Below, piece after piece: positions 1 to 64,000 of a stretch of 64,000 nt of DNA. A model generated the notes under the pieces. That model was given only the letters and a program-made list of their open reading frames with translations, did no database searches and was not told the DNA's origin. The DNA comes from Gemmataceae bacterium (GTDB lineage: Bacteria; Planctomycetota; Planctomycetia; Gemmatales; Gemmataceae). The stretch is from positions 1-64,000 of the forward strand of contig JAQGHQ010000342.1 in NCBI GenBank assembly GCA_028288765.1, written 5' to 3'. Position 1 is the stretch's first letter; each line of letters begins with the position of its first letter. The translations under genes and the position numbers were made by a program.

Positions 1-240
1 TACCGGCGGAAGATGCGATGACCAGGCGGCCGAGCCGCCAAAGACGGACGAATTCGGGTACTCGCAGGTGCCCCCGTACCGGGCTGCGCCGAGCCAACCC
101 AAAACTCACGGAAGTGCCATTCAACCCTGCCAATCTCTGCCATCGACCCGGTAGCCCGCCCCGGGATTGCTCCCGTCCGTTTCCCCTACACTGACTGGTA
201 AGTCCGTTCCGCAACTGCCTCTCTGCCCGTGAGCTGATCG
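1..240. other. Window edge and nadB leader
   Basis: Positions 1-21 read Y-R-R-K-M-R-stop in plus frame 1 and may be the tail of a gene that starts before the window; six codons are too few to prove it. The rest up to the nadB start shows no open frame with coding character and no clear terminator hairpin. It presumably holds the nadB promoter, but I see no convincing -35/-10 pair. Confidence 0.3.
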
Positions 241-1860
241 ATGTCCGCCACCAACCGCTACCTCATCTCATTCGACACCCAGACCACGTTCCACCGGTTC
301 ACCGACATCCTTGTCGTTGGAGCGGGGATCGCCGGGCTCCGCGCTGCGCTCGAAGTCCCGACCGACCTGGGGGTGCTGGTCGTCACCAAGGATCGAATCA
401 CCGAGAGCAACAGCTCCTATGCCCAGGGCGGCATCGCCGGAGTGATGTCCCCGGAAGACACCTTCGAGTACCACGTCGAGGACACACTCGTCGCCGGCGA
501 CGGACTGTGCGACCGCGGGGTGGTCGAACTGGTCATCCGCGAGGGCCCGGCCCAGATCGAACAGCTGGTCCGGTGGGGAACGAAGTTCGACCAGGAGAAC
601 GGGGCCCTCGCCCTCACCCGGGAAGGCGGACACAGCCACCGGCGGATCGTCCACGCGCTCGGCGACGCGACCGGGTTCGAGGTGATGCGGGCGATCATCG
701 CGACGGTCCGGACCGCCCCGAACATCACCCTCTGGGACGACACGTTCACTGTCGACCTGCTCACTCACGAAGGGGCGTGCGTCGGGGCGGTCGTCTGGCA
801 CCCGGGGGTCGGAAAGCTCCTCATCTGGGCCAAGCAGGTGATTCTCGCCTCGGGCGGGTGCGGGATGGTGTACCGCGAAACGACCAACCCCCCGGTGGCG
901 ACCGGGGACGGGATGGCCGCGGCGTACCGGGCCGGGGCGGACCTGCGCGACATGGAGTTCATGCAGTTCCACCCCACGGTCCTCTACGTCGCCGGGTCGG
1001 CCCGGTACCTGATTACCGAGGCGGTCCGGGGCGAGGGGGCGTACCTGCGGGACGTGACCGGGGAGCGGTTCATGCCGGCCGAGGACCCGCGGGCGGAACT
1101 GGCCCCGCGGGACGTGGTCGCCCGGGCGATCTTCCGGACGATGGAGCGGACGCAGCATCCGAACGTGTACCTCGACTTGTCGCACCTCGACCCGGTGATG
1201 ATCCGGACCCGGTTCCCGGGGATGAACCGGGTCTGTCGCCGGTTCTCGCTGGACATCACGAAGGATCGCATCCCGGTCCGGCCGGGCGCGCACTACATGA
1301 TCGGCGGCGTGACGGTCGACACGACCGGCCGGACGACTCTCCCGGGGCTTTGGGCGGCGGGAGAAGTCACGTCGAGCGGGTTGCACGGGGCGAACCGCCT
1401 GGCTTCGAACAGCCTGATCGAAGGGCTGGTGTACGGAACGCTTTGTGGGCGGGGGGCGGCGGAGGCGGTGAAAGCGAGCCCCCGAGATCTGACCGCACCG
1501 CGGCTGCGGCACGACATCCCGGCGGACGAGTCCGGCGACCGGCTCGACGTCGCCGACCTGACAAATTCGCTTCGGGCGCTCATGGTCCGGAACATGGGGA
1601 TCGTCCGGAAGCGGAGCCGCCTGTTGGAAGCCCAGCAGGACGTGGGGTTCTGGTGCCGCTACGCACTGGGGCGCGAGTTTCCGGGCAAACCGGGCTGGGA
1701 GCTCCAGAACATGCTGACCGTGTCCCAGCTGATGATCGACGCCGCGGTCCGCCGCGACGAGTCCCGGGGGACCCACTTCCGGAGCGACTTCCCGGCCCGT
1801 GACGACGCGCACTGGGGGTTACGGCACATGACCAGCCTGCCCCCAGTATTGACCGGGTGA
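241..1860 (+). CDS. nadB: L-aspartate oxidase
   Basis: Flavoenzyme that oxidises L-aspartate to iminoaspartate, the first step of de novo NAD synthesis, acting in the cytoplasm with quinolinate synthase (NadA). The 539-residue length is normal. A dinucleotide-binding GAGIAG lies at residues 27-32 after a short N-terminal tail. The family signature block with Gly-rich GGCG, a TNPPVATGDG stretch and an EFMQFHPT motif follows, and the C-terminal helical domain is complete. The substrate-site R-G-E-G-A-Y-L segment is present. No nadA or nadC is adjacent, so the pathway is dispersed. Succinate dehydrogenase flavoprotein is the main alternative, but the length and the lone gene context favour NadB. 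Confidence 0.93.
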   Translation: MSATNRYLISFDTQTTFHRFTDILVVGAGIAGLRAALEVPTDLGVLVVTKDRITESNSSYAQGGIAGVMSPEDTFEYHVEDTLVAGDGLCDRGVVELVIREGPAQIEQLVRWGTKFDQENGALALTREGGHSHRRIVHALGDATGFEVMRAIIATVRTAPNITLWDDTFTVDLLTHEGACVGAVVWHPGVGKLLIWAKQVILASGGCGMVYRETTNPPVATGDGMAAAYRAGADLRDMEFMQFHPTVLYVAGSARYLITEAVRGEGAYLRDVTGERFMPAEDPRAELAPRDVVARAIFRTMERTQHPNVYLDLSHLDPVMIRTRFPGMNRVCRRFSLDITKDRIPVRPGAHYMIGGVTVDTTGRTTLPGLWAAGEVTSSGLHGANRLASNSLIEGLVYGTLCGRGAAEAVKASPRDLTAPRLRHDIPADESGDRLDVADLTNSLRALMVRNMGIVRKRSRLLEAQQDVGFWCRYALGREFPGKPGWELQNMLTVSQLMIDAAVRRDESRGTHFRSDFPARDDAHWGLRHMTSLPPVLTG

Positions 1861-1904
1861 ACTGGCGTTGCCAATAATGCAATCGCCCGAACGGAGTAAG
1901 ACGA

Positions 1905-2468
1905 ATGTCAATCGTGACCTCGACCCCGGCCACGCTCGAAGACCTGGAACAGGTCAGGGAGAAGGCCGAACTCGTTGCCGGGAGCATCGTCCGCATCATG
2001 CCCACGGGACGAGTGCCGGGCCGGGTGGCGAAGCGGATACTCCTGAGCCTGGACGTCTACGAGGCCGAAAAGGGACTCGGCGAAGCGATCGGGGACAACA
2101 TCGGGTACGCAATTCGCCCCCCCCTCCCGAACGGCCGGGAGTCGTTCTCCCCGGACGTCTCGTACTACATCGGATCATCCCCCTTCAACAAGCCGGGGTT
2201 CATCAACGGTCCTCCGACGTTCGCGGTCGAGGTCCGGAGCGAGCACGATTTCGGGCCCGCGAGTGACCGCGAGTACGTCGAGAAACGAGAGGACTATTTC
2301 CGGGCGGGCACGCAGGTGGTCTGGGATGTCGATTATCGGGCGGAAACGGTGACGTCATACAAACACTCCGACCCGACCACCCCGGTCGTGTTCCGCCGCG
2401 GCGACACGGCCGACGCCGAACCCGCCCTGCCCGGCTGGCGTCTCAAGGTCGACGACATCTTCGGCTGA
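1905..2468 (+). CDS. Uma2 family (DUF820) putative endonuclease, copy 1
   Basis: A 187-residue protein of the Uma2 family, which has a PD-(D/E)XK nuclease fold and is expanded in planctomycetes and cyanobacteria; its cellular job is unknown. Visible family features are the F-S-P-D segment, F-A-V-E-V-R-S in the core strand, and a K-R-E-D-Y-F-x-A-G-T-Q-V-V-W-D-V-D block. It starts a three-gene tandem array (copies 2 and 3 follow) and is the most divergent member, with a different N-terminus, but its last 30 residues are identical to copy 2. Spacing to nadB is 44 bases, so it could be co-transcribed with nadB, though the two functions are unrelated. Confidence 0.85.
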   Translation: MSIVTSTPATLEDLEQVREKAELVAGSIVRIMPTGRVPGRVAKRILLSLDVYEAEKGLGEAIGDNIGYAIRPPLPNGRESFSPDVSYYIGSSPFNKPGFINGPPTFAVEVRSEHDFGPASDREYVEKREDYFRAGTQVVWDVDYRAETVTSYKHSDPTTPVVFRRGDTADAEPALPGWRLKVDDIFG

Positions 2469-3202
2469 CGGTGATCCCGATTGCATTGACGACCGCGTGA
2501 ACATCGTAGCAGCTTGCGGGTGGGGGAAAGGAAATGAGCACTCAGACGCAGGGCCGGGCGACGATTGACGATCTGACACGGGCGGAAGGAAAGGCCGAAC
2601 TGGTCAACGGAAGGATTGTCCCTCTCATGCCCAGTGGACGCATCCCGAACCGTACCGCCGGCCGGATATATAGGAGCCTGGACACCTATGCTTCCTTGAA
2701 CGGCGCTGGTGAGGCGTATACGGACAACATGGGCTTCACGATCGACCCGCCCCTTCTTAGCGGCAGACAGTCATTTTCGCCTGATGCATCGTTCTCGTTC
2801 GGCCCCTTCCCTGCGGACGGAATGAACTTCAATGACCGCCCCCCTGTCTTTGCCGTCGAGGTTCGCAGCGAGTACGACTACGGCCCGGCCAAGGACAGGG
2901 AGTACGAGGACAAGCGAAGGGACTACTTCTTCGCCGGCACCCAGGTCGTCTGGGATGTCGACCCGAAAGCCGAGACCGTCACGGTCTACACGCTGTCCGA
3001 CCCGATCACCCCGGTCGTGTTCCGCCGCGGCGACACGGCCGACGCCGAACCCGCCCTGCCCGGCTGGCGTCTCAAGGTCGACGACATCTTCGGCTGACGG
3101 TGATCCCGATTGCATTGACGACCGCGTGAACACCGTAGCAGCTTGCGGGTGGGGGAAAGGAAATGAGCACTCAGACGCAGGGCCGGGCGACGATTGACGA
3201 CC
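2378..3202 (+). repeat. 629-base-period direct repeat covering the Uma2 gene junctions
   Basis: The segment 2378-2573 (end of copy 1, spacer, start of copy 2) recurs at 3007-3202 (end of copy 2, spacer, start of copy 3). By eye I find one substitution across most of it (an ATC versus ACC in the spacer), with further differences only at its far end. The near-identity points to recent duplication or gene conversion limited to the gene ends. Confidence 0.85.
2534..3097 (+). CDS. Uma2 family (DUF820) putative endonuclease, copy 2
   Basis: Second 187-residue member of the tandem array, separated from copy 1 by 65 bases. It has its own purine-rich ribosome-binding region (GGGGGAAAGGAA) just before the ATG. 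The motifs F-S-P-D, F-A-V-E-V-R-S and the K-R-R-D-Y-F-x-A-G-T-Q-V-V-W block fit the PD-(D/E)XK core. Residues 1-30 and about 110-187 are nearly the same as copy 3, while residues about 31-110 differ strongly. The repeat period between copies 2 and 3 is 629 bases. Function in the cell is not known. Confidence 0.85.
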   Translation: MSTQTQGRATIDDLTRAEGKAELVNGRIVPLMPSGRIPNRTAGRIYRSLDTYASLNGAGEAYTDNMGFTIDPPLLSGRQSFSPDASFSFGPFPADGMNFNDRPPVFAVEVRSEYDYGPAKDREYEDKRRDYFFAGTQVVWDVDPKAETVTVYTLSDPITPVVFRRGDTADAEPALPGWRLKVDDIFG

Positions 3203-3726
3203 TGATGCGGGCGGAAGGAAAGGCCGAACTGGTCAACGGAAGGATCGTCCCAATCATGCCCAGCGGCTTCTGGCCCGGCAAGGTCGCCCGACGAATCACC
3301 CGTTCACTCGAAGACTATGTCACCGCCGGCGGGCAGGGCGAACCGATCGCAGACAACGTGGGCTACGCATTCGATCCTCCTCTCCCGTCCGGACGTCAGT
3401 CATTTTCCCCCGATGCGTCCTTTTACACCGGTCCTATCCCTAATAACCGCATGAAGTTCATTGAGGGATTCCCGGTATTCGCCGTGGAAGTCCGGAGCCA
3501 AAACGACTACGGCCCGGCCAACGACCGCGAGTACGAGGACAAGCGAAGGGACTTCTTCTTCGCCGGCACCCAGGTCGTCTGGGAAGTCGACCCGAAAGCC
3601 GAGACCGTCACGGTCTACACGCTGTCCGACCCGACCACCCCGGTCGTGTTCCGCCGCGGCGACACGGCCGACGCCGAACCCGCCCTGCCCGGCTGGCGTC
3701 TAAAGGTGGACGACATCTTCGGCTGA
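3163..3726 (+). CDS. Uma2 family (DUF820) putative endonuclease, copy 3
   Basis: Third 187-residue member, with the same 65-base spacer and the same leader as copy 2. Its nuclease-fold motifs are intact, with conservative changes (D-F-F-F-A-G-T-Q-V-V-W-E-V-D). The central third is diverged from copy 2, while both ends are nearly identical. Homology with the preceding copies stops immediately after the stop codon, so this is the downstream edge of the array; a terminator-like hairpin follows at 3934-3969. Expression as one unit with copies 1 and 2 is likely from the spacing. Confidence 0.85.
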   Translation: MSTQTQGRATIDDLMRAEGKAELVNGRIVPIMPSGFWPGKVARRITRSLEDYVTAGGQGEPIADNVGYAFDPPLPSGRQSFSPDASFYTGPIPNNRMKFIEGFPVFAVEVRSQNDYGPANDREYEDKRRDFFFAGTQVVWEVDPKAETVTVYTLSDPTTPVVFRRGDTADAEPALPGWRLKVDDIFG

Positions 3727-3933
3727 GACGGGCCGGTTGACTACGACCAGCCCGTCCGGTACATTCCCTGAGAGCCCAAATCCACATTCGAGTTGGACCC
3801 TGTGTTGACCCCGAACACCGAGCGGCCGATCGCGATTACCGGAGCGCAGGGAGTGCGCGCTGGCGTAGTCGTCGGCACCAGCGGATGAACGGGGCCGCTC
3901 CTCACGAGCGAAGCGCGAACAGAACACGCACCG

Positions 3934-3969
3934 GCCCCGGAGCAACCTGCTTCGGGGCGGTTTCGTTTA
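3934..3969 (+). terminator. Stem-loop terminator after the Uma2 array
   Basis: Eleven-base-pair stem GCCCCGGAGCA / TGCTTCGGGGC (3934-3944 with 3948-3958, one G-T pair) with a three-base loop, followed by GGTTTCGTTT. The T tract is imperfect. It lies 29 bases before cimA and would separate the array from the cimA-valS unit. Confidence 0.6.
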
Positions 3970-3997
3970 CGCGACCTCACACACCGGGGCATGAGTC

Positions 3998-5566
3998 ATG
4001 AAACGGGTCTTCATCTATGACACCACGCTGCGGGACGGCAGCCAGGGCGAAGGGGTCAACTTCTCCCTTCAGGACAAGCTCCTGCTCACCCGCAAGCTCG
4101 ACGAGCTCGGGGTCGACTTCATCGAGGGCGGCTATCCGCTCTCGAACCCGAAGGACTTCGAATACTTTCAGGCGGTCCGCGACCTGCCGCTCAAGCACGC
4201 GAAGGTGGTCGCGTTCGGGATGACCCGGCGGAAGAACAGCCCGCCCGAAACCGACACATGCCTGAAAGCGTTGCTCGACGCCCGCACCCCGGTCGTCACC
4301 ATCGTCGGCAAGACGTGGGATTTCCACGTCACCGACGTCCTCGGGACCTCGCTCGACGAGAACCTGAGGATGATTGCCGACTCGGTGGGGTACTGCCAGG
4401 CGCAAGGCCGGGACGTGTTTTACGACGCGGAGCATTTCTTCGACGGCTACCGGGCGAACCCGGAGTACGCCTTGAAGACCCTCGCCGCCGCGGCCGGGGC
4501 CGGCGCGGCCGTCGTGATCCTGTGCGACACGAACGGCGGGACGATGCCCGAGCGGGTCGGCGAGATCGTGGCCGAGGTCCGCCGGACGCTCCCGTGCGAG
4601 ATCGGCATCCACACGCACAACGACTGCGAGCTCGCGGTGGCGAACTCGCTGGCGGCGGTCCGGGCCGGGGCGACGCAGGTCCAGGGGACGATGAACGGGA
4701 TCGGCGAGCGGTGCGGCAACGTGGACCTGGTGAGTGTGATCGCAAACCTCGCCCTGAAGTACGGGCACGAAGTGCTCCTTCCCGGCAGCCTCGCAAAGCT
4801 GACGGAAGCATCGCGGTACGTGTACGAACTGGCGAACATGAACTTCCGGTCCGGCCAGCCGTTCGTCGGGGCCAGCGCGTTCGCCCACAAGGGGGGGATG
4901 CACACCCACGCCGTCGCGAAAGACCCGGCCACCTACGAGCACATCACCCCGGAGGCGGTCGGGAACGAACGCCGCATCCTGGTGTCGGAGCTGTCCGGTC
5001 AGTCCACGATCCTGACCAAAACGACGAAGTACGCACTCGGCCGGGACAAGGCCGTCATGGCGAAGATCCTGAGCCAGGTGCAGGATCTGGAGCACGCCGG
5101 GTACGAGTTCGAGGCGGCGGAGGCGTCGTTCGACCTGCTGGTGAGGAAGGCCGCGGGGCTTTACCGACCCTGGTTCGAGCGGCTGGCGTACCGGGTCAAC
5201 ATCGAGGCCGGGCTGGACGGCATGCCGGTCACCGAGGCGGCGGTGAAGGTCAAGGTCGGGGAGGAGGTCCAGCACACTGTTAGTGAGGGCGACGGCCCGG
5301 TGAACGCCCTCGACGCGGCGTTGCGGAAGGCCCTGCTGCCGGCATTCTCGCGACTCGCGGGAATGCAGCTGGTCGACTACAAGGTGCGGGTGGTCAACCC
5401 CAAGGAGGGGACCGCCGCGCGGGTCCGGGTGGTAATCGAATCCCGGGACGGAACAGACGTCTGGGGTACGGTGGGCGTGAGCGAGAACGTGGTCGAGGCG
5501 AGCTGGCTCGCTCTGGCGGATTCGATCGAATACAAACTGTTCAAGGACGAGGAACAAGGGAAGTAA
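3998..5566 (+). CDS. cimA: (R)-citramalate synthase
   Basis: Condenses pyruvate and acetyl-CoA to citramalate, giving 2-oxobutanoate for isoleucine by the threonine-independent route; cytoplasmic. The 522 residues contain the HMGL-like TIM barrel with D-T-T-L-R-D-G-S-Q at residues 8-16, the metal/substrate motif G-I-H-T-H-N-D-C-E-L-A, and the linker G-A-S-A-F-A-H-K-G-G-M-H. The C-terminal LeuA-type regulatory dimerisation domain is present, so feedback control by a branched-chain amino acid is plausible from family knowledge. 2-isopropylmalate synthase and homocitrate synthase are the related alternatives; the E-G-V-N-F-S stretch and overall size fit CimA. valS begins six bases after its stop, so the two are co-transcribed. 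Confidence 0.92.
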   Translation: MKRVFIYDTTLRDGSQGEGVNFSLQDKLLLTRKLDELGVDFIEGGYPLSNPKDFEYFQAVRDLPLKHAKVVAFGMTRRKNSPPETDTCLKALLDARTPVVTIVGKTWDFHVTDVLGTSLDENLRMIADSVGYCQAQGRDVFYDAEHFFDGYRANPEYALKTLAAAAGAGAAVVILCDTNGGTMPERVGEIVAEVRRTLPCEIGIHTHNDCELAVANSLAAVRAGATQVQGTMNGIGERCGNVDLVSVIANLALKYGHEVLLPGSLAKLTEASRYVYELANMNFRSGQPFVGASAFAHKGGMHTHAVAKDPATYEHITPEAVGNERRILVSELSGQSTILTKTTKYALGRDKAVMAKILSQVQDLEHAGYEFEAAEASFDLLVRKAAGLYRPWFERLAYRVNIEAGLDGMPVTEAAVKVKVGEEVQHTVSEGDGPVNALDAALRKALLPAFSRLAGMQLVDYKVRVVNPKEGTAARVRVVIESRDGTDVWGTVGVSENVVEASWLALADSIEYKLFKDEEQGK

Positions 5567-5571
5567 CCGTC

Positions 5572-8500
5572 ATGGCGACCGAACTGTCGAAGGCGTATGA
5601 CCCCAAGGAAGCGCAGCAGAAATGGCTGACGTTCTGGGAGGAGCGCGGGTACTTCCACAGCGAGCCGGACCCGAACCGCAAGCCGTTCACCATCGTCATC
5701 CCGCCGCCGAACGTGACCGGGGCCCTGCACATGGGCCACGCGCTGAACAACACGCTCCAGGACGTTCTCGTCCGCTGGCGCCGGATGCTGGGGTACAACG
5801 CCCTCTGGATGCCCGGAACGGACCACGCCGGTATCGCAACGCAGTCGGTGGTCGAACGGCTCATCTTCACTCAGGAGAAGAAGACCCGTCACGACCTCGG
5901 CCGCGACGAGCTCGTGAAGCGGATCTGGGCGTGGAAGGACAAGTACGAGGCCCGCATCCTCGGTCAGCTGCGCGAAATCGGGTCGAGCTGTGACTGGGAG
6001 CGGACCCGGTTCACACTCGACCCGGTGTGTGCGAAGGCGGTGCGCGAGACCTTCTTCCGCATGTTCCGCGACGGGTATATCTACCGCGGCAAACGCCTGG
6101 TGAACTGGGACGCCCACCTGCAAACCTCGGTGGCCGATGACGAGACGTACACCGAGGACACGAAGGGCGGATTCTGGACGTTCAAGTACCCCGTGAAGGG
6201 GTTGCCCGACACGTTCATCCGGTTCAGCACCACGCGGCCCGAGACGATGCTCGGCGACACCGCCGTATGCGTCCACCCGTCGGACGAGCGGTACAAGCAG
6301 CTCATCGGGAAGACGGTCACGATCCCGTTGAACGGCCGCGAGATCCCGATCATCGCCGACGGGCTGCTCGCCGACCCGGAGCTTGGCACTGGCTGCGTGA
6401 AGGTGACCCCGGCCCACGACCCGAACGACTACGCCTGCTACCAGCGGCACCCGGAGATCGGGCTTATCAACATCCTGAACCCGGACGGCACGATCAACTC
6501 AGAGGGAGGCGAATTCGCGGGCCTGGACCGGTACAAGGCCCGCGAGGCAGTGGCAAAGAAGATGGAGCAACTCGGCTTCTTCGAGGGCAAGGAAGACCGC
6601 ATAATACCACTAAAGTACAGCGACCGGAGCAAGACCCCGATCGAGCCCTATCTCTCCGACCAGTGGTTCGTGAAGATGGGCGACCTTTCAGAACGCGGAA
6701 CGCGGAACGCGGAACGCGGAATGGAAGATAACAAGCCCTCAGGCTTGGCCCAGATCGCGATGGACGCCGTGACCAGCGGCCGGGTGAAGTTCTTCCCCGA
6801 GCGGTACGCGAAAACGTACCTCGACTGGCTCGGCGAGAAGCGGGACTGGTGCATCAGCCGGCAGCTCTGGTGGGGCCACCGGATTCCGGTATGGAGAAAG
6901 CGGAAGTGGATCAAAGATAGTCCGCCCATTCCCGCCGACGTCCCGGATGGGACCTCGATCGACACGAGATGGACCGGCCACCAACTGAAAGCGGAGGTGC
7001 GAGAGTTTGCTGCGGACGCCGTGTTTCTCGACCGCGATAGTGGTTATTTTGACCTGCTGATCTCGGTCTCCCCCGGGCATGAAGACTTCGAAAAACAACT
7101 GGAACACACCGGCTTCGCTCAAGACGAAGACGTCCTCGACACCTGGTTCAGTTCCGCCCTGTGGCCGCATTCGACACTCGGCTGGCCGGAGCAGACCCCG
7201 GAGCTGAAGTACTACTACCCGACGAATGTGCTCTGCACGAGCCGGGACATCATCACCCTCTGGGTGGCCCGGATGGTACTCACCGGGCTCTACAACGTCG
7301 GCGACGTGCCGTTCACCCAGGTCTACGTCCACCCGAAGATGCTCGACGGGTTCGGCGAGACGATGAGCAAGACCAAGGGGAACGGGATCGACCCGCTCGA
7401 CATCATTGATCTCTACGGCACCGACGCGCTGCGGTACGGGATGGTGAACCTCGCCACCGAGACGCAGGACAGCCGAATGCCGGTGGTGAACGTGTGCCCC
7501 CACTGCGGCGAACAGGTCGCGGTGAAGCAGGAGCACATGTACATGCGGACCAAGAAGGTGAACTGCCCGAAGTGCAAGAAGCCGTTCCGCCCCGGTGGGC
7601 CGTGGCCGGCCGAAGATCCTGAGATCCAAACCGCGAAGCAGGCGTCAGACCGGTTTGAGATCGGCCGCAACTTCGCCAACAAGCTTTGGAACGCCACCCG
7701 GTTCATCCTCATGAACCTGGAAGGCTACACGCCTGCTCCGGTCGACGTGAACGCCCTACCCACCGAAGACCGGTGGATCGTGTCGCGGCTCGCCACGGCC
7801 GCGAAGTCGATCAGCGATGCTCTCGAAGGGTTCCACTTCAGCGACGTGGCCCGGGGCATTTACGAGTTCGTGTGGTCGGAGTTCTGCGACTGGTACATCG
7901 AGATGAGCAAGGGCCGGCTGAAGGATGCCGCCGCCCGGCCGCTCGCCCAGCGGGTGCTGGTCGGGGTGCTCGACGGTATCCTTCGACTGGTCCATCCCGT
8001 GATGCCGTTCGTGACCGAATCGCTCTGGCAGGCTCTCAACGAGGCCGCACCGCACCGCGGGCTCCCGCGGCCGGTCGACGCGCCTGAGAGTGTGGTCATC
8101 GCCCCGTGGCCGGAATACCCGGCCGAGTGGGTGAGTGCCGAGGTGGAAACTCGGTTCGCCCGGATGCAGGAGCTCGTCCGCGGGGTGCGCGAAGTACGGA
8201 ACCGGTATCAGGTGGACGACAAGAACCGCCTCGACGTGTCCGTGAAGGCCGCCGCACCCATCGCGGCGGACTTCACCGCCCTCGCGGCGTTCATCGGCCC
8301 GCTCGCCGGGATCGCGAACTTCACCGCCGGCCCGACGGTCGCCAAGCCCAAACAGGCCGGGACGGTCGTGCGGCCGGAGTTCGAGGCGTTCGTCTCGCTC
8401 GCCGGGTTGATCGACGTCGCCGCCGAGACAAAGCGGCTCGAAAAACAGCTGGTCGACAAGCGGAAGTCGCTAGAGGCGACGAAGGCGAAGCTCGCCAACC

Positions 8501-8619
8501 CGAACTTCGCCGGAAAAGCCCCCGAGGACGTGGTTCAGCAACAACGGGACTTCGCGGCGGACCTGGAAACTCAGATCCGCGCGATGGAAGAGAACCTCAG
8601 GGACTTGCAGGCGGCGTGA
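5572..8619 (+). CDS. valS: Valyl-tRNA synthetase with two unusual insertions
   Basis: Charges tRNA-Val with valine. The class I signatures are clear: H-M-G-H at residues 53-56 in P-P-N-V-T-G-A-L-H-M-G-H, and M-S-K-T-K-G-N at about 598-604. The editing domain, anticodon-binding domain and C-terminal coiled-coil arm are present, and the length of 1015 is above the usual 880-950. Two additions account for part of this. About 19 residues rich in R, N, E and G at 373-392 are encoded by GAACGCG heptamers. A zinc-ribbon-like insert with C-P-H-C (642-645) and C-P-K-C (665-668) precedes the G-R-N-F-A-N-K-L-W-N block. A good AAGGGAAG ribosome site sits before the ATG, overlapping the cimA end. Confidence 0.95.
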   Translation: MATELSKAYDPKEAQQKWLTFWEERGYFHSEPDPNRKPFTIVIPPPNVTGALHMGHALNNTLQDVLVRWRRMLGYNALWMPGTDHAGIATQSVVERLIFTQEKKTRHDLGRDELVKRIWAWKDKYEARILGQLREIGSSCDWERTRFTLDPVCAKAVRETFFRMFRDGYIYRGKRLVNWDAHLQTSVADDETYTEDTKGGFWTFKYPVKGLPDTFIRFSTTRPETMLGDTAVCVHPSDERYKQLIGKTVTIPLNGREIPIIADGLLADPELGTGCVKVTPAHDPNDYACYQRHPEIGLINILNPDGTINSEGGEFAGLDRYKAREAVAKKMEQLGFFEGKEDRIIPLKYSDRSKTPIEPYLSDQWFVKMGDLSERGTRNAERGMEDNKPSGLAQIAMDAVTSGRVKFFPERYAKTYLDWLGEKRDWCISRQLWWGHRIPVWRKRKWIKDSPPIPADVPDGTSIDTRWTGHQLKAEVREFAADAVFLDRDSGYFDLLISVSPGHEDFEKQLEHTGFAQDEDVLDTWFSSALWPHSTLGWPEQTPELKYYYPTNVLCTSRDIITLWVARMVLTGLYNVGDVPFTQVYVHPKMLDGFGETMSKTKGNGIDPLDIIDLYGTDALRYGMVNLATETQDSRMPVVNVCPHCGEQVAVKQEHMYMRTKKVNCPKCKKPFRPGGPWPAEDPEIQTAKQASDRFEIGRNFANKLWNATRFILMNLEGYTPAPVDVNALPTEDRWIVSRLATAAKSISDALEGFHFSDVARGIYEFVWSEFCDWYIEMSKGRLKDAAARPLAQRVLVGVLDGILRLVHPVMPFVTESLWQALNEAAPHRGLPRPVDAPESVVIAPWPEYPAEWVSAEVETRFARMQELVRGVREVRNRYQVDDKNRLDVSVKAAAPIAADFTALAAFIGPLAGIANFTAGPTVAKPKQAGTVVRPEFEAFVSLAGLIDVAAETKRLEKQLVDKRKSLEATKAKLANPNFAGKAPEDVVQQQRDFAADLETQIRAMEENLRDLQAA
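6691..6721 (+). repeat. GAACGCG heptamer run inside valS
   Basis: Four perfect head-to-tail GAACGCG units (6691-6718) followed by a GAA remnant. It lies in frame in valS and codes for repeated R-N-A-E-R-G type residues between the conserved K-M-G-D-L and A-Q-I-A-M-D-A-V segments. The bases around it (about 6689-6745) have no counterpart in an ordinary ValS. Confidence 0.85.
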
Positions 8620-8637
8620 TCGGTCATGAACGCGTAT

Positions 8638-9516
8638 TCATGTGCCGAACACGATGTCAGGTTTCACTCCAGCCTGCCAAAGACTGCCAATCCCTGCCAG
8701 TTCCCCCGTGGGGTTCAATACCGCGACCATCCGTACCCCGGCGGGCAGCAAGGAGCTGTCCGCCGGGGTACGGATGGTTTGCCCGGTCCGGAAGCGTTTT
8801 TCCTCGTCCGCTGTCAGAACCACTCGGGGCATCCCGGCCACCGCCGCGGTCATCGGGAGGAGCTTCGCCCTCACCTCGTCCGGCGGCACGTCGAGGCCGA
8901 CCCCGTGCTCGACGTGGAACGGTCCGACGCGGGTCCGGCGGAGCGTTTCCACCATCCCACCGACGCCGAGCTTCTCCCCGAGGTCGCGGGCGATGGACCG
9001 GATGTACGTCCCCTTCCCGCAGTCGATCTCGACGTCGAGGAACGGCCATTCGTAGCCACGGACCCGGATCTCGTCGATCCGGACGGGTCGGGCGCTCAGC
9101 TCGACCACCTTGCCCTGTCGCGCGAGTGAGTGTGCCCGCCGGCCGTCGAGCTTGAGTGCGGAGAACGCCGGCGGCCTTTGCTCGATCGTCCCGATAAACG
9201 AGGCGACCGCGGCGTCGATCTCCCCACGGGAGGGGGGGGTCGCATCGGCTTGTAGGGTGAGCTCACCGTCCGCGTCATCGGTGGTGCTGGTCAGCCCCAG
9301 GCGGAACCGCGAGTGGTAGGTCTTCCCCATCGCCTGCACGAAGTCCGCGAGCCTGGTGGCGGCGCCGACGCACACCACAAGGACGCCGGTCGCCAGCGGG
9401 TCGAGCGTCCCGGTATGCCCGATCTTGGTCTTCCGCGGGAACCACTTCTGGACGCGGTTGACCACGTCCCGCGAGGTCACCCCGGCCGGCTTGTCGATTA
9501 CGAGCAGCCCCTTCAT
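8638..9516 (-). CDS. truB: tRNA pseudouridine(55) synthase
   Basis: Makes the universally conserved pseudouridine 55 in the T-loop of tRNAs. The chosen start gives 292 residues beginning M-K-G-L-L-V-I-D-K-P-A-G, the normal N-terminus of the family; a longer open frame to 9594 adds residues that do not look like TruB and would overlap the upstream gene. The catalytic aspartate is D39 in G-H-T-G-T-L-D-P-L-A-T-G. The K-G-T-Y-I-R-S-I-A-R-D-L-G motif and a C-terminal PUA-like tail are present. It is convergent with valS (18-base gap) and lies 14 bases downstream of the GNAT gene, with which it is probably co-transcribed. Confidence 0.94.
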   Translation of the reverse strand: MKGLLVIDKPAGVTSRDVVNRVQKWFPRKTKIGHTGTLDPLATGVLVVCVGAATRLADFVQAMGKTYHSRFRLGLTSTTDDADGELTLQADATPPSRGEIDAAVASFIGTIEQRPPAFSALKLDGRRAHSLARQGKVVELSARPVRIDEIRVRGYEWPFLDVEIDCGKGTYIRSIARDLGEKLGVGGMVETLRRTRVGPFHVEHGVGLDVPPDEVRAKLLPMTAAVAGMPRVVLTADEEKRFRTGQTIRTPADSSLLPAGVRMVAVLNPTGELAGIGSLWQAGVKPDIVFGT

Positions 9517-9530
9517 CGCGTCACTCACAC

Positions 9531-9968
9531 TCACGCATTCGGGTTGTCCCCCGTCACGACGGACATCAGCACCAGTTCGGTCCGTTCGCGCCACCCGAGA
9601 TGTTTCCAGAACCCCTTACCAGGCTCGTTCGCCGCGTACACCCACAGGTGGACCTTTTCGATCCCGTCCGCCTTCAGGGCGGCGAGACAGGCTTCGACCA
9701 GACGGCGGCCGAGCCCGAGCTTTTGGGCGTGCGGGGCAACGGCCACGTGGTGCAAGTACCCCCGCCGCCCGTCATGCCCGGCCAAGCTGACCCCGACCAG
9801 GTCCCCGGTCCCCCCCACCGCCACCACGCTGCACCCGGGATTGCGGGCGAGGTACTTCGCCAGTGCGGCCGGACTGTCCGCGTCCCGCAGTCCGATTCCA
9901 GGGAGGGCTTGCCAGAGCTGTAACGCCGCCGGTATGTCTTCCTCAACCATCGGCCGGATCGTGACCAC
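9531..9968 (-). CDS. GNAT family N-acetyltransferase
   Basis: Predicted 145-residue acetyl-CoA-dependent acetyltransferase; the acceptor is unknown. The family pattern is clear: N-terminal V-T-I-R-P strand, a V-A-V-A-P-H-A-Q-K-L-G-L-G-R-R-L acetyl-CoA pyrophosphate-binding loop, and a late A-N-E-P-G-K-G-F-W-K-H-L-G-W motif. I chose the GTG at 9968 because it supplies the first beta strand and the frame further upstream runs antisense through the lipid kinase gene. An ATG at 9950 is the alternative. Only 24 bases separate this start from the divergent lipid kinase start. Confidence 0.82.
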   Translation of the reverse strand: MVTIRPMVEEDIPAALQLWQALPGIGLRDADSPAALAKYLARNPGCSVVAVGGTGDLVGVSLAGHDGRRGYLHHVAVAPHAQKLGLGRRLVEACLAALKADGIEKVHLWVYAANEPGKGFWKHLGWRERTELVLMSVVTGDNPNA

Positions 9969-9992
9969 CGCCGCACCCTCGCGAGACCCGGT

Positions 9993-10988
9993 ATGCCTCC
10001 CGCCACCTGTGTGATCTACAACCCTACCGCCGGGCGCGGGAAGGCGGAAAAGCTCCTCAAAGAGATCCGGGAAACACACCCGGTCGGGCTCGAGATCCGA
10101 CCGACTACCCGGCCCGGTCATGCGGTCGAACTGGCCCGCGCGGCGGCCGAGCAGGGGTTCGCGAAGGTGGTCGCGGCCGGCGGGGATGGGACGGTCCACG
10201 AGGTCGCGAACGGAATCCTGCAGAGCGGCAACCGCGAAACCGTCCTCTCCGTCTGGCCGGTCGGATCGGCGAACGACTACGCCTTCAGCCTCGGGATGCA
10301 GGCGTGGTGGGCCCGCCGGCCGGAGATCCTGCCGACGGAAACCCTCGACGTCGACGTGGGGCGGGTCGCGAGCGGCACGCGGGAACGGTTCTACGTGAAT
10401 TCCCTGGGGATCGGGTTCAACGGAATGGTGACGGTCGAGGCCCGGAAGATCCGCTGGCTCCGCGGCATGCCGCTCTACGCGCTCGCCTTCCTCAAGGCGA
10501 TGGTGAAGCACTTCGTCACCCCGCGGGTGGTGGTCCGGTTCGACGACGTGGAAACCGCCGGGCCGACTCTGGCCCTCACGATCAACCTCGCCCAGCGCGA
10601 AGGCGGGTTCCCGATCACCCCGCGGGCGAGCCTGACCGACGGGCTGGCCGACTACATGCACGCCACCGACCTCCGCCGCTGGCACCTGATTCGTTACCTC
10701 CCGGCCATGGTGAGGGGAACTCTCCCCGAGAACCACCCCCGGATGAGGTTCGGCCGGGCCAGGCGGATCGAGGTGCGGGCCGGGTCCCCCCTGTGTGTCC
10801 ACACCGACGGCGAGTTCTTCTGCGTCCCGAAAGACGAGGTGGCCGAGGTGGTCGTGGAGGTCATCCCCGCACGCCTGCGGGTCGAAGTCTATCCGCCGGG
10901 GCTCTACGGCGGCCGGACATGGGGAGGAAAACGCACGAGCCCACCCTCCGTCGTGGGTGAGCTCGTTGATCCCGATTCGTGTCTGTAG
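9993..10988 (+). CDS. Diacylglycerol/lipid kinase family protein
   Basis: Predicted ATP-dependent lipid kinase (DAGK catalytic domain, YegS/DgkB type), which would phosphorylate diacylglycerol or a related lipid at the membrane inner face. The 331 residues begin with the nucleotide-binding Y-N-P-T-A-G-R-G strand-loop. The hallmark G-G-D-G-T-V-H-E-V-A-N-G motif and G-S-A-N-D-Y-A-F follow, and the C-terminal beta domain ends with the usual H-T-D-G-E-F substrate-side motif. The substrate is not determined by sequence. It is divergent from the GNAT gene and convergent with the ArsR gene. Confidence 0.88.
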   Translation: MPPATCVIYNPTAGRGKAEKLLKEIRETHPVGLEIRPTTRPGHAVELARAAAEQGFAKVVAAGGDGTVHEVANGILQSGNRETVLSVWPVGSANDYAFSLGMQAWWARRPEILPTETLDVDVGRVASGTRERFYVNSLGIGFNGMVTVEARKIRWLRGMPLYALAFLKAMVKHFVTPRVVVRFDDVETAGPTLALTINLAQREGGFPITPRASLTDGLADYMHATDLRRWHLIRYLPAMVRGTLPENHPRMRFGRARRIEVRAGSPLCVHTDGEFFCVPKDEVAEVVVEVIPARLRVEVYPPGLYGGRTWGGKRTSPPSVVGELVDPDSCL

Positions 10989-11040
10989 TAGAAGCCGGGC
11001 CTCGGCCCCGTGGGCGGGCAACCCGGGCAGCGGCGGAGAA

Positions 11041-11352
11041 TTAGTTGTGGGGGATCTCGATCCTGCACCAGCCGAGGTCGAGGTATGTGGCCTTCGAGTT
11101 GTCGTTGTTAAAAATCTTCGGATGTAAAGAGTATACGACGAACCGGCCATGCTTCTCGTCCTGTACCAACCCGGCCTGCCGGAGCACCCCGAGGTGGTGC
11201 GACACGTTTACGATCTCGACGTTCAGGAGTTTCGCCAGCTCGGTCACGTTCTTCGATCCAGTCCGGAGGCACTCGATGATGCGAATCCGGTTCGGCTCGG
11301 CGATCGCCTGAAGCAGGTCCGCGCACTGCTTCGCTTGCTTGGGGTCGGTCAT
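11041..11352 (-). CDS. ArsR/SmtB family transcriptional regulator
   Basis: Small winged-helix repressor, 103 residues from the ATG at 11352 (M-T-D-P-K-Q-A-K); a longer frame to 11406 adds a proline-rich stretch not typical of the family. It has L-L-x-A-I-A-E-P-N-R-I-R-I-I-E-C-L in helix 1-2, the recognition helix segment V-E-I-V-N-V-S-H-H-L-G-V-L-R-Q-A-G-L, and the wing G-R-F-V-V-Y-S-L. No clear paired-cysteine metal site is seen, so metal sensing is not supported. No obvious target gene is adjacent; an AT-richer stretch upstream (about 11460-11590) could hold its promoter. Confidence 0.88.
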   Translation of the reverse strand: MTDPKQAKQCADLLQAIAEPNRIRIIECLRTGSKNVTELAKLLNVEIVNVSHHLGVLRQAGLVQDEKHGRFVVYSLHPKIFNNDNSKATYLDLGWCRIEIPHN

Positions 11353-11672
11353 TGGTATGGGTCCTGTCAACGGAAAGGGAGGAACAGGGTGGGTTCGGGC
11401 AACCACCCACAGGCGCGGGCGAGGGCGAGGTTAATCGGGCAGATCCCCGGCGGTGACATGGCAACGTACCGCAGGGTTATTCAATCATCATATCTACCTG
11501 CCCGGATATCGCAAGGCAAGGGCGCTTTATTATTCTCTTTTTCGAAGGGATGATGGCAAAGGTTGGCAAAGGTAAGGGTGGGATATCATTAGATACCCGT
11601 CGACAGGAGCTTCGGCGCGCAATACCCGCTAAGGCCCGCAGGGCTTACACCAGACGTGTCAGAAATCAGAAA

Positions 11673-11897
11673 TCAGCCCTCGCGGCCGCACCAGGGCGCG
11701 CCGCACGGGGGGCCGTCGCCGCGACAGTTCGTGCCGGGGTCGGGGTCGGCCGTCCGCCCGCGGGCCGGTAGCCCGAGAAGCCGGTCGAGCTCGGTGCCGT
11801 CGCACCGCTGACACCGGACCTCTTCCCCCCCGCGGGCCGCGACCAGGGCCTCAAAGGCGTGTTCGCACGTACGGCAGCGATACTCGTAAAGGGGCAT
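11673..11897 (-). CDS. FmdB family zinc-ribbon protein
   Basis: Small regulatory-type zinc ribbon of the FmdB/CxxC_CXXC_SSSS family; molecular role unclear. From the ATG at 11897 the protein is 74 residues and starts M-P-L-Y-E-Y-R-C, the diagnostic beginning. C-R-T-C and C-Q-R-C form the zinc knuckles, and a Gly/Cys-rich tail follows. Its start lies two bases beyond the rhomboid stop codon (11900-11902), so translation is probably coupled to that gene. Confidence 0.85.
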   Translation of the reverse strand: MPLYEYRCRTCEHAFEALVAARGGEEVRCQRCDGTELDRLLGLPARGRTADPDPGTNCRGDGPPCGAPWCGREG

Positions 11898-11899
11898 GG

Positions 11900-12847
11900 T
11901 CACTTCCGCCGCTTCTTGTACAGTTCACTCGCGCGGAACAGGAGTTCCCGCTCCTCGGCCGTCAGACTTTCCTGCCCGTGCCTGGACACCTTCTCCAGGA
12001 CGCGGTCGACCTTCGCCTCGAACTGCTCGTCGGCAACCCCGCCGGCCCGGGCCGGGGCCTCGATCGCCGCCGAAATCGGTTCGGCCCGGTCGTCGTCGAC
12101 CTCGTGCGGGTCGGGCGAGACGACGCGGAGGTTCGGGACCGCCCGCCGCCGGGTGGTGGAGGGTAGACCGGGAATGAGGGCGGAGAGCCGCCATCCCGAG
12201 CGATAGTATAGGAATCCGAACATCGCGCCGCCGAGGTGGACGACGTACCCGGTCCCGCGGTCCCCGAACCCGAGCGCCCCGAGGGTGTCCAGCCCGACGT
12301 AGAACACGGCCAGGAACCAGAGCGGGACCGGGACCACAAGGAACATCAACACCTGATGATAGGGGTCGTGGCAAGCGTACAGGACGAGTACGGCGGTGAC
12401 CGCCCCACTGGCCCCGAGTGCCGGGACCGGGTGGACAAGGCCGGCGGTGTAAAGGAGCAGGTTGAAGGCGTTCGCGATTAACCCACCGGCCAGGTAGAAG
12501 AGCAGGAACTCCCGCCCGCCGTACAGTTCCTCCACGCGCGACCCGGCCCAGTACAGGACGAACATGTTGAAGGCGAGGTGCCACAGGCCGGCGTGCAGGA
12601 AGATCGGCGTGACGAGCCGCCAGACTTCCCCCCCGAGAATACGGACGGCGTCGTACATGCCGAACTCGCCCACCGCCGAGCCGGCGAAGCTCCGCGGCCC
12701 GGGCCCGTCCCTCGTCACCGTCACCACCTGGGCAACGAAGACGGCACAGGTGATGACGATCAGCCAGACCGTGACACCCTGGCGAGCCCAGGTGTCGAAC
12801 ATACCACCCGTGCTCTCGCGGTAATAGTCCCGGTCGTGAATACCCAT
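11900..12847 (-). CDS. Rhomboid family intramembrane serine protease
   Basis: Predicted membrane protease that cleaves transmembrane segments of other proteins. The 315 residues have a short cytoplasmic N-terminus, then multiple hydrophobic helices. The catalytic pair is visible: S147 in G-A-S-G-A-V and H204 in Y-V-V-H-L-G-G-A-M-F-G. The family H-A-G-L-W-H-L-A-F-N-M segment supplies the oxyanion-side residues. After the last helix a soluble tail of about 90 residues, rich in charged residues, ends in a K-K-R-R-K motif. It is followed by the coupled FmdB-type gene. Substrates cannot be predicted. Confidence 0.92.
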   Translation of the reverse strand: MGIHDRDYYRESTGGMFDTWARQGVTVWLIVITCAVFVAQVVTVTRDGPGPRSFAGSAVGEFGMYDAVRILGGEVWRLVTPIFLHAGLWHLAFNMFVLYWAGSRVEELYGGREFLLFYLAGGLIANAFNLLLYTAGLVHPVPALGASGAVTAVLVLYACHDPYHQVLMFLVVPVPLWFLAVFYVGLDTLGALGFGDRGTGYVVHLGGAMFGFLYYRSGWRLSALIPGLPSTTRRRAVPNLRVVSPDPHEVDDDRAEPISAAIEAPARAGGVADEQFEAKVDRVLEKVSRHGQESLTAEERELLFRASELYKKRRK

Positions 12848-12978
12848 ACCCGCCCCCGCAACCCGTCGCCCCGGCGGCGCCCGCTCCTAGTCTGAGCTTA
12901 GCAAAACCGCACCGCGGTTGGAACGCGATCCTCGCCGAAGTTCCCAAACCCCGACCGACTTCCGCCGCCGCCGGCCCC

Positions 12979-13009
12979 TTGACAGGTGGACTCGTTGGGC
13001 TTAGATAAT
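12979..13009 (+). promoter_or_regulatory. Sigma70-type promoter of tRNA-Glu
   Basis: A perfect TTGACA (12979-12984) is followed after 17 bases by TAGATA, or after 19 bases by GATAAT (13004-13009). This places a start site around 13014-13018, just before the tRNA at 13024. Confidence 0.7.
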
Positions 13010-13023
13010 GAGGATGATTAGTC

Positions 13024-13096
13024 GGCCCTATCGTCTAGTGGCCTAGGACGTAGCCCTCTCAAGGCTAAAACTCGGGTTCGAATCCCGATAGGGTCA
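13024..13096 (+). tRNA. tRNA-Glu (anticodon CUC)
   Basis: A 73-base gene with all four arms: acceptor GGCCCTA/TAGGGTC, D arm GTCT/GGAC, anticodon stem TAGCC/GGCTA enclosing CTCTCAA (anticodon CTC), and T arm TCGGG/CCCGA with the TTCGAAT loop. The discriminator is A and the CCA end is not encoded. The GGCCC start and the CTC anticodon identify glutamate. It has its own promoter and terminator. Confidence 0.97.
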
Positions 13097-13100
13097 TCCG

Positions 13101-13131
13101 AAACCCGCGGAACCACCGCGGGTTTCTTTTG
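13101..13131 (+). terminator. Terminator of tRNA-Glu
   Basis: Ten-base-pair perfect stem AAACCCGCGG / CCGCGGGTTT with a five-base loop, followed by CTTTTG. It begins five bases after the tRNA. Confidence 0.85.
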
Positions 13132-13329
13132 TTTCAACCGTCACATCCCTTTCCCGCGGCATTGCTTCCGCAACTCTTTACCTCATCAAGCCGGGACAGG
13201 CTCCCATCCCGCTTGGCAAGTGTGCCCGGAGAGGCTAAAAAGGAGAGACCCACGGAGGGGGTGTCGCCCACTGTTCCGGGGATTGCCGGCCCACCCACGG
13301 CGGTCCCTGCTGTCGGAGGTCGTAACCAT

Positions 13330-14424
13330 ATGGCGCGTCGCAGCGCCGACCCGGACAGTAACGGGAAGTCAGGCACGATCGGACTCCGCCGGTCGGACCG
13401 GTTCCTCTCCGGGTTGCAGGCCGCCAGTCGGGTCGTTTTCGTCTCCCACGTCCAGCCCGATCCGGACAGCCTGGGCAGTATGCTCGGGCTCGCGCATCTG
13501 GTCGAACACCGGCTCGGGAAGTCCACCCTCATTACCCGCGACGGCCTCATCAGCCGGGCCGAGAACAAGGCGATGGTCGAGGTGCTGCACCTCGACCTCG
13601 CCCGGGTGGAGGACGTGACCTGGGCGGCCGACGACGCGGTGGTGATGGTGGACAGCCAGCCGAAGACCGGGCGGCACACCTTCTCGGAAGCGGTCCGGCT
13701 CTACGGCGTGATCGACCACCACGATACCCCCGGCGACCTGGACGGGGTCGCGTTCACCGACATCCGGGCGAGCCACGGGGCGACCTGCACCGTGGTCACG
13801 AAGTACCTCCGCGAGCAAGACGTGCCGATCCCCGAGAAGGTGGCCACCGCGCTCCTTTACGGGATCGAGACGGAGATGGCCGGGTACCCGCGGGAGGCGA
13901 GCCCCGCCGACGACGACGCCCTGCTCTTCTTGTATCCCCTCGCGGACAAGGACCTGATCGCCCAGATCCGCAACGCCAGGCTCCCGCACAGCCACTTCGA
14001 ATGCCTACTTCAGGCGTTACAGAGCTCGTTCATCTACGACCGGCTGATCATCAGCTGGGTGAATGACTTGCCGCAGCCGGAACAGGCCGCGGAGGTAGTC
14101 GACTTCATGATCCGGTTCGAGAAGGTCGACTGGGCCGTGTGCGGCGGGGTCCACAACGATCAGCTCATCCTCTCCGTCAGGGCCGCCCGCGAGGACGCCA
14201 GGGCCGGTGAAGTTTTGCGCCAGGTCGTTGGCAAGCTCGGCAAGGCCGGCGGGCACGACCGCCGGGCGGGCGGGTCGATCCGGCTCCCGAGTACCGCCCC
14301 GAGCGCCGTCGAAGAGCTGCAATCCGAACTCCGCCGCCGGTTCCTCAAGGCAATGAAGATCGAGGACATTCGCGGCCAGCGTCTCGTCCCCCTTCGGGAA
14401 ATGCTCCAGAATTTGCAGTCCTGA
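13330..14424 (+). CDS. DHH family phosphoesterase (NrnA-like)
   Basis: Predicted DHH/DHHA1 phosphoesterase related to NrnA, which degrades oligoribonucleotides and in some bacteria dephosphorylates pAp. The start at ATG 13330 gives 364 residues; the open frame runs 201 bases further upstream, but that part is not conserved-looking. Metal-site motifs are S-H-V-Q-P-D-P-D-S-L-G, V-M-V-D-S-Q, and the eponymous V-I-D-H-H-D-T. The C-terminal DHHA1 region is present but ends G-G-H-D-R-R-A-G-G-S, a variant of the usual G-G-H-x-x-A-A-G. The second metal motif and the D-H-H are intact, so it is probably active. Confidence 0.85.
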   Translation: MARRSADPDSNGKSGTIGLRRSDRFLSGLQAASRVVFVSHVQPDPDSLGSMLGLAHLVEHRLGKSTLITRDGLISRAENKAMVEVLHLDLARVEDVTWAADDAVVMVDSQPKTGRHTFSEAVRLYGVIDHHDTPGDLDGVAFTDIRASHGATCTVVTKYLREQDVPIPEKVATALLYGIETEMAGYPREASPADDDALLFLYPLADKDLIAQIRNARLPHSHFECLLQALQSSFIYDRLIISWVNDLPQPEQAAEVVDFMIRFEKVDWAVCGGVHNDQLILSVRAAREDARAGEVLRQVVGKLGKAGGHDRRAGGSIRLPSTAPSAVEELQSELRRRFLKAMKIEDIRGQRLVPLREMLQNLQS

Positions 14425-14523
14425 CTCATCTCGGGTGCCGGGGAACAACCTGACACCCACCACGGTTCTCCCACCCGACGCGGGCGGTCCGATCGCCCGC
14501 GTGACTCCCCGGGGGCACACGCC

Positions 14524-15723
14524 ATGACCGATCCCAGACCTGCCACGCCGCAATCCTCACCCCCGGCAACGGTTCCCGCTCAACTCTCCCCTCCCCACGT
14601 TCCACCGCAGCGGCCACGAAAACAAGGGGTCGGCTGTTTGCTCCCCGTCATCCTCCTCGTTCTGTTCGTCTCGCTTCTCGCCAATCTCTTATTGGGGTTC
14701 CTGTTCTACAGCGACATCGCCAGCTCGTTGGACCAGGATTCGACGAACCTGACCGAGAAGTTCCTCCTGGGCGATAAGACCGCCTCGGACAAAGTGGCCG
14801 TTATCCGGATCGAAGGAGTCATTTCCGGATCTTCGACCGGATACCCGCTCAAGCAGATGGAAAAAGCCGCGAACGACCGGCACGTGAAGGCGATCGTGCT
14901 GCGGGTGGACAGCCCCGGCGGAACAGTCACCGCGAGCGAAGAGCTATACCAGGACGTGGTCAATCTGCGGGATAACAACGGCCGCCGCTTCCAGGGCACG
15001 GGCCCGAAGCCGGTCAGTGTGTCGATGGGCGGGGTGGCGGCATCCGGGGGGTACTACGTCGCGGCAGCTGGGAAACCGATCTCGGCCGATCCGACCACGA
15101 TCACCGGGTCGATCGGTGTCTTCGCCGCTCTCCCGAACGTCGCAAAGTTCGCCCACGAACATGGGGTGAAGGTCGAACTCGTCAAGGCCGGAGACATCAA
15201 GGCGAGCGGGTCCTTCTTCCACGACATGGCTCCGGAGGAGCGACAGACCTGGCAGGACACAGTGGACAGTGCCTACAACGTGTTTCTGGACCGGGTGGCT
15301 GCCGGCCGCTCGCTCAAGAAGGAGCAGCTGCGCGACGACATCGTGATTAGCCAGAACATCCCTGTCCGGGACGAAAAGGGAAACCCGGAAGTGAAGGACG
15401 GAAAACCCGTTACGGTTGCTTACAAGCGAAAGCGGGCAGATGGGGGCACCTTCACGGCCGAGCAGGCGCTGAAATTCGGCCTCATAGACCAGATCGAAGA
15501 CCTCCCGGCAACGATTCGGGCATCAGCCACCGCCGCCGGATTAAACAAATATAAAGCCGTCACCTATGAGCGTCCGGTTGGCCTGGCCGATCTCTTGTTC
15601 GGTGGCCAAATTCGTACCCGACAGGACATTCTCGATCTACGGGGGCTGTCATCCACCCTGACCCCGAGGCTCTGGTATCTGTCACCGACGGCCGACGGGG
15701 CCATCCTCACCCCAAATCCTTGA
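14524..15723 (+). CDS. sppA: Signal peptide peptidase SppA (S49 family)
   Basis: Membrane-bound serine protease that degrades remnant signal peptides. The 399 residues have a proline-rich N-terminal tail, one transmembrane helix at about 37-62, then a single S49 domain, i.e. the short SppA form. The catalytic dyad is S174 in M-G-G-V-A-A-S-G-G-Y-Y and K226 in G-D-I-K-A-S-G; their 52-residue spacing equals that of the characterised Bacillus SppA. The R-V-D-S-P-G-G-T-V motif is also present. Stand-alone gene between the DHH gene and a 500-base gap. Confidence 0.92.
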   Translation: MTDPRPATPQSSPPATVPAQLSPPHVPPQRPRKQGVGCLLPVILLVLFVSLLANLLLGFLFYSDIASSLDQDSTNLTEKFLLGDKTASDKVAVIRIEGVISGSSTGYPLKQMEKAANDRHVKAIVLRVDSPGGTVTASEELYQDVVNLRDNNGRRFQGTGPKPVSVSMGGVAASGGYYVAAAGKPISADPTTITGSIGVFAALPNVAKFAHEHGVKVELVKAGDIKASGSFFHDMAPEERQTWQDTVDSAYNVFLDRVAAGRSLKKEQLRDDIVISQNIPVRDEKGNPEVKDGKPVTVAYKRKRADGGTFTAEQALKFGLIDQIEDLPATIRASATAAGLNKYKAVTYERPVGLADLLFGGQIRTRQDILDLRGLSSTLTPRLWYLSPTADGAILTPNP

Positions 15724-16223
15724 CACGGCGGCGCATGGCGCTGTGACAGGGCGGTACACAGTGCTGTGCAACATTCGATCAAGTGTCCCGACCCGAGACG
15801 TTGAAGCATCGCAGGCAAGCGTCCAGCGGTCGGGACTCTTGATCGAGTTCGCTGTGAAATCCTGGGCGAAAACACACCGACTCTTCACTTTTTGCAACAT
15901 TTTGCGTGCACTTCTCTCAAACGGCACTAGGGTTGCTTCTGTTGAGGCCCTGTAGAATCGTCTTGATTGTGTAACCCAAGGCGAATCCTACACCGGGCTT
16001 TCGGCGTCCAAGAAAAGGATCGTCAGGGTTGAGACCGGCAAGATTTCGGGATCAACTTTGAACGGTTTGTGAAAGGTCAAGAGTTCACTCTTATATTATC
16101 TGGCAGTGGAATGACATTCGGACGGAACGGAATCCTGTCTTCGCCCTCCAGATGTTTCCCAACCCCGTCCGGCATCTAAGACTCATGCCAGACGGATGTT
16201 AAGCCCCGAGGAGGTGGCGAGCC
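15724..16223. other. Intergenic gap between sppA and the DksA-like gene
   Basis: No frame here looks coding. It contains a long imperfect inverted repeat (15773-15848, listed separately) and, nearer the downstream gene, an AT-rich TATATT at 16092-16097 preceded by TTGTGA at 16067-16072, a possible though weakly spaced (19 bases) promoter. A GAGGAGG ribosome site precedes the downstream ATG. Confidence 0.5.
15773..15848. repeat. Imperfect inverted repeat (about 20-bp arms) downstream of sppA
   Basis: The arms 15773-15793 and 15828-15848 are complementary at all but one or two of 21 positions, counting one G-T pair (core GATCAAGTGTCCCGACC against GGTCGGGACTCTTGATC). They enclose 34 bases. There is no T tract after it, so it is not a standard intrinsic terminator. 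Confidence 0.7.
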
Positions 16224-16691
16224 ATGGCAAGAAGTGACGCACTAATTCGACTACATAAGGCCTTGCTCGCACGCCGGACCGAACTCCGCAAGCGGCTGGG
16301 CATGGAACTCGATGACCTCTCCCGCGGGAAAGGCTCGCAACCTTCCGGCGATGCGGCGGACGCTGCATTCGAATCGAGTGGGGAAGAAATCGCTTCCCAG
16401 CTGGCCGAACTCGAAGCCAAAGAGCTTGCCCAGGTGGAACGAGCCGTGCGCCGGTTGAAACAGGGGACCTACGGGAAATGCGAGGCGTGCGCCATCAGAA
16501 TCCCGGTCGCTCGTCTCAATGCCCTTCCCTATAGCACCTTGTGCATCAAATGTCAGCGGGAGATGGAAACCGAGGGCGGATGGCTGGCCGGTCGCGGCGA
16601 GACCGACTGGACCCGCATCTCCGACAGTGACCACTCCATGGAGGACCGGGACGTCAACATCTCGGACCTCGAGATCGACATGAGTAAGTGA
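16224..16691 (+). CDS. DksA/TraR-type C4 zinc-finger protein
   Basis: A 155-residue protein of the DksA/TraR family, whose members bind the RNA polymerase secondary channel and modulate promoters. It has an N-terminal coiled-coil (L-x-x-R-R-T-E-L-R-K-R-L and a Glu-rich helix) and a four-cysteine zinc finger, C-E-A-C at 86-89 and C-I-K-C at 107-110, with the family G-x-Y-G-x-C-E-x-C spacing. It lacks the obvious D-x-x-D-x-A coiled-coil tip of true DksA, so whether it works with ppGpp is open; D-A-A-D-A-A-F is the nearest match. It has a strong GAGGAGG Shine-Dalgarno and is followed by a good terminator. Confidence 0.85.
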   Translation: MARSDALIRLHKALLARRTELRKRLGMELDDLSRGKGSQPSGDAADAAFESSGEEIASQLAELEAKELAQVERAVRRLKQGTYGKCEACAIRIPVARLNALPYSTLCIKCQREMETEGGWLAGRGETDWTRISDSDHSMEDRDVNISDLEIDMSK

Positions 16692-16723
16692 ACCGACCGG
16701 TTCCGACCATACCGGTCCCGCCG

Positions 16724-16757
16724 AGCCCGTGGCCTGAGCAGGCCGCGGGCTTTTTTC
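16724..16757 (+). terminator. Rho-independent terminator after the DksA-like gene
   Basis: Stem AGCCCGTGGCC / GGCCGCGGGCT (16724-16734 with 16741-16751, one G-T pair) with a six-base loop and a run of six T's. It begins 32 bases after the stop codon. Confidence 0.9.
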
Positions 16758-16909
16758 GTTCCCTGCGGGCAGATGGACTGACTGTCCCACCGGTTTTGAC
16801 GCATTCGCCTCCGATCCCGGCCCCATCGGCTTGTAGAGTGGAAACGGATTTACCGGGCTCGGGCGCCGTGAGCAGAGGTTTTTCTCCGGTTCCCCTTCAG
16901 GGGGCGGTC

Positions 16910-18052
16910 ATGGTCAGACAGTTCACAGTTGTGGCAATGTGTTGCGCATGTGCGCTCGCCGGCGGAATTACGGGCGAACTCTTTTTCCGCACGCCGGGAA
17001 TCGTCTCTGCCCACTCCCCTCCCCTTCCGCCGGTCCCGGTCGCGGCCGACGGAGATCGGACAGCTGCCTCCGCCGTGAGCGATCAGTTCCAGGCGGTCGT
17101 GAAAAAGGTCGGGCCGGCTGTCGTTGCCGTCGACGCGATCAAGCCGCCGACGTCCTCGGCGACCGGGTCCGGAAAGCCGAAGGAGGAATCCGGCTCCGGG
17201 GTGTTGGTGCGGTTCCCGGGGGTCTCCGGAACCGTGGTCGTCACAAACAATCACGTGGTCGGGGAGGCAATCCGGGACAAGGTTTATGTTACCCTTTCTG
17301 ACGGACGCATTGTCCAGCCCAGCCGGGTCCTCGCCGATCCCGAGTCCGACGTCTCCCTCCTTCATCTCATGGAAGACCTGCCTACGGTCGAGCTCGGGGA
17401 CAGTGACCGGGTCGTGCGCGGCCAATATGTCCTGGCGTTCGGCAGTCCCTTCGGCCTGAACCAGACTGTCACTCACGGGATTATCTCGGCCACCGACCGC
17501 GGGCAGATCAGTCTGGGGTCAACCATCCGGATCAAGGAATTCGTTCAGACCGACGCGGCGATCAACCCCGGATCGAGCGGCGGCCCGCTCGTGGACCTGA
17601 ACGGCCGCGTGGTCGGGATCAATACCGCGATCGCGTCGCAGAGCGGGAACAACAGTGGCGTGGCGTTCAGCATTCCGGCCAACCTTGTGAAGAGGGTGGC
17701 GGGGCAGTTGTTCGAGAAGGGGAGTGTGACCCGCGGCTACCTCGGGGTTCAGCTCGCCACGACTCTCGAACCGGCCGAAGCGTTGCGACTGGGGCTGACG
17801 CGGGTCTGCGGCGGGCTGGTCGAGATCGTCCACCCGGGGACGCCGGCGGCCACAGGTGGTCTACGGACCGGGGACGTTATTCTGAAACTCGAAGACGTGG
17901 ACCTCCGCGACGAGAACCACCTGATCAACCTCGTCTCGGCCCTCCCGCCGAACCAGCGGGTCCGGCTCACGGTCTGGCGGGACCGGCGGACCCAGACGGC
18001 CGAGGTCGTGATCGGCGATTGGTCAGCGGTCCGGGCCAAGCAGCGGCCGTGA
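16910..18052 (+). CDS. HtrA/DegP-type serine protease with PDZ domain
   Basis: Predicted exported quality-control protease. From the ATG at 16910 the protein has 380 residues and a signal-peptide-like start (V-A-M-C-C-A-C-A-L-A-G-G); the open frame extends further upstream but through the preceding terminator, so I reject the longer form. The catalytic triad is H115 in T-N-N-H-V-V-G, D147 in E-S-D-V-S-L-L and S223 in G-S-S-G-G-P-L. One PDZ domain occupies about 265-370 (G-Y-L-G-V-Q, then T-G-D-V-I-L-K). One PDZ rather than two makes it DegS-like in layout. A cysteine pair in the signal region could also allow lipoprotein-like processing. Confidence 0.92.
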   Translation: MVRQFTVVAMCCACALAGGITGELFFRTPGIVSAHSPPLPPVPVAADGDRTAASAVSDQFQAVVKKVGPAVVAVDAIKPPTSSATGSGKPKEESGSGVLVRFPGVSGTVVVTNNHVVGEAIRDKVYVTLSDGRIVQPSRVLADPESDVSLLHLMEDLPTVELGDSDRVVRGQYVLAFGSPFGLNQTVTHGIISATDRGQISLGSTIRIKEFVQTDAAINPGSSGGPLVDLNGRVVGINTAIASQSGNNSGVAFSIPANLVKRVAGQLFEKGSVTRGYLGVQLATTLEPAEALRLGLTRVCGGLVEIVHPGTPAATGGLRTGDVILKLEDVDLRDENHLINLVSALPPNQRVRLTVWRDRRTQTAEVVIGDWSAVRAKQRP

Positions 18053-18300
18053 GCTAATTGGCCGGGGGCAAGTTCGGCACGATGCTCCAGCCTCATTACC
18101 CTTCATTACATACTGGCAGAGAGGGTTTCGCGAGTCCGGCGGGTTGGAAGAGTCAGCACCCGCCACGGCGTACAACAAGACGGGCCACAACCAAGCCTCA
18201 CCCCTTCGGCCTGGTGCGCCCGCGGCGTCGGGTCCGGCGCGCGGGATCGGGGTGAGGGCTTTCGGTTCTCGAGGCGACTCAGCCGGACGAACGTCCCGGC

Positions 18301-18420
18301 TCACTCCTCGTCCCGGGGCTTCATCCGCAGGAAGATCATGAGCCCGATCAGGGCAAGGAGCGCGGCTATCATCCCCCCGATGACCCAGCCGCTACCGAGG
18401 AAGTTCATGATCGCGTCCAT
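18301..18420 (-). CDS. Small single-helix membrane protein, 39 residues
   Basis: Unrecognised small gene. The reading frame runs from ATG at 18420 to TGA at 18301. It codes for a short amphipathic start (M-D-A-I-M-N-F-L-G-S-G-W), one hydrophobic helix of about 20 residues (V-I-G-G-M-I-A-A-L-L-A-L-I-G-L-M-I-F-L), and a charged tail (R-M-K-P-R-D-E-E). A good ribosome site, AAAGGAACC, lies about eight bases before the ATG. The positive-inside tail predicts one transmembrane segment. It stands alone on the minus strand between the protease gene and gltB. Function unknown; resemblance to other small membrane proteins is only compositional. Confidence 0.65.
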   Translation of the reverse strand: MDAIMNFLGSGWVIGGMIAALLALIGLMIFLRMKPRDEE

Positions 18421-18722
18421 TGAGCCGGTTCCTTTCTGATTTCCGATGGTCCAGAATTATTGGCGTTGTATCCGGGAAGCGAGTGGGCCCGTACGATCCA
18501 CCCTGGGGCTCCCAATCGCATCCGTGTTTTACCTGCCCGCGCGCGACGAAGCAAGTACCTACGAAAAAATGTTCGCCGGGCCCGAACCACTGGCTGCATC
18601 TTGCCATCTGACTTGATGCTCTGGACAATAGTGGGTTGCAGACGACCCCACAGATGGGGCGTCAAACCGGTCGCGCTCTGTGGAAACGAACCTCTCCCCA
18701 AAACCGAGTGGTGTCTACGCCA
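18421..18722. other. Gap upstream of gltB
   Basis: Apart from the leader of the 39-residue gene at its left end, I see no coding signal, hairpin or clear promoter. The gltB open frame reaches back to 18636, but residues before 18723 look non-conserved. Confidence 0.4.
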
Positions 18723-23456
<4,734 letters not shown>

Positions 23457-23605
23457 CGGCCCTTCCCCTTTACCCGTCGGCCGTCCGAGTCCCGGGCCCC
23501 CTTGTCCCGTTGGGGTTCCGGGATTGCCCGTCCCGCCTCCCGGAGTCCCACTGTCCGGGGCTGTGCGGATCAGTGTCGGTATCATCTCCATCGTCGGCCA
23601 TTGAT

Positions 23606-23704
23606 CCCGGGAGTTGCTTTGTTGAACCCCTGGGTCGCTGGCGGGCCGCCACGGAGGGCGGCCCCACTCCGTGGCGGCCCGAGCCTTTCAACAAAGCACC
23701 CGGG
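23606..23704. repeat. Nested inverted repeat, 99 bases
   Basis: Outer arms CCCGGG-(AGT)-TGCTTTGTTGAA (23606-23626) and TTCAACAAAGCACCCGGG (23687-23704) match except for three extra bases. Inside, a perfect 14-bp stem GGGCCGCCACGGAG / CTCCGTGGCGGCCC (23643-23656 with 23667-23680) has a 10-base loop. No T tract follows. It may be a miniature mobile element or a structured RNA. Confidence 0.8.
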
Positions 23705-23879
23705 AGTACCGGATCGCACTCCGGACGTGCGTGATAGCCGCCGCGTTTTGATCCTCGTCGGGGACGGGTGGTGTGTTCGAGCGGATCGAGGGCTGAGTCG
23801 TCTCCCCGGACCGCATGTCGCTCCCCTCGTGCTCGATCGTGTCTGAAACCACCTCGGTTGGCAGGGCCAGAGGAGTGAA

Positions 23880-24068
23880 ATGCAAGGCGTGTACTGGGCG
23901 AAGGGAGGAGGGTTTGCCCACCCGAACCGGCAGGTGATGGGCCGGGATGTCGTCGTGGCGATCGCGTGCGGGAAACTCGACTTCGGCCCGTGAGAGCTTA
24001 TCTTCTGCGGCCAGTCCGGCGGGAACCGGCCGAAGCGGGTATTTGTCGAGGCCCTCGGGGGGGGGTGA
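23880..24068 (+). pseudogene. Relic of a YjbQ-like (UPF0047) gene with an in-frame TGA
   Basis: Preceded by AGAGGAGTGAA, the frame starting at ATG 23880 reads 37 codons to a TGA at 23991 and then continues open for 24 more codons to a TGA at 24066. The two halves together resemble the C-terminal strand pattern of the YjbQ/UPF0047 family: a [10 protein letters not shown] strand, G-K-L-D-F-G-P, then where a Trp is expected the TGA, then E-L-I-F-C and K-R-V-F-V-E-A-L-G. The N-terminal two-thirds, including the expected histidine motif, is missing. The simplest reading is a decayed fragment; the family match is from memory of the pattern, so confidence is modest. Confidence 0.4.
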
Positions 24069-24404
24069 ACCTTTCACCCGCCCTCCACGCCCAAGGCCCG
24101 CCGGAAATATCGCCCGTGGTGTCGGCCAACATTATTAAATAATCGTCATTATAATTCATGATAAATTTAAAATGTCATGGCTTTGGCAGACCAGAAGCGG
24201 GTAGGATGGCACAGCACGACGGTGGAACAGGGTGCTGACAAGTGAGGCGCCCGACATCGGTCGTGTTATGGGGGAACCAGTTTCGAAATCGCATTGTCTT
24301 TGAGGGGTCGTTCTTTCGCAAACGGACTTCCGTCGGGCGCGTCACAACTTCGTTTCTCTTCCTTCGTCAACTCGCGAATCGCCAAGGGAGTCAGGACCGA
24401 CCCC

Positions 24405-26723
24405 ATGAACCCGTCCCCCGCTACCGCCCCCCCGGACGATCCGCCCGCCGTCTCGACGACGTTACTCCACCAGGCCGCCGACCCGTTCCGCCTGATGGTC
24501 GACGTGGTCAAGGACTATGCCATCTACATGTTGGACCCGGTGGGCCGGATCGTGAGCTGGAACACCGGGGCGGAGCGGATCAAGGGCTACAAGGCCGAAG
24601 AGGTCATGGGGCAGCCCTTCGCCCGGTTGTTTTCCGCCGAGGAAGTGGCGGGCGACAAGCCGGAGCGGGTCTTGCAGGTGGCACGGGATGAGGGACGCTT
24701 CGAGGAGGAGGGGCTGCTGGTGCGGAAGGACGGCTCGTCCTTTTGGGCCGTCTACACCCTCTCCGCCATGTGCGACGACGGCGAGCACATCGGGTTCTCC
24801 GTGGTCATCCGCGACATCACCGAACGCAAGCAGGCCGAGGAGGAACTGCGGCGGAGCGAGAAACGGTTCCGCTCGCTGATCTCCGCGACCGCCCAGCTGG
24901 TGTGGACCGCCGACCCGCGGGGTGAGTCCATGACCATCCCCCGCGGGATTCCGATCAGCGGGCTGTCGGACGAATCGTTACTGCGGTCGGGCTGGCTGCA
25001 AGCAGTTCACCCCGAAGACCGGGCGGGGGTGGCCGCCTCCTGGCGGACGGCAATCGCCACGGGTCAGCCGTACGTCAACGAGTTCCGGCTCCGGGGTGCG
25101 GACGGCCACTGGCGGCACATGCGGGCACGGGCCGTGCCGGTCCTGGACCCCGGCGGGCGGATCGAAGAGTGGATCGGGGCCGGGGAGGACGTGACCGACC
25201 TGAAGGACGCCCACGAGTGGCTGCGGGCGGTTCTGAACAGTGCCCTCGACGCCATCATCACGGCGGACCAGACGGGCGTGATCCAGTCGGTCAACACCGC
25301 CGCCGAGAAGGTGTTCGGCTATCCGGCGGCCGAGCTCGTCGGCCGGAACATCACGTCCCTGATGCCCGACTCCGACCTGGCCCGAGACGGGGACGACTTA
25401 TGCAACTATCTCCGCACCGGACAGACCGAGACCATCGGGGCCGTGTGGGAGACGAGCGGGCGGCGGAAGGACGGCTCGGCCGTCCCCATCGAACTGGCCA
25501 TCACCGCGTTCGGGGTGGGTGATGCTCGCTACTTCACCGGCGTCGTCCGGGACGTCAGTGGCCGGAAGAAGCTCGAGGCCCAGCTCCAACAGGCGCAGAA
25601 GATGGAGTCGATCGGGCGTCTGGCCGGCGGGGTCGCCCACGACTTCAACAACCTACTCACCATCATCTGCGGGTACTCCGACATGCTACTGACGGAACTC
25701 CCCCCGGCCGACCCGACCCGCACTCCGGTGGCGGCGATCCGGGATGCCGGGGAGCGAGCGTCCGGGCTGACCCGACAACTCCTCGCGTTCAGCCGCAACC
25801 AGGTGTTGGAGCCGGTGGTACTCGACCTGAACGACGTGGTCGAGCAATCCGAGAGTATGCTGCGCCGGCTGATCGGGGAGGACGTCACCCTCGTATCCGT
25901 TCTCGCCCCCGCCCTGGGTCGGGTGAAGGCCGACCCAGGCCAGATCGATCAGATCATCATGAACTTGGTCATAAACGCTCGGGACGCCATGCCCCGGGGC
26001 GGGCGGGTGACCCTGGAGACGAAGGACGTGGTGATCCCGCAAGCCCAACTCGTCTACTACCCCGACCTCAAGCCGGGCCGCTATGCCCAGTTATTAGTGA
26101 CCGACACCGGCCAAGGGATGACGGACGAGGTGAAGGCCAGAATCTTCGAACCATTCTTCACCACCAAGGAGGCCGGGAAGGGGACCGGGCTCGGGCTGGC
26201 CACCGTGTACGGCATCGTCAAGCAAAGCGGCGGGCACATCAGCGTGTACAGCGAAGTCGGGGTCGGCACGACGTTCAAAATCCTGCTCCCCGTCGTCCAC
26301 GAGGCCATCCCCCCGCCGCCGTCCGGCGAGTCCAAACTATGCCCCAAGGGCACCGAAACGGTGCTCGTGGCGGAGGACGAGGAGGCGGTCCGCCGGATCG
26401 CCCGGATCAGTCTCGAAACGCTGGGCTACACGGTGCTGATGGCGGAGAACGGGGCCGACGCGATCCGGCTGGCGGGCGAGCACACCGGACCGATCGGCCT
26501 GCTGGTGACGGACGTGGTGATGCCCGAGATGGGCGGTCGGCAGCTGGCGACCACCCTCCGGTCCAGACATCCGGGGTTGAAAGTGCTGTTCATGAGCGGC
26601 TACACCGACGCCGCCGTAATCCGGCACGGGATCATCGGGGTGACGGACGCTTTCCTGCAAAAGCCGTTCACCCCGTTGACGCTGGCGAAGAAAATACGGG
26701 ACGTGCTCGACAAGACGACCTGA
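24405..26723 (+). CDS. Multi-PAS hybrid sensor histidine kinase
   Basis: Predicted cytoplasmic signalling kinase, 772 residues from ATG 24405, which has AGGA nearby; the frame is open back to 24294. Order of domains: PAS 1 (about 30-145), PAS 2 (about 155-270), PAS 3 (about 275-395), dimerisation helix with phosphoacceptor H412 in G-V-A-H-D-F-N-N-L-L, ATPase domain with N-L-V-I-N-A-R-D-A-M, T-G-Q-G-M and G-T-G-L-G-L-A-T, then a receiver domain with D703 in L-V-T-D-V-V-M-P-E-M. No transmembrane segment is apparent, so the PAS domains probably sense an internal cue. No output regulator is adjacent. The final receiver suggests a phosphorelay or self-inhibition. Confidence 0.93.
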   Translation: MNPSPATAPPDDPPAVSTTLLHQAADPFRLMVDVVKDYAIYMLDPVGRIVSWNTGAERIKGYKAEEVMGQPFARLFSAEEVAGDKPERVLQVARDEGRFEEEGLLVRKDGSSFWAVYTLSAMCDDGEHIGFSVVIRDITERKQAEEELRRSEKRFRSLISATAQLVWTADPRGESMTIPRGIPISGLSDESLLRSGWLQAVHPEDRAGVAASWRTAIATGQPYVNEFRLRGADGHWRHMRARAVPVLDPGGRIEEWIGAGEDVTDLKDAHEWLRAVLNSALDAIITADQTGVIQSVNTAAEKVFGYPAAELVGRNITSLMPDSDLARDGDDLCNYLRTGQTETIGAVWETSGRRKDGSAVPIELAITAFGVGDARYFTGVVRDVSGRKKLEAQLQQAQKMESIGRLAGGVAHDFNNLLTIICGYSDMLLTELPPADPTRTPVAAIRDAGERASGLTRQLLAFSRNQVLEPVVLDLNDVVEQSESMLRRLIGEDVTLVSVLAPALGRVKADPGQIDQIIMNLVINARDAMPRGGRVTLETKDVVIPQAQLVYYPDLKPGRYAQLLVTDTGQGMTDEVKARIFEPFFTTKEAGKGTGLGLATVYGIVKQSGGHISVYSEVGVGTTFKILLPVVHEAIPPPPSGESKLCPKGTETVLVAEDEEAVRRIARISLETLGYTVLMAENGADAIRLAGEHTGPIGLLVTDVVMPEMGGRQLATTLRSRHPGLKVLFMSGYTDAAVIRHGIIGVTDAFLQKPFTPLTLAKKIRDVLDKTT

Positions 26724-27623
26724 TCGTCCTTGGAATCTACCAAGACCTATCCGAATTGCAGCATGAAACAATTAGGGCGTACCCGGTCGGGCTGGCGAGC
26801 CCGGCCCGGAGCTCCCCGTTTCAAAGTCCAGCTCGTCTTCGGTCTGGCACGTCGCCCGGGTACACTGGAGGCAGTCCGGCAGTCGTGGTTCCCACCTGAA
26901 CTCCGGCGTGGCGGCCAGCCACGCCCGGGGTCGTAGTGCGCGCCCCGGGTTGGAGAGTTGGGGCGGAGGTCGGAGCGTCGGTCGGGGGTCGATTTTGCCA
27001 AACGAACCCAATCCGCACCGGTCCTCCCCGGTTCGGGTCGACCACCGAAGCGGTCGGGAGGTCGTTTCTGCCGAACGAACCCAATCCGGGGAGCGGTTCC
27101 CACGAGGGGGGAAGGCCGTTTTGCCGAACGAACCCAATTGTCATCACCTGCTCATGCTCCCCAACGAATTGCCAGCCAGGTCCCGACCGGGAGGTCACGA
27201 GATCGGCCTCTCCTGTCGTGGGACTGTCAACTCCTGCCATTTCCTGTCAACACCCGGGCTCTCGTCGGTCCACCGGCCGATTCTGCCGACCGAACCCAAT
27301 TCCCGGGGACGTTCGGCATCGTGTCGGGGCGACCGACCAACGCCCGCCGGCCCGGGGGCCGATTCTACCGAACGAAGCCAAATCGGGCGGGCGGGACCCG
27401 TCCGCGGACGGGAGTGCCGGCACCGGTCCGGCGACCGGTGCCACCAGAGAAGAACCCGGGCGCTTGCGAGCCCGACCGGGTACGCCCAAACAATTACAGG
27501 GGCCTGCCGAAAATGCCCGGAAGCTGGGCAGTCGCACGCCGGCCGGCGGGTGGGTATACTCCGCATGTTGTGGCCCGCCTCGGCGGGCTCCTCCTTACCC
27601 TCCCCTGCCATACGGAGCTGACC
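26724..27623. repeat. Non-coding repeat island with inverted ends and CGAACCCAAT motifs
   Basis: A perfect 19-base inverted repeat, GGGCGTACCCGGTCGGGCT, occurs at 26775-26793 and in reverse complement at 27469-27487. Between them, five direct copies of a motif close to TTCTGCCGAACGAACCCAAT start near 26991, 27065, 27119, 27279 and 27361, with irregular spacing of about 54-160 bases. The region has many open frames on both strands, but they simply translate the repeat (N-E-P-N, R-T-N-P, A-E-R-T-Q) and none looks like a protein. The frame of the downstream gene runs through the island but starts properly at 27624. Confidence 0.75.
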
Positions 27624-29879
27624 GTGCGCAGCCTCCTCTCCGTCGCGGCCGTTGTCGGCTTCGCCGTCGCGTACCTCCTCCCGTTCGGCGCCGGCGAGGC
27701 CGCCGGACCCGATTCAAAACCGGCCCGGAAAGCCACCGGCATCGAAAAGCGTGAGCTCTGGACTACTTCTCGCGTCAAGGGCTCGCCCGAACCGCCCAGC
27801 CCGTATCAGATGGCGAAGGTGTACCCGAAGCTCGGCTTCAGCGAGGCGCTGGAGCTCACGGCGGTCCCCGGCCGGAAGGCGTGGGGGGTGGCGGAGCGGA
27901 AGGGGAAGATCTACACGTTCGACGCCAACCCGACCAAGGCGAAGAAGCAGCTGGTGCTCGACGTCGGCCACACGGTCTACGGCCTCGTGTTTCACCCACA
28001 ATTCGAGAAGAACGGGTACCTGTACCTCTCGGAAGTGCCGGACGGCGCCAAGGAGACGCCCGACGGCAGCCGGGTGTTGCGGTACACGGTGACCGACCGG
28101 GAGGCGATGACCGCGGACCCCAAGACGGCGAAGGTGATCCTCACCTGGCCGAACGGCGGGCACAACGGCGGATGCCTCCGGTTCGGCCCGGACGGCTACC
28201 TGTACCTCTCCACCGGCGACGGGAGCGGGATCGCCGACGGGCTTCAGACCGGCCAGGACATCAGCGACCTGCTCGGGTCGATCGTCCGGATCGACGTGGA
28301 CAAGGAAGACGCCGGCAAGGCATACCGCGTCCCGTCGGATAACCCGTTCGTGAATGTGAAAGGCGCCCGGCCCGAGGTGTACGCCTACGGCATCCGGCAG
28401 TGCTGGAAGATCGGGTTCGACACCGCCACCGGCGACCTGTGGGCCGGCGAGGTCGGGCAGGATCTGTGGGACATGGTGCTGAAGATCGAGAAGGGCGGGA
28501 ACTACGGCTGGAGTATCAACGAGGGCACCCACCCGTTCCGGCCGGAACGGAAGCTCGGTCCGGGCCCGATCATCCCGCCGATCATCGAGCACACGCACGC
28601 CGAGTTCCGGTCGGTCACCGGCGGGTACGTGTACCACGGGAACCGCCTGCCCGAGCTGAAAGACGCCTACATCTACGGCGACTACGACACCGGCCGGGTG
28701 TGGCTCCTGCGCTACGACGCGAAGGCGAAGCGGGTGACCGAGCACCGCGAGCTCACCGACACCACCCTTCGAATTGTCGCCTGGGGGCAGGATGCGGACG
28801 GCGAGGTGTACGCCCTAGACTTCATCGACGGCGGGATCTACCACCTCACCCCTGCCCCGCCGCCGGCCAAGGACGCGCCGCAATTCCCCCGAAAGCTGAG
28901 CGAAACCGGCGTGTTCGCGTCCGCGAAGGATCATACTCCGGCGACGGGGCTCATCCCGTACTCGGTGAACGCCGAACTCTGGTCCGACGGGGCGTCCAAG
29001 GAGCGGTTCATCGGCCTCCCGGGCGACTCGAAGATCGAGTACGAAACGGTCACGTACCCGCAGCCGGCCCCGGGCTCCACGCCGGGCTGGCGGTTCCCGG
29101 ATGGGACGGTGCTGGTCAAGACCTTCTCACTCGAAACGGCTCCGGGGAAGAAGCGGCGGCTCGAAACCCGGCTGCTCGTGGCCGAGCGGGTCGGCGGGAC
29201 GGAGGAGTACGGCGATCAGGTGTGGAATGGGTACACGTACATCTGGAACGACGCCCAGACCGACGCCGAGCTCGCCGACGCGAAGGGGGTAGACCGCGAG
29301 TTCGCGATCAAGACCGGCGGCGCCGAGCGGAAACAGACCTGGCACTTCCCGAGCCGGGCGGAATGCACCATGTGCCACACCGTCACGGCGAAATACGCGC
29401 TCGGGGTGAACACCGCGCAGATGAACAAGGACCACGACTACGGCGGGGTGGTGGCGAACCAGCTCGCCACGCTCGAGCATCTCGGCATCTTCGACCGCAA
29501 GTTGCCGGCCGTGCCCGAGAAGCTGGCGAAGCTCGCCGACCCCCGCGATCCGAAGGCCGACCTCGACGCCCGGGCCAGGTCGTACCTCCAGGCCAATTGC
29601 AGCCACTGCCACCGGAAATGGGGGGGCGGAAACGCGGAGTTCCAGCTGCTCGCCACACTCGACCTCAAGGACACGGGAACGATCGGCGTGAAGCCCGGCC
29701 AGGGGACGTTCGACCTGAAGGACCCGCGGCTCATCGTCCCCGGCGACCCGGACCGGTCGATGATCCACCACCGGATGACCCGACTCGGCCTCGGCCGGAT
29801 GCCGCACATCGCGTCGACCGTGGTCGACGAGCAGGCGGTGGCGCTGGTGCGGGAGTGGATCAAGGGGATGGAGAAGTGA
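27624..29879 (+). CDS. Fused PQQ-type sugar dehydrogenase propeller and di-CxxCH protein
   Basis: Exported, probably periplasmic, 751-residue protein from a GTG start with GGAG seven bases upstream. A signal peptide (S-L-L-S-V-A-A-V-V-G-F-A-V-A-Y-L-L) precedes a glucose/sorbosone dehydrogenase-like six-blade propeller (about 60-420), with F-H-P-Q-F, N-G-G-x-N-G-G and Y-G-I-R-Q motifs. The second half matches the planctomycete/proteobacterial family known as TIGR03806 (HNE_0200 type) and holds two heme-c motifs, C-T-M-C-H at 581-585 and C-S-H-C-H at 659-663. The fusion suggests that a sugar or alcohol is oxidised by the propeller and electrons pass to the cytochrome part. Substrate unknown. 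Confidence 0.85.
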   Translation: MRSLLSVAAVVGFAVAYLLPFGAGEAAGPDSKPARKATGIEKRELWTTSRVKGSPEPPSPYQMAKVYPKLGFSEALELTAVPGRKAWGVAERKGKIYTFDANPTKAKKQLVLDVGHTVYGLVFHPQFEKNGYLYLSEVPDGAKETPDGSRVLRYTVTDREAMTADPKTAKVILTWPNGGHNGGCLRFGPDGYLYLSTGDGSGIADGLQTGQDISDLLGSIVRIDVDKEDAGKAYRVPSDNPFVNVKGARPEVYAYGIRQCWKIGFDTATGDLWAGEVGQDLWDMVLKIEKGGNYGWSINEGTHPFRPERKLGPGPIIPPIIEHTHAEFRSVTGGYVYHGNRLPELKDAYIYGDYDTGRVWLLRYDAKAKRVTEHRELTDTTLRIVAWGQDADGEVYALDFIDGGIYHLTPAPPPAKDAPQFPRKLSETGVFASAKDHTPATGLIPYSVNAELWSDGASKERFIGLPGDSKIEYETVTYPQPAPGSTPGWRFPDGTVLVKTFSLETAPGKKRRLETRLLVAERVGGTEEYGDQVWNGYTYIWNDAQTDAELADAKGVDREFAIKTGGAERKQTWHFPSRAECTMCHTVTAKYALGVNTAQMNKDHDYGGVVANQLATLEHLGIFDRKLPAVPEKLAKLADPRDPKADLDARARSYLQANCSHCHRKWGGGNAEFQLLATLDLKDTGTIGVKPGQGTFDLKDPRLIVPGDPDRSMIHHRMTRLGLGRMPHIASTVVDEQAVALVREWIKGMEK

Positions 29880-29988
29880 GGCCCTTGACGGTCGGCTCAT
29901 GAGCCCAGTAGCGCGGGCCTGTCGATCCGACACCTACATGTACTCCTGCGGCCCCGGATACTCGCTCGGACGAACCGGAGACTTTCTG

Positions 29989-30603
29989 ATGCTCGAAGGT
30001 CTGTTGCTGGTCCACCCCGAAGAGGCGATGTGCGCCGCCTTTCGCCGCCGCTTTGCCGGCCTGCCGGGAGTCCGTGTTGTCCAGGGTCGCTTCGAGGACA
30101 TGGAACCGCACGATTGTTTCGTCACCGCCGGGAACTCGTTCGGGCTGATGACGGCCGGGATCGACGCGGCTGTGATACGGGTGTTCGGGGAAGACCTGAT
30201 GCACCGAATCCAACACCGGATCATGGACGAGTTCTTCGGAGAGCAGCCGGTCGGGACCGCATTTGTGGTCCCGACCAACCACCCGACAATCCCATTCCTG
30301 GTCCATGCCCCGACCATGCGGGTTCCGGGTAGCATCGAAGGGACAGACAAGGTGTACGCGGCTACCTGGGCGGCCCTGCTTGCGGCCCACGCCCACAACC
30401 GGACCGCCGGCCAGCTCATAGAGGTTGTCGGGTTACCGGCGATGGGGACCGGTTTCGGGGGTGTACCGTTCGACGAGGCGGCACGACAGATGGCAGCGGC
30501 CTACCGTCATTACCTGAAACCGCCCCACCGGCTGGACTGGGATGTGGTTGTCGAGCGTCACAAGGCGATCTGTTACGACGGAGGTAAGCAGGTGGCTCGT
30601 TAG
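29989..30603 (+). CDS. Macro domain protein
   Basis: A 204-residue stand-alone macro domain, a fold that binds or hydrolyses ADP-ribose and its derivatives. I chose ATG 29989, which has GGAG eight bases upstream, over the longer frame. Typical segments: V-T-A-G-N-S-F-G near residue 43 (the usual N-A-A-N counterpart), A-G-I-D-A-A-V, G-T-A-F-V-V-P-T-N-H-P, and the G-L-P-A-M-G-T-G-F-G-G-V-P loop that cradles the diphosphate. The first motif lacks the classic catalytic Asn of MacroD enzymes, so binding rather than hydrolysis is possible. Neighbours give no hint of a toxin partner. Confidence 0.8.
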   Translation: MLEGLLLVHPEEAMCAAFRRRFAGLPGVRVVQGRFEDMEPHDCFVTAGNSFGLMTAGIDAAVIRVFGEDLMHRIQHRIMDEFFGEQPVGTAFVVPTNHPTIPFLVHAPTMRVPGSIEGTDKVYAATWAALLAAHAHNRTAGQLIEVVGLPAMGTGFGGVPFDEAARQMAAAYRHYLKPPHRLDWDVVVERHKAICYDGGKQVAR

Positions 30604-30778
30604 GCCTTAATAGTCCGCAGGTAGACAACGGGGCTGGAGAAGAGCGGTTCGCCTCCGGATACTGGGGCGCGGACCTGCGATCACGACATTAAGGCAAGAA
30701 TCGGGCAGCGCCCACCTGACAAACCGGGCCGGTGCGGGGTCTCGTCCCACCCACACATCAGACTGTTCGGAGTCGCCC

Positions 30779-32107
30779 ATGCTCGGCTGGTTGCTCCCAC
30801 CGAAATGTCCACTCGGTACACGAGACAAAGCCTGGGTGGAACGACGGATGCTGTGGCTCGCCGGAGCGTTCGGGATCGACCGGATGCGGACCGCCCCCGT
30901 TGTGTTGCCCACCGACGAGTTCTTTCCCGATCGATACGACGCCGATCTCCCGAGCGCCCGCAGGTGCCTCGACCGAGTGTGCGGATACATGGGGATCGAT
31001 CCGGCCAGGATCGCCCTGGAAATCCTGCCTGACGAGAGCATGCCCGGGGCCGCGGGCCTGTACGAGATACGGGGGCAATCAAAAATCTACGTCGCCCAAT
31101 CTCAGCTCGCCGCCCCACTCCGACTGATCGCGGTACTATCTCACGAACTCGCCCACGAACTCCTGCTCAAGGGCCGTCACCTTTCGACCGAGGTGGACGA
31201 CCACGAACAGATTACGGACCTGCTCCCGGTCTTTCTCGGGGTCGGGATCTTTCTCGCAAACGCCACTATCCATACCTCGGCATGGTCAACCGGGAACATG
31301 TCCTACTGGTCGATTTCGAGGTCAGGGTATCTGTCCTCGATCACCCTCGGGTACGCCCTCGCCCTGTTCGCCTTCGTCCGGGGCGAATCCCGTCCGCGGT
31401 GGGCAAACCACCTGCGGACCGACGCCGCGGTGACCCTCCGGGCCGGATTGCGGTACCTCCGTAAGACCGGGGATTCCCTATTCCGCCCCGATACGGTCAC
31501 CGGGCCGCGCCCGGCGCCGACCCCGGCAAAGGTGATCGAACAACTCGACCATCCGAGCCCGAGCTTCCGGCTCTGCGCGTTATGGGACGTGACCGGGTAC
31601 GCCCTTCCTCCGACCGAACTCCTCCCGGCGGTGGGGCAATGCCTGGACGACTCCGATCCGGACGTCCAGTGCGAGGCGGTCAAGACGCTCGGCGCGTTCG
31701 GTGCCGCGGCCCGGGAGAAAGTCCCCCGCTTGATTCAGGCCGCGTGGTGCTATACGCCGGCCGTGCGCGTGGCGGCGATCGGTTCACTCGGGGAGATCGG
31801 GACAGACCCGGCGAACGTCGTCCCCGAACTGAGTTCGATGCTGCGAGACAAACAGGCGGACGTGGTCCGCGCGGCTGCCGATGCCCTGGCCGCTTATGAG
31901 CGCCAAGCCGGGTCCGCCGAACCACAGCTTCTGGCTGCCCTCGAAGCCGCCGCCAAGGTCACGGATATTAGGACCGCTACACGCCTGGTCGCCGCGCTGC
32001 TGGCAGTGAGTCGGGACGCAAAACGCCGGGTCAGGGAGTACTTCTCCCGCCACGATCCGGAGGTCTATCGGCTCGCCGTGGGAATGGTCGAGGATGAGGG
32101 CGGATAG
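30779..32107 (+). CDS. HExxH metallopeptidase-like protein with HEAT repeats
   Basis: Not assignable to a named family. The 442 residues have an N-terminal domain ending in a zinc-peptidase-like H-E-L-A-H at 122-126 within L-S-H-E-L-A-H-E-L-L-L. Two hydrophobic stretches follow (about 140-160 and 183-200) that could span the membrane. From about 265 there are HEAT-like repeats (P-S-F-R-L-C-A-L-W-D-V, D-P-D-V-Q-C-E-A-V-K-T-L-G, and others). A downstream Glu/Asp cluster, E-V-D-D-H-E, could supply the third metal ligand. GGAG precedes the ATG. The combination suggests a membrane-anchored peptidase with a protein-interaction tail, but activity is inferred only from the motif. Confidence 0.6.
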   Translation: MLGWLLPPKCPLGTRDKAWVERRMLWLAGAFGIDRMRTAPVVLPTDEFFPDRYDADLPSARRCLDRVCGYMGIDPARIALEILPDESMPGAAGLYEIRGQSKIYVAQSQLAAPLRLIAVLSHELAHELLLKGRHLSTEVDDHEQITDLLPVFLGVGIFLANATIHTSAWSTGNMSYWSISRSGYLSSITLGYALALFAFVRGESRPRWANHLRTDAAVTLRAGLRYLRKTGDSLFRPDTVTGPRPAPTPAKVIEQLDHPSPSFRLCALWDVTGYALPPTELLPAVGQCLDDSDPDVQCEAVKTLGAFGAAAREKVPRLIQAAWCYTPAVRVAAIGSLGEIGTDPANVVPELSSMLRDKQADVVRAAADALAAYERQAGSAEPQLLAALEAAAKVTDIRTATRLVAALLAVSRDAKRRVREYFSRHDPEVYRLAVGMVEDEGG

Positions 32108-32159
32108 GGTTTCGTCCGAGAGAATAAGCAAGCGGCCGCGCTCTCAGGGGAAACACGGA

Positions 32160-33533
32160 TCACACCACCTCGCGGATCGGCTGCGTGTCCGGTTCTACCG
32201 GGTATTGCGGGCGGCCGTTCGGGTCGAATTCGCGGACCTGGCTCAGGTTGATCCCGAGGTTGTGGTAAAGCGTCGCGAAGACCTGCTGGTGCGTGACCGG
32301 CCGCTCGGTCGCGTGCTCGGCCAGACGGTTCGATGCCCCGATCACCTGTCCGGTCCGCATCCCGCCCCCGGCCAGTAGCGCGCAGCTGAGCTGGGGCCAG
32401 TGGTCCCGGCTTGCGTCCTTGTTGATCCGTGGGGTCCGGCCGAACTCGCCCCACACGACCACCGACACGTCCTTGTCCATCCCGCGCTCGTGTAGGTCGG
32501 TGACGAGGGCGGTCACCGCCCGGTCGAGAAGCGGCATGTCCTTGCGGCCCTGCACGAAGTTCTTCCCGTCCGGCCCGTGCCAGTCCCAGCGGGTGAAGTT
32601 CATCGTGACCACCCGGGCCCCGACCTCCACCAGCCGGCGGGCGACGCAGAAGTTCCGGACCATCCGCGGGGCCCCGTCCCGCTCGAACCCGGGGTCGTCG
32701 ACCCCGTACCGCTCCAGGACCTCCGGCCGCTCCTTCGACAGGTCGAGCGCGTCCTTCAGCTTCGACGAGGTGAGGACGTCGAGCGCCTGGCGGTTGAACG
32801 AGTCCATCCCGTCCATCACCCCCGTCTTGTCGACCGTCCGGTCGAGGCTGTCGAACGCCTTCATCAGGCCGACGCGGTCCCGGAGCTGGTCGAGGGTCAC
32901 GCCCTTGAGCACCAGGTTGTCGGACTTCATCCCGTTCCCCTGGCCGCCCACGAGCCGGAACGGCGAGTGCGCCAGCCCGAGGAACCCGCCCTCGCCGGGG
33001 TACCCCCACCGCTGCTCGCCGGTCCGGTACATGAGCGTGAGGTGCGATGGGACAGATGGCTCCGCCGGCCCCTGCACCTTGGACACCCACGCCCCCATCG
33101 ACGGCCAGAACCCGGCGTTCTGCGGGTCGCGCCGCCGGCCGGTCATGCACTGGTAGGCGTCGTGGTCGCCGGAGCTGCCGACCAGCGACCGAACCACGAC
33201 GAACTTGTCCATCATCTTCGCGAGCAGCGGGAAGTGTTCGCAGATCTCGATCCCGGGCACGTTGGTCTTGATCGGCTTGAACTCGCCCCGGACCTCGGCC
33301 GGCGCGTCCGGCTTCAGGTCCCACATGTCGAGGTGTGGCGGGCCGCCGGGCAGGAAGATGTTGATGACCGCGCGGTGCGAGGTCCGGATGCCGGAGCGGG
33401 CCTCGGCCGCGAGCAGGTTCGGGAGCGACAGCGCCCCGCCGAGGAGCGTCCCGCCGACCGTCAGGAAGTCGCGGCGCGAGACGCCGTCGCAGAACCCGCC
33501 GTTCCGGTGAGGCCGACCGAATATCGTGAGCAC
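32160..33533 (-). CDS. DUF1501 domain protein, Tat-exported
   Basis: A 457-residue DUF1501 protein, a family related to sulfatases/alkaline phosphatases and hugely expanded in planctomycetes; enzymatic role unproven. It has the usual N-terminal twin-arginine signal (S-R-R-D-F-L-T-V-G-G), the start of the core I-N-I-F-L-P-G-G-P-P-H-L-D-M-W-D-L-K-P, the G-D-H-D-A-Y segment, and V-W-G-E-F-G-R-T-P with D-H-W-P near the C-terminus. In planctomycetes such genes usually follow a DUF1549/DUF1553 cytochrome gene; none is present here, so this is an orphan. It lies downstream of the propeller gene on the same strand. Confidence 0.9.
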   Translation of the reverse strand: MLTIFGRPHRNGGFCDGVSRRDFLTVGGTLLGGALSLPNLLAAEARSGIRTSHRAVINIFLPGGPPHLDMWDLKPDAPAEVRGEFKPIKTNVPGIEICEHFPLLAKMMDKFVVVRSLVGSSGDHDAYQCMTGRRRDPQNAGFWPSMGAWVSKVQGPAEPSVPSHLTLMYRTGEQRWGYPGEGGFLGLAHSPFRLVGGQGNGMKSDNLVLKGVTLDQLRDRVGLMKAFDSLDRTVDKTGVMDGMDSFNRQALDVLTSSKLKDALDLSKERPEVLERYGVDDPGFERDGAPRMVRNFCVARRLVEVGARVVTMNFTRWDWHGPDGKNFVQGRKDMPLLDRAVTALVTDLHERGMDKDVSVVVWGEFGRTPRINKDASRDHWPQLSCALLAGGGMRTGQVIGASNRLAEHATERPVTHQQVFATLYHNLGINLSQVREFDPNGRPQYPVEPDTQPIREVV

Positions 33534-33610
33534 GGATAACTCCCCAGGGTCTCGATTCGTATTCGCCCGCGTGAGAGGAATGCCCGATCGAACGCCTTAC
33601 CAGCGACCCG

Positions 33611-34846
33611 TCACGACTTCGCCCGGACGTCGTAGCAGTACAGCATGTCGCCCTCACGGATGTAGAGCCGGCCGTCGCAGACGACCGGGTGCGCCCACGA
33701 CGGGCCCGACCGCTTCGGCGCCTGGAACGAGCCGACTTCCTTGTAGCCGGTGGGGGACGCCTCGACGAGGGCGACCGTCCCGTTGTCGTAGTGGAAGTAC
33801 AGCCGGCCGTCGGCGTAGGTCACGGCCGCCGATCCCTTCCCGCTCCCCTCCTCGGACCGTTTCCACATCACCTTGCCCGTCTTGACCTCCGCGCAGAACG
33901 GCTTGCCCTGGTCGTCCGTGTCGCCGTAGACGTAGTCGCCGACGCGGATCACGCCGCCGTGTTTGTTCGTCAGATCCCGCTGGTAGTAGACCTCTTCCAC
34001 GGACACGGCCCGGCCGTCCGCCTTCAGCTTCAGGAGCGCCGCCCCCCGGCCGTATCCGATACTGCTGAAGATGTACTCGCCCATCACGATCGGGGTGGGG
34101 ATGTTGGCCGTATTGTTCCCGAGCTTCTCGAACGTCCACAGGAGCTTGCCGTCGGTGCTCACCCCGACCAGGCCGCCGTTGAACAGCTGGACGTAATGCC
34201 GGACCCCGCCGACCTCGGCCACCACGACGGACGAATACCCGGCCTCGCTCTTCTTCGTCGGGATCGGGCATTTCCACACCGTCTCGCCGGTCGTCTTGTT
34301 CAGGGCGACGATCGTGGCGTCCTTCCCGCCGGGGGTCACGATCAGCCGGTCGCCGTCCACGAGCGGCGATTCGCAGTAGCTCCACCCGCCCTTTTCCCCG
34401 CCGAACTCCTTGACCAGGTCGCGGTGCCAGACCTGCGTGCCGGCCTTGTCGATGCAGACCACGTCCCCCATCTGGCCGAGGGCGTAGATCCGGTCACCGT
34501 CCACGGTCGGGGTGCAGCCGAGGTTCCCCCCCGCCGGCCCGACCGGGGCCGTCCAGAGGACGGTTCCGTTCTCGCGGTTCAGGGCGACGACGTGCGAGTC
34601 CTTCCCCTTGTTGCCGAGCGTGTAGATCCGGTCGCCGGCGACGCTGACGGTGGAATACCCGCCCCCAAGCCCCTTGGCCGTCCATTCGAGGGGCGGCCCC
34701 TCCTTCGGCCAGCTCTGGAGCAGGCCCTTCTCCTTCGACACGCCGTCCCGGGCCGGCCCACGAAATTGCGGCCAGTCCGAGGCGACCAGCGTGGCGGAGA
34801 GGGTGGCAACGGCCGTTAAGCTGGCGATGAGCCGAAGACGGGCCAT
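33611..34846 (-). CDS. Secreted PQQ/BamB-like beta-propeller protein
   Basis: Exported propeller of 411 residues from ATG 34846; a TTG further up is the only way to the longer frame and lacks conserved-looking residues. A signal peptide (M-A-R-L-R-L-I-A-S-L-T-A-V-A-T-L) leads to D-W-P-Q-F-R-G-P-A-R-D-G, the typical opening of this planctomycete family. Repeated blades then carry the W-x-x-P and N-x-x-x-G-x-x-x-W PQQ-motif pattern (for example A-L-N-K-T-T-G-E-T-V-W-K). Such proteins resemble BamB and the propeller of alcohol dehydrogenases, but no cofactor-binding residues can be claimed. Transcribed toward the DUF1501 gene with a 77-base gap. Confidence 0.86.
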   Translation of the reverse strand: MARLRLIASLTAVATLSATLVASDWPQFRGPARDGVSKEKGLLQSWPKEGPPLEWTAKGLGGGYSTVSVAGDRIYTLGNKGKDSHVVALNRENGTVLWTAPVGPAGGNLGCTPTVDGDRIYALGQMGDVVCIDKAGTQVWHRDLVKEFGGEKGGWSYCESPLVDGDRLIVTPGGKDATIVALNKTTGETVWKCPIPTKKSEAGYSSVVVAEVGGVRHYVQLFNGGLVGVSTDGKLLWTFEKLGNNTANIPTPIVMGEYIFSSIGYGRGAALLKLKADGRAVSVEEVYYQRDLTNKHGGVIRVGDYVYGDTDDQGKPFCAEVKTGKVMWKRSEEGSGKGSAAVTYADGRLYFHYDNGTVALVEASPTGYKEVGSFQAPKRSGPSWAHPVVCDGRLYIREGDMLYCYDVRAKS

Positions 34847-35157
34847 GAGAAGGACTCCGGGAAGAAGCTCGGAGGGCGGATCGTGGGGCGAGAGACCGGG
34901 CAATACCGGTGGTTCGGCGGGCCTATCAACACCACGATATTACCCCGGGACGGAACCCGTGTCACCAGGGTCTTTGCAAAGAGGTCTGTTCGCCCCACGA
35001 GCGGTCGGCGGTCCGTCCCGGCATGCCAGAAACAACCGCCTGGCGTCCATCCGGGGGCATTCCGGTTGTCCCGGAGTGGCCGATCCCGCCGCCGGCTGTC
35101 GTGCGCCAGTCGTGCTTTCTCCCTCTCATGTATCGAAGGGAGGACGCCACAACCGGT
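34847..35157. other. Gap between the propeller and DUF1080 genes
   Basis: Both flanking genes run leftward, so this should hold the propeller gene's promoter and the end of the DUF1080 transcript. I find no coding frame, no strong hairpin and no clear promoter boxes. Confidence 0.4.
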
Positions 35158-35877
35158 CTACGGCAGTTCCTTGATGGAGATGTTCTTGAACCAGAGCGGG
35201 TCGCCGTGGAACTGGAGCTCGATCGGCCCCTTCTCGGGGAGCGGCTTGCCCCTGGACCAGAAGTTCGGCAGCTTCCCCTTGTCGACCACCACCTCGCCGT
35301 TCAGTTCCACCGTCACCTCGTCGCCGATCATCGTGATGTGGAACGTGTTCCATTCTCCGACCGGTTTGTCCGCCTTCTTCAGCGGCTGCTTCGCGTTGTC
35401 CCCGGGCGGGTTGTTCCACAGCCCGCCGGACCCCTTCCCGGCGTCCGCCTTGAGGCTGGCGGCGAGGTTGTCCGAGTCCCAGATCTGGACCTGCGGTTGA
35501 CCGCGGAGGTAAATGCCGCTGTCGCCCTTCTTCTCGATCTTCCAGTCGACGTACAGCTCGAAGTTGCCGTAATCCTTCTCCGTCTGGAGACTGACCCCGC
35601 CCTTGCCGTCGCAGCGGATCACCCCGTCCTCGACCTTCCAGTGGGCGACCGCGATCTTGGTCCGGTCGGCCTTCAGCTTGTCAAGCTCGTCCGGGGACTT
35701 GGTGGCCCGTTGTTGCATGTCCACGTTGCCCTGCCAGCCGGTCAGGTCCTTGCCGTTGAACAGGGGGGTGAACCCCTTCGGCGGCTTCGGCGTGGCGGCC
35801 TTCTCGGCGGCGGGAAGGGCGGCACTGAGCAGGCCGGCGAAGACCGCGCCGAGCGCGAGACGGACGGCGGTACGCAT
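35158..35877 (-). CDS. DUF1080 (3-keto-disaccharide hydrolase) protein
   Basis: Exported 239-residue protein of the DUF1080 family, a jelly-roll fold related to glycoside-binding lectins; some members hydrolyse 3-keto-glycosides. It has a signal peptide (L-A-L-G-A-V-F-A-G-L-L-S-A-A-L-P-A), then the family opening G-F-T-P-L-F-N-G-K-D-L-T-G-W and strands such as F-E-L-Y-V-D-W-K-I and the G-D-S-G-I-Y-L-R-G motif. The C-terminus has the usual P-I-E-L-Q-F-H-G-D-P-L-W-F-K-N-I. It is probably periplasmic or on the surface. No paired 3-dehydrogenase is adjacent, but Gfo/Idh/MocA genes occur elsewhere in the window. Confidence 0.9.
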   Translation of the reverse strand: MRTAVRLALGAVFAGLLSAALPAAEKAATPKPPKGFTPLFNGKDLTGWQGNVDMQQRATKSPDELDKLKADRTKIAVAHWKVEDGVIRCDGKGGVSLQTEKDYGNFELYVDWKIEKKGDSGIYLRGQPQVQIWDSDNLAASLKADAGKGSGGLWNNPPGDNAKQPLKKADKPVGEWNTFHITMIGDEVTVELNGEVVVDKGKLPNFWSRGKPLPEKGPIELQFHGDPLWFKNISIKELP

Positions 35878-36042
35878 GGTGACAGACTCCGTCGGAAGGG
35901 AGGGTTGGCAGGAAGGATTCCCGTGACCGGGTGGGCATCAAACTACTGGCGCGAAGACGGATGGGCAACGAGAAAGCACGACGGCCCCGCCACCGGCATG
36001 AGCCGGTGACAGGGCCGGGAGTTGATTCGATCGCGGGGAGCG

Positions 36043-36828
36043 TTAGCCGTGGATCTCGGCAATGGCAAGGTACAGGCGGGCGAGGGCGTTCCACCCACCG
36101 GACTCGGGCAGGGTTTCGACCGCCTTCATCAGCGCGGCGCGGGCGTCGGCCGGGCGGGCGAGGAAGAGCTGGGCCATTCCGCGGTTGAAGAGGACGGCCG
36201 GGGTGTCGGCCATCGCCGTCCAGGCCGCGAGGGCTTCGTCGCCGCGACCGCTGTGCCAGAGCAGAGCCGCCCGCTCGTTCTCCCAGACGGCCCGCAGGTC
36301 GCCCGTACACCCCGTCTCGGCATCGGCGAGCAGTTCGCCCGCCCAGTCGAACTCACCGATCGCCCGGGCCACCCCGGCGGCCAGGAGGGTCGATGCCGGC
36401 TTGCCCTTCTTCATCTCCCGCACCACCCAGGTGCGGAGCCCGCTGAGCCCCGCCGCCGGCACCTGCTCGTCGGTCGGGCGGAGTTCGGTCGGCTCGAACC
36501 GGGTGAGGAGCGGGTGGATGTCCTTGACCCGCTGCGGGAAGTTCCCGGCGGCCAGCGCCACCGCGAACACGGCGGCCGGCTGGTTGACCAGCCCGGCCCA
36601 GTCGTTCGGGGTGGGGACCGGGGCGGTTTGAGTTGCGGCCATGGCGTCGATCCAGGCCGCCCGCGGGTCCACCCGGAATCCGGCGGCCACCTCGTACGGC
36701 TCGACCTCTCCCTCGGCGGACTCGACTGCCGGCGCGGAGGCGGCGTCTGAGCGGGTCGCCAGGAACCTGACCATGAGGTCCGTGAGGGACGGCTGGCCGG
36801 ACGAGTTGGTCGGGGTGGACAGGGTCAT
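36043..36828 (-). CDS. Uncharacterised TPR-like protein
   Basis: Unrecognised 261-residue protein. The start at 36828 (M-T-L-S-T-P-T-N) is chosen for its GAGGAG ribosome site about nine bases upstream; the frame is open for another 35 codons. No signal peptide. The C-terminal half is alpha-helical and repeat-like (A-A-L-L-W-H-S-G-R-G-D-E-A-L-A-A-W and A-V-L-F-N-R-G-M-A-Q-L-F-L), matching the TPR pattern; the N-terminal half has no recognised domain. It is probably a cytoplasmic protein-interaction factor. Confidence 0.7.
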   Translation of the reverse strand: MTLSTPTNSSGQPSLTDLMVRFLATRSDAASAPAVESAEGEVEPYEVAAGFRVDPRAAWIDAMAATQTAPVPTPNDWAGLVNQPAAVFAVALAAGNFPQRVKDIHPLLTRFEPTELRPTDEQVPAAGLSGLRTWVVREMKKGKPASTLLAAGVARAIGEFDWAGELLADAETGCTGDLRAVWENERAALLWHSGRGDEALAAWTAMADTPAVLFNRGMAQLFLARPADARAALMKAVETLPESGGWNALARLYLAIAEIHG

Positions 36829-36911
36829 GAGTTTCACTCCTCGCGCCCCGGACATCCCCGCCGGGTTCACCTCCTGAACGGCGCCGCGGCGGGGGCTTGC
36901 GCTCGTGAACG

Positions 36912-36938
36912 AAAAAAGCCCACGAACGGTCATGGGCT
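36912..36938 (-). terminator. Minus-strand terminator after the HEAT/receiver gene
   Basis: On the minus strand a nine-base-pair stem AGCCCATGA / TCGTGGGCT (one G-T pair) with a four-base loop is followed by six T's. It lies 33 bases after the stop of the gene at 36971 and isolates it from the TPR-like gene. Confidence 0.88.
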
Positions 36939-36970
36939 AATATTGTACACGATCGCGGCCAGAAGCTCTC

Positions 36971-39892
36971 TCATTCCTTCGGCTTGGGTTCCGGCATTGG
37001 GGCCGGCGGCTTGGGCGCGGGCGGTGGAACGAGAGGAGGAGAATAGTTCCGCAGTTCGGTGACGTACTCCCTGGGGTTGGAAGCAAGTAACCCCTTCAGT
37101 ACCAGGAACTTACTCCGCAATTCGGCCTCGGCTTCCGAGCCCGCCCTCTCCACCAGCCCGTCGATCAGGGTTTGGGGGACCAGTTTGCCATTCATCTGCA
37201 CATGCCGGATGACCGCGTCCGCCGCTTTCGTCCGCACCGGAACGGGTCGACCGACACTCAGGGCAAGCGTCAGCAGCGCCTGCTGGGCATCAGCTGAGAC
37301 CAGCCGGGACACGCCGTCGATCGCCGGGTCGGCCGTGTCGTCGACCCGGAGTGCGGCGATCAGTTCCGCCGCGGCCGGCTTCGCGTCGAATCCCGAGACC
37401 TCGCCGGTGGCCATCTTCGCGAGCCAGGCGACCGCGAGCTTCGCCCCGGCCTTCTTCTCGGCCGGGTCGCGGGGGCGGTCCGCCGGGTCGGCGTAGACCG
37501 CGTTGATGTCCGATTCGAGCCATACCCGCGACACCGGCTCGGGAATTACCCGAACGGCCGCGTACGGCCGCATCAGCTTGGCCGCGCTCGCCTCGGCGGC
37601 GAGGTCGCGGGTCGGCTCGACGATCAGCCCGAGGGCGTCGGTGTCCACCCGCGAGCGGAGGGCCTCGTACTTGTCGTTCGTGGCCTTCGCCTTCGAGACG
37701 TCCAGTTCCAGCCGCTCGGCAATTTTCATCAGATGGTCGACCCCGACCCGCTTCGTGTACGCCGGGACCGCCGGCTGCGTCCGGATCTGCTGTTGCAGCT
37801 GGGTGAGGTAGGTGTACGTCTCCGGCGACGACTCGGGGGTGAGCGGGTACTCGGCCGCGAGGACGGCGTAGGTGACCTGTTCGACCCGCAGTTTGACCTG
37901 GAACTTCTGGTCGTTCGTCAGTTCGAGCCCGGTCGTATCGAGCACCCGCTGGAGCCGTTCGATCCGGGTCCGGGCCGTGCTCCGGAAGGTCTCGTCGCGC
38001 CGGCCCAGGGTGGTCTTCCGCTCGGCGTCGCGTTCCTCAGCCGGCCGGCGGAGGTTCGGGACGTAGGGGTCGGGCATCCCGATCGGGTCCGTCTCGGTCG
38101 CGGCGATCAGGAGCGCGAAGCGGAGCAGCAGCTGGTCGAGGCTCGGCGGGGTCGGCTTGTCGGTCGAGGCGACGACGAGGATCGGCCGCCGGGCGGCGTT
38201 CAGGTCGGCCCGGAGGTGAGAGACGAGGTCGAGCAGTTCCGGGTTGGGGACGTGGCGGTCGAGGACGATCAGGTCGAAGTCGGAGGCCCGGGCGACCCGC
38301 CGGAGCAGGTCGCGACCGGCGGTGAAAATCTCCACGTCGTACCCGAGCCCGCGCAGGAGGACCGCGGTGTCGTCGGCCCGCTGGCGGTTGGGGTCGGCGA
38401 TCAGCGCCTGGCCCTTCGCCCCCGCCGGAAGCCCGGCGTCGGCCGCGGCGGCCCGCTTGAGAACCTCGATCACGCGGCCGCGGAGCTTCGGGTCGACCGG
38501 GACGGGGGCGCGGAGCAAGGCGTTCGCGGCGGCGAGCTGGACCCGGGGGTCGGGGTAGTCCAGCCCCCGTTCGAGGAGGGACGGCTTCCCGCCCCGCGTC
38601 TGTGACGCCGCCCCGCGATCGGCCCGGTCGCCCAGCACCTGGGTCAGGGCCAGTGCGACGCCGGTCCGCTTTTCGGCGAGCGACCGGTCGAGCAGATCCG
38701 AGAGAACGGTCGCAGGGGCGTCGGCAAGCATTCGGTACACGGGCGGGTCGGTTTTCGCCAGCTCGCCGAACTTGCCCCGGTCCATCGCCCGCTCGGTGGC
38801 GATCGTGAGGACGAGAACCTGGGCCGGCTCGTAGTCGGGCCGCCGTTCGATCGCCCACCGGGCGTAGCGGAGCCCGAAAAACTCGTCCGCCTGTCCGGCG
38901 GGGACGTTCTCCGTCTTCGCCAGTTTCTGTTCGGCCGCATTCCACACCCAAACGGGGACCGTGGTCGGTGTCCCGTCCGGGTTGGCGGTGGTGTTCAGGT
39001 ATCGGGCCTTGTGGTCGGCGAAGGTACGGGACGTGGCGGCGAGTGCGGCCTCTGGTTGCCTCTTGCCCGCGCCGGGGACGAGCTTTTCGAGCAGCTCCCG
39101 GGCGAACGTCTGGAGGGCGGGGCTCGCGTCCGGATGACCGACGGTCCGCCACAGGTACGGGATGAAGTCGGTCTGTGCCGTGGAGAGCAGGGTGAGGACG
39201 TCCGGGCGGGAGGCGATCGCCGCGAGGACGCCGTATTGCTGGTCCTGGGCGAGGCCGTCCAGGGCGGCGACCCACCCGGCCATCGTCGGGCCTTCGAGTT
39301 TCGGGATCGCACCGATGATCCCGGCGGTGACGGCCGGGCTGACGTTGAGCCGGAGCGTGTCCACCATGAACGGGATCGCGTAATCCCCGGTCCGGCGCAA
39401 TTCGACCTCGGCGAACTGCCGCTCCTCGTAGGTCTCCGCGAGGTTGCGGATGTATTTGTTGACCCGGGCCGGGTTCCTCAACACCTTTTCGGTGGCTTCC
39501 GTCGCCCGCTTCACGATCGCCTCGACGGTCGCCCGCGCCTGCTTGTCCAGCTTCGGGTCGTCGGACCACTTCGGGACAGTCCGGAGTTGGCGGAAGACGG
39601 TGGTCCCGTACCGGGCCTCGATGTCGAGCAGGTCCTGGTCGGACGGGTTGCTGTCGAGGAAGGACTGAAGGAACAGGGCGGCGACGTCGTACTTGCCCTC
39701 GGTCATGAGGGCGCGGAACTGCTGGTACACCTCCGCCGGCTTGGCCGGCGGCCCCTTTTCGCGTTCCTGGGCCGCGGCCGGCAACCCGGCGGCGAGGACG
39801 ACGGCGACGGACAACCCGACCGCGGCGGTACACCCCGCGATCCGCGCCCGGACCGCACGGCCGAACACTCCGAGACGCGGAACGGTTTTCAC
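36971..39892 (-). CDS. Large exported HEAT-like protein with embedded receiver domain
   Basis: Unrecognised 973-residue protein. I choose the GTG at 39892: GGAGGA lies eight bases upstream and it directly opens a signal peptide (A-R-I-A-G-C-T-A-A-V-G-L-S-V-A-V-V-L-A) cleaved near A-A-A-Q. The following region (about 45-480) is helical, with HEAT/TPR-like repeats. Residues about 493-585 resemble a response-regulator receiver: A-L-I-A-D-P-N at the first strand, D545 in L-I-V-L-D-R-H-V-P at the phosphorylation site and S-T-D-K-P at the fourth. More helical repeats follow, ending in a Pro/Lys-rich tail. A receiver-like domain in a protein with a signal peptide is unexpected. Function unknown. Confidence 0.75.
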   Translation of the reverse strand: MKTVPRLGVFGRAVRARIAGCTAAVGLSVAVVLAAGLPAAAQEREKGPPAKPAEVYQQFRALMTEGKYDVAALFLQSFLDSNPSDQDLLDIEARYGTTVFRQLRTVPKWSDDPKLDKQARATVEAIVKRATEATEKVLRNPARVNKYIRNLAETYEERQFAEVELRRTGDYAIPFMVDTLRLNVSPAVTAGIIGAIPKLEGPTMAGWVAALDGLAQDQQYGVLAAIASRPDVLTLLSTAQTDFIPYLWRTVGHPDASPALQTFARELLEKLVPGAGKRQPEAALAATSRTFADHKARYLNTTANPDGTPTTVPVWVWNAAEQKLAKTENVPAGQADEFFGLRYARWAIERRPDYEPAQVLVLTIATERAMDRGKFGELAKTDPPVYRMLADAPATVLSDLLDRSLAEKRTGVALALTQVLGDRADRGAASQTRGGKPSLLERGLDYPDPRVQLAAANALLRAPVPVDPKLRGRVIEVLKRAAAADAGLPAGAKGQALIADPNRQRADDTAVLLRGLGYDVEIFTAGRDLLRRVARASDFDLIVLDRHVPNPELLDLVSHLRADLNAARRPILVVASTDKPTPPSLDQLLLRFALLIAATETDPIGMPDPYVPNLRRPAEERDAERKTTLGRRDETFRSTARTRIERLQRVLDTTGLELTNDQKFQVKLRVEQVTYAVLAAEYPLTPESSPETYTYLTQLQQQIRTQPAVPAYTKRVGVDHLMKIAERLELDVSKAKATNDKYEALRSRVDTDALGLIVEPTRDLAAEASAAKLMRPYAAVRVIPEPVSRVWLESDINAVYADPADRPRDPAEKKAGAKLAVAWLAKMATGEVSGFDAKPAAAELIAALRVDDTADPAIDGVSRLVSADAQQALLTLALSVGRPVPVRTKAADAVIRHVQMNGKLVPQTLIDGLVERAGSEAEAELRSKFLVLKGLLASNPREYVTELRNYSPPLVPPPAPKPPAPMPEPKPKE

Positions 39893-40045
39893 CGGGGAAA
39901 TCCTCCAGTTGCCGGGCGTCTGGGCCGAATCACGTTCCCACCCGGGAGCGGATGCCGCCCGGGGGGGATGAGGTCGGGGTAAACGGGGAGACTCGCCCGG
40001 TCGGGAGCGGACCCGGGTGTTCACTTTCGATTCTGACGTCCCGGA

Positions 40046-41335
40046 TTAACTTAAGCAATCGTCTTCACACGCCACGAGGTCCTCGAACGTCTCCCGGCGC
40101 CGGATCAGTCGGTGCGTGCGGCCTGTAACGAGAATTTCGGCCGCCCGGAGGCGGCTGTTGTAGTTGCTCGCCATCGCCATCCCGTAGGCCCCGGCGGAGA
40201 AGGTGGCGAGGAGGTCACCGCGGGCGAGGGCGGGGAGGTTCCGGCCTTTCGCGAAGAAGTCCCCGGACTCGCATACCGGACCGACGACGTCCTGGGCGAA
40301 CGTCCCCGGGATCTCGGCCTCGTAGTCGTCCGGCCGCTCGGGGACTTCGGCCCGGGGGTGGACCGGCCAGATCCGGTGGAACGAATCGTACAGGGTCGGG
40401 CGGATCAGGTCGTTCATCGCCGCGTCCTGGATGACGTAATGCTTCCCCCCGGTGGACTTGGTGAACACCACCCGGCTGACCAGCAGCCCGGCGTTCCCGA
40501 CAATGAACCGCCCGGGTTCGAGGACCAGCTGGCAGCCGGTCTCCTTCACTGCCGGGAGGATGACCTCGGCGAACGCGGCGGCCGGCAGGGCTTCCTGCTT
40601 CCGGTAGTGGATGCCGAACCCGCCCCCCATGTTCAGATACCGGATGTCGTGCCCCTGGGCGCGGAACGCCTTGACGAGCGCGACCGCCTTGGCCGCCCCT
40701 TCGCGATAGGGGTCGGCCTTCAGGATGGGCGAGCCGAGGTGCATGTGCAGCCCGACGACGGCCAGTCCGGGGTGGCCGACCACGGACTTGGCCACGTCGA
40801 TGATGGTTTCGATGTCGAGCCCGAACTTGACGCCCTTGACCGAGGTGTCGGTCTTCGCGTGCGTCTTGGGGGGGAGATCGGGGTTCACCCGGAGGGCGAC
40901 GGGCGCCTTGACCCCGAGCGACCTGGCGACCTCGCCCAGGGCGTGCAGTTCGCCTTCGCTCTCGACGTTGAACAGGAAAACGCCGTTTTCCAGCCCAGTT
41001 TTCATCTCGGCGTCGGACTTCCCGACCCCGGCGAAGACGATCTTCGACCCCTTCGATCCGGCCCGCAGGGCCCGGTAGAGTTCGCCGCCGGACGTGACAT
41101 CGAACCCGGCCCCGTGCTCGGCCATGAGCCTACACAGCGACAGGTTCCCATTCGTCTTTACGCTGTAGCAGACGATCGGGTTCGCCTGGGCGAAGGCGGT
41201 CTGGATCTCCGTCAGGTGCCGGAGCAGGGTCGCCTGGCTGTAGACGTACAGCGGGGTGCCGTACGTATCGGCCAGTTCCGGGACGGGCACGTCCTCGCAG
41301 AACAGGGTGCGGTCGCGGTAGACGAAGTGGTCCAT
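40046..41335 (-). CDS. lysA: Diaminopimelate decarboxylase
   Basis: PLP enzyme that decarboxylates meso-diaminopimelate to lysine, the last step of lysine synthesis. The 429 residues start at ATG 41335; the frame is open for a further 188 codons but those are not protein-like. The PLP lysine is K60 in C-Y-S-V-K-T-N-G-N. Other family marks are H-M-H-L-G-S, G-G-G-F-G-I-H-Y, E-P-G-R-F-I-V-G and the active-site C-E-S-G-D-F of the partner subunit, followed by A-G-A-Y-G-M-A-M. It is divergent from the gene at 41436, with a 100-base shared promoter region. Confidence 0.94.
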   Translation of the reverse strand: MDHFVYRDRTLFCEDVPVPELADTYGTPLYVYSQATLLRHLTEIQTAFAQANPIVCYSVKTNGNLSLCRLMAEHGAGFDVTSGGELYRALRAGSKGSKIVFAGVGKSDAEMKTGLENGVFLFNVESEGELHALGEVARSLGVKAPVALRVNPDLPPKTHAKTDTSVKGVKFGLDIETIIDVAKSVVGHPGLAVVGLHMHLGSPILKADPYREGAAKAVALVKAFRAQGHDIRYLNMGGGFGIHYRKQEALPAAAFAEVILPAVKETGCQLVLEPGRFIVGNAGLLVSRVVFTKSTGGKHYVIQDAAMNDLIRPTLYDSFHRIWPVHPRAEVPERPDDYEAEIPGTFAQDVVGPVCESGDFFAKGRNLPALARGDLLATFSAGAYGMAMASNYNSRLRAAEILVTGRTHRLIRRRETFEDLVACEDDCLS

Positions 41336-41435
41336 GAGTAGGGTTCTGGCATAGAGGTGGAGGGGCACGTGTAGTCGGGTTATCCTACTGGGAAGTCCGT
41401 TCCCAGTAACCCTCCGTACCAACACGGGGCGTGTG

Positions 41436-42194
41436 ATGCGACTCGCGGTATTGCTAATCGCTTTCTGCACGATTGCGTCCGGCAGACTCCCGGCGATCGA
41501 CGCGCCGAAACCCGAGCCCAAGAAGGAGTCGGGGCCGCCGGCGGATTTCAAGATGACGTCGGAAGAGCTGCAAAAGGAATGCAAAGACCGGAAGGCCGCC
41601 GAAGCCAAGTACAAGGGGAAGATCATCGAGTTGAGCGGGACCGTGGAGGAGGCCAAGGCCGGGTATGACGGGAAGCGAGGGATCATCTTCCTCTCGTCCA
41701 CGGACCCCAAGTCGCTCGGGATCGGCGGCATGTGTCTGATCGACGACCCGAACCCGCACGGGAAGTTCGCCAAGGGACAGACGATCAAGGTGAAAGGGAA
41801 GTTCACCGGGGTGGCGATCGGCCCGACTCTGGAGGCGTGTACGGTCCTGGAAAAGGGGCCCGACACCGCGGTCCGGATCACCTCCGAGGAATTGGCCAAG
41901 GACTACACCGCGGATCGCGCGGCGACCGAGAAGAAATGCGACAAGCGGACGCTCGTGATCACGGGTGAAGTGGCGGTGATCAATACCGACGATAAAAAGG
42001 TCGAGTTCCTGGAATTAAAGGGCGACGGCGCGACCAGGATCGAGTGCCGCTACGGGCTCTCGATCAACACCCTGAAGGACAAGCTCAAACCCGGCGACAA
42101 GGTGACCCTGGTCGGAGAAATGTTCGGCTTTCGGAACGAGAAGGGATTGTTCGTCGTCATCTCGTGCGTCCCTGTCACGCAGCCAAAAAAGTAG
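41436..42194 (+). CDS. Exported protein with two OB-like (tRNA_anti-like) domains
   Basis: Predicted 252-residue exported protein; ATG 41436 follows an in-frame GTG at 41433. A short signal peptide (M-R-L-A-V-L-L-I-A-F-C-T-I-A-S-G) is followed by two similar halves. Each begins with a helical T-S-E-E-L-x-K/A-x-Y pattern and continues with beta strands such as K-I-I-E-L-S-G-T-V and T-L-V-I-T-G-E-V, the layout of the tRNA_anti-like (OB-fold) domain common in exported planctomycete proteins. Ligand unknown; despite the family name there is no reason to think it binds tRNA in the cell envelope. Confidence 0.75.
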   Translation: MRLAVLLIAFCTIASGRLPAIDAPKPEPKKESGPPADFKMTSEELQKECKDRKAAEAKYKGKIIELSGTVEEAKAGYDGKRGIIFLSSTDPKSLGIGGMCLIDDPNPHGKFAKGQTIKVKGKFTGVAIGPTLEACTVLEKGPDTAVRITSEELAKDYTADRAATEKKCDKRTLVITGEVAVINTDDKKVEFLELKGDGATRIECRYGLSINTLKDKLKPGDKVTLVGEMFGFRNEKGLFVVISCVPVTQPKK

Positions 42195-42208
42195 CGAGTC
42201 GGGGGAGC

Positions 42209-42367
42209 ATGTGCGAGATGGCCGACGATGTGGAGTGGCGTCGGGAGGAGTATCCGTACAAGGAACCGGATAGCCGGGCTGCCGAGTTCGCACAGCTGGT
42301 ATTCGACTCCTTGGACGCTGACACCGGCCTCGTGCCCCGGGCACGGCGATGTAACGACCGCCGGTGA
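42209..42367 (+). CDS. Possible 52-residue protein with M-A-D-D-V-E-W start
   Basis: Short frame from ATG 42209, preceded by GGGGGAGC. It codes for a charged protein with M-A-D-D-V-E-W-R-R near the start and A-A-E-F-A-Q-L-V-F-D-S-L in the middle. A related start, M-A-D-D-M-E-W-H-R, occurs at 43406 and soon breaks down. It could be a real small gene, or one of two relics of a repeated small gene. No family recognised. Confidence 0.35.
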   Translation: MCEMADDVEWRREEYPYKEPDSRAAEFAQLVFDSLDADTGLVPRARRCNDRR

Positions 42368-42632
42368 ACTGCGGATGACCCCCTGGAGGGAGCCCTCAGT
42401 CTCGTATGCGGCAGGCTCGTCTGCTGCCGGGCGAGTCGACCACAAGCAAGTCCTGTCCTCCGAGGTGCCCGAACCTCTCCACGCCCCATAATTTCGTGTC
42501 ATCTTGCCGTCCCGGTTGCCTGCTTGCCGGGAGTCCGTTCCGATCTAAGGGTTGAGGGCCCGAATCCTCCGGTTATACTCAGACCTATCTTGCGACAGCC
42601 TTTCCCGACCTCGCTCCCAGTGGGTGGATGCC

Positions 42633-43316
42633 ATGTCCGATCGGCGAAACCACTCGTGGAGCCCGGCGACCACGCTTATCGTGGTCCTTATTGGGTCAGT
42701 CGCTTGTTCGGTTGTTACCACATATGCACTTAATCGACCATGGTGGCCGTCTGACCCGACCCCGCCGACACCGGAGCCACGCAGCGTTCGGATCAGCCGA
42801 TCCGACCTGTTCCCCGGCGACCTCAAACGTCTGGCCCCACATCTCGGGCTGGCGGCCACGGGGTGTGTCCACTTCGACGTGACCGGATCCGACTGGACGA
42901 TCGGGATGGAGGTCGAGAGCTACCAGAAGGGAAAACCGCGATCCCTGGGCTCATCCTGGACGCCGCACAAGCACTCGGGGGAGGTGTCGATCTCGCTCAG
43001 AGAGGTCACCGACCCGAACGGCAAGCTCGAATTCCAGATAGTAATGGCCTTTACGAACCAGTCGGAATCAGGTTCGTGGACATCCCGCATTGAAGCGCCT
43101 GATGGCGGCCGAGGGGTGTCAAATCGGTCCACTACCTATCTACGGGCATCCGGATCCCGGGACCTGGCGGAAGGAGAACGGGTTGCCGTGTGGGCTCACA
43201 CCGCTTACGAGGATGTGCGACAAATGAGGCCGGCCGACTCCCTCGTCGACGAAGCGAAACAAGGTAAGTGGGCCGTCGTCCTCTGGGTTTGGTGGGAGGA
43301 GATCAAAGGCCATTGA
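42633..43316 (+). CDS. Uncharacterised membrane-anchored protein
   Basis: Unrecognised protein of 227 residues, from ATG 42633 (M-S-D-R-R-N-H-S-W). One N-terminal transmembrane helix (T-L-I-V-V-L-I-G-S-V-A-C-S-V-V-T-T-Y-A-L) is followed by an extracytoplasmic domain with beta-strand character (V-H-F-D-V-T-G-S-D-W-T-I-G-M-E-V) and a Trp-rich end (W-A-V-V-L-W-V-W-W-E-E). No catalytic motif is visible. It sits between two copies of the M-A-D-D-x-E-W fragment, suggesting a small rearranged accessory region. Confidence 0.65.
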   Translation: MSDRRNHSWSPATTLIVVLIGSVACSVVTTYALNRPWWPSDPTPPTPEPRSVRISRSDLFPGDLKRLAPHLGLAATGCVHFDVTGSDWTIGMEVESYQKGKPRSLGSSWTPHKHSGEVSISLREVTDPNGKLEFQIVMAFTNQSESGSWTSRIEAPDGGRGVSNRSTTYLRASGSRDLAEGERVAVWAHTAYEDVRQMRPADSLVDEAKQGKWAVVLWVWWEEIKGH

Positions 43317-43405
43317 CCGCCTGTACGGACGCAGGGTGGGTCCTGTCTCGCCTGAACCCCACAGCCCTCCGGTGTGGCCGGTCTGTTCGGAAGTTGGGGT
43401 ACGGG

Positions 43406-43483
43406 ATGGCCGATGATATGGAGTGGCACCGCCGGCCGGTCAGAGCTACCGCCGTCAGCGGCGCATGTGTACTGTGTCAGTAG
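43406..43483 (+). pseudogene. Truncated copy of the M-A-D-D-x-E-W small gene
   Basis: ATG 43406 opens a 25-codon frame whose start (M-A-D-D-M-E-W-H-R) and DNA (GATGGCCGAYGATRTGGAGT) match the small frame near 42218. After about ten codons the similarity ends. It is best read as a truncated duplicate. Confidence 0.35.
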
Positions 43484-43540
43484 GGGCCATGCTGCTCTCC
43501 CAGCCAGTGAGCTTCTGGAAACCCTGCGGGGTATTGGGTT

Positions 43541-43897
43541 ATGGACGAGCATGAACTGAACGAGTTGCGTCCCTTGCTCCGGGTGGACCAGGGGGGAGCG
43601 GTCCGGGTCGGCAACAGCCGGGTCGGCCTCGATCTGGTCGTCGAACAGTATGAGAACGGCATGACGCCGGAAGACATGGTCCGCGCCTACGACACCCTGA
43701 TTCTGGCCGACGTTTACGCCGTCATTGCCTATTACCTCCGGCATCGTGATGAAGTGAGCACCTATCTGAAGCGACGAAAAAAGGAGGCCGAAGACCTTCG
43801 GGCGAAGATCGAGGCCGAGCACCCGCGTGGCTCCCGAGAAGCGCTACTTGCCCGCCGCAGTGCCAGGGAAGAGGCTGATGCTCCGGCTGGCCAGTGA
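43541..43897 (+). CDS. DUF433 family antitoxin-like protein
   Basis: A 118-residue protein with the DUF433 helix-turn-helix core (R-V-G-N-S-R-V-G-L-D-L-V-V-E-Q-Y-E-N-G-M-T-P-E-D in segments), which in many genomes is the antitoxin partner of DUF5615 PIN-like toxins. The N-terminus carries the R-V-x-x-x-G-A-V-R-V-G strand, and the C-terminal half is a long charged helix that would bind the toxin. The following gene overlaps its end by 20 bases, the usual antitoxin-first order. Self-repression of the operon is likely from family behaviour. Confidence 0.8.
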   Translation: MDEHELNELRPLLRVDQGGAVRVGNSRVGLDLVVEQYENGMTPEDMVRAYDTLILADVYAVIAYYLRHRDEVSTYLKRRKKEAEDLRAKIEAEHPRGSREALLARRSAREEADAPAGQ

Positions 43898-44237
43898 CGC
43901 CGACGTCCACGGCGAGATCATCCGCGGCCTGCGTCGCCGCCTGTCGGAGATCGACCTGGTCCGCGTCCAGGACATCTTGCCCGATGGAACGCCCGACCCC
44001 GAGGTTCTGGCCTGGGCTTCAACAGAAACCCGAATCCTCATCACCAACGACCGGAACACGATGGTCGGTTTCGCTTACCAGCGAGTGACCGCGGGAGAGC
44101 CGGTGCCCGGTCTCGTTGTGACAAGCAACGGGCAGTCCATTGGCTCGGCCATTAACGACATCGTGCTTATCGCGGAGTATATGACGGAGGAAGAGATCAG
44201 GGGTCAGGTCGTTGTCTTCCTGCCCTTCCTGGGATGA
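43878..44237 (+). CDS. DUF5615 PIN-like putative toxin
   Basis: Predicted RNase-like toxin of the DUF5615 family, which has a reduced PIN fold. I prefer ATG 43878 (M-L-R-L-A-S-D-A-D-V-H), giving 119 residues; the frame opens earlier at 43827. Acidic residues of the PIN-like site are seen in L-A-S-D-A-D-V and I-L-I-T-N-D-R-N-T-M. The middle D-P-E-V-L-A-W-A block is typical. The 20-base overlap with the DUF433 gene indicates translational coupling. One usual residue (Asn or Glu in D-E-N) is changed to D-A-D, so activity should not be taken for granted. Confidence 0.78.
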   Translation: MLRLASDADVHGEIIRGLRRRLSEIDLVRVQDILPDGTPDPEVLAWASTETRILITNDRNTMVGFAYQRVTAGEPVPGLVVTSNGQSIGSAINDIVLIAEYMTEEEIRGQVVVFLPFLG

Positions 44238-44304
44238 GAGCCCAGTTCTTCGCGGTTCTTCGTAGGTTGGGCCGAGTTTTCGAAAACCACGCGGGCTTCT
44301 GTCG

Positions 44305-45678
44305 TCACCCCAGCCGCTCCCGCCACCCAAGCAGTTGCCTCTCAACCTCCGCCGGGGCGGTCGAGCCGTAGCTCTTGAACGCCGCCAGCGCGTTCGACAC
44401 CCCCAGCACCGCCCGCACCTCGGCCCCACCTCCGGATGCCGCGAACACGTCGTCCGGGAGTTCCGCGAGCCGACACTGCCGCCGTTCGCACTCCCGCACC
44501 AGCGTCCCGACTGCCTCGTGGGCCGACCGCATCGGCACCCCGCGGGCGATGAGGGCTTCCATCAGCGTTGTCGCGTCGAGGAAGCCGTCTTCGAGGCGGG
44601 CCGCGATCACGTCGCGGCGGAGCTTCGTCTGACGGACCAGCGGGGCGGCGACCGCCAGGCACCCGGCGACGGTATCGAAGGCGTCGAAGACCGCCCGCTT
44701 GTCCTCCTGGAGGTCGCGGTTGTACGCCAGCGGCAGACCCTTCACCAACAGAAACAGTTGTTGGAGCGAACTGATCACCCGGGCGGACTTCCCGCGCGTC
44801 AGTTCCAACACGTCCGGGTTCTTCTTGTGCGGCATGATGCTCGACCCGGTGCAGAACGCGTCCGGCAAGTCGAGGAAGTTGAACTCGGTGGTCGACCAGA
44901 TCACCCACTCTTCCGCCCAGCCGCTCAGGTGCGTGGCGATCACGGAGAGACAGAAGACGAATTCCAGGGCGAAGTCGCGGTCGCTCGACACGTCCAGACT
45001 GTTCCGGGCGACCGACTCGAAGCCGAGCTTCTGCCGCACGGACTCCCGGTCGATCGGGAGGGAGGTTCCGGCCAGCGCGGCGGCCCCGAGCGGGAGGACG
45101 TTCACCCGCTTGCGGCAGTCGGCGAGGCGGTCGCGGTCGCGCTGGAGTTTCTCGACGTAGGCCAGGAAGTAGTGGGCGGCGAGGACCGGCTGGGCCCGCT
45201 GGAGGTGCGTGTACCCGGGGATGACCACGCCCTGCTCCCGCCCGGCGGATTCGACGAACGCCCGCTGGAGGTCCGTCAATAAGGCGTCGAGTTCGTCGAC
45301 CGCGTCTCGCACCCAGAGCTTCACGTCGGTCACGACCTGGTCGTTCCGGCTCCGGCCGGTGTGGAGTTTGCGGCCGAGGTCGCCGAGTTTCGCGATCAGT
45401 GCCCGTTCGATGTGCGTGTGGATGTCTTCGAGCGAGATCGAAAACTCCATCTTCCCGGCGTCGATCTCGGCCCCGATCTCGGCCAGCGCGACCGCGATCC
45501 GGTCGGCATCCGGCGGGGTGATGAGCCCGACCTCGCCGAGCATCCGGGCGTGGGCCTGGCTGGCGAGGATGTCGTGCCGGTAGAGCCGGCGGTCGAAGCT
45601 GATCGACTCGGTGAACGCCTCCACCCGCTCGTCCGTGCCGCCGGTGAACCGCCCCCCCCAGGTCTTCTGCCCGCTCAT
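44305..45678 (-). CDS. argH: Argininosuccinate lyase
   Basis: Cleaves argininosuccinate to arginine and fumarate, the last step of arginine synthesis. The 457 residues are full length. Superfamily signature [12 protein letters not shown] is at 278-289, with the catalytic serine within it. The H-T-G-R-S-R-N-D-Q motif and the [10 protein letters not shown] motif carrying the other active-site residues are present. It stands alone; argG is not adjacent. Its upstream region contains the inverted heptamer repeat at 45737-45829. Confidence 0.95.
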
Positions 45679-45736
45679 GACCGCGCTCCGCCATGCCCAT
45701 TCCTGACGAATACCCCCGTTTTACGACCATTTTCCC

Positions 45737-45829
45737 AATGCGGAATGCTTCGAATGCGGAATGCGGAATCGAAGGCAGACGAGCCGGGCTTTCATTCCGC
45801 AATCCGCATTCCGCATTCCGCATTCGAAG
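45737..45829. repeat. Inverted GCGGAAT heptamer arrays between divergent genes
   Basis: Left arm 45737-45769 has repeated ATGCGGA units; right arm 45791-45829 has the complementary TCCGCAT units. A perfect 22-base inverted repeat is formed by 45748-45769 and 45808-45829, with 38 bases between. No gene lies inside. It is placed between argH (start 45678) and the secreted-protein gene (start 45923). Confidence 0.9.
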
Positions 45830-45922
45830 AATCCACCCGGCCGGTGACACTCCGACCGGACACATTGGGTACAATCTCCCGACAACCGGGGAAACCCCCG
45901 GAATACCTCTCGGGAGAAGCTC

Positions 45923-47554
45923 ATGCGGATACGGATGCGGTACTGGGCGATCGCCTTCGCGGCGATGACCGTCGCGGCGGTGGTCCCGGGCCGGGCGGCG
46001 GCACAGAAAACCACCGAGCCGACCGTCGAGGTCCGGCTCAGATCGGTCGAGGACCTGTTCGACAAGGCCGAGTACATCGGCGAGCTGGTCGACAAGGGCG
46101 AACCGGTCAAACAGGCCCGCGGGCTGCTCAAGCAGCTGAGCGCCGACGGGAAGGGGATCGAGGGGATCGACCCGAAACGGCCCTTCGGGGCCTACGCGGT
46201 CCTCAACCAGGACGTCGCGTCCAGCCCGGTCGTGGTCATGATCCCGGTCGCGGACCAGGACCGGCTCCTGGCCGCCCTGAAGGACCGGCTCCAGGTGGTC
46301 CCCGAGAAGGCCGACGACGGCACGATGAAGGCGAACGTCCCGCTCATCAACGAGGTTCACCTGCGGTTCGCGAACGGCTACCTCTACCTCGCCCGGGACC
46401 CGAAACACATTGCCGCGAAGGCCGTCATCACCCCGAAGGCGTTCTTCGCGCAGGACGACGGGGCCGTCGCGTCCGCGACCGTCCGGCTCGACCGCATCCC
46501 GGCGGACCTCAAGACGTTCGTGATCGGGCAGTTCGAGCACCAGGTCCAGGAGGGAATGAAGAAAGACAAGGCGAACAAGTCCGCGGCCGAGCGGAAGCTC
46601 GTGGCCCTGGTCGCCGACGTCGTGGTCGGGGCGAGCAAGATGCTCGTCGACGACGGGAAAGATCTCACCGTCCGGCTGTTCGTGGACGCCAAAGCCGACG
46701 CCCTCTCGGCCGAGGTCGTCCTGACCGCCAAGGACGGGTCGGCCCTGGCGAAGAACATCGCCGGGCTGAGCGGGAAGACCAGCGTCCCGGCCGGGATCGT
46801 CGCCGGCAACACGCCCGCCATCCTGGGCGGCGCGAAGGTCGAGCTGACCGACGACCTGAAGACCCGCCTCGACCCCGTGATCGACAACCTCATCGACGAA
46901 CTGGTCAAGAAGGCGAAGCCGGACGAGCGGGAGGTCGTCAAGCGGGCGCTCGGCACCCTCGCCCCGACGTTCAAGGCGGGGCACCTGGACGCGGCGGTGG
47001 CGGGCGTCGGCCCGGACGCCAAGGGCCGGTACGCCGTCCTGGGGGCGGTCGCGGTGAAGGACGGGAAGGAGATCGAGAAGCTCGTCAAGGATCTCGCCCC
47101 GATGATCCCGGCCGGGGCGGTCGAATTCACCTTCGATGTCGAGAAGATCGGGAAGTTCAACCTGCACAAGGCCGAGGCGAAGCAGACCGGCGACGATTTT
47201 GAACGGATCTTCGGTACGAGCACGATCTGGATCGCCACGTCCGAGGACCACATCGCCTTCAGCATTGAACCGGACGGGTCGCTCCTCAAGGCGGGTCTGA
47301 AGGCGAAGCCCGGCCCGGCGAAGGTGCTCACGTTCGAGATGGGGCTCGCGAAGGCCGTTCCCCTCTTCGAGAAGAACCTGAAGCCGGACGAGGTCAAAGC
47401 GCTCATCAAGGATGCGTTCGGCGGGGAGTCGCCGGCCGGGAAGGACACCCTGTCGGTCACCGTCGAGGGGGGAAACCAGCTCACCGCCCGGGTGAAGATG
47501 AAGGGGAAGGCGCTCCGCCTCGCGACGATGCTCAACGAGTTCAAGGCGAAGTGA
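45923..47554 (+). CDS. Large secreted protein of unknown function
   Basis: Unrecognised 543-residue exported protein with a signal peptide (Y-W-A-I-A-F-A-A-M-T-V-A-A-V-V-P-G-R-A-A-A-Q). The mature part is rich in Lys/Asp/Ala, with alternating strands and helices such as V-E-V-R-L-R-S-V-E-D-L-F-D-K-A and a repeated pattern of domains about 170 residues long, each with an F/V-G-A-Y-A-V-L or Y-L-A-R-D-P type strand. I know similar proteins only as planctomycete hypotheticals. Stand-alone gene, convergent with the propeller gene at 47694. It may be a surface or periplasmic scaffold. Confidence 0.72.
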   Translation: MRIRMRYWAIAFAAMTVAAVVPGRAAAQKTTEPTVEVRLRSVEDLFDKAEYIGELVDKGEPVKQARGLLKQLSADGKGIEGIDPKRPFGAYAVLNQDVASSPVVVMIPVADQDRLLAALKDRLQVVPEKADDGTMKANVPLINEVHLRFANGYLYLARDPKHIAAKAVITPKAFFAQDDGAVASATVRLDRIPADLKTFVIGQFEHQVQEGMKKDKANKSAAERKLVALVADVVVGASKMLVDDGKDLTVRLFVDAKADALSAEVVLTAKDGSALAKNIAGLSGKTSVPAGIVAGNTPAILGGAKVELTDDLKTRLDPVIDNLIDELVKKAKPDEREVVKRALGTLAPTFKAGHLDAAVAGVGPDAKGRYAVLGAVAVKDGKEIEKLVKDLAPMIPAGAVEFTFDVEKIGKFNLHKAEAKQTGDDFERIFGTSTIWIATSEDHIAFSIEPDGSLLKAGLKAKPGPAKVLTFEMGLAKAVPLFEKNLKPDEVKALIKDAFGGESPAGKDTLSVTVEGGNQLTARVKMKGKALRLATMLNEFKAK

Positions 47555-47571
47555 TTCCTGGCCGAAACCAG

Positions 47572-47690
47572 CCCCAGGGCTCACGCCCTGGGCTACTCTC
47601 TGCCGCCCCGTTGGGGCGGAATTCCTGACGCCGGATGTGCGACCGGTCACGCTTAATTGATAGGTGAGCCGCCCTCCAGGCGGCCCAGAC
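47572..47690. repeat. Cluster of three GC-rich hairpins between convergent genes
   Basis: CCCAGGGC/GCCCTGGG (47573-47592), CCGCCCC/GGGGCGG (47603-47619) and GCCGCC/GGCGGC (47668-47684). They lie between two convergent genes and may serve as bidirectional terminators, but they lack T tracts and resemble REP-like intergenic repeats. Confidence 0.65.
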
Positions 47691-47693
47691 TCG

Positions 47694-49031
47694 TCACCTC
47701 TCAGGAACCAGCTCGACACAGACCAATTCGTGCGGCCCGGCCGTCTGCCACGCTTCCGCCCCATCGGTCTTTGCGAAGAGGAACCGGTCCGCGAACGCCG
47801 GGTGGCCCCACACGCGGCCGTTCACCGCCTTCGTCCGCGACTCCTCCTGGTAACCCTTCGGGCCGAGCCGACACAATACGAGCTCGCCTGCGGCATTCAG
47901 CGCCAGGGCCCGGTCGGAGTCGTTCACCCAGACGATGCTGGCGTGCGGATTCCGGCCGCGCGGGGTGAGCTGGTTGTCGTCGTCCCACACCTTCTTGCCC
48001 GTCGCCAGCTCGACGCACGTCAGGCCGTAATCCTTGTCGATGGCGTAGAGGTGCCCGTCGCGGTAGAGCGGCTGAGCCATCAGCCCGCGGAGCGTCTTCG
48101 GGTCGGTCCAGATGACCCCGGCGGCCGTCGGCTTCGGCCCGAGACGGATCGCCTTTGAGCCCTCCCAGTACCCGGTCACGAAGAGGACGTCGTCGCGGAA
48201 GACCGGCGGCGCGATCGACACCCCGTAGGTCACCTTGTACGCCACCTTCCAGAGCGACCGGCCGGTCTCCGGGTCGAGCCCGTGGACGTTCTGGGGAGTC
48301 CACAGCACCAGCTGTCGGCCGGACTTCGGATGGATGACCACCGGGGTGCAGTAGCCGCCCGGGTCCGAGAGGCTACGCCAGAGCTCCTTCCCGGAGGTCC
48401 GGTCGAACGCCATCACACACCCGTTCTTCTCCGCCGCGATGTGGGCGAAGACTTTCTCCCCGTCGACCACCGGCGACCCGGCAAAGCCCCACTCCGGCAC
48501 CTTCGCGCCGAACTCCGCCACCGTGTCGTGCGTCCAGAGGATCGTCCCGGCCTTCGCGTCGAAACAGAACAGATGACCGACCGCGCCGAGGGTGAAGAGC
48601 TTGTCGTCGTGGTACGTCGGCTGAGTGCGCGGGCCGTTCGCATACCCGCCGAGCGTGCCGTACTTCACCGGGTAACGGTGAGACCAGATCGGCTTGCCGG
48701 TCGCGGCGTCGAAGCACAACACCCGCTCGAAGCCGTCGGGCTGGTCGGCCGGGGCCGGCGCGTCTTTGCCCTTCGGCCCGGGAGGGATCGGCTTCTCCAG
48801 ATCGAGCGTGTAAACCCGGCCGTCGGCGACCGTGATACCGGCGTATCCCCCACCGACCAGCTGCTTCCATACCGTCTTGAGCCCACCCGCCGGCCATTTT
48901 GCCGGCAGCTTCGGCGCGACCCAGGTGCCATCCCCGCGCGGCCCGCGCCACCGGGGCCAGTCCTCCCCGCAAGCAGCCCGGGCGAACAAGACCCCCGCGA
49001 GGACCACGCCGAACAGCCCGACGCATCTCAT
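47694..49031 (-). CDS. Secreted PQQ-like beta-propeller protein
   Basis: A 445-residue exported propeller. A signal peptide (G-L-F-G-V-V-L-A-G-V-L-F-A-R-A-A-C-G) with a possible lipobox-like cysteine leads to E-D-W-P-R-W-R-G-P-R-G-D-G-T-W, the family opening. Blade repeats of the PQQ type follow (F-D-A-A-T-G-K-P-I-W-S-H, F-D-A-K-A-G-T-I-L-W-T-H, C-V-E-L-A-T-G-K-K-V-W). Its start overlaps the stop of the upstream oxidoreductase gene by four bases (ATGA), so the two are translationally coupled and probably act in one pathway, perhaps sugar processing at the envelope. Confidence 0.87.
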   Translation of the reverse strand: MRCVGLFGVVLAGVLFARAACGEDWPRWRGPRGDGTWVAPKLPAKWPAGGLKTVWKQLVGGGYAGITVADGRVYTLDLEKPIPPGPKGKDAPAPADQPDGFERVLCFDAATGKPIWSHRYPVKYGTLGGYANGPRTQPTYHDDKLFTLGAVGHLFCFDAKAGTILWTHDTVAEFGAKVPEWGFAGSPVVDGEKVFAHIAAEKNGCVMAFDRTSGKELWRSLSDPGGYCTPVVIHPKSGRQLVLWTPQNVHGLDPETGRSLWKVAYKVTYGVSIAPPVFRDDVLFVTGYWEGSKAIRLGPKPTAAGVIWTDPKTLRGLMAQPLYRDGHLYAIDKDYGLTCVELATGKKVWDDDNQLTPRGRNPHASIVWVNDSDRALALNAAGELVLCRLGPKGYQEESRTKAVNGRVWGHPAFADRFLFAKTDGAEAWQTAGPHELVCVELVPER

Positions 49032-49930
49032 GTCTTCACCATCTCACCGGCCCCGTGATTCGCCCCGCTCCGGTTCGCCGCCTCGATGAACGCCACGATC
49101 TCCAGCGTCACGGCCGGGTCGAGCGGCGCCTTCTTGGTCTCGAACGTCTCGACGATCTTCTTGCACAGCTCCCGGTAGATCACACCCGTCCCCACGGTGA
49201 CCGCTTTCACGCCCTTCTCGCTGAACGCGACGAACCCGTACCCGGCCGCCCCGTCGCGGAGGCCGCGGAGGGTCGCCACCCGGCCGTCCTTCCACTGCCC
49301 GGTGACCACGTCGACGCCCTTTTCGCGGACGCACGTCACCCGCTGGCAACCCGGCCCCATCAGGGTGTAGAGCACTTCGACCCCGTGGATGCCGTAGTGG
49401 AACAGCCCGGCATTTCGCTCGGGGATCGGCGAGAGCGAGGCCGGGCTGTACACGACGCACCCGATCAGCTTGCCGGGCTTCGGGTCGGCCGCGAACTCGA
49501 CCACCTCCGGGGCGTACCGGAGCGACGACGACGAGAACACCGGCACCTTCTTCCTCTCGGCGAGGTCGATGATCTTCCTGGCATCCGCGACCGAGCAGGT
49601 GAACGGTTTGTCGACGAAGCACGGGAGCCCGGCTTCGAGGAACGGCCTGGCCCGCTCGTAGTGAACGGTGCCGTCCACCGACTCGATCAGCACGGCGTCC
49701 ACCTTGCCGATCATGTCCCCCGGCTTGTCAACCAGTGGGACGCCGAGCTTCTTCATCTGGGCGGTGAAATCGGGGATGCGGTCGGGCGAGAGCGTCGACT
49801 CACCCGGGCACCCGACCACCACCTGCGCCCCGTCGACGAACTGGTCCTTGTCGACCCCGACGTGGTTCAGCCGGGTGGTGAACGCGACCGCGTGGGACGT
49901 GTCGAAGTCGAGGATGCCGAGCTTGATCAT
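49028..49930 (-). CDS. Gfo/Idh/MocA family oxidoreductase (atypical nucleotide loop)
   Basis: A 300-residue protein with the fold of the Gfo/Idh/MocA NAD(P)-dependent sugar-dehydrogenase family. It opens I-K-L-G-I-L-D-F-D-T-S-H-A, in which the usual G-x-G-x-x-G dinucleotide loop is absent. The P-C-F-V-D-K-P segment, equivalent to the E-K-P motif of the family, is present, as is a G-I-H-G-V-E active-site-like stretch. It may not bind NAD in the standard way, or may have a non-redox role. It overlaps the propeller gene downstream by four bases and sits three bases from the ABC permease stop codon upstream. Confidence 0.82.
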   Translation of the reverse strand: MIKLGILDFDTSHAVAFTTRLNHVGVDKDQFVDGAQVVVGCPGESTLSPDRIPDFTAQMKKLGVPLVDKPGDMIGKVDAVLIESVDGTVHYERARPFLEAGLPCFVDKPFTCSVADARKIIDLAERKKVPVFSSSSLRYAPEVVEFAADPKPGKLIGCVVYSPASLSPIPERNAGLFHYGIHGVEVLYTLMGPGCQRVTCVREKGVDVVTGQWKDGRVATLRGLRDGAAGYGFVAFSEKGVKAVTVGTGVIYRELCKKIVETFETKKAPLDPAVTLEIVAFIEAANRSGANHGAGEMVKT

Positions 49931-49933
49931 GGG

Positions 49934-52900
49934 TCATTCTCTCCTGAGGGCCGGGATCACCGGAACCCGCAGGATACCCGCCGTGGCGGCCGACGCCACG
50001 CCCATTCCGACAACGAGTACCAGCCCGAGGAGCCCGAGCAACCGGGCCCACGGGACCGAGGCCCCGTCGGCGACGTGCGGGGCGACGGACGCGAGCGCGG
50101 CCAGCACCCCGGCCGCGAGCCCGGCGACGAGCAGGACGGCGTGCTCGGCCAGGACGAGGAATTGCAGCGCCCGCGTGCGGTAACCCACGGCGCGAAGCAG
50201 CGCGAGCTCCCCGAGCCGTTCCCACACGCCGCGGAGGATCACGACCGCCAGGCCGAGGACGCCGAGGAGGAGACCGAACCCGCCGAGCAGCTGGAACGTC
50301 GAGAGATACGCACCGATCACCGCCTGGTACGCCGCCACGCGGTCCCTGGTGGGGGTCGCGCCGAGCCCGTTCTGCCGGAGGCCGACTTCGAGTACCCGCC
50401 CGACCTCCTGTTCCATCCCGGGCGGGGTTCGGATCAGGAATACCCGGTACCCATCCTGCTTCGGGAACAGCTTGACGAAGTTCTCATCGGACATGATGAG
50501 CTCGCTCTGGAAGGGACTATCCACGAGCGTCCCGACGATGCGGAGGGTGACCTCGTTCCCCGCGTCGTCCGGCATCTTGACCTCGCCGCCGACACCGGTC
50601 TTGAGCATCCAGACGGCGGTATTGTTCTCGGCGAACACCGGGACGGCCCCGTTCGGCGCCGGCTTCTTCAGGAGCAGCCAGGGGTTCGCCTTCTCCTCCG
50701 GGGTAGCCGCCTCGGTTTCGTAGAACTTGAAGCCGCCCCGGTTCACGAGCGAATCGGGGACGCCGAGGATGCGTGGGCGGGACGCCTGGAACAGGTTCAG
50801 ACAGCTGGCGTCGTCCCCGGCGCGGAGGCGGAGCGGGAATACGTTCGGTGTTCCGTCCGGGGCGGGTTTGAGGGCGTCGAGTTCGGCCATCGCCCGCACG
50901 TACCGCGGGTCGGTCGTCGTGCGGCCGTAGGCCCGGACGAGCCGATCGTCCAGGTCACCGCGCCCGGGGCCCGAGTCGAAGGACTGGAAGATCGGGACGT
51001 CGGCCTCGGCGATGAGGTTGAAGCCGCCGCTCCCGCCGTTGATGTCGAGGAACTCGCGGCCGGGCTCGCGGCGGAAGCTCTCGACGGCGACGAGCAGGAA
51101 CGCCGCCGCGGCGAGGAGGGCCGTGGTGAGCAGGCTGCGGGATGGGTTTCGGGCGGCGTTCCTGGTGCCGAGCTGGCCGAGCGCGGGGAGCCCGCGGCCG
51201 TTCACCTCCGCATGCCGGGACCGCTTCATCCATACCCACATGGCCGCCAGACCGGCGGTGAGAAGCAAGGCTCCGCCGCCGAAGAAGGTCATCGCGCGGT
51301 AGTCGGGATTGTCGATGAACCGTCCCGCGACGATCAGACCCAGCCCGAGCGGCAGCGATACCAGGATCACCAGTCTGCCGTACCGAGAACCGCGCTCCAG
51401 GGTGGCCAAGGGGAGGACGGTTTCGCCCCGCAGCAGTGACGGCGGCGCCACCTTGACCAGCCCACGGACGCTCAGCCACAGCGCCCCGAGCGCCATGACC
51501 ACCGCGAGCCCGAACCCGATCCCGAAGCTGGCCGCGGTGGCATGCGGCTTCAGGAACGTGCCGACCTCGCGGTCCGGCCAGAGATCGAGGAGCACCCGCA
51601 GGAGGAGGCGGTTGTACTCGACCGCGGCGAGCAACCCGACGGCCGCGCCGATCGCCGCCAGGATCAATCCTTCCACCAGAGCGAGCCGGCGGACGTGCCG
51701 GACGGCGTACCCGGTCGCGAGCAGGAGCCCGACCTCCTTCGCCCGGCGGTCGAGAGAGAGACGGAACAGCAGCCCGACGAGCATGAGAGCGGCCGCGATC
51801 AGGAACAGGCTGAACCCCAGGAACAGCCCGCCGAAGTCGGTGCCCCCCCGGCTCGCCGAGAGAAGGCGATCGCGGATCGGGTCGAAGATTAGCCCCGCCG
51901 CGGAGGGGTCGAGGTGGTTGAGGATCACGGGCTTTAATCGCTCGGCGGTCTGGGACGGCGTCTCGCCCGCGGCCGGTGCCACCCGGATCGAGGTGGCCGA
52001 CCCGTACCGGCTGCCGAACAGCTTCCCCCCGGTCGACAAGTTCACGTAAGCCTTCGGCGTTCCGCGGTACTTCTTCCAGTACGCCTCGTGGATGTCGCCC
52101 GGCTTGATCTTCTCCTTGATCCTGGCGTTGGTGAGCTGGGGCGGACGGTCCCAGTTGAAGATGTTCGCGTTCTCGTCGGTGATCCCCTTCACGGGCGGCG
52201 TGAGGTCGCGGTCGTCCGCGGCGCCGGTCATGGCCACATACCCGCGGAGAGTCAGGGTAACGGTTTCGACTTTCCCCTCGCCCTCGATCTCCGGGTGGAA
52301 GTACGTGATCTTCAATTCCGTCCCGGGGGGCAGCCCGCGGAGCGGCGATTCGGGCCAGTCCGCGAGAACGATCTCGCCGTCTTTAAGCTCGGATACCCCT
52401 GGGGGCAAGAACGGGCCGAGCGGCGGAGCTGCCGACGGGTTGAGCGCGGCGACGACCGAGTAGGGGATCTCGGCCGATCCGTGGCTGATCGAGTTCACCA
52501 GGTAGACCAGCGTTCGCTCCGACCGGAGTCCGAGGTCGGCAGCTGCGCGCTCTACGGCCTTCGCGGTCGTGCCGTCCATGAGGAGCGATTCGGGTTCGAC
52601 CGCGACGTACTTGCCTCGCGGCTTCGGGACTCGCACGCGGATGCCGTAGTCGTCCAGGGTCAGGTGCGACTTGAGCGCGGCGTTCAGTTCGGCGACCGGA
52701 GCAGCGGAGGAGAGAAGCGCGTTCGCCTTCGTTGGCGGGCGGGGGCGGGCGTTCGGGTCGTCTTCGAGGCTTTCGGAAAGTGCCTTCAGCGGGACATACA
52801 CGTTGAGCGGCGCGGCCGGGTTCGGGGTCAGGTTGAAGTCATTCGCCGATGACTCCGGGGGGAGGATGGCGGCCACCGTGAGCGTGACGCCGGAGGTCAC

Positions 52901-53428
52901 GTCGTTGAGCGACCGCTTGGCCAGGAGAGTTGCCCGGGGGAGGTCCGAGAAGGTTTGAAGGCCGAGCCGGACCCGGTCGCCGGCCTTCACCCCGAGCCGG
53001 TCCGCGACCCGGGCCGAGAGGACGGCCGATCGCGGGTCGGCGTTCCAGTCGACCGCCGCGGGGTCGACCCCGGCCGGCTTGAACCGGTCGTCGACCCCGA
53101 GGACGGTCACGCGGCCGATCGCCGGGGCGTCCGCGTCGTCCCCGGGCGTGACCTTTTCGATCGACCCTTGTTGAAGGAGAACTGGCGCGGTCTTTCCCGG
53201 CATCCCGTCGGCGACCGCGGCCCGGACGGGGCGGGGGAAGATGGCCGCCGCATCAATGCCCGCGAGCTGGCGCTCGGCGCGTTCACGAAGACTTCCCCGG
53301 AGCGAGTCACCGACCAACAGAGCACCGGTGAGGACGGCCGCCCCGACGGCCACCCCGAGCAGGACGGCGAGGTTGCCGCGCCAGTGGTAGAGAAGGTTCC
53401 GGCTGAGGAGGCGGGGAAATGTGAGCAT
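49934..53428 (-). CDS. ABC transporter permease, FtsX/MacB type
   Basis: A 1164-residue inner-membrane permease. It starts with one transmembrane helix (N-L-A-V-L-L-G-V-A-V-G-A-A-V-L-T-G-A-L-L) and a large extracytoplasmic domain. A central FtsX-type helix bundle (F-L-G-F-S-L-F-L-I-A-A-A-L-M-L-V-G-L and others) is followed by a second periplasmic domain and a C-terminal FtsX-type bundle ending V-P-V-I-P-A-L-R-R-E. This is a fused two-half exporter of the LolE/MacB class, which moves lipoproteins or hydrophobic molecules rather than importing nutrients. Its ATPase is the next gene upstream, 42 bases away. Confidence 0.9.
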   Translation of the reverse strand: MLTFPRLLSRNLLYHWRGNLAVLLGVAVGAAVLTGALLVGDSLRGSLRERAERQLAGIDAAAIFPRPVRAAVADGMPGKTAPVLLQQGSIEKVTPGDDADAPAIGRVTVLGVDDRFKPAGVDPAAVDWNADPRSAVLSARVADRLGVKAGDRVRLGLQTFSDLPRATLLAKRSLNDVTSGVTLTVAAILPPESSANDFNLTPNPAAPLNVYVPLKALSESLEDDPNARPRPPTKANALLSSAAPVAELNAALKSHLTLDDYGIRVRVPKPRGKYVAVEPESLLMDGTTAKAVERAAADLGLRSERTLVYLVNSISHGSAEIPYSVVAALNPSAAPPLGPFLPPGVSELKDGEIVLADWPESPLRGLPPGTELKITYFHPEIEGEGKVETVTLTLRGYVAMTGAADDRDLTPPVKGITDENANIFNWDRPPQLTNARIKEKIKPGDIHEAYWKKYRGTPKAYVNLSTGGKLFGSRYGSATSIRVAPAAGETPSQTAERLKPVILNHLDPSAAGLIFDPIRDRLLSASRGGTDFGGLFLGFSLFLIAAALMLVGLLFRLSLDRRAKEVGLLLATGYAVRHVRRLALVEGLILAAIGAAVGLLAAVEYNRLLLRVLLDLWPDREVGTFLKPHATAASFGIGFGLAVVMALGALWLSVRGLVKVAPPSLLRGETVLPLATLERGSRYGRLVILVSLPLGLGLIVAGRFIDNPDYRAMTFFGGGALLLTAGLAAMWVWMKRSRHAEVNGRGLPALGQLGTRNAARNPSRSLLTTALLAAAAFLLVAVESFRREPGREFLDINGGSGGFNLIAEADVPIFQSFDSGPGRGDLDDRLVRAYGRTTTDPRYVRAMAELDALKPAPDGTPNVFPLRLRAGDDASCLNLFQASRPRILGVPDSLVNRGGFKFYETEAATPEEKANPWLLLKKPAPNGAVPVFAENNTAVWMLKTGVGGEVKMPDDAGNEVTLRIVGTLVDSPFQSELIMSDENFVKLFPKQDGYRVFLIRTPPGMEQEVGRVLEVGLRQNGLGATPTRDRVAAYQAVIGAYLSTFQLLGGFGLLLGVLGLAVVILRGVWERLGELALLRAVGYRTRALQFLVLAEHAVLLVAGLAAGVLAALASVAPHVADGASVPWARLLGLLGLVLVVGMGVASAATAGILRVPVIPALRRE

Positions 53429-53470
53429 GAGTGTCCGGGCGGGAGGGGCGGGAGCACAGCGCCCCCTGGA

Positions 53471-54148
53471 TCAAGCGATCGGCACCAGCATGCCGTCGTT
53501 CATCTCCATCCGGCGGGGCAGGAGCCGGCCGAGTTCGGCGCTGTGGGTCACCACCACCAGGATCGTGTTCTCCTGGCGGTGAAGGTCGAGCAGGAGCGCG
53601 CCGACGGACTGCGCGTTTTTCCGGTCCAGGTTTCCCGTCGGCTCGTCGGCGAGCAGGAGCACCGGCTTCAGTACGAGCGCCCGGGCCACGGCCACCCGCT
53701 GTCGCTCCCCGCCGGAGAGTTCCGCCGGGCGGTGGTCGAGCCGGTTGCCGAGCCCGACGCGGTCGAGCAGCTGGCGGGCGTAGGCTTCCGTCTCCGCCGG
53801 CTTCGTCGAGGTATTCACGAGCGTCGGGATGAGCACGTTTTCCAACACGGAGCACTGGGGGAGCAGGTGATGGTCCTGAAAGACGAACCCGATCCGCCGG
53901 TTGCGGAAGGCGGCGAGGTCTGCCTCGGCAAGCGTGAACGGGTTGGTGCCTTCGAGCGTGACGGTCCCCCCGGTCGGGTGGTCGAGCGTGCCGAGGATGT
54001 GCAGGAGCGTACTTTTCCCAGACCCGGACGGCCCCATCACCGCCAGGGCATCACCCCGGTTCAGGGTCAGGTTGACCGCACGGAGAACCGACAGCGGTCC
54101 CGAGCGGGTCGCGTATTCCTTCGAGAGGTTATGGGCTTCCAGGGACAT
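53471..54148 (-). CDS. ABC transporter ATPase, LolD/MacB type
   Basis: ATP-binding subunit for the large permease encoded just downstream. The 225 residues have Walker [10 protein letters not shown] at 39-47, the Q-loop V-F-Q-D-H-H-L-L, the signature [10 protein letters not shown] and Walker [13 protein letters not shown], followed by the H-loop V-V-T-H-S. The family is the one that powers LolCDE- and MacB-like exporters. The pair is an operon with the permease; no periplasmic adaptor is seen in the neighbourhood. Confidence 0.93.
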
Positions 54149-54892
54149 TGGATCGCTGAGGGGCGGGGCCGTCGCGGCCCGGGAAGATGGAAACTTGGGA
54201 ACCGCCTGGGCGAGGGCGATCAGAGAAACTCACTGCTTGAATTACTCCCGCGGCGGCGTGTCAGCAAGGGAGTCAAACGCAGTTGGTTAAGAGTTACGCA
54301 GTTGCCCTACCAAGGTCGATTTTGCCGGAAGCTGGATAGGTTCGAGCAAGATGGGTAAGGATCAACTTTACCCAAACCTCCAGAAAACGAACAACTGCTT
54401 AACTCCTATTGGTGTCTATATGAAATAATATTTCATGTTAGACCAAATGCTCCGGAAATCCGATAAGTCATGGCCGCAACTTCACCCGACAGGTGTGTAT
54501 GGCGTCTGTTAGACGCTGCGAAGACTGGGAAAGGCTGGATGTCTGCGTGACTTGGGCGGCGTTTCGCTTCGACAACAGGGAATAGGGACGAATCCGGCAC
54601 CAGACCTTGGCACGGGCAACAGTTCCGAGGTAAGGTATTCTTTTCCCCGTCCGGTCGAAAGGCTTATCATCTTGCGATCAATCTCAATACTGGACACCGA
54701 ACCAATCAATCCCGATCGCGAACCCCGGGGATTCACTCGTCCGGGCCGGTGACGCCGTCGGTGTCCGGTGCATTCTTCTCTCTCTCATGTTCGTCGGACC
54801 GCGGTGGTTCTTCCGCCGGGGGGTGGTTGTTCGGATTGTCGTCCGTGCCCGTATCGCCTTGAGCCCCGCCGTCTACCTTTCGGGTTTTCCCT
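54149..54892. other. Long gap between the ABC exporter and the desaturase
   Basis: A 744-base stretch with lower GC content around 54280-54440. It contains a perfect palindrome ATGAAATAATATTTCAT (54420-54436), a hairpin GGGTAA/TTACCC (54354-54372), and inverted copies of a CAGTTG/CAACTG-type motif (54247-54310 against 54391-54398). No frame here looks coding. It may be a control region for the divergent ABC and desaturase genes. Confidence 0.45.
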
Positions 54893-55807
54893 ATGCACAT
54901 GATTTCGCCGGCCCCCGGGGCAATGGCCGCCACCGTCGTACTACCCCCCCGCCGCCCCGGGTGGTACCGCGCGGCCCGCGTCTCGTTCGCTCTCCTTCCG
55001 CTCCTCTCCGTTCATCTCGCGCTCGCCGCGATCCCGTTCGTCCCGCTCACGCTGGGCGGGGTGGTGTTGCTCTTCGTGATGACACGGGTGAGCGGGGTTG
55101 GGATCACGGTCGGGTTCCACCGGGGGCTTTCCCACCACGCTTACAAAACGTCTCGTTGGTTCCAGTTCCTCCTTTCATTCGCCGGCTGCACGGCTTTCCA
55201 ACGGGGCCCGCTCTGGTGGGCCCTGTTCCACCGGATCCATCACCAGCACTCGGACACCGAGGGCGATGTACACTCCCCGGTCGTGAAGGGGTTCTGGTAC
55301 AGTCACTGCGGGTGGCTTTTCACCCGCTACATGCTGGAGCCCGACTTCCGTATGGTCCGGGACCTCACGAAGCACCCGGAACTGGTCTGGCTGGATCGCC
55401 TGTGGATGGTGCCCGGAATGCTCGTGGCCGCCGGCGTCTATCTGGCCGGCGGGTGGAGCTGGCTGATTTACGGGTACTGCCTGTCAACGGTCATGGTGTT
55501 CCAGGTCACGTTCGCGGTGAACTCGATCGGCCACCTGTTCGGGTCGCAGCGGTACGCGACCGGGGAAGGGAGCCGGAACAACTGGGTTCTCGGCATTCTG
55601 GGAATGGGGGACGGGTGGCACAACAACCACCACCGGGTGCCGACGTCGGCCAGGCACGGGTTCGCGTGGTACGAGGTCGATGTCGCCTACCGGTTCATCT
55701 GCCTGTTCCGCCGTCTCGGGCTAGTCTGGGGCGTGCGGGTTCCACCCGCCGAGGTGATGGCCGTTGCGACCGGGAAGCACCCGACCCCCGCACCGGTTGC
55801 GGGCTGA
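54893..55807 (+). CDS. Acyl-CoA/fatty acid desaturase
   Basis: Membrane di-iron desaturase, 304 residues, that introduces a double bond into acyl chains. The three histidine boxes are H-R-G-L-S-H-H at 76-82, H-R-I-H-H-Q-H at 113-119 and H-N-N-H-H at 243-247, the stearoyl-CoA desaturase (delta-9) pattern. Hydrophobic helices flank the boxes. Start options are the ATGs at 54893 and 54899. It is monocistronic; the next gene runs the other way. The gene likely adjusts membrane fluidity. Confidence 0.93.
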   Translation: MHMISPAPGAMAATVVLPPRRPGWYRAARVSFALLPLLSVHLALAAIPFVPLTLGGVVLLFVMTRVSGVGITVGFHRGLSHHAYKTSRWFQFLLSFAGCTAFQRGPLWWALFHRIHHQHSDTEGDVHSPVVKGFWYSHCGWLFTRYMLEPDFRMVRDLTKHPELVWLDRLWMVPGMLVAAGVYLAGGWSWLIYGYCLSTVMVFQVTFAVNSIGHLFGSQRYATGEGSRNNWVLGILGMGDGWHNNHHRVPTSARHGFAWYEVDVAYRFICLFRRLGLVWGVRVPPAEVMAVATGKHPTPAPVAG

Positions 55808-55836
55808 CCCGAGGGCGGGATGGTCCGCGGCTTCGC

Positions 55837-56781
55837 TCACAGGTCGAGCTTCACCGCGGCCAGCGCCAGGGTCCCGAGCCCGTAAAACGTGTACTCGACA
55901 TCGACCTGCTCGTCCCAGAGCCCGCCGCGGAACCCGCCGGTCGGCTGCTCGCACGATTCGGCGTAGTCGCGGATCGCCGGCCAGTCGAGCTTGTCCGCCG
56001 CCCCGATCTGTGCGAGCGTCCAGCTCCCGGTGAACGTCGAGAGCAGGTCGGCGGCCGGGATCCGGTCGTTCGCCCGCAGCCCCCCCTCGAACGGTGAGGG
56101 TAGGGCGGCGAGGAAGGTCGCGACCGCGGTTCGCGCACCGTCGTCGAGAGCGCCGAGGATCTGGAGCAGACCGATCCCCGCGGCCGTCGGGTTCGTCCCG
56201 CTCCGCTTCATTGCCGAGATTTCGACGTACCCCCCGTCGTCCCGCCGCCGCGACTTCACGAACGCGATCATCCGGTCGGGCTGCGGGATCGGCCGGTCGA
56301 GCAGCTGGAGACAGAGGGCGACGAGAAACGCGGTGTACGTGCTGCCATGCGGCGCGCCCGGCGTCTTCCCATACCCGCCGTCCGGGGTGCGGAACGATTC
56401 CAGCGTCGCGGCCACCCGGTCGCGCCAGTCCGGGGGGGCGTCGGCCAGGACGTCCGGCCCGCCCCCGAGTGGGACGAGGTAACAGCTCACGACCAGCGAG
56501 AAGAAGTCCACCACCCCCGCCGAGCCCGTCATCCGGTCACGTAAAAACCCGGCCGTCCGCGTGCAGAGGTCGGGATTCAGGGCCTGAAGCACGGCCAGCG
56601 ACCGCAGGGCGAAGCCGGTGTAATACACGTCCGACCCGCCCTCGCGCCCCGAAAACCCGCCGTCGGGGTTCTGGCACGCGAGCAGGTACGTCGCGTGCCG
56701 CTCGCGGACGTAGTCCGGCAGCTTCTCGACCCCGTCGAGCAGCTGGGTGGTCAGGCGCGTCAGGTAGGGCTCGGCGTCCAT
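55837..56781 (-). CDS. Prenyltransferase/squalene-oxidase repeat protein
   Basis: A 314-residue alpha-alpha barrel protein resembling the beta subunit of protein geranylgeranyltransferases, with G-G-F-S-G and D-G-G-Y-G repeat motifs. The start at 56781 (M-D-A-E-P-Y-L-T-R-L) overlaps the thioesterase stop by one base (TGATG); the longer frame up to 57060 is antisense-like padding. The usual zinc ligands of these enzymes are not obvious: the D-x-C region reads D-L-L-S-T-F-T-G-S-W and the final Y-H-T region reads D-V-E-Y-T-F-Y-G. It therefore probably lacks prenyl transfer activity and may bind a polyprenyl or another hydrophobic ligand. Confidence 0.8.
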   Translation of the reverse strand: MDAEPYLTRLTTQLLDGVEKLPDYVRERHATYLLACQNPDGGFSGREGGSDVYYTGFALRSLAVLQALNPDLCTRTAGFLRDRMTGSAGVVDFFSLVVSCYLVPLGGGPDVLADAPPDWRDRVAATLESFRTPDGGYGKTPGAPHGSTYTAFLVALCLQLLDRPIPQPDRMIAFVKSRRRDDGGYVEISAMKRSGTNPTAAGIGLLQILGALDDGARTAVATFLAALPSPFEGGLRANDRIPAADLLSTFTGSWTLAQIGAADKLDWPAIRDYAESCEQPTGGFRGGLWDEQVDVEYTFYGLGTLALAAVKLDL

Positions 56782-57197
56782 CAGGCGACCTGCTCCTCGA
56801 GCTTCGCCCGGAACTCGGCGGGGATCTCGGTCGATTCGAACTGGTGCGCCGCCGTCGTTCGGCACAGGACGGTGGTGATGCGGCCGGTGGCCACCGGGTC
56901 GCCGTGCTGGTTGCCGAAGTCGAACCGGTAGGTGACCGACTTCGTCCCGAGGCGTTCGACCACGACCGCGATCGTCAGCACGTCCTCGAACCGGGCCGGC
57001 CGCGTGAAGTCGCACGACACCGACACGCGGGGGAACCCCCACTTCACCCCGTCGGTCCACCAGCTGACCGACATGCCCAGCGAGTGCAGGAAGTCCGTCT
57101 CAGCCACTTCCATGAACCGGAAGAAGTTCGAGAAGTGCATGATCCCGGCCATGTCGGTATCGCCAAACTCGACCCGCCGGGTGGTGGTAAAAGGCAT
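56781..57197 (-). CDS. Acyl-CoA thioesterase, 4HBT family
   Basis: A 138-residue hot-dog-fold thioesterase of the YbgC/4-hydroxybenzoyl-CoA type. The motif E-F-G-D-T-D-M-A-G-I-M-H-F-S-N contains the catalytic aspartate, followed by F-F-R-F-M-E-V-A-E. Length is normal. Translation of the next gene is coupled to it through a TGATG overlap. Its substrate acyl-CoA is unknown; with the prenyltransferase-like partner, a role in processing isoprenoid or polyketide-like acyl-CoAs is possible but unproven. Confidence 0.88.
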   Translation of the reverse strand: MPFTTTRRVEFGDTDMAGIMHFSNFFRFMEVAETDFLHSLGMSVSWWTDGVKWGFPRVSVSCDFTRPARFEDVLTIAVVVERLGTKSVTYRFDFGNQHGDPVATGRITTVLCRTTAAHQFESTEIPAEFRAKLEEQVA

Positions 57198-57245
57198 GGG
57201 GTGCGGGCTCTCGGACGGTTACGGCCGAAGGGCCGCGCTTCGGAG

Positions 57246-58571
57246 TCAGGATACGACCGGGGGGGCCGGCAGGAGAGAGCGGGGTTTCACGAACGATTCC
57301 AGCACCGCGACCGTTTCCCGCGCCATCACGTCCGCCGTGAACCGTTCCCGGACGGCCGCGGCGCCCGCCCGGCCGGCCCGCTCGCGGAAGTCGTGATCCT
57401 CCAACATTTGCCGCAACCCGGCGGCCAGGGCCGTCGGGTCGTCCGGGGGGACGAGCAGCCCGGCCCCGGTCGACTCGATCAGCTCCGGGAACGCGCCGTG
57501 CCGGGGTTTTACCACCGGGACCCCGTTCGCCCAGGCTTCCAGGACGTAGAGCCCCTTTGGTTCCTTGTACGTCGTCGGTACCGCGAGGACGTCGATCGAC
57601 TGAAAGAACCGAACCTTGTCGGCGTGGCCGGGGCTTTCGACGTACTCGAACTCGTCGGCCAGGCCGGCCATCTTCAGCTTCGCCCGCTGATCCTCGAAGA
57701 AGGGGCGGTTGTTCTCGCCGAGCCACCCGGACGCCCGGAGTCGACACGCCGGGGCGTCCGGCATCTTCCGGAGTTCGATGAACGCATCGACCACATTCTG
57801 AAACCCCTTCTCGGGGCAAATCCGCGCGAAATACCCGATCACCAGAGGGGTTCCCCGTCTCACCGCCCGATCGCCGCCGTGGCCGGCGAGGTTCAACCCG
57901 GGGTAAACGACGTGCATCTTCTCCCGCGGCACCCCCAGGTAGCCGGCCATGTAATCGGCGTAGTATCGGCTCGTGCAAATGTACCCGTCCACCGCCGTGC
58001 CGTTCTTGCGGATCAGCTCCGCGGCCGTCCTCCGGTAGGTCTCCGGCAAGGCGTCCAGAAAGATGTCGTCGCCCTGGAGGGTGACGACGACGGGAACACC
58101 GAGCGCCCGCTTCACTTCCGGGATCACGCCGGAAAGCAGGGCGTTCGAGAACACGACCACCTCCGGCTTCACGTCAGACGCGAGCCACCGGATGAGCTTG
58201 GCGACTTCCTTCCGCTGCTTCCCGTCACGACCCTGGAGCATGGAGACGGTCATCTCGCCCATCTCGCTGTACTTCGTCCGCGCCGCGAACCGGCTGACCC
58301 ACCGGAGCAACCGGGGAACATCGAGCAACCGGTCGAACAGCCACGGGGTGTACCGGAAGAGCCGGGACTTTTGCTGGAGATAGACGTTGATTCCACCGAA
58401 GAACACGCGCCCCTCGCTGACGTCCGCCTCATCGGTCCGGATCGGGGTATACGTGGGGATCAGCAGGGCATCGTGGCCGAGTCGGCGGAGCGCGGCGACG
58501 AGCGTGTTGTCCCGCATGCAGCTCCCGCAGTACATCCCAGCTGCTCCGGATGTAATGAACGCGATCCGCAT
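57246..58571 (-). CDS. Glycosyltransferase family 4 protein
   Basis: Predicted GT-B glycosyltransferase, 441 residues, that transfers an activated sugar to a membrane or exported acceptor. The N-terminal domain starts M-R-I-A-F-I-T-S-G-A-A-G, and the C-terminal domain carries I-G-Y-F-A-R-I-C-P-E-K-G-F and E-A-W-A-N-G-V-P-V-V (the E-x7-E motif region). Two cysteines near the N-terminus (Y-C-G-S-C-M-R-D-N) are unusual for the family. It ends 48 bases before the thioesterase start and may share a transcript with it. Confidence 0.9.
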   Translation of the reverse strand: MRIAFITSGAAGMYCGSCMRDNTLVAALRRLGHDALLIPTYTPIRTDEADVSEGRVFFGGINVYLQQKSRLFRYTPWLFDRLLDVPRLLRWVSRFAARTKYSEMGEMTVSMLQGRDGKQRKEVAKLIRWLASDVKPEVVVFSNALLSGVIPEVKRALGVPVVVTLQGDDIFLDALPETYRRTAAELIRKNGTAVDGYICTSRYYADYMAGYLGVPREKMHVVYPGLNLAGHGGDRAVRRGTPLVIGYFARICPEKGFQNVVDAFIELRKMPDAPACRLRASGWLGENNRPFFEDQRAKLKMAGLADEFEYVESPGHADKVRFFQSIDVLAVPTTYKEPKGLYVLEAWANGVPVVKPRHGAFPELIESTGAGLLVPPDDPTALAAGLRQMLEDHDFRERAGRAGAAAVRERFTADVMARETVAVLESFVKPRSLLPAPPVVS

Positions 58572-58844
58572 AACCCCTCATGCCAGGCCTGAAAAACGAC
58601 ACCGGGTCTGAACCCCTGATCGTACCTGATCGCCGCAGTCGTACACCACTTGCGGCCGGAGGTGTTCTATCCCCCATTATGGCCGCCCCGACTGGTATAC
58701 CGTCTTTCGGGCTTCGGCTTTCCGGCATTCGTAGGCGGGGAACCGGGACATTTTCACGCCAGGCAGAAAGTGGCACGAAACTCCAAGCCCGTCGGCCCGG
58801 TGCGAACTATAGACTTGTGGTGAAGCCGGGTCCGACTCCTCCGG

Positions 58845-61316
58845 ATGATGGGAATGCCGGTCCTGACGCCCGAATCTGTTCTGGCCGACCTGCGACGGTT
58901 TCCGTTCCTCACCCCGGAACAACTGGTCCGGGTGGAAGCCGCCTCGCGCAAGGGCACACACACACCCGAACGAATCGTACGGAAACTCGCCGGCGCCGGG
59001 TGGTTGACTCACTTCCAGGCCGAGATGCTCCTCGCCGGCCGGGCCGATGGTCTCGCCTTCGGCCCCTATCTCCTGCTCGACAAACTGGGGTCTGGCGGGA
59101 TGGGGGTGGTATACAAGGCCCGGCACGTGCGACTCGGACGGGTCGACGCTCTCAAGGTGATCCGGGCCGACAAAATTGCCTCGAAACTCATCGCCCGACG
59201 GTTCCTCCGCGAGATCCAGCTGACCTCCAGTCTGGAACACCCGCACATCGTCCGGGCCCTGGACGCCGGACACGTCGGCCGACAGCTTTATCTGGCGACC
59301 GAATTCATTCCGGGCGAAGATTTGGCCACGATCGTCCGCCGGAGCGGCCCGCTCACTGTCGCCGATGCCTGCCTGGTGGCGTACCAGACGAGCCTGGCAC
59401 TCCAGCACATTCACGACCGGGGCCTGGTCCACCGGGACCTGAAGCCGTCGAACCTGATGCGGGACGAGGTGACCCGGGCGGCAAAACTGCTCGACCTCGG
59501 GCTGTCCGGGTTCCGCGAACGGGCCGACGCCACCGCGTCGCAAGGCGGCACGCTCACCAGTGACGGGATGATGCTCGGCACGCCCGACTTCATGGCCCCG
59601 GAACAGGTCCGGAACCCCCACGGGGTAGACATCCGGGCCGATCTGTACGCCCTCGGCTGCACCCTCTTCTATCTGTTGACCGGCCGCACGCCGTTCGACG
59701 GCACCGCGATCGAGAAACTGACCCAGCATATCAGCTCACCTCCCCCGCCGCTTTTCCTGCCGAACGGCCCGGCCCCGCCCGCCCTGGCGGCGATCGTCGG
59801 CAGGCTGATGGCCAAGGGGCCGGAAGACCGCTACCCGACCCCGCAGGCCCTGACGACGGCCCTGCTCGCGCTTCGGCCCGGGCACATTCAGCCCCCGGCG
59901 GAAGGCCCACCGGGCGATTCATCCGGCACCGCACGGGAAACTCCGGCGGTCGACGAGTGGCAGTCTCAGTTCGGCCAGCTCATCGCCCAGGACGAGTCTT
60001 CCCCGAGCCCCGCTCCCGAGAAGACCCCGGTCCCGAAGCCGGGTCGGGGGGCCCGGGCGCGGGTCGCGTGGGCGGCGATGGCGGTACTGATCGGAGCGGG
60101 CCTGCTCGTCGCCTTGCTCGCGCGTTCGGGCCGCCCGCCAGAGACGACGAACACGCCCCCGCCCGCCCCGCCGGCCCCCGAGGATCTTGCGGCCGAGGAC
60201 CTCCGGGCGCTGAGAAAAGCGGTCGCGACCCAGGCCGACAACCGCGACCAGCTCCGCCAGCGGGTACTCGAGTACCGGGCCAGACACCCGGGGACGGCAT
60301 ACGCCGCGTCCGCCGCCGCCCTTCTTCGCCGGTTGCCGTCCCCGCTCGACAGACTCCCCCAGACCACGGACCCCGAGACGGAGATCCCCTCTGTTCGGGT
60401 CGGTGAACTCGGTTCGCCGATCACCTGGCTGGGCTTCGGACCGGCCGACGACCGGCTGTTCGTTACCCGGCGTGGGGGTACGCCGGAGGAATGGGACTTA
60501 CCCGCCCTGACGGCGACCGGCCGGTTCCGGGAGCCTCCGGCGGACAGAGACGTGATCGTTTCTCTCCCCCCCGACGGGCGCGGTGGGGTGGCGGTGGAGG
60601 CCGGAAAACTGTCGATCTGGGGGGAGGACGGGCGGGTCCGGGTTGCGGACACCGGGCCCCCGCTGGCGGCGCGGGTTGCGGGAATAGCCCCGGACGGCAG
60701 GTCCGCGGTCGTGGCGTTCGCGAGTCCGGAAGAGCCGCTCGCGCGAGTCGATCTCGAAACGGGCAAAATCCTCACCCGGTTCGAATACCGGTCGGCGCGG
60801 GTGAAGAGCATTACGGTCTCGGCGAACGGCGGGGCGTGTCTCGTGCTGGGCTCCGACGGGCTGTTCCGGGTCGTCCCGCTCGCGGCCGGGAAAGCGGTGT
60901 GGGCCTTCGACCGACAGCCGATCATGGCGGGCACCCCGTCCGGGGTATTCGGGCCGGACGGCCAGCGGCTGTACCTGACCGGCGTCGGGCGGACCGCGGC
61001 CCGGTTCGCCCACGAGAGCCAGACGCCGGACGTCCGGTACGAGGTCGAGGCCGAGTCGCCACCGGGCGGCGTGTCCCGGTGGCGCGGGCCCAGTGCCGGC
61101 CGGCCGACGTGCATCGCCGTCTCGGCCGATGAGGCTACAGTGGCGGTGGGGACGCGGGTCGGGAACCTGTACGTGTACGCGGCGGCGACCGGCAAGCCGA
61201 TCCAACAATTCCGGCTGTTCGGCCGGGTCGATGCACTCGCGTTCTCGGCGCACGGCAAGATCCTGGCCGTGGCCACCGAGGACGGCGCGGTCGTGCTCAT
61301 CCCGCTAAAAAGCTGA
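58845..61316 (+). CDS. Membrane Ser/Thr protein kinase with propeller sensor domain
   Basis: An 823-residue Hanks-type kinase, an expanded planctomycete class. An N-terminal segment (about 1-70, L-T-P-E-x-x-L) of a type common to planctomycete kinases precedes the kinase domain: G-S-G-G-M-G-V-V-Y from 82, invariant K in D-A-L-K-V-I, H-R-D-L-K-P-S-N at 196-203, D-L-G at 217-219 replacing the usual DFG, and A-P-E-Q. One transmembrane helix lies at about 407-427, and beyond it a WD40/propeller-like domain. The kinase is inside and the propeller outside, so the latter may sense an external ligand. Starts at 58845, 58848 or 58854 are all possible. Confidence 0.92.
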   Translation: MMGMPVLTPESVLADLRRFPFLTPEQLVRVEAASRKGTHTPERIVRKLAGAGWLTHFQAEMLLAGRADGLAFGPYLLLDKLGSGGMGVVYKARHVRLGRVDALKVIRADKIASKLIARRFLREIQLTSSLEHPHIVRALDAGHVGRQLYLATEFIPGEDLATIVRRSGPLTVADACLVAYQTSLALQHIHDRGLVHRDLKPSNLMRDEVTRAAKLLDLGLSGFRERADATASQGGTLTSDGMMLGTPDFMAPEQVRNPHGVDIRADLYALGCTLFYLLTGRTPFDGTAIEKLTQHISSPPPPLFLPNGPAPPALAAIVGRLMAKGPEDRYPTPQALTTALLALRPGHIQPPAEGPPGDSSGTARETPAVDEWQSQFGQLIAQDESSPSPAPEKTPVPKPGRGARARVAWAAMAVLIGAGLLVALLARSGRPPETTNTPPPAPPAPEDLAAEDLRALRKAVATQADNRDQLRQRVLEYRARHPGTAYAASAAALLRRLPSPLDRLPQTTDPETEIPSVRVGELGSPITWLGFGPADDRLFVTRRGGTPEEWDLPALTATGRFREPPADRDVIVSLPPDGRGGVAVEAGKLSIWGEDGRVRVADTGPPLAARVAGIAPDGRSAVVAFASPEEPLARVDLETGKILTRFEYRSARVKSITVSANGGACLVLGSDGLFRVVPLAAGKAVWAFDRQPIMAGTPSGVFGPDGQRLYLTGVGRTAARFAHESQTPDVRYEVEAESPPGGVSRWRGPSAGRPTCIAVSADEATVAVGTRVGNLYVYAAATGKPIQQFRLFGRVDALAFSAHGKILAVATEDGAVVLIPLKS

Positions 61317-61326
61317 CCGATCCTGC

Positions 61327-62205
61327 TCACCCTGCTCCGTCGAGCTCCTTCCGCCAGCTCTCGTACTCCTTCAACACCTGTTCCCGCGGACATCGCTCGC
61401 GGTAGATCGCCCGGGCCCTCAGCCGGTACTCCTTGTTCACCTCGTACGTGGGCAGGACGTACTGAAAGTCCCAGGCCGGGTTCGTGGTCTGGGCGGCGGT
61501 GTTGACCCCACCGCCGGTCGGCGACTGGGTCAGACGCAGCCCGTCGGATCGGTCGAACATCATGACAAAAATATGCTTGTTGAACAGGCCGTAGAACAGC
61601 GGGACGTCGTAGCGGACCGGCGACAGGTTCTTGTACAGACAGTCGCGGTGGTCCTTGGCGAACGTGAGTTCGAACGCATCCCGCTCGTGGGCGACGGTAC
61701 TCACCGCGTTGTGGGCCGGGGGGCAGTGCTGGAGCCAGAGGTTTTTCCCACGGAGGTACATGCTCTTGTCGTCCGGGGCGTTGATATAGCTCGCCCAGAA
61801 CAGGCCGAGGTACTTCCGCTTGAACGCGTGCTGCGTGGCCGTGAACCGGAAGTCGAGGTCGATGATGTCGGGCTCGCGGAGGGTAAACCGGGACGTGCTC
61901 TCGAGGTGGAATGTCGGGGTCGGAGGCTGGTACAGCTCGGCCCCGGCGGCCGAGAGCTTCCGGAGTGTCATCTTCGCGTTCCGGGGCTCGAAGAAGATGG
62001 CCGTCTTCCCGGGGGGGTCCACGGTTTCGCCGTCGAAGATGTGCTCGAAGTTGAGCCCGGCGACGATCGGCACGAACAGGTTCGTCGGCTCGGTCTTGTG
62101 CGTCAGGCTCCAGAGGCCGTTGTAGCCGGCCCGGTGCTGGCCTTGCGCGTCGTTGTCGCCAATGACGGCGGTCAGGTCGCCGACGGTGAAGGTGTCGTGG
62201 GGCAT
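61327..62205 (-). CDS. Uncharacterised planctomycete protein
   Basis: Unrecognised 292-residue protein, not convincingly matched to any family I know. It is mostly beta-strand, with S-R-F-T-L-R-E-P-D-I-I-D-L-D-F-R-F and many aromatic/His residues (H-N-A-V-S-T-V, F-Y-G-L-F-N-K-H-I-F-V-M-M-F). It resembles the exported sugar-related proteins that sit next to Gfo/Idh/MocA genes, but there is no signal peptide. Its ATG immediately follows the C-rich end of a nonamer array, so no ribosome site is visible. It may be read through from the upstream oxidoreductase and helical-bundle genes. Confidence 0.72.
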   Translation of the reverse strand: MPHDTFTVGDLTAVIGDNDAQGQHRAGYNGLWSLTHKTEPTNLFVPIVAGLNFEHIFDGETVDPPGKTAIFFEPRNAKMTLRKLSAAGAELYQPPTPTFHLESTSRFTLREPDIIDLDFRFTATQHAFKRKYLGLFWASYINAPDDKSMYLRGKNLWLQHCPPAHNAVSTVAHERDAFELTFAKDHRDCLYKNLSPVRYDVPLFYGLFNKHIFVMMFDRSDGLRLTQSPTGGGVNTAAQTTNPAWDFQYVLPTYEVNKEYRLRARAIYRERCPREQVLKEYESWRKELDGAG

Positions 62206-62320
62206 GGTCGGTGGGTGGGTGGGGTGGTGGGGTGGTGGGGTAGTGGGGTGGTGGGGTGGTGGGGTGGTGAGGTGAGATGAGGTGGTGGGGTGGTGGGGTG
62301 GTGAGGTAGTGGGGTGGTGG
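62206..62320. repeat. Left nonamer array of the four-helix-bundle element
   Basis: Tandem, slightly irregular GGGGTGGTG units (G-rich on the plus strand), with variants GGGGTAGTG and GGTGAGATGAGG. It spans exactly from the start codon of the gene at 62205 to the stop codon of the helical-bundle gene at 62321. G runs of four separated by TGGT could form G-quadruplexes. Confidence 0.93.
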
Positions 62321-62695
62321 CTACTCCGGGCCCTTGCGATTGTTCTGGAATTTGATCGACTGATTGATCTCTCTCGACAATTGCTCCACTTCCTCGATCA
62401 GCGAATCGAGTTCGATCTGGGTAATGAGTTGTCGGGCGAGGCATCGCCGAAGCCAGTAGACCGTTTCGCGCAATGAACCCCGTGAGTAATAAAGGAATTT
62501 CCTGACCTCACCTGGGTGGAATCGGCCCCCAGCCTCCGCGATATTTGCCCCGATCGAGTCGGCGGCCCGGGTCAGTTGCCCGCCGATTGTCTGTTTCAGG
62601 AACCAGTCCCAGCCGATAACCAGTTCCCAGATGCGATCCCCTACAGCTTCGGCCCGCTGGTAGACCCGTCTGTTCTCGATCGGCTCGTAGGGCAT
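62321..62695 (-). CDS. Four-helix-bundle protein (23S rRNA intervening-sequence protein family)
   Basis: A 124-residue protein of the S23/IVP four-helix-bundle family (TIGR02436 type), known from proteins encoded in 23S rRNA intervening sequences and sharing its fold with the Avd protein of diversity-generating retroelements. Recognisable are D-S-I-G-A-N-I-A-E-A, G-G-R-F, E-V-R-K-F-L-Y-Y-S-R-G-S-L-R-E-T and a Leu-rich last helix. Helix 1 begins E-N-R-R-V-Y-Q-R-A-E. The protein is basic enough to bind nucleic acid, but no catalytic residues are seen. It has only a weak ribosome site (CTGAG). It is bracketed by inverted nonamer arrays (62206-62320 and 62730-62811). Its function in the cell is unknown. 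Confidence 0.9.
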   Translation of the reverse strand: MPYEPIENRRVYQRAEAVGDRIWELVIGWDWFLKQTIGGQLTRAADSIGANIAEAGGRFHPGEVRKFLYYSRGSLRETVYWLRRCLARQLITQIELDSLIEEVEQLSREINQSIKFQNNRKGPE

Positions 62696-62729
62696 GGCGA
62701 GACTCAGCTTATCGGTTCCACAACATTAA

Positions 62730-62811
62730 CCCCACCATCTCACCACCTCATCTCACCACCCCACCACCCCACCACCCCACCACCCCACCACCCCACCACC
62801 CCACCACCTCA
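62730..62811. repeat. Right nonamer array of the four-helix-bundle element
   Basis: Tandem CCACCCCAC units (C-rich on the plus strand), the reverse complement of the left array. Both arrays share the variant GAGATGAGGTGGTG, as read on the G-rich strand. It begins 34 bases upstream of the bundle gene's start and ends at the stop codon of the oxidoreductase at 62813. Confidence 0.93.
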
Positions 62812-62812
62812 T

Positions 62813-64000
62813 TTACAACCCCGCCGTCTCGAACCCCTTGCGGTACGTTCGGCGGACGAACCGGTTCGCCTCCTCGACGTTCGTCACCTTCAGCTCCTTG
62901 GTGTCCCACTTCAGGTCCGTCTTCGGGAACCGGGTGGCGAGACACCCGAGCAGGACCATCTCGGTGAGCGGCCCGGAATAGCTGAACGGGGCCGAGGTGG
63001 TCCCGTTCCCGCGGACGGCCTCGACGAACTGGAGGTAGTGGTCGTCGCCCTTCACCTGTGGCTTCCTGAAGTCCTTGAACTTTTCGGCCGGGAGGAGGAC
63101 CGGATCGGCAATGTACGGGGAGTACATCACGCCCTCCGTGCCGATGTACACCGAGCCCTGGTCGTGGAGCTTCCCGCCGACGAGGTCCTGAACGCTCTTC
63201 GGCGGGCGGGCGTTGCCGTTGTACCACGTCAGGCCGACCGTCTCGGTGGTGTACTTGGTGCCCGGGAAGACGTATTTCACCTGGACGTCGAGGGACCAGT
63301 TGTAGTCGTTCGGGCCGGGCAGCTCGGACCGGATCGTGAGCGGATTGCCCACCCCCAACGACCCGAAGACCGGGTCGAGGATGTGACAGCCCATGTCGCC
63401 GAAGGTTCCGGTCCCGAAGTCGAGCCGCTTCCGCCAGTTGCCCGGGTGGTAATACCCGTTGCCGATGAACGGCCGCTCGGCCGCGACCCCGAGCCACAGG
63501 TCCCAGTTGAACCCGGCCGGGACCGGGTCGGTCCGGTCCGGCTTCGGGGTGGTATCGCCCCACGACTTCCCGCTCCAGGAGTGGACCTCCTTCACCTTCC
63601 CGATCGCCCCGTCGTGGACGAGCTGGACCACGAGCTTGTGGACCGGGTGCGAATGAATTTGAATGCCCATCTGGGTGATCAGTTTCTTCTCGGCCGCGAC
63701 CTCGGTGAGCCGGCGGGCCTCGTAGATCGTCTGGGTGAGCGGCTTCTGACCGTATACGTGCAGCCCCCGCTGGAGCGCCCGCATCCCGATCGGGGCGTGC
63801 ATGTGGTCGGGGGTCGAGACGTTCACCGAGTCGAGGTCCTTTTCCTTGTCGAGGAGGACCCGGTAGTCCTCGTAGACCCGGCAGTCCGGGAACCGCTTCT
63901 TGACCTCCCCCACCTTGGACTGATCGACCTCGGCCACCGCCACCAGCTTGAGGTTCTTGCTCGCGGTGAGCGACCCGATGTCGGACCCGGCCATCCCGCT
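62813..64000 (-). CDS. Gfo/Idh/MocA family oxidoreductase, truncated by the window edge
   Basis: N-terminally cut protein; the visible frame runs to the window end (the annotated ATG at 63994 follows in-frame coding sequence). It continues a Rossmann strand-loop ending V-S-G-M-A-G-S-D-I (the partial nucleotide-binding start) and the V-A-V-A-E-V-D segment. The mid-domain motif appears as V-Y-G-Q-K-P-L-T (in place of E-K-P). The C-terminal domain has T-G-T-F-G-D-M-G-C-H-I-L-D-P, a motif of the family. This is the sugar/inositol dehydrogenase-like class common near planctomycete surface-sugar genes. It ends directly at the nonamer array. Confidence 0.88.
   Translation of the reverse strand, partial: SGMAGSDIGSLTASKNLKLVAVAEVDQSKVGEVKKRFPDCRVYEDYRVLLDKEKDLDSVNVSTPDHMHAPIGMRALQRGLHVYGQKPLTQTIYEARRLTEVAAEKKLITQMGIQIHSHPVHKLVVQLVHDGAIGKVKEVHSWSGKSWGDTTPKPDRTDPVPAGFNWDLWLGVAAERPFIGNGYYHPGNWRKRLDFGTGTFGDMGCHILDPVFGSLGVGNPLTIRSELPGPNDYNWSLDVQVKYVFPGTKYTTETVGLTWYNGNARPPKSVQDLVGGKLHDQGSVYIGTEGVMYSPYIADPVLLPAEKFKDFRKPQVKGDDHYLQFVEAVRGNGTTSAPFSYSGPLTEMVLLGCLATRFPKTDLKWDTKELKVTNVEEANRFVRRTYRKGFETAGL

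Follow-up and report, generated by a model that had tools for sequence, protein, structure and literature searches.

The closest described relatives of the element presented here are the intervening sequences (IVSs) of 23S rRNA. In the IVS of Coxiella burnetii, the S23p gene is immediately preceded by tandem heptamers of the sequence GACAGAT, and a 28-bp terminal stem closes the structure (PMC4990558). Arrays of short repeats have also been described outside of rRNA genes. Rehm et al. reported GGGAATC arrays in Xanthomonas, with 70-75 of them per genome arranged as convergent pairs, as well as arrays of the heptamer GGGGA(C/T)T in Nostoc, in both cases of unknown function (PMC4692102), and MacGregor described TAACTGA repeats without giving a mechanism (PMC4679880). 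The latter and the heptamer repeats of cyanobacteria (STRR) resemble the present case in that they are intergenic heptamer arrays, and the G4 heptamers of Xanthomonas and Nostoc do so in often forming convergent intergenic pairs that are placed after the stops and before the starts of aligned genes (PMC4692102). The units of these G4 heptamers, GGGNATC and GGGGA(C/T)T, differ however from the GGGGTGGT found here, and for none of the repeats from Xanthomonas and Nostoc (PMC4692102), the STRR or the TAACTGA repeats (PMC4679880) has an associated protein or a mechanism been reported, whereas in the present case the unit is tied to a gene for a four-helix-bundle (FHB) protein. Our search, which covered the subscription literature only in part, retrieved no published link between an FHB or S23p gene and heptamer arrays.

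Two further types of systems are similar in part. In the pairs of MITEs and autonomous transposons, and likewise in REP-RAYT, a gene-bearing copy is accompanied by dispersed gene-less copies with the same ends, but here there is neither a recombinase gene nor a conserved loop, and the ends are tandem arrays with a unit that changes from genome to genome. Avd, the accessory protein of diversity-generating retroelements, is a small basic protein of the four-helix-bundle pentamer class. The FHB protein belongs to this same class of small basic four-helix bundles; in contrast to the retroelements, no reverse transcriptase is found among the immediate neighbours of its gene, and there is no template or variable repeat.

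Architecture of the element in the window

The window, by which we mean the whole stretch of 64,000 nt of DNA from a Gemmataceae bacterium that was analyzed (contig JAQGHQ010000342.1, positions 1 to 64,000), contains the element and its two neighbouring genes with the following features:

61327..62205, minus strand: downstream neighbour, a gene for 292 aa without a Pfam/NCBIfam match, whose ATG lies 4 nt from the left array
62210..62320, plus strand: left array, 13.6 copies of the 8-mer GGGGTGGT, 3' of the FHB gene and abutting its stop codon
62321..62695, minus strand: FHB gene, 124 aa, PF05635 (23S_rRNA_IVP) / TIGR02436
62696..62728, minus strand: leader of 33 nt, from the upstream array to the start codon of the FHB gene
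62729..62811, minus strand: right array, about 10 copies of GGGGTGGT on the minus strand (ACCCCACC on the plus strand), 5' of the FHB gene
62813..63994, minus strand: upstream neighbour, a GFO/IDH/MocA-type oxidoreductase, whose stop codon (62813) touches the right array

The FHB gene and both of its neighbours share the same strand, and the element takes up the gap between the two neighbours, as originally described: it adjoins the upstream stop codon (62813) on one side and stops 4 nt short of the downstream ATG (62205) on the other. The inverted arrays that had been proposed to surround the FHB gene are real, and a variant common to both arms exists, with the stretch GGTGAGATGAGGTGGTG present in each. 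The left array contains the variant units GAGGTAGT, GGGGTAGT and GAGATGAGGTGGT. Only the description of the unit as a nonamer has to be corrected, as the period is 8 and the unit is GGGGTGGT. The inverted arrays of this locus are far beyond chance: the complementarity of one flank to the other reaches a score of 123, as compared with a maximum of 31 in slid controls from the same locus. A transcript of the region can fold into a long stem with the FHB gene in its loop (z = -13.4), and in this point too the initial reading was right.

The FHB protein matches PF05635 at 1.5e-23 (83.4 bits versus a cut-off of 33.8) and TIGR02436 at 5e-24 (84.6 bits versus a cut-off of 24), and its structurally solved relatives are 2gsc (XCC0516) and 2rld. 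The genome from which the window originates contains eight PF05635 genes. No Rfam match was obtained for positions 61900-63100 at E<=1, and no defence gene was found with PADLOC.

The kinship to the 23S rRNA IVSs, suspected from the outset, is supported by the common protein family, by the position of the ORF within an inverted-repeat stem and by a size of about 600 nt here versus 428 nt for the IVS of Coxiella. Unlike an IVS, the window element is situated between two protein genes in an operon, outside of 23S rRNA and its helices 25 or 45, and it shows long arrays with an element-specific unit, together with dispersed gene-less pairs that share this unit. The arms had been considered unlike the stems of known IVSs, and this difference is smaller than claimed, given that the Coxiella IVS also has tandem heptamers (PMC4990558), but the long, element-specific arrays do set the present element apart. 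The heptamers and the stem of the Coxiella IVS suggest that the array element may have rRNA IVSs among its habitats.

Occurrence of the layout and properties of the unit

The arrangement of a gene within inverted arrays is not restricted to the window. Complementary flanks with a score of at least 32 were found for 126 of 195 PF05635 loci, a set that includes planctomycete loci, 80 loci from a scan of GTDB genomes and 8 from plasmids, versus 1 of 1021 slid control windows. Inverted arms around the bundle gene had been anticipated for related genomes, and the majority of the loci possess them. Within the planctomycete set of 87 loci, the 5' and 3' flanks of one and the same locus yielded a median score of 42, mismatched pairs of flanks yielded 17, and the maximum for slid windows of the same locus was 31. 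As evidenced by tandem-repeat scans, most FHB copies in the genome, the genus, the family and the phylum have inverted arrays of a 7-9 nt unit on either side, and the layout is also present in Cyanobacteria, Chloroflexota, Acidobacteriota, Proteobacteria, Bacteroidota, Clostridia and others. The arms stay under the threshold in about one third of the FHB loci, many of which seem decayed as judged by eye. No FHB gene was found in phage records.

When a single unit was required for both arms, 126-134 of the 195 loci were significant. A period of 7 is the most frequent (107 of 126 loci), followed by a period of 8. The sequence of the unit varies between elements, with 110 distinct units among 128 elements. 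Examples, given for the two arms, are GGACAGA/TCTGTCC, AGGGATG/TCATCCC, AGTGCGG/CACTCCG and GTTTGGT/ACCAAAC. Read on the strand toward the gene, the heptamers have the consensus AG[T/G]N[G/T]T[C/T], with 4.1 bits versus 3.2 bits for shuffled letters. The arrays are convergent, with the 5'-to-3' direction of a G/T-rich strand pointing inward from both sides, and among 118 informative units this inward strand contains more G than C in 105 cases and the reverse in 13. Similarity of the units tracks similarity of the proteins only at high identity (Mantel r = -0.21), with divergence below approximately 60% identity, and co-inheritance alone could explain this correlation. The FHB proteins have a median pI of 9.0.

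Note that the FHB genes of two congeners (L016 and L040) have an unusual compound repeat, AATGACGAATGACCCACC, in common, and that in one complete genome of 7.8 Mb (G001) six of the seven FHB genes are located within the first 0.7 Mb.

Gene-less array pairs and orthologous sites

The unit of an FHB element recurs in its own genome in convergent pairs of arrays that enclose no gene. Allowing for one mismatch at most, GGGGTGGTGGGGTGGTGGGG has 24 matches in the genome of the window and none in five congeners, and at up to three mismatches about ten gene-less convergent pairs are found in its own genome, always with the plus array preceding the minus array. Note that GGGGTGGT reads the same backwards, so that the reversed-pattern control carries no information for this unit. 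For three copies of AGGGATG, a second unit from this genus that belongs to an FHB element in G001, up to two mismatches gave 28 matches in G001, several gene-less pairs among them, compared with 9 in G003 and 0-1 in each remaining genome; the reversed-pattern control gave 0 in G001. Two units from other phyla were searched in eight unrelated genomes or records: three copies of AGTGGTT were confined to the two genomes with an FHB element of that unit, and three copies of AGGTGTC to the single genome whose element uses it. In one of these genomes (G212), the unit is limited to the element itself. A general scan yielded 15 gene-less pairs, 12 of which were within one mismatch of an FHB unit of their own genome, where 1.25 were expected. 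One pair from the gene-less scan (L192) turned out to enclose an FHB gene, and the loop of another (L054) holds an open frame of 101 residues.

The window contains a pair of this kind at some distance from the element:

45737..45825, no strand assigned: gene-less inverted heptamer pair AATGCGG ... CATTCCG, a unit other than that of the element, around a loop of 23 nt and located in the intergenic gap between divergent genes

The window's own assembly yielded no FHB gene with this unit, and the congener G003 has one that uses AGTGCGG/AATGCGG (L031). A second gene-less pair (L032) likewise has no matching FHB gene in its assembly; as many of the genomes are draft assemblies, the lack of a matching gene counts little. 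Two loci show a more complex arrangement. In the genome of the window, nested GGGGTGGT arrays, two plus and one minus, surround a further long palindrome (L002, C566, 1105-1526), and on a Chloroploca contig many AGGTGTC arrays in both orientations surround one FHB gene (L146, 1694-4612). All 35 genome matches of AGGTGTC are on one contig.

The joined flanks of nine elements from one genus were searched against sister species. This retrieved orthologous sites without the element, in which the gene and the arrays are missing together. Several of these empty sites hold an unrelated dispersed palindrome of about 55 nt, CCGCTTGCGGCTTAGCG...CGCTAAGCCGCAAGCGG (L116, L122 and L145; genus g10), and at L129 a comparable inverted repeat without a gene is present. 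Where orthologous elements are present, the unit can be altered on both arms, as for GAAGAAT in L098 and GAGGAAT in L111 and L113. For two gene-less pairs, clean empty sites were found in congeners, and at one of these pairs the upstream gene now terminates at a stop codon within the array. The FHB protein is under purifying selection, with dN/dS values of 0.03-0.19, and some FHB copies contain stop codons.

Origin and spread of the arrays

Inverted ends, presence or absence at orthologous sites, and gene-bearing and gene-less copies with the same ends are all features of an element in which the arrays would serve as terminal inverted repeats (TIRs) for the FHB protein and a recombinase acting in trans, and in which the gene-less copies would be MITE-like deletion derivatives. 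We nevertheless consider this explanation unlikely. The loops of gene-less pairs are unrelated, in that only 7% of loop pairs are similar at the 5% level and none is like the interior of an FHB element, and the derivation of gene-less pairs by deletion was rejected on these grounds. Neither are the arms inverted copies of one another, as their variant units do not follow a mirrored order (permutation over 102 elements, median p 0.65); this test has little power for any single element, and a few gene-less pairs do seem mirrored by eye. In addition, the FHB protein is not a known recombinase. No precise target-site duplication is visible at the two clean empty sites, but their identity of only about 80% limits this comparison.

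An RNA element in the manner of the IVSs, where formation of the long stem around the gene or its processing by RNase III would provide either the function or the tolerance by the host, is likewise improbable in our view. It would be in line with the strong folding of the window transcript, with a protein family that is named for the 23S IVSs and with the S23p gene, heptamers and 28-bp terminal stem of the Coxiella IVS. It would also fit the orientation of the FHB gene, which between same-strand neighbours is sense in 60 cases and antisense in 6 (p = 3e-12). Selection for an RNA stem, however, is expected to favour G-U over A-C among the mismatches between the arms, and with 168 G-U versus 180 A-C (p = 0.56) such an excess is not found. 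This argues against the stem as the selected design, there is no sign that pairing between the arms is protected, and conservation of the stem at the RNA level through G-U pairs was discarded as a candidate; in this respect, too, the element differs from the 23S IVSs. The gene-less pairs L250 and L255 have differing variants in their two arms. The lack of a G-U excess, the unmirrored variants and the unrelated loops together argue against a conserved RNA stem as well as against ordinary TIR transposition. What remains of the original concept of a self-contained protein-plus-structure element is the unit of gene and arrays, while an RNA stem as its purpose is at odds with the mismatches, the unmirrored variants and the existence of gene-less arrays.

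That the arrays are features of the host, such as terminators, G-quadruplexes or regulatory repeats that grow by slippage, with the FHB gene as a mere passenger, is very improbable, for although G4-forming heptamer repeats without known function often stand convergently between aligned genes in Xanthomonas and Nostoc (PMC4692102) and slippage does enlarge heptamer arrays, it cannot spread one unit over many loci of a single genome while its congeners have none, nearly all array-bearing FHB genes have the same unit in inverted orientation on both sides, the empty sites are devoid of arrays as well, and at loci that later gained the gene no ancestral site with arrays but without FHB gene was seen.

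We favour, with a probability of roughly 0.55, an IVS-related protein-coding element whose FHB protein recognizes arrays of its own unit and helps to propagate them. The feature in the window would then represent the gene-carrying form within a dispersed family of inverted short arrays. In each insertion, two tandem arrays of the same 7-8 nt unit would converge on an FHB gene or on any short loop. Arrays of its own unit are the most likely target of the basic FHB protein, which may act in cis at the locus that encodes it and in trans on copies without a gene, promoting the spread of the unit to new intergenic sites. Gaps between a stop codon and a start codon within operons would be the preferred sites, where transcription of the host operon would express the FHB gene. 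As the copies share nothing but the unit, with unrelated loops and an unmirrored order of variants, it is probably the arrays themselves that are copied or written, strand-specifically and on both sides of the insertion site, rather than the whole element being cut and pasted.

A bacterial form of array-writing is a tentative and rather unlikely way in which this might proceed. The FHB locus would contribute both the protein and the template for the repeat, G/T-rich, telomere-like repeats would be added strand-specifically to both 3' ends of an opened intergenic site, and the site would then be closed over arbitrary filler or the FHB gene. Such a process would account for the convergent polarity, the shared unit with unmirrored variants, the unrelated loops and the limitation of units to genomes. 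The likeness to telomeres, a unit of 7-8 nt with a G/T-rich strand that points at the former break, is put forward as a suggestion.

The favoured recognition and propagation of arrays by the FHB protein would tie together the S23/four-helix-bundle family, which is found in most phyla, the 23S rRNA IVSs and the intergenic heptamers of cyanobacteria, Xanthomonas and Beggiatoaceae, so that three bacterial oddities that have long been unexplained would be linked to one apparently mobile, repeat-spreading element. It provides a testable rule, by which the FHB gene leads to its flanking unit and the unit to a prediction of the repeat in the genome, and it suggests a class of mobile elements that conserve a repeat unit, re-spelled from genome to genome, instead of a fixed end sequence.

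With respect to the neighbouring genes, the typical order is an upstream stop codon followed by an array, the FHB gene, the second array and the next ATG. On cyanobacterial plasmids FHB genes are located between nrdB and nrdA, between cas6 and cas4 and between cas10 and cmr3, and two FHB elements on such plasmids (L228 and L230) lie within CRISPR-Cas operons of types I-D and III-B. At four loci (L101, L102, L112 and L115), FHB elements occupy several gaps of what by eye appear to be operons of the MoxR-DUF58 type, in the manner of insertion hot spots.
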